Source: an uncultured Eubacteriales bacterium (lineage in GTDB: Bacteria; Bacillota; Clostridia; Lachnospirales; Lachnospiraceae). From it: a stretch of 16,051 nucleotides of DNA. Position numbers and translations under genes: made by a program. A model generated the notes under the pieces. That model had not been told where the DNA came from. It ran no database searches and worked only from the letters and a program-made list of their open reading frames with translations. Every line of letters starts with the position of its first letter. Position 1 is the stretch's first letter. Positions 1 to 16,051 of the stretch are shown here, in pieces. Where the stretch lies: NCBI GenBank assembly GCA_900313765.1, contig OMSN01000036.1:1-16051 (forward strand), in the 5' to 3' direction.

Positions 1-426
1 CCGAGTCAACTGCGCTCATTATAAGACTATGTCAACTAAAATGGCAGCTCGCAGATTTTATAGTCGTCGTTTTCGTCACGCGGGTTGGCTTTAGGTCGGC
101 AGCTTTCTCAGCTTTCAGCGCTATTGCGTCGTGCCCTGCGCCTTCCCCGCTCCACTGCCTTGCTCGCCCATTTCAGACCCTTGTTCCTACAAAACCGCTG
201 GGCAAACGGTTTCCAAGATATGGTGAAACATCAGGCAGCACGCTCGTTTTTCGGGTTGCTGTGCTATCATCCTCACCGTTCAAAACATAGAGAGAGGACT
301 ACCATGGCAGAGAACGAACAACTCGACTGCGGCGGAGCGTGCAGCGGTTGCAACGTCGAGGGCTGCGGTTCGCGGACCGAGCCCCCTGCGCCGACCGCGC
401 GCGTCAACATCAAGCACATGATCGGC
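1..426 (+). other. Foreign-looking segment: leader and N-terminus of a Mrp/NBP35-type ATPase
   Basis: From 304 an ATG preceded by AGAGAGGA (291-298, 5 nt spacing) opens a reading frame whose first 41 residues read like the N-terminus of a Mrp/ApbC/NBP35 P-loop ATPase. It has a cysteine cluster (C9, C13, C16, C21), then CGSRTEPPAP, then an IKHMIG strand. In that family the next residues are the VSGKGGVGKS Walker loop, but here the sequence changes abruptly to dehydrogenase sequence. Bases 301-426 are about 67% GC, well above what follows, and the style suggests an actinobacterial (Coriobacteriia-like) source. Bases 1-303 hold no convincing gene. They contain a small hairpin (AAACCG 192-197 / CGGTTT 207-212) and a possible TATCAT -10 element at 265-270. 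Family assignment is from memory of conserved motifs; the foreign origin is inferred. Confidence 0.6.
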
Positions 427-786
427 GAGGCAAAACTGGCCGGCAATGATTACAACAAGGCTGGTATGGCGTATGTGATGAGTAAGAACTTCGTTGTATG
501 GTACGCTCAGAAGTGTGCACATGAATATGCGAAGAAAGGGATCCGTGTGGTATCCGTAAGCCCGGGCCTGATTGAAACAGATATGGGCAACAGGGAAGTG
601 GAGCAGTCGGATTTCGCGAAACAGATGATCGATAACACCTGCGCAGGCAGGATGGGCAAGGCTCAGGAACTGGGCTATGCCATCGCTACGATCGCGGACG
701 AGAGAAACGGCTATCTGTGCGGAATCGATGTCCTGATCGACGGCGGCGCTTCTACCGGTAAGAAATTCAAAAAGGTAAAGGAATAA
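304..786 (+). CDS. Chimeric ORF: Mrp-like N-terminus joined to C-terminal half of a short-chain dehydrogenase (SDR)
   Basis: The 160-residue product is a hybrid. Residues 1-41 are Mrp-like, and from about residue 48 it is the C-terminal part of a Rossmann-fold SDR oxidoreductase. The SDR part shows the catalytic Tyr/Lys pair YVMSK (Y57, K61), the SVSPGLIETDMG segment (residues 84-95) and the C-terminal DVLIDGG motif (142-148). SDRs normally have about 250 residues; the cofactor-binding TGxxxGxG loop, the NNAG strand and the catalytic serine are all missing, so this product cannot be a working SDR. The real host gene probably starts outside the window, with the join near 427-450. The stop is only 3 nt before the next start, so the intact SDR gene would head the HdeD-UbiB operon. 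Its substrate cannot be told from the remaining half; sugar, steroid and 3-oxoacyl reductases share these motifs. Confidence 0.75.
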   Translation: MAENEQLDCGGACSGCNVEGCGSRTEPPAPTARVNIKHMIGEAKLAGNDYNKAGMAYVMSKNFVVWYAQKCAHEYAKKGIRVVSVSPGLIETDMGNREVEQSDFAKQMIDNTCAGRMGKAQELGYAIATIADERNGYLCGIDVLIDGGASTGKKFKKVKE

Positions 787-789
787 TCA

Positions 790-1356
790 ATGCTGTTTAA
801 CAGTTTGGATAAATTCAAAAGAAAAATGGTCATGCTGATCGTTCTTCTCATGTTCGCGGGACTGATGATGTTTGTGATTCCGGTATCTTACGTACCGCTG
901 CTTGGGAAAGGGCTCGGATTCATTTTCCTTGTACTCTCCATCCTTCAGGTACTGGAGTTCATCGGGAGCAACAAAGCGCTGATCCATTATATCCGACTGT
1001 TTGTGGGACTGCTGGCCGGAATGGCCGGCGTCCTGCTGTTCTCTGCAGACGGGTTATTTCTTACGCTTCTGAACTGGCTGGTCGGGACATTGCCGATCCT
1101 GCTCGGGGGCTATGGTCTGTACCATGCCCTGACATACGCGCGGCGGTCCGGCCGCAGCGGCTGGTGGGTGCTTGTGATCTTAAGCTGCCTGCTGCTGCTG
1201 TTCGGTACGATCCTTTTTGTGAATCCATGGGCAGATGACCCGCGCAAAGTGTTATATGTGATTGGCGGGACACTTTTCTATTCTGCGGTGGTATATGCGA
1301 TAAGCCTGTTCTGGATCTGGCCATTTCGGCGTGATAATGGGAGTGAGATAGAATGA
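790..1356 (+). CDS. HdeD/DUF308-family six-helix membrane protein, copy 1
   Basis: The 188-residue protein is almost entirely hydrophobic, with about six membrane segments (residues ~13-31, 39-57, 67-85, 90-113, 124-144, 154-175) in three hairpins. This is the layout of the HdeD/DUF308 family (HdeD is named for acid resistance in E. coli; biochemical role unknown). It aligns without gaps through residue 179 with the second copy at 5471-6019. PVSY (31-34), YARR (116-119), VNPW (144-147), VIGG (157-160) and WPF (177-179) fall at identical positions. AAAGGA at 777-782 is the ribosome site. The stop overlaps the UbiB start as ATGA, so the two are probably translationally coupled and may act together at the membrane. 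The partnership is inferred from the coupling and the repeated gene order. Confidence 0.85.
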   Translation: MLFNSLDKFKRKMVMLIVLLMFAGLMMFVIPVSYVPLLGKGLGFIFLVLSILQVLEFIGSNKALIHYIRLFVGLLAGMAGVLLFSADGLFLTLLNWLVGTLPILLGGYGLYHALTYARRSGRSGWWVLVILSCLLLLFGTILFVNPWADDPRKVLYVIGGTLFYSAVVYAISLFWIWPFRRDNGSEIE

Positions 1357-2984
1357 CCGATCAACAAACCATGAAAAATGAAAAACCGAAAAAGAATAAA
1401 AAACGTTCCGCTGAGATCTTCGGTGTATTTGCGAAACATAACTTTTATACAAACGGTTTTACGCCGGAGGAACTGAGAACGACGCTGGAGGATCTCGGTC
1501 CCACGTATGTCAAGATCGGACAGATCATGTCCAGCCGAACCGACATGCTTCCGAAGAGTTACTGCAGGGAGCTGGAGAAACTGCGCAGCACCGTGAAACC
1601 GCTGGAGGCAGAAGTCGCGCGGGCAGTCATCGAGCAGGAGACCGGAAAAAGAATCGAAGAGCTGTACAGTGAGTTCCGCGATGAACCTCTCGGCTCCGCG
1701 TCGATCGCCCAGGCACATTACGGTGTACTTCTTGACGGAACACGGGTCGTGACCAAGGTGCAGCGTCCGGGAATAGCGGACATGATGCGGGAGGATTTTG
1801 TTCTTCTGAACAAACTTGCCGGAATGGTGAACGCGACAGCCGAGGGAGATGACGAGGCGGAGACTCTTGATCTGAAAGGAATCCTGCATGAACTGGAGAA
1901 GGTCACGGAGGAGGAACTGGACTTCAGGATTGAAGCGGACCATACCAGAACGTTCCGGAAACTGTGCCTGGAAGATGAGTCGCAGGTTTCCTGCCCGCGG
2001 ATCATTGACGAGCTGACCTCGAAACATATCCTCACGATGACCTTTGTGGACGGGTACTCCATCTCCCACAGAGACCGTGTGGAGGAAGAGGGGTATGACC
2101 GTCTGGAGATCGGGAAAGCGCTCCTGAACAATTACCTGCATCAGGTGCTTGACGCAGGGTTCTTCCACGGAGATCCGCATCAGGGAAACATCATGATCAG
2201 TGGAGGTGTGCCGTACTGGATCGATTTCGGCATGGTCGGACAGCTCTCTGAGGCAAACATCAGTGCCATCCAGAACCTGATCTTTGCACTGGTGCAGGAA
2301 GATGTGGAGGCAATGACCAATGCTGCCCTCGCACTGGGGACGGTGAAGGGAAAACTCAATAAGACGCGTCTGATGGACGATCTGGAGAGCATCAGCTCCC
2401 AGTATATGTCAGCGACAAACCTGAAGGATATTGATGTCGGCAAACTGATGGGCGAACTGACGGATCTTCTGAATGAGCATCACATCGCCGTATCTCCGGA
2501 ATACACAATGATGATCCGGAGCCTGGTCACCATGGAAGGCGTGCTGGAGATGTTCTGTCCGGAACTCGACCTGTTCGGCTTCCTTCAGGAGAAGCTGCTT
2601 TCCAGAGCAAAAGAAGGCATTGATTTAAAAGAGAAACTGACATCTGCGATGGGATCACTGGCGGCAACAACGCTCCGTACGGTAAAACTGCCCGGACTTG
2701 CTTCGGACGTACTGCGGAATCTTGTGAAGGGCAGGCTGAAGATCAGTTTTGAACTGACAGGATACGAGGAGCCGTTCCATGTTCTGATCGAAGTGATCAA
2801 AAATGTATTGATCGCTATATTTGCGTGTGTGATCTTCAGCGGATCGTGCAGGATATACACGGCATCGATGCCGCCGCTGATCGACGGTGTTTCACTGTTT
2901 GCGCTGGCTGGATTTGCCGTTTCCATCGCGCTGGCGATCTATTCCATCAGAAAACTGATTAAGGCTGCGGAAGGAAAACACTGA
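1353..2984 (+). CDS. UbiB/ABC1/AarF-family atypical kinase-like protein, copy 1
   Basis: The 543-residue protein carries the full UbiB/ADCK signature. It has the KxGQ motif (K54-Q57, in TYVKIGQIMSSR), the alanine-rich loop GSASIAQAH (114-122), the nucleotide-binding lysine K135 in VTKVQRPG, the ExD motif (E188, D190), the catalytic-loop HGDPHQGN (272-279) and DFG (291-293). Two C-terminal membrane helices (~478-498, 512-533) anchor it. The N-terminus is short and lysine-rich. Characterised relatives (UbiB, COQ8) are ATPases that support ubiquinone synthesis by acting on lipid intermediates or extracting them from membranes. This host is probably an anaerobe without ubiquinone, so the client is unknown. 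All key residues are present, so activity is expected. It overlaps the upstream HdeD-type gene by ATGA. It is closely similar to copy 2, whose corresponding residues are offset by a constant 95 positions as far as the catalytic loop. Confidence 0.93.
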   Translation: MTDQQTMKNEKPKKNKKRSAEIFGVFAKHNFYTNGFTPEELRTTLEDLGPTYVKIGQIMSSRTDMLPKSYCRELEKLRSTVKPLEAEVARAVIEQETGKRIEELYSEFRDEPLGSASIAQAHYGVLLDGTRVVTKVQRPGIADMMREDFVLLNKLAGMVNATAEGDDEAETLDLKGILHELEKVTEEELDFRIEADHTRTFRKLCLEDESQVSCPRIIDELTSKHILTMTFVDGYSISHRDRVEEEGYDRLEIGKALLNNYLHQVLDAGFFHGDPHQGNIMISGGVPYWIDFGMVGQLSEANISAIQNLIFALVQEDVEAMTNAALALGTVKGKLNKTRLMDDLESISSQYMSATNLKDIDVGKLMGELTDLLNEHHIAVSPEYTMMIRSLVTMEGVLEMFCPELDLFGFLQEKLLSRAKEGIDLKEKLTSAMGSLAATTLRTVKLPGLASDVLRNLVKGRLKISFELTGYEEPFHVLIEVIKNVLIAIFACVIFSGSCRIYTASMPPLIDGVSLFALAGFAVSIALAIYSIRKLIKAAEGKH

Positions 2985-3003
2985 AAAAGGAGTTTTTCGA
3001 GAA

Positions 3004-3933
3004 ATGAATTATAAAGAACTGATCGACCCGGAACTGAGAAAGAGCGCCAATTCTTTTCCGTTTAATCCTGCGATCGTAGCGGTAGGCAATCTGTATCAGG
3101 ACCTGGAGTGGGGCCGGACGAAGGCTCCTGAGGGAATGGAGGAAACGGAGATTGTCACGGAAGGCACGCAGAAACTTTCCGTAAAGACGACGGTTTTTTC
3201 CATGGCAGACGCACAGGCAGACGCGCCGGCTCTTATCTACGTACACGGCGGGGCTTTTGCCTATAAGGCAGCGGCCTATCAGAAGAAGCTCGCCATGATC
3301 TATGCGAAGAAAGCCGGCTGCAAAGTCTTCTTCCCACACTATCATCTGGCGCCGAAGTATCCGTATCCGGCGGCCTATGAGGATGTCATGGCGCTGTATC
3401 GGTATGTGACAGAACATGCCAGGGAGCTTGGTGTCGACCCGACCCGGATCGGGATTGCAGGGGACAGCGCAGGCGCTTCGCTTGCGGCGCTGGTCTGTAA
3501 CCGCTGGGAAGAAGAGAACGTGAAGATGCCCTGCCTTCAGATGCTTGTATATCCGGTCACGGATGCGAGAATGGAAACGGAATCCATGAAGTTGTTTACG
3601 GATACGCCGAACTGGGATTCCAGGGCAAATGAGCGCATGTGGGATTACTACTGCGGCAAAGACGGTGAAAAGAGAGACAAGGCGTCTCCCATGTGGTGTG
3701 ATCTTCCGTCGGCACTTCCTGGGACCTATATTGAGACAGCAGAGTTTGACTGCCTGCATGATGAGGGACTGGCATATGCTGAAAAACTGAAACAGGCGGG
3801 AGTGGATGTGGAGATCAATGAAACCGAAGGAACATTTCACGGATATGACGCTGCGATCGATACGCAGATCGTGAAACAACAGATAAGCAGACGTATCTCA
3901 TTTTTGCGAAACGGATATAGAGAAAGGGGATAA
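3004..3933 (+). CDS. Alpha/beta hydrolase, HSL-type (acetyl)esterase
   Basis: The 309-residue protein has the complete hormone-sensitive-lipase-type alpha/beta hydrolase motif set. It shows the oxyanion-hole motif HGGAF (81-85), the nucleophile elbow GDSAG (153-157, Ser155), the acid in AEFDCLHDEG (Asp249 most likely) and the histidine in TFHGYD (His279). It has no signal peptide, so it should act in the cytoplasm on short acyl esters or small carboxylic esters; the natural substrate cannot be read from the sequence. An AAGGAG site lies about 11 nt before the ATG, 19 nt after the UbiB stop. It is followed after 1 nt by the acyltransferase-like gene, so hydrolysis and transfer of acyl groups may be paired functions. 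The family call is firm and the role is inferred. Confidence 0.93.
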   Translation: MNYKELIDPELRKSANSFPFNPAIVAVGNLYQDLEWGRTKAPEGMEETEIVTEGTQKLSVKTTVFSMADAQADAPALIYVHGGAFAYKAAAYQKKLAMIYAKKAGCKVFFPHYHLAPKYPYPAAYEDVMALYRYVTEHARELGVDPTRIGIAGDSAGASLAALVCNRWEEENVKMPCLQMLVYPVTDARMETESMKLFTDTPNWDSRANERMWDYYCGKDGEKRDKASPMWCDLPSALPGTYIETAEFDCLHDEGLAYAEKLKQAGVDVEINETEGTFHGYDAAIDTQIVKQQISRRISFLRNGYRERG

Positions 3934-3934
3934 A

Positions 3935-5251
3935 ATGGCTACGAATCCGGATGTTTATTTACTTTATGAATACAGAAAGAAAAATGCTTTTACAGTCCGC
4001 ATGAAGATAACTCTGGATGAGGCAGTGGACGAGGCACTGCTGACACAGGCGGCCAGAGAGGCGATGACCCGTTTCCCATACTATTCCGTTAAGGTTGGTC
4101 TTGATGAGGGTGAGAATTACGTTCTTCTTCCCAATGATCGACAGATCAAAGTTCTGCCGGAGAAGGATGAGCGCCTGGTGCTCGGATCCGAAGAAGTGGC
4201 AGAGCACCTGTTCGCGATTACCTGGAGAGGCAGCGACATCTGGTTCAACTGGGCGCACTGCATGTGCGGCGCGTATGGAGCGATGTACTGGATCAAGACG
4301 ACCCTGTACCAGTATATGACCAAAAAATATGGCCCGATGACGCCGCCGGTTGACCTGAAAGAGGTCGGATCGGTGGTTGATGAAGCGGAATATGCCTGTC
4401 CCGATGTCGATCAGCTTCCGACGGACGATCCTCTGAAGCGCTACGAAGAAGGAGACAGTCTGTTCGGGATCGTAGATGATTACGTTTATTTCCTGAATCC
4501 CTTTGCAAATGACGTCTACTACTATCAGGTTGAACTTGAGAGCAAGGCTTTCATGGATTATGCAAAGAGGATCGATGGAAGTCCCAATTCCGTTCTGGCC
4601 GCCATCATGATGAAAACGTCCGCGCGCTATTTCCAGCAGAAGGATGGTTGGCATATTTCGGCAAAAATAGCGGATGACTATCGGAAAGATATCGGATGCG
4701 ACAAGTCCTACCGGGATTATGTCAGGTTTATCCATGTAAAATACGACTGGGAGATGGAGCAGGAATCCATAGAACGGTTAAGCCAGCGCGCGCGAGGCGC
4801 GATCATCACCCAGATGCAGCCGGAGAACAGTTTCGAGTGGTACCGGCAGCTTGTCGAAGCCAGGAAAGGGATCGACGCCCAGCCCGATCTTAAGGCCAAG
4901 ATCAAGTACGCCCAGAAACACAGTATATACACCAGCGATGCCCGGGACACCTATATGGTCAGCTACGTGGGAAGGACAGACTGGGGCGGCATGGCGGAAC
5001 ATGTCAGATCCGCCTACACCATCACGGATGGTAATCTGATGCTGGAGGTGAATGCGCTTCCGGATAAGTTCTGCGTCACCTTCCAGCTGCTCACAAAGGA
5101 CAGAAAACCGCTTGATCTGTTCTGTGATGTATTGAAGGAAGAGCAGCTGCCCTATACTGTTTCAGAGGGCATGGTGCGGTATATGCCTGACCTGCAGCTG
5201 CCAAAGGCACCATCCAAGGGACTGCCGGGGAAGATCCCGACTCTGACATAA
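3935..5251 (+). CDS. CoA-dependent acyltransferase / condensation-domain superfamily protein (alcohol acetyltransferase-like)
   Basis: The 438-residue protein has the two-lobed layout of the chloramphenicol acetyltransferase/condensation superfamily. The N-terminal lobe has the typical opening strand and helix (residues ~18-50) and a central strand ending in FNWAHCMCGAYG, where the HxxxDG catalytic motif belongs. The C-terminal lobe has the MVSYVGRTDWGGM strand and the later NALPDKFCVTF strand typical of alcohol O-acetyltransferase-like members. The catalytic-position histidine is H108, but the usual Asp and Gly of HxxxDG are Gly112 and Ala113, so the motif is degenerate. The start follows the esterase stop by 1 nt with an AGAAAGGGGA ribosome site (3921-3930). 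There is no membrane segment. It may acylate a lipid or alcohol, or be a binding rather than a catalytic protein. The superfamily is fairly sure; activity is uncertain. Confidence 0.7.
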   Translation: MATNPDVYLLYEYRKKNAFTVRMKITLDEAVDEALLTQAAREAMTRFPYYSVKVGLDEGENYVLLPNDRQIKVLPEKDERLVLGSEEVAEHLFAITWRGSDIWFNWAHCMCGAYGAMYWIKTTLYQYMTKKYGPMTPPVDLKEVGSVVDEAEYACPDVDQLPTDDPLKRYEEGDSLFGIVDDYVYFLNPFANDVYYYQVELESKAFMDYAKRIDGSPNSVLAAIMMKTSARYFQQKDGWHISAKIADDYRKDIGCDKSYRDYVRFIHVKYDWEMEQESIERLSQRARGAIITQMQPENSFEWYRQLVEARKGIDAQPDLKAKIKYAQKHSIYTSDARDTYMVSYVGRTDWGGMAEHVRSAYTITDGNLMLEVNALPDKFCVTFQLLTKDRKPLDLFCDVLKEEQLPYTVSEGMVRYMPDLQLPKAPSKGLPGKIPTLT

Positions 5252-5287
5252 TACATGTGATGTAATTGCGGTTACAGTCAGACAGAA

Positions 5288-5324
5288 TCATCTGCGCTTC
5301 AGGCGCAGGATCGGTGCTTTTTTT
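5288..5324 (+). terminator. Probable rho-independent terminator after the acyltransferase-like gene
   Basis: CTGCGC (5292-5297) pairs with GCGCAG (5303-5308) around a 5-nt TTCAG loop, and flanking ATC/GAT can extend the stem across a small bulge. A run of seven T follows at 5318-5324, after a 9-nt gap that is longer than ideal. It lies just past a stop and just before a recognisable promoter, which supports an operon boundary here. Confidence 0.5.
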
Positions 5325-5358
5325 GTGGTCTGCAGAGCAAAACATGAACAGGGAGTTC

Positions 5359-5387
5359 TTGATATTGAGCGGATAAAGCGGTATTAT
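5359..5387 (+). promoter_or_regulatory. Sigma-70/SigA-type promoter of the second HdeD-UbiB operon
   Basis: TTGATA (5359-5364) and TATTAT (5382-5387) are separated by exactly 17 bases, each one mismatch from the housekeeping consensus. Transcription would begin near 5394, giving a leader of about 75 nt before the ATG at 5471. The promoter follows a terminator-like hairpin. The -35 box lies inside one arm of a 9-bp inverted repeat (5357-5365 with 5440-5448), so a regulator could cover it. Confidence 0.7.
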
Positions 5388-5397
5388 TTTTAAATAC

Positions 5398-5433
5398 TCC
5401 CGGCAGTTTTGGCATCCATTTGATCTGCCGGGA
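5398..5433 (+). promoter_or_regulatory. 5'-leader stem-loop upstream of HdeD copy 2
   Basis: TCCCGGCAG (5398-5406) pairs perfectly with CTGCCGGGA (5425-5433), a 9-bp GC-rich stem with an 18-nt loop. It lies at the very 5' end of the transcript predicted from the promoter at 5359-5387. No T-run follows, so it is not an obvious terminator. It could stabilise the mRNA 5' end or be part of a regulatory leader. The ribosome site AGGGAGG (5454-5460) is outside the stem. Confidence 0.5.
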
Positions 5434-5470
5434 TCATTTATATCAAGAGTAAAAGGGAGGAATTATTGGA

Positions 5471-6019
5471 ATGCTTTTTCAGGAGCTCGGAAAAATGAAA
5501 CGAACCTGGATCATGACATCGATCATCTTGATCGCGTTCGGCATCGTCATGATCCTGTGTCCAGTCTCGTATATGGGGATGATGATCTCCGCGCTGGGGT
5601 ATGTGCTCTTAGTGTGGGCAGTTGTCATGGGCCTGGACTATCTGGCAAGCAAGAAGACGCTGATGAACTATATCACACTGACCTTTTCGCTGTTTATCGG
5701 CATACTGGGATTATTCGTGCTGGTGCACCGCAGAGACGTTCTTCCGATCTTGTGTCTTTTGTTCGGACTGTTTCTGATCTTTGAGGGCCTCAGTGATCTG
5801 TTCAACGCCTTTGTATACGCACGGCGTGCGGGACAGGCTGCCTGGTGGTTCCTGGCGATCCTGTCCGTGCTGACGATCGCGATGGGTGTGGTCCTTCTGG
5901 TCAATCCGTGGTGGGATACTCCCTCTGCGCTGAAGCAGGTGATCGGAGGTATGATGCTGTTTTCCTCTTTGGTAAGCATTATCAGGACGATCATGACCTG
6001 GCCGTTCAAGAGTGTATAA
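5471..6019 (+). CDS. HdeD/DUF308-family six-helix membrane protein, copy 2
   Basis: The 182-residue protein has about six membrane helices and is a paralogue of the protein encoded at 790-1356. It aligns gap-free over residues 1-179, with the same PVSY, YARR, VNPW, VIGG and WPF motifs at the same positions. It differs mainly in the loops and lacks the acidic C-terminal tail of copy 1. It is the first gene after a clear promoter and a structured leader, with AGGGAGG 10 nt before the ATG, and is followed 16 nt later by the second UbiB-type gene. The family is linked to acid or envelope stress in enterobacteria, but no molecular activity is established. A role as membrane partner of the UbiB-type protein is inferred from the duplicated order. 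Confidence 0.87.
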   Translation: MLFQELGKMKRTWIMTSIILIAFGIVMILCPVSYMGMMISALGYVLLVWAVVMGLDYLASKKTLMNYITLTFSLFIGILGLFVLVHRRDVLPILCLLFGLFLIFEGLSDLFNAFVYARRAGQAAWWFLAILSVLTIAMGVVLLVNPWWDTPSALKQVIGGMMLFSSLVSIIRTIMTWPFKSV

Positions 6020-6035
6020 GAGGAGGGATAGAGCG

Positions 6036-7946
6036 ATGTCGAAAAAACAGAACAAGAATAAGAACCGGAATAACAGCCCGGACAATAAGAACATAACGGC
6101 TCAGGAGCTGGAGACGAAGGCGGAAGAGCTGAAGGAGACTGCCCGGGAGCTGGAAGAGAAGGCGGAAGAACTGAAGGAGAATGCCCAGGAGAAGGCGGAA
6201 GAGCTGAAGGGAAATGTCCAGGAAAAAGCGGGAGAGCTGAAGGGGAATGTCCAGGAGAAAGCGGGAGAGCTGAAGGAGAATGCCCAGGAGAAGGTGCAGG
6301 AACTGCAGGCGGCAGCCGATGGTAATCTGGATGCGCTCAAGGAACTGGAGCAGAAGGGGAAGAAGAAAGGCCGCGGCATCGAGATCTTCGGTGTCTTTGC
6401 GAAGCACAACTTCTATGCGAACGGCCTGACGCCGGAAGAGTTGAGAACCACACTGGAAGATCTGGGACCGACGTATGTCAAGATCGGTCAGATCATGTCC
6501 AGCCGTCTGGATCTTCTGCCGGAGAGCTACTGCAAGGAACTGGAGAAGCTGCGTCAGAACGTGCAGGAACTGGATCCGAAGCTGGCCCGTGCCGTGATCG
6601 AGCAGGAGACGGGGAAGAAGATCGATGAGATCTACAGCGAGTTCCGTGATGAGCCGCTTGGTTCGGCATCTGTCGGACAGGCACACTATGGTGTACTCAA
6701 AGACGGCCGCAGAGTCGTGACGAAGGTGCAGCGTCCGTTTATTGCGGATATGATGCGCGAGGACTTCGTCATGCTGAAGAAGCTGGCAAAAGGCGTCAGC
6801 ACCGTCGGAGAGAATCCGGATGCAGATAACCAGATGGATCTGGTTGAAGTGATCGAAGAATTCGAGAAGGTGACGGAGGAAGAACTGGACTTCCGCGTGG
6901 AGGCTCAGAATACCCGTTACTTTAAGGAACATGTCATCGAGGATGAGTCGAAGATCACCTGCCCGGATGTCATCGATGAACTGACGACAGAGCGGATCTT
7001 CACGATGTCCTTTGTCGATGGATACTCAGTCTCGAAGAGAGATAAGATCATCGAGGATGGTTTTGATGTAGAGCAGATCGGACGCAGCATCGTGGACAGC
7101 TATGTGCACCAGGTGCTGGATGTGGGAACCTTCCATGCGGATCCGCATCAGGGCAACCTCATGGTCCAGAGAGAGAGCGGTGTGCCGGAATGGATCGACT
7201 TCGGCATGATCGGACGCATCACAGACAGTGATATCAAGATCATCCAGCAGCTGGTACTGGCAGTACTGGAGAAGGATGTGGAGACGATCGCGAACGCGAT
7301 CCTGAGTCTGGGAGCCTCGTCTGCCAAGACCAACAGAGACCGTCTGATCGAGGATCTGGATATCTTCATGGATCAGTATGTCAATGTGACAAGCATCGAT
7401 GATCTGGACATGTCGCGGCTGTTTGAAGAGATCTGCACGCTGGCAGACAAACACCAGATCAAACTGCCGGGCAGGTTCACGATGCTGGTAAGATCTCTGG
7501 CAACCATTGAAGGCGTGATCGAGCAGCTGTGCCCGTCCCTGAATCTGTTCGAGATTGTCTCATCGAAACTGATGGACCGCGCGAAGGCAAGCTTTGATCT
7601 GGAACAGGAGATCCTCTCCATCGGGAAGGATGCCCTGGAGATCAGCAAGAAGGCAGCCAGGATTCCGGCTCTTGCGTCGGATGTCCTCAAGGGAGTTGCC
7701 AGAGGCCGGACGAAGATCAACCTGGAACTGACCGGTTATGAAGAACTGCTGAACAAGGGTGGTGACTCCATCAAGAATGTGGTCCTGGCACTGTTTGCCT
7801 GCATTCTGTTTGTGGGATCCTGTATCCTGGCACTGGCAGATATTACTCCGAAAGCACCCGGCGGATTACCGGCGCTCTCGGCGATCGGCCTGATCTTCTC
7901 CATCGCTCTTGCGATCTATACGGTGAAGAGCATCGGAAAGAAATAA
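6036..7946 (+). CDS. UbiB/ABC1/AarF-family atypical kinase-like protein, copy 2, with N-terminal 11-residue repeats
   Basis: The ATG at 6036 is chosen because AGGAGGGA lies just upstream (6021-6028); a GTG at 6012 would place that site inside the gene. The 636-residue product begins with a polar K/N-rich stretch (1-20) and an amphipathic charged helix (21-91) holding four tandem 11-residue repeats, EKAxELKxNxQ (41-84), plus a partial fifth. The UbiB core follows: K149xGQ152, GSASVGQAH (209-217), K230, ExD E283/D285, HADPHQGN (367-374) and DFG (389-391). Two C-terminal membrane helices lie at ~579-600 and 612-631. All kinase-like residues are intact. From 'EIFGVFAKHNFY' onward it closely matches copy 1, so the repeat region is an addition of roughly 95 residues. 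The repeats have the 3-4-4 hydrophobic spacing of hendecad helices, suggesting coiled-coil or lipid-surface binding (inference). The client lipid or protein is unknown. Confidence 0.93.
   Translation: MSKKQNKNKNRNNSPDNKNITAQELETKAEELKETARELEEKAEELKENAQEKAEELKGNVQEKAGELKGNVQEKAGELKENAQEKVQELQAAADGNLDALKELEQKGKKKGRGIEIFGVFAKHNFYANGLTPEELRTTLEDLGPTYVKIGQIMSSRLDLLPESYCKELEKLRQNVQELDPKLARAVIEQETGKKIDEIYSEFRDEPLGSASVGQAHYGVLKDGRRVVTKVQRPFIADMMREDFVMLKKLAKGVSTVGENPDADNQMDLVEVIEEFEKVTEEELDFRVEAQNTRYFKEHVIEDESKITCPDVIDELTTERIFTMSFVDGYSVSKRDKIIEDGFDVEQIGRSIVDSYVHQVLDVGTFHADPHQGNLMVQRESGVPEWIDFGMIGRITDSDIKIIQQLVLAVLEKDVETIANAILSLGASSAKTNRDRLIEDLDIFMDQYVNVTSIDDLDMSRLFEEICTLADKHQIKLPGRFTMLVRSLATIEGVIEQLCPSLNLFEIVSSKLMDRAKASFDLEQEILSIGKDALEISKKAARIPALASDVLKGVARGRTKINLELTGYEELLNKGGDSIKNVVLALFACILFVGSCILALADITPKAPGGLPALSAIGLIFSIALAIYTVKSIGKK
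6156..6308 (+). repeat. In-frame 33-bp tandem repeat (4 units plus partial)
   Basis: Units at 6156-6188, 6189-6221, 6222-6254 and 6255-6287, with a partial unit at 6288-6308, each encode EKA(E/G)ELK(E/G)N(A/V)Q. Units 2-4 are nearly identical at DNA level, which points to recent slippage or unequal exchange; unit number may vary between strains. Confidence 0.9.
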
Positions 7947-7979
7947 CAGTGCTGCGCCCGGTCCGGGCCAAAGGCACTG
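7947..7979 (+). other. Intercistronic stem-loop without a T-run
   Basis: CAGTGC (7947-7952) pairs with GCACTG (7974-7979) around an inner GCCCGGTCCGGGC near-palindrome (7956-7968), starting directly after the UbiB stop. The following bases are GTTAAAAAGG with no T-run, so termination on + is not supported. A second small hairpin (CCGTC/GACGG, within 7999-8013) follows before the next ribosome site. RNA processing or partial attenuation within the operon is possible. Confidence 0.5.
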
Positions 7980-8043
7980 GTTAAAAAGGTAAATATCCGT
8001 CCGACAGACGGTTATGATTATTTGGGAAAGGAGATAGTAGCAA

Positions 8044-8670
8044 ATGGCAACAAACATCGTGGTAAGTCTTTTTGAGGTTGAGAGCGAAGCATATCAGGCT
8101 ATGACACAGCTGAAGCAGTATCCGGGAGATGACAGATCATTTGTATCTGCAGCGGTTCTCGTAAAGAAGGAGAATGGTGTACTGCGTACACTGGACGCAT
8201 ATGATTCCGGAGCGCATACAACGGATGACACCGCAGTCGGAGGACTGGTCGGAGCTCTGTTCGGTGTACTCGGCGGCCCGATCGGCGTTCTGCTTGGCGG
8301 AAGCTATGGCCTGCTTGTCGGTTCCCTGTTGGATGCAGATGATACTATGACAGGTGTTTCCCTGCTTGAGCAGATCGCGCAGAAGACAGAGGAAGGCGAA
8401 GTAGCGATCATTGGTCTTGTATTCGAAGAGGATGAAGCGATCCTGGATCAGAAACTGTCCGGATTCAAGACGATCATTGCACGCTTTGATGCGGCAGATG
8501 TGGCGGCGGAAGTCGAAGAAGCCCGTATGCTGGAGGACGAGATGGCTCGTCAGGCCCGCAAGGAGCTTCGTGATGAGAAGAAGGCATCCCGCAAGGAGAA
8601 GAGAGCCGAGAAGAAAGAGAAACTGTCAGCTGAGTGGGCAGGATTCAAGGCGAAGTTCAAGAAAGACTGA
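8044..8670 (+). CDS. DUF1269-like glycine-zipper membrane-associated protein
   Basis: The 208-residue protein has a ferredoxin-like N-terminal strand pattern (MATNIVVSLFEVESEAYQAM), in which the conserved start resembles DUF1269 and general-stress 17M-type proteins. A Gly-rich hydrophobic segment follows (residues ~64-97, with repeated GxxxG and GG steps), long enough for a membrane hairpin or glycine zipper. After a second alpha/beta segment (~117-150) comes a long Lys/Arg/Glu helix (151-208). There is no enzyme motif. AAGGAG lies about 10 nt upstream, and the next gene starts 26 nt after the stop, so it is part of the UbiB operon. Function in the family is unknown; a stress or membrane-integrity role is a guess from relatives and neighbours. 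Confidence 0.7.
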   Translation: MATNIVVSLFEVESEAYQAMTQLKQYPGDDRSFVSAAVLVKKENGVLRTLDAYDSGAHTTDDTAVGGLVGALFGVLGGPIGVLLGGSYGLLVGSLLDADDTMTGVSLLEQIAQKTEEGEVAIIGLVFEEDEAILDQKLSGFKTIIARFDAADVAAEVEEARMLEDEMARQARKELRDEKKASRKEKRAEKKEKLSAEWAGFKAKFKKD

Positions 8671-8696
8671 TCATCTGAATCAGGGAGGAAACACCT

Positions 8697-9563
8697 ATGG
8701 AAGTAAAAAAGATAAGCATCCGTGAAGCAAAGAAGAGAATTAAAAATGATCCGGAACTGAGCAAGATGCTGGTTCGCAGCGGATGGAGAGAGATTGCTCT
8801 CGATCTGGACGGCGACGGCATGGCAGACGTTTCATTTTCCAGTGAAAAAGTCGGAAGAAAGATCGATACGATCGCGGTCGATCTGAGCGGAAACGGAGAG
8901 TATAATCTCTATCTGCACGATTTTGACGGAAACGGGATTCCGGATACGGTCTGCCTGGTTGAAGATGGTGAAGAGGAACAGGTCGTCGCGTTTGGCGGTG
9001 AAGTGGAACTGGGATTCATCAACCTGGGAGTCCGTGTTGCCAATCTGCTTGTGGCGGAAGACTTCATGAACAGAGAACTGGGCATCTCACTGGCGGATCT
9101 GGCTGCTTACCTGAAGATGCATGCTGCAGCCATGCTGGTTGAGCTGGAGAAGAGGGAGAATGCGGAAGGCATCGATAAGGTCTATTATTTCCTGAACGAT
9201 GCGCAGACCTATTATCTGGCAACCGTAGATGGAGACAAGCCCAGGGTCAGACCCTTCGGCACAATCCTTCTTTATGAAGGAAAGCTGTACATCCAGACAG
9301 GAAAGGTCAAGGATGTCTCCAAACAGATCAGTGAGAATCCGTTTGTTGAGATCTGTGCTTACATGAATGGCAGCTGGATCCGCATTGCGGCAGAGCTGGT
9401 TGAGGATGACAACCGTGATGTAAAGGTTGCCATGCTGGAGAAGATGCCGTCCCTGAAGGCGATGTACAGTGCGGATGATGAGAACACACAGGTGTTCTGG
9501 ATGAAGGATGCGACAGCTACCATCTGCTCCTTCACATCGGAGCCGGAAGTTATCAGCTTCTGA
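8697..9563 (+). CDS. Fusion protein: calcium-binding-type DxDxDG repeats plus PNPOx-like FMN split-barrel domain
   Basis: The 288-residue protein has two parts. The N-terminal ~100 residues hold three acidic loops of calcium-binding type: DLDGDGMAD (36-44), DLSGNGEYN (62-70) and DFDGNGIPD (75-83). Each is followed by a strand, as in EF-hand-like or thrombospondin-type-3/VCBS repeats; the middle copy is weaker. A helical linker (~105-155) leads to a pyridoxamine-5'-phosphate-oxidase-like split barrel (~160-280), recognised by YYLATVDGDKPRVRPFG, the LYIQTGKVKDVSKQI segment and NPFVEICAY. Such small barrels bind FMN, F420 or heme. It has no signal peptide or membrane helix, so the calcium-type loops would sit in the cytoplasm, which is unusual. 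The ribosome site is AGGGAGGA. The next gene, a flavodoxin-fold reductase, starts 9 nt later and could be its electron donor (inference). Confidence 0.8.
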   Translation: MEVKKISIREAKKRIKNDPELSKMLVRSGWREIALDLDGDGMADVSFSSEKVGRKIDTIAVDLSGNGEYNLYLHDFDGNGIPDTVCLVEDGEEEQVVAFGGEVELGFINLGVRVANLLVAEDFMNRELGISLADLAAYLKMHAAAMLVELEKRENAEGIDKVYYFLNDAQTYYLATVDGDKPRVRPFGTILLYEGKLYIQTGKVKDVSKQISENPFVEICAYMNGSWIRIAAELVEDDNRDVKVAMLEKMPSLKAMYSADDENTQVFWMKDATATICSFTSEPEVISF

Positions 9564-9572
9564 GGATGAGAG

Positions 9573-10142
9573 ATGATACTGTTTATTAACTCCTGTGTAA
9601 GGGAGAACTCGAGAACCAGAAGGCTGGCTGACAGCCTTCTGGCCCGGCTCGGGGAAGAGGCGCAGGAAGTGTATCTGCCTGATATAGCATTCCCCGTAAT
9701 AGATGAAGCATTCCTGAATAAGAGGGACCGGCTGATTGCAGATGGTGCATTCGATGACCCTCTTTTTTCTCTTGCCCGGCAGTTTGCTGAGGCGGATCAG
9801 ATCGTGATCGCTGCACCGTACTGGGACCTGTCGTTCCCAGCCGTCCTGAAACAGTACTTTGAGCAGATCAATGTGCTTGGCGTCACGTTTACATACACAC
9901 CGGAAGGAATTCCGAAGGGTTTGTGCAGAGCAGAAAAACTATACTATGTCATGACAGCAGGAGGCTGCTATGTACCGGAAGAATTCGGCTTCGGCTATGT
10001 CCGCGCGCTTGCGCAGAACTTCTACGGCATAGCGGATGTGGAGCTGATCAGAGCCGTCGGACTGGACATAGACGGCGCGGATGTCGAGGGGATCATGCAG
10101 GAGTGCCTCAGCACCATAGAAAGTGCGAAGACATATCAGTAA
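9573..10142 (+). CDS. Flavodoxin-fold NAD(P)H-dependent FMN oxidoreductase (Flavodoxin_2/azoreductase-like)
   Basis: The 189-residue protein has a short flavodoxin-like fold. The first strand and phosphate loop are FINSCVRENSRTRRLA (4-19), the second flavin-contacting segment is APYWDLSFPAVLKQYFE (81-97) followed by GVTFTYTPEG (103-112), and a TAGG turn is at 128-131. These match the NQO1/AcpD/azoreductase group, which passes electrons from NAD(P)H through FMN to quinones, azo compounds or partner proteins. It is about the usual length, cytoplasmic and complete. It starts 9 nt after the PNPOx-fusion gene, using GAGG in the overlap of the previous stop. The physiological acceptor is unknown. 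Confidence 0.88.
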   Translation: MILFINSCVRENSRTRRLADSLLARLGEEAQEVYLPDIAFPVIDEAFLNKRDRLIADGAFDDPLFSLARQFAEADQIVIAAPYWDLSFPAVLKQYFEQINVLGVTFTYTPEGIPKGLCRAEKLYYVMTAGGCYVPEEFGFGYVRALAQNFYGIADVELIRAVGLDIDGADVEGIMQECLSTIESAKTYQ

Positions 10143-10206
10143 TACAGCACTAGGAGCGCACAAAACAATAAATCGATATTCCGGATATACCGGGAAAGGA
10201 GATCGT

Positions 10207-11625
10207 ATGTTAAGTCGGAAACTATCTGTATTACAGGATCTGGCAGATGCCCTGCCGAAAGAAGAACTGGAGAAAAGAGCAGCGCTGCCTTTTCTGCGGG
10301 AACTGAAGGAGAGCGTCCAGGGTACGGTTCAGGAAACCATTCAGGAAGCTGTGCAGAAAACAGTTGACACCGTACAGGAAACGGTACAGGACACGGTCCA
10401 GGAAACAGTCCAGAAAGCCGTGGAAGTTGTACAGAATACAGTAAGAGGTGAGCGGATCGCGATGCCGTTTCTCCATAATATGACACCGGATATCATATCG
10501 GAATGGAACTGGCAGGATTTTGATCCGGCAGGTCCGAATGATAAGCCGAATATGAATCTGGCGGTCATGGGACTGATCCTGGCCACCAATATCGAATCGA
10601 CAGTCGGAAAACATGCATGGAGTCTGGTGGAATACAGCCTCGACAGGCTTGGATTCACGAATATCGTGCATCAGTATTTTGAGTCGGCCGAGAAGGTCAA
10701 TCACCCGGCAATGGCTTTCGGCAGAAGTGTTGAAACGGTAAACGGCAAAACAGTTGTCGCCGCGGTCTATCGCGGAAGTTCCTCCATCGTGGATTTCATT
10801 TCCGACGCTAAGGCGGAACCGGGCGGATTCCATCAGGCAGGGATCAATGCAACAAATGAACTGAGAGCTTACTGCAGTTCACAGAAACTGACAAAGGAAA
10901 ATACGATCCTGTTCATTACTGGCCACAGTTATGGTGCTTCGAGCGCTTCCCTGGTCGGGATCATGAGCACCGACCTGGCGGAAAGGGATTCGATCTTCTG
11001 CTATTCCTATGCGACCCCGAATTACATCCGGAACGGTCTGACCGGTGAGGGAATGAAGATGTTCAGCTTCAACAGCAATGAGGACATCGTTCCCCAGGTG
11101 CCAGTCGGCCCGAATCTGGACAAGACGGGCGGAGTCATCCAGTATGACAGACTGGATATGAAACTGAACCATCCGGAGCAGTATGCGCGGTTCCTGAAGC
11201 TGTATGAACACTATCGGGACTGCGATTATGAGTCGGATACCGATTTCCTTCCGGATGCCTATACATTCAAGCCATATGTGAAACGGCCGGTGGACAATGT
11301 GATCATCCGGAACCATATGCCGTACACATACATGCCGTTCCTCCTCAGCGTCCTTCCGGACGAGGTGGTGGATTCCTATATCGTGGAAGTTCCGAAGCCT
11401 GCTGCGAAAGAGCAGGGACCGGACTGGGAGATGTTCGTCGGTGAAGTGTATAAACTGCCGCTTACTGGAATCGGTCTGTTTACCTGGGAGAGTTCGGACA
11501 CTTCCGTTGCCTCGATCAATGAAAAAGGGATGATAACAGGAGTGTCTGCGGGAGATGCACTGCTGACGGTCACATCCCCGGGCGGAAAACAGACGACCCT
11601 TAAGATATGTGTTCTGGAAGCGTAG
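10207..11625 (+). CDS. Class-3-lipase-like alpha/beta hydrolase with amphipathic VQxT repeats and a C-terminal Ig-like (BIG2) domain
   Basis: The start at 10207 is chosen for its AAGGAG site (about 10196-10201); the frame is open upstream but overlaps the previous gene. The 472-residue product has three parts. Residues 37-80 form a low-complexity helix of VQxT-type steps. Residues ~115-380 are a lipase_3-like hydrolase with AAVYRGSSS (185-193), the nucleophile elbow GHSYG (239-243, Ser241), Asp293 in NEDIVPQVP, and a likely catalytic His370 in NHMPYTYM. Residues ~408-470 are a bacterial Ig-like group 2 domain, with WESSDTSVASINEKGMITG being diagnostic. BIG2 domains are usually outside the cell, yet there is no signal peptide; the amphipathic helix may instead place it on a membrane. 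It probably cleaves acyl esters of lipids, but the substrate is not known. It is the last gene before a terminator-like hairpin. Confidence 0.83.
   Translation: MLSRKLSVLQDLADALPKEELEKRAALPFLRELKESVQGTVQETIQEAVQKTVDTVQETVQDTVQETVQKAVEVVQNTVRGERIAMPFLHNMTPDIISEWNWQDFDPAGPNDKPNMNLAVMGLILATNIESTVGKHAWSLVEYSLDRLGFTNIVHQYFESAEKVNHPAMAFGRSVETVNGKTVVAAVYRGSSSIVDFISDAKAEPGGFHQAGINATNELRAYCSSQKLTKENTILFITGHSYGASSASLVGIMSTDLAERDSIFCYSYATPNYIRNGLTGEGMKMFSFNSNEDIVPQVPVGPNLDKTGGVIQYDRLDMKLNHPEQYARFLKLYEHYRDCDYESDTDFLPDAYTFKPYVKRPVDNVIIRNHMPYTYMPFLLSVLPDEVVDSYIVEVPKPAAKEQGPDWEMFVGEVYKLPLTGIGLFTWESSDTSVASINEKGMITGVSAGDALLTVTSPGGKQTTLKICVLEA
10315..10446 (+). repeat. In-frame degenerate VQxT repeat of the lipase-like gene
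   Basis: This 132-bp stretch encodes 44 residues of VQ(E/D/K)T steps (residues 37-80). Hydrophobic V/I residues recur mostly every four positions with occasional three-residue steps, giving one hydrophobic stripe on a helix. The DNA units (gtncaggaaacngt-like) are diverged, so the repeat is older than the one in UbiB copy 2. Confidence 0.75.
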
Positions 11626-11682
11626 AAGCAGGGCAGTCTGAGCGCCAAAGAGTCAGGATAAGAATACAGGAACATTGCAGTA

Positions 11683-11715
11683 AAGGGGTGATGGACCAGC
11701 CACACCCCTTGTTTT
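11683..11715 (+). terminator. Terminator-like hairpin after the lipase-like gene
   Basis: AAGGGGTG (11683-11690) pairs perfectly with CACCCCTT (11703-11710) around a 12-nt loop and is followed by GTTTTCT. The T-run is short, so termination may be partial. It ends only 18 nt before the start of the next gene and no clear promoter lies between, so read-through into that gene is likely. Confidence 0.5.
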
Positions 11716-11733
11716 CTGCAGATGAGGAATGAT

Positions 11734-13599
11734 ATGAACAATACAACTGAAACCACACTCCGTAAAGAGATCCGGAAAAGTGCGAGACTGTCTCTGAGAA
11801 AGCATTACTGGATCTTTGTGGTCGCAGCCCTGGTTGCTGCCATCCTGGGAACAGAGTATGCCAATACGACGCAGATCTTCCGGATCCAGAGAAGGATCCG
11901 GACTGAGCAGACCCAGCCGGTGCAGGAGATCCAGCCCGCGATGGGAGCAGGCGGATCCGCAGACGGTTCTGTTTTCAATGATCTGATCAACGGAGACTGG
12001 CAGGGAACGATTGATGCCGTCGGGTACCGCCTTGAGGTGCTGCAGGGAAAAGAAACCTACGTGGGGGATGTGCAGCTGGGACACTCCAGAGGCGTACTGG
12101 CTTCCATAGTCAATGAGTTTGAATCCGGTTCTCTGCTGCTGTCCCTGCTGACGATGATCGATACGATCCTGGGCTCGAAAAAACTGGCTGTGATCGTTCT
12201 TGCGATTCTCGGCTTTGCGATCATGCTGCTGTTCTGGCTGCTGGTCAGCAATGTGTATCGCGCCGTCTGCTGCCGGCTGTTTTTAGAAGGCAGAATCTAT
12301 GAGAAGATCCCCGCTTCCCGGTTCATGTTTCTGTACCGTGTCAAGAAGCACACGAAAGCTGCACTGTCCATGGCCCTGTACACGTTCCTGAAGTACCTGT
12401 GGCTGCTGACGATCGTGGGCTATCCGATCAAACGGTACTCGTATCTGCTGGTTCCGTACCTGGTGGCGGAGAATCCGGACCTGTCCGCGAGAGAAGCGAT
12501 CCGCCTGTCTTCCAGGATGATGAAGGGGCATAAATGGGAAGCCTTTCTGCTGGAACTCACCCTGATCCCGTGGATGCTGCTGTCGATCGCGACCGGAGGC
12601 CTGGTTGGCATTCTGTTCTACAATCCCTACAGGGAAGCAGTGTTTGCAGAGTACTCTTCGCGCGTGCGCTGCCAGGCGAAAGAGCAGGAGATGGAAGGCA
12701 CAGACCGGCTGAATGACCGTTACCTGTTCGAAGTGCCATCCGAGGCAGACCTGAGATCTGCCTACCAGGATGTTGTGCAGAAGATGGCAGACGGACAGGA
12801 TGGAATCCAGGAGCGAGGCGGTGTCTGGGGATGGCTGGAGTCCTGGTTCGGGCTCGTTCCTTCACTGGATGAGAAGGAACAAGAATACCGGACCCATATG
12901 CAGGCCGACCTGAAAAAAGAAGAATACCTGAATGCTCTGGAAGGGAAGACCTATCCCACCAGACTGTATCCCATCAAAGAGGTGCAGAAGAGGAAGAGAA
13001 CCGATAACCTGGGATATATGAGACATTATTCCATTCCGGCGGTCATTCTTCTGTTTTTCGTGTTCTGCATGTTCGGATGGCTCTGGGAAGTGACGCTTCA
13101 TCTGTTACAGACGGGTGAGTTTGCCAACAGAGGTGTGCTGCACGGCCCCTGGCTTCCGATCTACGGCAGCGGCGTGATATTGATATTGACTGTGCTGTAC
13201 CGTCTGCGCAGGAAGCCGATCGTCGAATTCATTGCCATCATCATCCTGTGCGGCATTGTTGAGTATCTTACATCCTGGGTACTGGAGGTTCTCCATGACG
13301 GAGCCAAATGGTGGGACTATACCGGCTACTATCTCAATCTGAACGGGCGCATCTGTGCAGAGGGCCTTCTGGTATTCGGCATAGGAGGAATGGCATTTGT
13401 CTATGTGCTGGCACCGGTTGTTGACAACATCATTGAACAGATCCGCATGAAGATCCTGGTGCCGGTCTGCGCCGCGCTTCTTGTCGTCTTCGGCGTGGAT
13501 GTCGTGTACTCCGGTTTCCATCCCAATCAGGGAAAAGGAGTGACAGAGTCCATCGAGGCAGAGAGCGGAGCGGTTACGGCCGAGAGCGAACAGGGCTGA
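11734..13599 (+). CDS. Fusion membrane protein: DUF975 domain plus CmpB-type (DUF1113) putative permease domain
   Basis: The ATG at 11734 is preferred over 11722 because GAGGA (11724-11728) then lies at proper spacing. The 621-residue product joins two membrane families. Residues 1-~310 are DUF975-like: an opening LRKEIRKSARLSLRKHYW, a first helix (25-40), an exposed loop of about 105 residues (44-148), further helices (~151-173, 208-230, 268-296) and the signature YLVAENPDLSAREAIRLSS (242-260) with MMKGHKW (262-268). A charged linker (300-430) follows. Residues ~431-595 are CmpB/DUF1113-like, with FGWLWEV (447-453), NRGVLHGPWLPIYGSG (465-480), EYLTSWVLEVL (510-520), KWWDYTGYYLNLNGRIC (525-541) and about five helices. 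Neither family has a proven function, though the second is annotated as a putative ABC permease. No ATPase gene is nearby. Confidence 0.85.
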   Translation: MNNTTETTLRKEIRKSARLSLRKHYWIFVVAALVAAILGTEYANTTQIFRIQRRIRTEQTQPVQEIQPAMGAGGSADGSVFNDLINGDWQGTIDAVGYRLEVLQGKETYVGDVQLGHSRGVLASIVNEFESGSLLLSLLTMIDTILGSKKLAVIVLAILGFAIMLLFWLLVSNVYRAVCCRLFLEGRIYEKIPASRFMFLYRVKKHTKAALSMALYTFLKYLWLLTIVGYPIKRYSYLLVPYLVAENPDLSAREAIRLSSRMMKGHKWEAFLLELTLIPWMLLSIATGGLVGILFYNPYREAVFAEYSSRVRCQAKEQEMEGTDRLNDRYLFEVPSEADLRSAYQDVVQKMADGQDGIQERGGVWGWLESWFGLVPSLDEKEQEYRTHMQADLKKEEYLNALEGKTYPTRLYPIKEVQKRKRTDNLGYMRHYSIPAVILLFFVFCMFGWLWEVTLHLLQTGEFANRGVLHGPWLPIYGSGVILILTVLYRLRRKPIVEFIAIIILCGIVEYLTSWVLEVLHDGAKWWDYTGYYLNLNGRICAEGLLVFGIGGMAFVYVLAPVVDNIIEQIRMKILVPVCAALLVVFGVDVVYSGFHPNQGKGVTESIEAESGAVTAESEQG

Positions 13600-13632
13600 T
13601 AGATTTTACTGTTCACTAAAGAGGGGGTAAGT

Positions 13633-15417
13633 ATGACAACATTGGAGATCCTGAAGATTATTGCTTCCATGCTTGGCGGCCTTGCGCTGTTCCTTACCGG
13701 CATGAATATGATGAGTGAGTCTCTCACCACACTGACGGGAGGAGCGCTGGACCGAGTGATCGGGAAGATCACGAAGAACCGTTTTTTTGCATTTCTGTTC
13801 GGAACGGTTCTGACTGCGATCGTGCAGTCTTCCTCGGCGATCACGGTTCTTTCCGTTGGTCTGGTCAACTCGGGGATTATCGAACTGTCCAGGGCGATGG
13901 GGCTGATCATCGGCGCAAACCTGGGAACCACGGCGACCGCCTGGATGCTGTCACTGAATGCGATCGATGGCGAGTCGATCCTCCTGACGGTTATTAAACC
14001 CAGCTTCTTCTCTCCATTTCTTGCGATTATCGGCGTTGTGATGACGATGTTCTGCCGGTCGGAGAAGAAGAAAACCATTGGATCCGTGCTTCTTGGTTTC
14101 TCTGTCATGATGATCGGAATGAATCTCATGAGCCAGGCGGTTTCCCCGCTCAGAGAGGTGCCGGCCATCCAGAATACGCTGGTCAGCTTTACCAATCCGG
14201 TCCTTGGATTCCTGTTTGCCTGCGCATTTGCTCTTCTGATCCAGAGTTCGGATGCTGTCATAGGTATCCTGCAGGCATTTGCATTGTCCATGGGGATCAC
14301 ATTCGGTATGGCGATTCCGCTGATCTGCGGCGCACAGGTCGGAACCTGCATAACCGCGCTGATCTCTTCCCTGGGCGCCTCCAACAACGGAAAGAGAACG
14401 GCACTGCTGAATCTGTATTACAACCTGCTTAAGACGATCCCGTTCCTGATCATATTCTATCTGCTGAATAATGCTTTTGGATTCTCCCTGCTGGGGCAGG
14501 AAGTAGGCGGCATCGGAATCCCGGTAGTCCATACGCTGGTGAATCTGATCGGATGCGTCATATGGCTTCCCCTGTCCAATGCGATTGTTTCCATGGCGAA
14601 GCGGACGATCCCGCTCAGCGAGAGGGAGATTCAGGAACAGGCTAATGTGCTTACAATGCTGGATGAGAACCTTCTGGGAACGCCTGCGATTGCTCTGGAG
14701 CAGACAGACAGAGCCGTGATCCTTCTGTCATCGACGGTCGGCGAAGCATTCCTGACTGCAGTTGACATGCGTAAGAATCCGGAACTGTCCGGCCAGCTGC
14801 AGATTCTGTGTGAACGCACCCAGAGATACTACGATCAGATCGATAATTACCTGCTGAAGATCTCCGAGAAGGATATCGGCAGACAGGACAGAGCTTTCGT
14901 TTCGCTTCTCTCCATGGCCAACACTTCCTTTGGAAGGATGGGGAAAGTGGCGCAGCGGCTCCTTGGATTTGCCGAAGCCATGACATCCGATGAGATTACG
15001 CTGACTGCAGATGACCGCAAAGATATGGATGTGCTTGGGGCGGCCATCTATGAGATCATGCATCTGACCATCAACGGGTATAAGACCAGAAAGAAAGCGG
15101 TTTCACAGACGATTCGATATTACGGAGAAGAGATCATGAAACTTGGCGAGATTGCGAAGAGCCGGTTTATTCGCAGGATCCATGAGGAAGGAAGGGAGAG
15201 AACCAAAGGCTCTATCTTCACAGATGTCTGTTATGCACAGGAGCAGCTGATTGATTATTGCGATATGATCGCAGACGCGCTGATCCGTTATGACATGGCG
15301 ATCGGTGAAAAAGAGGAATCGGATGCCGGGACTGATGAGCGGGCGAGGGAGCGGGTCCATGCTATCTTCCAGGATAAGTACGAGATGCTGGAGCGCTCTC
15401 CCGTATCACAGAAATAA
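13633..15417 (+). CDS. Na+/Pi cotransporter family protein (NptA/YjbB-like) with C-terminal PhoU-like domain
   Basis: The 594-residue protein has two inverted membrane repeats of the Na/Pi-cotransporter family (residues ~5-140 and ~150-320). Each contains the QSS motif: QSSSAIT (65-71) and QSSDAVI (204-210). GANLGTT (94-100) and GAQVGTC (233-239) are the paired Gly-rich loops. The C-terminal ~250 residues (from about 340) are soluble and helical, like PhoU, which is common in the bacterial branch. The first QSSSA is canonical; in the second, Asp207 replaces the usual Ser or Thr. Relatives move phosphate with sodium, often as exporters. An AGAGGGGG ribosome site precedes the ATG, 33 nt after the previous stop. 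No pho-type regulatory gene is seen nearby. Confidence 0.92.
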   Translation: MTTLEILKIIASMLGGLALFLTGMNMMSESLTTLTGGALDRVIGKITKNRFFAFLFGTVLTAIVQSSSAITVLSVGLVNSGIIELSRAMGLIIGANLGTTATAWMLSLNAIDGESILLTVIKPSFFSPFLAIIGVVMTMFCRSEKKKTIGSVLLGFSVMMIGMNLMSQAVSPLREVPAIQNTLVSFTNPVLGFLFACAFALLIQSSDAVIGILQAFALSMGITFGMAIPLICGAQVGTCITALISSLGASNNGKRTALLNLYYNLLKTIPFLIIFYLLNNAFGFSLLGQEVGGIGIPVVHTLVNLIGCVIWLPLSNAIVSMAKRTIPLSEREIQEQANVLTMLDENLLGTPAIALEQTDRAVILLSSTVGEAFLTAVDMRKNPELSGQLQILCERTQRYYDQIDNYLLKISEKDIGRQDRAFVSLLSMANTSFGRMGKVAQRLLGFAEAMTSDEITLTADDRKDMDVLGAAIYEIMHLTINGYKTRKKAVSQTIRYYGEEIMKLGEIAKSRFIRRIHEEGRERTKGSIFTDVCYAQEQLIDYCDMIADALIRYDMAIGEKEESDAGTDERARERVHAIFQDKYEMLERSPVSQK

Positions 15418-15456
15418 AATAATACACAGGTGCTGCAGCATGGCTGCCGCAGCGAA

Positions 15457-15492
15457 AAAACGGTGCAGGGACCTCTTTCCCTGCACCGTTTT
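15457..15492. terminator. Bidirectional rho-independent terminator between convergent genes
   Basis: AAAACGGTGCAGGGA (15457-15471) pairs perfectly with TCCCTGCACCGTTTT (15478-15492), a 15-bp stem with a 6-nt CCTCTT loop. On + it ends in TTTTCATTTTC; on - the six A at 15455-15460 supply a TTTTTT tail. It lies between the convergent Na/Pi gene and the small - strand gene and should serve both. Confidence 0.93.
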
Positions 15493-15512
15493 CATTTTCT
15501 GCACTGTGTTTA

Positions 15513-15719
15513 TCAGTTCTTCTTGTCCGGATCATCATCCTGCCAGATTCCCTGTGCCGCATTGACAAGACCCATATCGTCGTCAGAGAGGCTCTGGAAC
15601 GGGAAGGATGTAACTTTGGAAGACCCTGCAGACTGGAACAGCTGCTTTCTCAGTCTGTCCTTCAGATCCGTATGCTTTGAAAAATCAGTGTTCGCAAACA
15701 TTTTCTCGATATCCTTCAT
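15513..15719 (-). CDS. Small acidic protein of unknown function (68 residues)
   Basis: I do not recognise a named family. The start at 15719 is chosen because GGAGG (complement of 15729-15733) lies 9 nt upstream; the longer open frame to 15803 would include unlikely N-terminal sequence. The product begins MKDIEKMFANTDFSKHTDLK, is helical and charged in the first half, and has a motif LSDDDMGLVNAAQG (44-57) followed by an acidic-basic tail ending DPDKKN. That motif resembles the LSDxELxxVAGG end of double-glycine peptide leaders, with AQG in place of GG. The gene stands alone, with its own ribosome site and the strong shared terminator 20 nt downstream, so it is probably expressed. Its role is unknown. 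Confidence 0.65.
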   Translation of the reverse strand: MKDIEKMFANTDFSKHTDLKDRLRKQLFQSAGSSKVTSFPFQSLSDDDMGLVNAAQGIWQDDDPDKKN

Positions 15720-15755
15720 AATAGAAATCCTCCATTTTGTAAATCGTTGGTATGC

Positions 15756-15788
15756 ACTATATATAAAGCCGCCGATGCAGGGAAACAG
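15756..15788 (-). promoter_or_regulatory. Possible promoter of the small - strand gene
   Basis: On the - strand the sequence TTTATATATAGTGC (15767-15754) offers TATATA or TATAGT as a -10 box, about 40 nt before the start at 15719. The matching -35 candidates (CTGTTT or TTCCCT) are poor. The A/T-rich patch is clear but the promoter call is weak. Confidence 0.35.
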
Positions 15789-15852
15789 CCATCTGCATGG
15801 CACGTTTTCTGTTCGTCATGAGTATATACGCATGAACGCCATGAAATCCACG

Positions 15853-15895
15853 AAAAATTTTTAAAAATGGTTGAACAAGCTTCTGCCGACTGTTC
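15853..15895 (-). terminator. Possible weak terminator after trmB
   Basis: On the - strand GAACA (complement of 15891-15895) can pair with TGTTC (complement of 15873-15877), and T-runs follow at 15867-15863 and 15857-15853. The stem is only 5 bp and overlaps the trmB stop codon, so this is tentative. The small gene downstream may instead share read-through transcription. Confidence 0.3.
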
Positions 15896-16051
15896 ATATT
15901 CCGGGGTGTTCGATCAGTTTGCAGATCGGATTGCCCTTTGCGGAGAACTTTTCCTCGTATTCGGTCATGATGTTGCCCTGGTTCATAGCCGGATCATGGT
16001 GCAGATCGAAGGTGAAGGCGTCCAGTGTCCACCCTGCTTCCTTCGTTTCTT
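15894..16051 (-). CDS. trmB: tRNA (guanine-N7-)-methyltransferase, C-terminal fragment
   Basis: The last 51 residues of a - strand gene run off the right edge. The sequence reads ETKEAGWTLDAFTFDLHHDP, then NQGNIMTEYEEKFSAKGNPI and CKLIEHPGI. The NIMTEYEEKF motif followed by G-x-PI-x-(K/R)LI is the conserved end of TrmB, which makes m7G46 in the variable loop of tRNAs using S-adenosylmethionine. The stop is at 15894-15896 on the complement. The catalytic core lies outside the window. It is a housekeeping gene and marks the end of the accessory cluster. Confidence 0.9.
   Translation of the reverse strand, partial: ETKEAGWTLDAFTFDLHHDPAMNQGNIMTEYEEKFSAKGNPICKLIEHPGI

Follow-up and report, generated by a model that had tools for sequence, protein, structure and literature searches.

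Recurrent pairing of genes for a DUF308 membrane protein and a UbiB-type protein in one subfamily of clostridial UbiB homologues

The proteins of the UbiB/COQ8/ADCK (ABC1) family carry an ABC1 domain with the KxGQ motif, an A-rich loop, the catalytic Lys and the ExD, HxDPHxGN and DFG motifs, followed by two hydrophobic segments at the C-terminus. Their function is debated because it is entangled with coenzyme Q synthesis in model organisms. According to the accessible part of one study, UbiB proteins might couple an ATPase activity to extracting or depositing CoQ and might have a broader action on lipids, and the COQ8 fold confers ATPase activity and denies larger protein substrates access to the active site (PMC8346625). 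The same part of that source presents the yeast proteins Cqd1 and Cqd2 (Mcp2) as UbiB proteins acting on lipid distribution and not on quinone synthesis (PMC8346625). The HdeD/DUF308 membrane proteins constitute a separate group, with DUF308 repeats and six hydrophobic segments.

The window, that is, the whole stretch of 16,051 nucleotides that we analysed (contig C148 of a 2.2 Mb draft genome in 346 contigs, 75% complete), encodes two gene pairs in which a DUF308 membrane protein (H) precedes a UbiB-type protein (U). U has all the ABC1 family features listed above, but it differs from UbiB/COQ8/ADCK in several respects: it branches off as its own subfamily at the end of a long stem, scores below the UbiB equivalog cut-off, mostly reads DPHQGN in the printed forms, often has an N-terminal extension and a DUF308 neighbour, and occurs in a genus where no UbiA was found. 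Cqd1 and Cqd2 differ from it in being eukaryotic and mitochondrial and in having been shown to act on CoQ; to our knowledge, they have no known DUF308 partner. A similar arrangement is a clostridial pair of a phasin-like (PF05597-like) protein and a UbiB, which is likewise made of two genes with a small upstream partner and an ABC1-family protein and is found in the same genus, but whose partner is a helical protein of ~100 aa instead of the six-TM H and whose UbiB is of the canonical type. A sequence-only reading of this DNA did not know the DUF308-UbiB pairing to be described, and we found no account of it in open-licence PMC text either, where the sole co-mention of HdeD and UbiB is an E. 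coli pH/oxygen expression study, unrelated by its listing. The same text yielded no report of UbiB paired with phasin, the matches being unrelated by their listings.

Two gene pairs and their products

The features of the window are collected in Table 1. The sequence-only reading had described them as an HdeD-UbiB module present twice. This stands as far as the families are concerned, since DUF308 and ABC1 exceed their curated cut-offs in both pairs and thereby place H1 and H2 in DUF308 and U1 and U2 in the ABC1 family; PF03729 is also present in all 120 H2 relatives among the matches listed. The part that did not stand is the name HdeD, which is only a loose one: the HdeD equivalog NF007577 gave no match to H1 or H2 at E up to 0.01 and, with three H relatives, a single match of 16.5 bits to the H2-type H of locus L013, against a cut-off of 189. 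Judged by these profile scores, H is not a member of HdeD proper, with which it shares the DUF308 repeats and the six hydrophobic segments.

Table 1. Features of the window
Feature	Position	Strand	Description
H1	790-1356	+	DUF308 membrane protein, 188 aa, partner of U1; PF03729 29.2 bits, cut-off 25
U1	1353-2984	+	UbiB/ABC1 atypical kinase-like protein, 543 aa, short form without N-terminal extension; PF03109 205.4 bits, cut-off 22.9
Abhydrolase_3 esterase	3004-3933		Between the two pairs
H2	5471-6019	+	DUF308 membrane protein, 182 aa, partner of U2; PF03729 44.7 bits, cut-off 25
U2	6036-7946	+	UbiB/ABC1 atypical kinase-like protein, 636 aa from ATG; PF03109 208.9 bits, cut-off 22.9
U2 N-terminal extension	6036-6371	+	~110 residues, repetitive, charged, coiled-coil-like; no counterpart in U1

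The resemblance between the two pairs proved as close as had been read. H1 and H2, for which a gapless match over 179 residues had been claimed, align over 180 columns with 67 identities (37%) and 0 gaps, and their alignment score of 336 compares with a maximum of 69 among 200 shuffles. For U1 and U2 there are 286 identities in 531 columns (54%) with 3 gap columns, and a score of 1518 against at most 72 among 200 shuffles; residue 10 of U1 pairs with residue 105 of U2, and this offset of 95 is indeed constant up to the catalytic loop; immediately beyond the loop, a gap of 2 residues changes it by two. The tight spacing was also confirmed, H1 and U1 sharing an ATGA overlap and H2 and U2 being 16 nt apart.

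Across the subfamily, KxGQ is kept in 40 of 40 rows, and an alignment of 52 rows shows little or no variation at the catalytic residues of U. Of the 28 rows that make up the six commonest forms printed, 25 have DPHQGN in place of DPHPGN. The top six sequence matches in the PDB are ABC1 proteins of bacteria together with COQ8A and COQ8B. With the UbiB equivalog TIGR01982, U1 and U2 reach 333.4 and 336.2 bits, below the cut-off of 487.55. The N-terminal extension was surveyed in the 69 U rows printed (67 loci and the two window proteins), four of which, L040 and L072-L074, were left out of the measurement, the last three because their open frames are long and extend into the overlapping H gene. 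Of the 69, 48 have an extension of 45-215 residues, often charged and coiled-coil-like, and in 17 it is absent or short (12-25 residues), namely in U1, its clade mates, L080, L016 and L075. L080 is U1-type, as are the clade mates of U1, all with an absent or short extension. That of U2 matches Apolipoprotein, LEA_4 and YtxH, each below its own cut-off. The extension in general is reminiscent of the phasin-like partner, any kinship between the two being hypothetical. No fusion of H to U was seen among 240 listed U homologues (the best 120 of each search).

The six hydrophobic segments of H are accompanied by peaks of positive charge at the N-terminus and in loops 2-3 and 4-5, a pattern which suggests an N-in topology, so that both termini of H are probably cytoplasmic. 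A conserved basic loop contains R119 and W125 (H2 numbering), invariant in 56 rows. The AlphaFold2 model of H2 consists of six helices (mean pLDDT 80, pTM 0.72), and its best structural matches lie only at the background level of helical bundles, so the fold of H yields no function.

Besides the esterase, a 438-residue protein without match in Pfam or NCBIfam lies between the two pairs. Two other loci are collinear with the U1 block (409 to about 5250): L058, which extends 5.7 kb further without H2-U2, and L054, which ends at that point; the U2 block resembles loci other than these. The junction of the blocks is bridged in 0 of the 18 other genomes of the genus, of which 9 match one side or the other and one (G005) both, on different contigs. 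Because of this unbridged junction, the side-by-side placement is taken as private to this contig, either a rearrangement or an assembly join. The only repeat found at 5240-5475 is one inverted repeat (5391-5440), and the first 408 bases, which diverge from the collinear relatives, look like a chimeric contig end. A recent tandem duplication was rejected, the two pairs falling into separate clades of both trees described below and the surroundings of the relatives' loci (up to 8 kb per side) holding one pair each.

Recurrence and common history of H and U

One genome per species was scanned with the U1/U2 alignment, giving 69 loci in 61 assemblies, mostly from uncultured gut and rumen bacteria. 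H lies directly upstream of U, on the same strand, in 67 of these 69 UbiB-anchored loci, with a spacing (by longest-ORF starts) of 0-18 nt in 33, overlaps of 1-41 nt in 24, gaps of 48-163 nt in 5 and larger apparent overlaps in the last 5; the relatives of H1 stand directly upstream of U1-type genes. The two loci without H have a U broken into two ORFs: as we read them, in L068 the U homology begins abruptly beside unrelated sequence, and in L071 the upstream remnant is the last 38 residues of an H, 71% identical to the H of L066. Since both misses are broken, every unbroken U of the subfamily in this set has its H. One locus, L021, comes from a strain-named record (FE2018) without MAG label, so a MAG artefact cannot account for the pair everywhere. 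The genes flanking H-U vary from locus to locus, and, apart from H, every neighbour is limited to 8 or fewer of the 61 loci with orderable genes; H itself scored only 50/61 in this neighbour table because competing ORFs displaced it.

Because the locus scan used the subfamily's own patterns, surveys anchored on the Pfam domain were added. In the genus of the window (19 genomes, ABC1 at E up to 1e-15), 15 genomes hold 27 ABC1 genes, 21 of the type found with H (HU-type) and 6 canonical. H is directly upstream of 20 of the 21, and the last one sits at a contig end with a C-terminal fragment of H alongside. A single genome can carry as many as three HU-type UbiBs (G011), and the coexistence of such UbiBs with canonical ones in three genomes (G001, G011, G017) means that the two types are not mutually exclusive. 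The other DUF308 genes of the genus reach 20-47 bits with the H1/H2 profile and are not beside a UbiB by coordinates. At the family level (200 genomes, nearly one per genus, same E-value), 35 ABC1 matches were obtained in 33 genomes. Five genes in four genomes belong to HU pairs (two in G000, one each in G379, G407 and G385, the H of the latter being split into two ORFs), and by coordinates none of the other 30 has a match to the H profile (E up to 1e-15) beside it; the second UbiB of G407 (L186) has neither H nor a phasin-like gene upstream.

The class survey covered 291 genomes and retained 57 ABC1 matches of >150 bits outside the window's own genome; weak matches (about 23-40 bits, partial coverage), including those on contigs C109 and C239 of that genome, were taken as Ser/Thr-kinase-like cross-matches and excluded. 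By coordinates, and within the limits set by contig breaks, 0 of the 57 adjoin an H-profile match. Eight class genomes with such an ABC1 also have an H-profile match (E up to 1e-3) elsewhere, in 5 of the 8 on a different contig of a draft. An association of DUF308 with UbiB across the whole class was rejected on this absence of adjacency. The survey proposed by the sequence-only reading, for DUF308 next to clostridial UbiB homologues, was thus right about recurrence but too wide in its scope, since the adjacency belongs to one subfamily only.

The history of the two genes was followed in quick IQ-TREE searches with SH-aLRT support only, on 63 of the 69 loci and the two window pairs (L073, L079, L080 and L081, with partial U, and the broken L068 and L071 were dropped), which gave 65 rows for H and 71 for U, including six canonical outgroups. 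A long stem with support 100 leads to the HU subfamily, in which U1 falls into a 16-row clade and U2 into a separate 12-row clade, and the H tree recovers both clades with support 99. The trees share 36 of their 62 splits each, and 500 shuffles of the labels never gave more than 3. The U tree contains 24 of 26 strong H splits and the H tree 27 of 31 strong U splits, with no strongly supported conflict between the two. Pairwise distances of H and U correlate at 0.88 (maximum 0.12 in 2000 shuffles), and 34 of 65 rows have the same nearest neighbour in both, which makes the agreement at fine scale moderate. Eight assemblies hold two loci each, with the paralogues on different contigs, and in the six that have both loci in the trees every H is in the clade matching its U. 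Because the same clades appear in both trees without strong conflict, the pair, as read from these sequences, has duplicated and spread as a unit, anciently, before the window's species arose, as the earlier suggestion of a joint duplication had it.

A putative membrane module and competing explanations

Canonical UbiBs of the same class offer a comparison. For 30 of them the ORFs up to 250 bp upstream were read, and 19, judging by eye from the starts printed, are preceded by a co-directional phasin-like gene of about 100 residues; by the same judgement such a gene precedes 11 of 12 non-HU UbiBs of the family, including L178 from the genus. For these 42 clostridial UbiBs, 30 of which follow a phasin-like gene, no H was seen among the upstream ORFs printed. 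Inside the genus, a phasin-like gene stands before 5 of 6 canonical UbiBs (the exception being L200) and before 0 of 21 HU-type UbiBs, one of which leaves only 133 bp of room. Five phasin-like examples fall in or near phasin families of Pfam and NCBIfam, 3 of 5 above the Pfam cut-off. Our phasin-like profile was built from 26 sequences picked by pattern in loci already read, L178 among them, and is for this reason not an independent test.

The genomic context bears on the nature of a possible lipid. A search for UbiA-family prenyltransferases (PF01040), which covered the window's genus only, found none in 19 genomes, 8 of which reach 90% completeness or more with no more than 5% contamination, and was positive in 14 of 14 controls. 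Quinone synthesis is hence an unlikely job for U there, and a prenyl-quinone pathway, judged by UbiA/MenA on PF01040 in partly incomplete genomes, is unlikely to be present. Immediately downstream of U, a cardiolipin-synthase-like gene with two PLD-type domains was observed in six loci (L014, L015, L045, L057, L062 and L076) at four separate places in the U tree, and a glycerophosphodiester phosphodiesterase in L030. The former are a minority (6 of the 57 loci that have 700 bp or more of downstream sequence), to be compared with about 0.03 neighbours expected in 57 loci under a rough binomial null assuming 2-3 such genes per 2400; since this null ignores the relatedness of loci, four independent cases are the fairer count. 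By reading of the matches, genomes have one or two cardiolipin-synthase-like genes; that of the window's own genome is on another contig (C128), and in the genus the neighbourhood was directly seen only in G008 and G016, apparently the species of L014 and L015. In yeast, the accessible part of another article reports that loss of cardiolipin was not the driver of the CoQ change studied (PMC13392021).

We consider, with somewhat better than even confidence, that a two-gene operon encodes H and U as components of a single functional membrane module, in which U would be a quinone-independent, ATP-driven lipid handler and H its membrane-embedded partner, the complex, the ATPase and the lipid all being putative. 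The functional unit formerly proposed for the DUF308 protein and the UbiB-type kinase gains support from the recurrent adjacency and the congruent trees, neither of the two outcomes named beforehand as refuting it (independent origins of the copies, no adjacency elsewhere) having occurred, and ATP-driven lipid handling is favoured because of the ATPase/lipid model for UbiB, the downstream lipid genes and the missing UbiA. According to this scheme, U would lie on the cytoplasmic face, anchored beside H by its C-terminal hairpin, and would bind or hydrolyse ATP, in the manner suggested for COQ8 and Cqd1/2, so as to draw a hydrophobic lipid out of the membrane or present it. H may recruit U or bind the lipid, taking the position that a phasin-like protein has before most of the other clostridial UbiBs read. 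A quinone is unlikely as the lipid; better guesses would be a phospholipid, for instance cardiolipin, or an isoprenoid carrier lipid. A bolder version, which we put forward tentatively and hold to be somewhat improbable, would make the UbiBs of anaerobic Clostridia general quinone-independent, ATP-driven extractors of membrane lipids with a dedicated lipid-interface partner encoded upstream, phasin-like in most lineages and replaced here, by a partner swap, with a six-helix DUF308 protein, in a lineage where it became a multi-copy family.

The invariant R119 and W125 of the basic loop, the strict pairing of H with U and the DUF308 name, which comes from an acid-resistance protein, could also be understood if U were a true protein kinase and H its substrate or a sensor of envelope/acid stress, U phosphorylating H or a third protein. 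This appears unlikely to us, since U retains the KxGQ motif and A-rich loop of UbiB, H reaches at most 16.5 bits against the 189 needed for HdeD, and the COQ8 fold, in the accessible part of the source, keeps larger protein substrates from the active site (PMC8346625). Still less probable is the explanation by operon inheritance of one ancestral neighbour pair whose products have no functional bond. A single origin of the pair suffices for linkage, and congruence of the trees alone is also expected from plain co-inheritance, the trees of vertically inherited neighbours agreeing anyway; but other neighbours are kept in at most 8 of 61 orderable loci, and paralogues lie on different contigs in the 8 two-locus assemblies, yet H-U is intact in all 67 unbroken loci. 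That the pair is kept while its other neighbours change argues for a functional bond. Finally, membership of U in the ABC1/UbiB family would suit a standard UbiB helper of prenyl-quinone biosynthesis with H as an accessory membrane protein of the pathway, a role made very improbable by the absence of UbiA in the window's genus (0/19 against 14/14 controls) and by TIGR01982 scores of 333-336 bits, below 487.55.

Taken as a membrane module, the H-U pair points to an undescribed two-part, perhaps lipid-handling, machine. If confirmed, it would separate the core activity of UbiB from quinones and name a likely partner, would place the little-understood DUF308 family in a functional setting, and would allow the hypothesis of lipid extraction to be tested on two small genes. 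A genus in which no UbiA-type prenyltransferase was found still has up to three HU-type UbiBs per genome, each beside its own co-evolving membrane protein.

Window end and a split H gene

The collinearity of the window with four UbiB-anchored loci of other genomes (L058, L054, L060 and L080) begins at about position 409, leaving the first ~408 bases outside it, and the break at ~408 interrupts an SDR-like gene. A search of the plasmid collection gave no match for positions 1-408, and this stretch is probably a chimeric contig end. At locus L188, from a genome of the family sample (G385), the gene of the DUF308 membrane protein (H) consists of two overlapping ORFs, while that of the downstream UbiB/ABC1 kinase-like protein (U) is unbroken; the split is due to a frameshift, a sequencing error or a truly divided gene.

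Other genes of the window

The 438-residue protein, which may be acyltransferase-like, had no match in Pfam or NCBIfam. Its gene is likewise retained behind the esterase gene in L054 and L058, adjoining U1-type pairs. Homologues of the two genes that follow U2 are found at varying positions near H-U pairs elsewhere (L030, L031, L041, L048 and others). The class 3 lipase carries an N-terminal repeat (VQETVQ...) whose style, by eye, resembles that of the U2 N-terminal extension.

Features of the window and of other UbiB-anchored loci
Feature	Location	Remark
438-residue protein	window 3935-5251	behind esterase gene
Gly-zipper-like and PNPOx-domain proteins	window 8044-9563	after U2; Gly-zipper match below cut-off
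Class 3 lipase with Big_2 domain	window 10207-11625	
H gene in two ORFs	L188 2261-2826	
Phasin-like gene with canonical UbiB	L141-L185	examples L177:863-1276, L174:2432-2818

Neighbors of UbiB genes in other genomes

Upstream of canonical clostridial UbiBs (those outside the H-U subfamily), a phasin-like gene is usual: it was counted, by eye from the sequence starts, in 19 of 30 cases of the class sample and 11 of 12 of the family sample; this arrangement also occurs in the genus without detectable UbiA. Downstream of the H-U pair, the next gene is cardiolipin-synthase-like, with two PLDc_2 domains, at six loci (L014, L015, L045, L057, L062 and L076), which occupy four places of the U tree.
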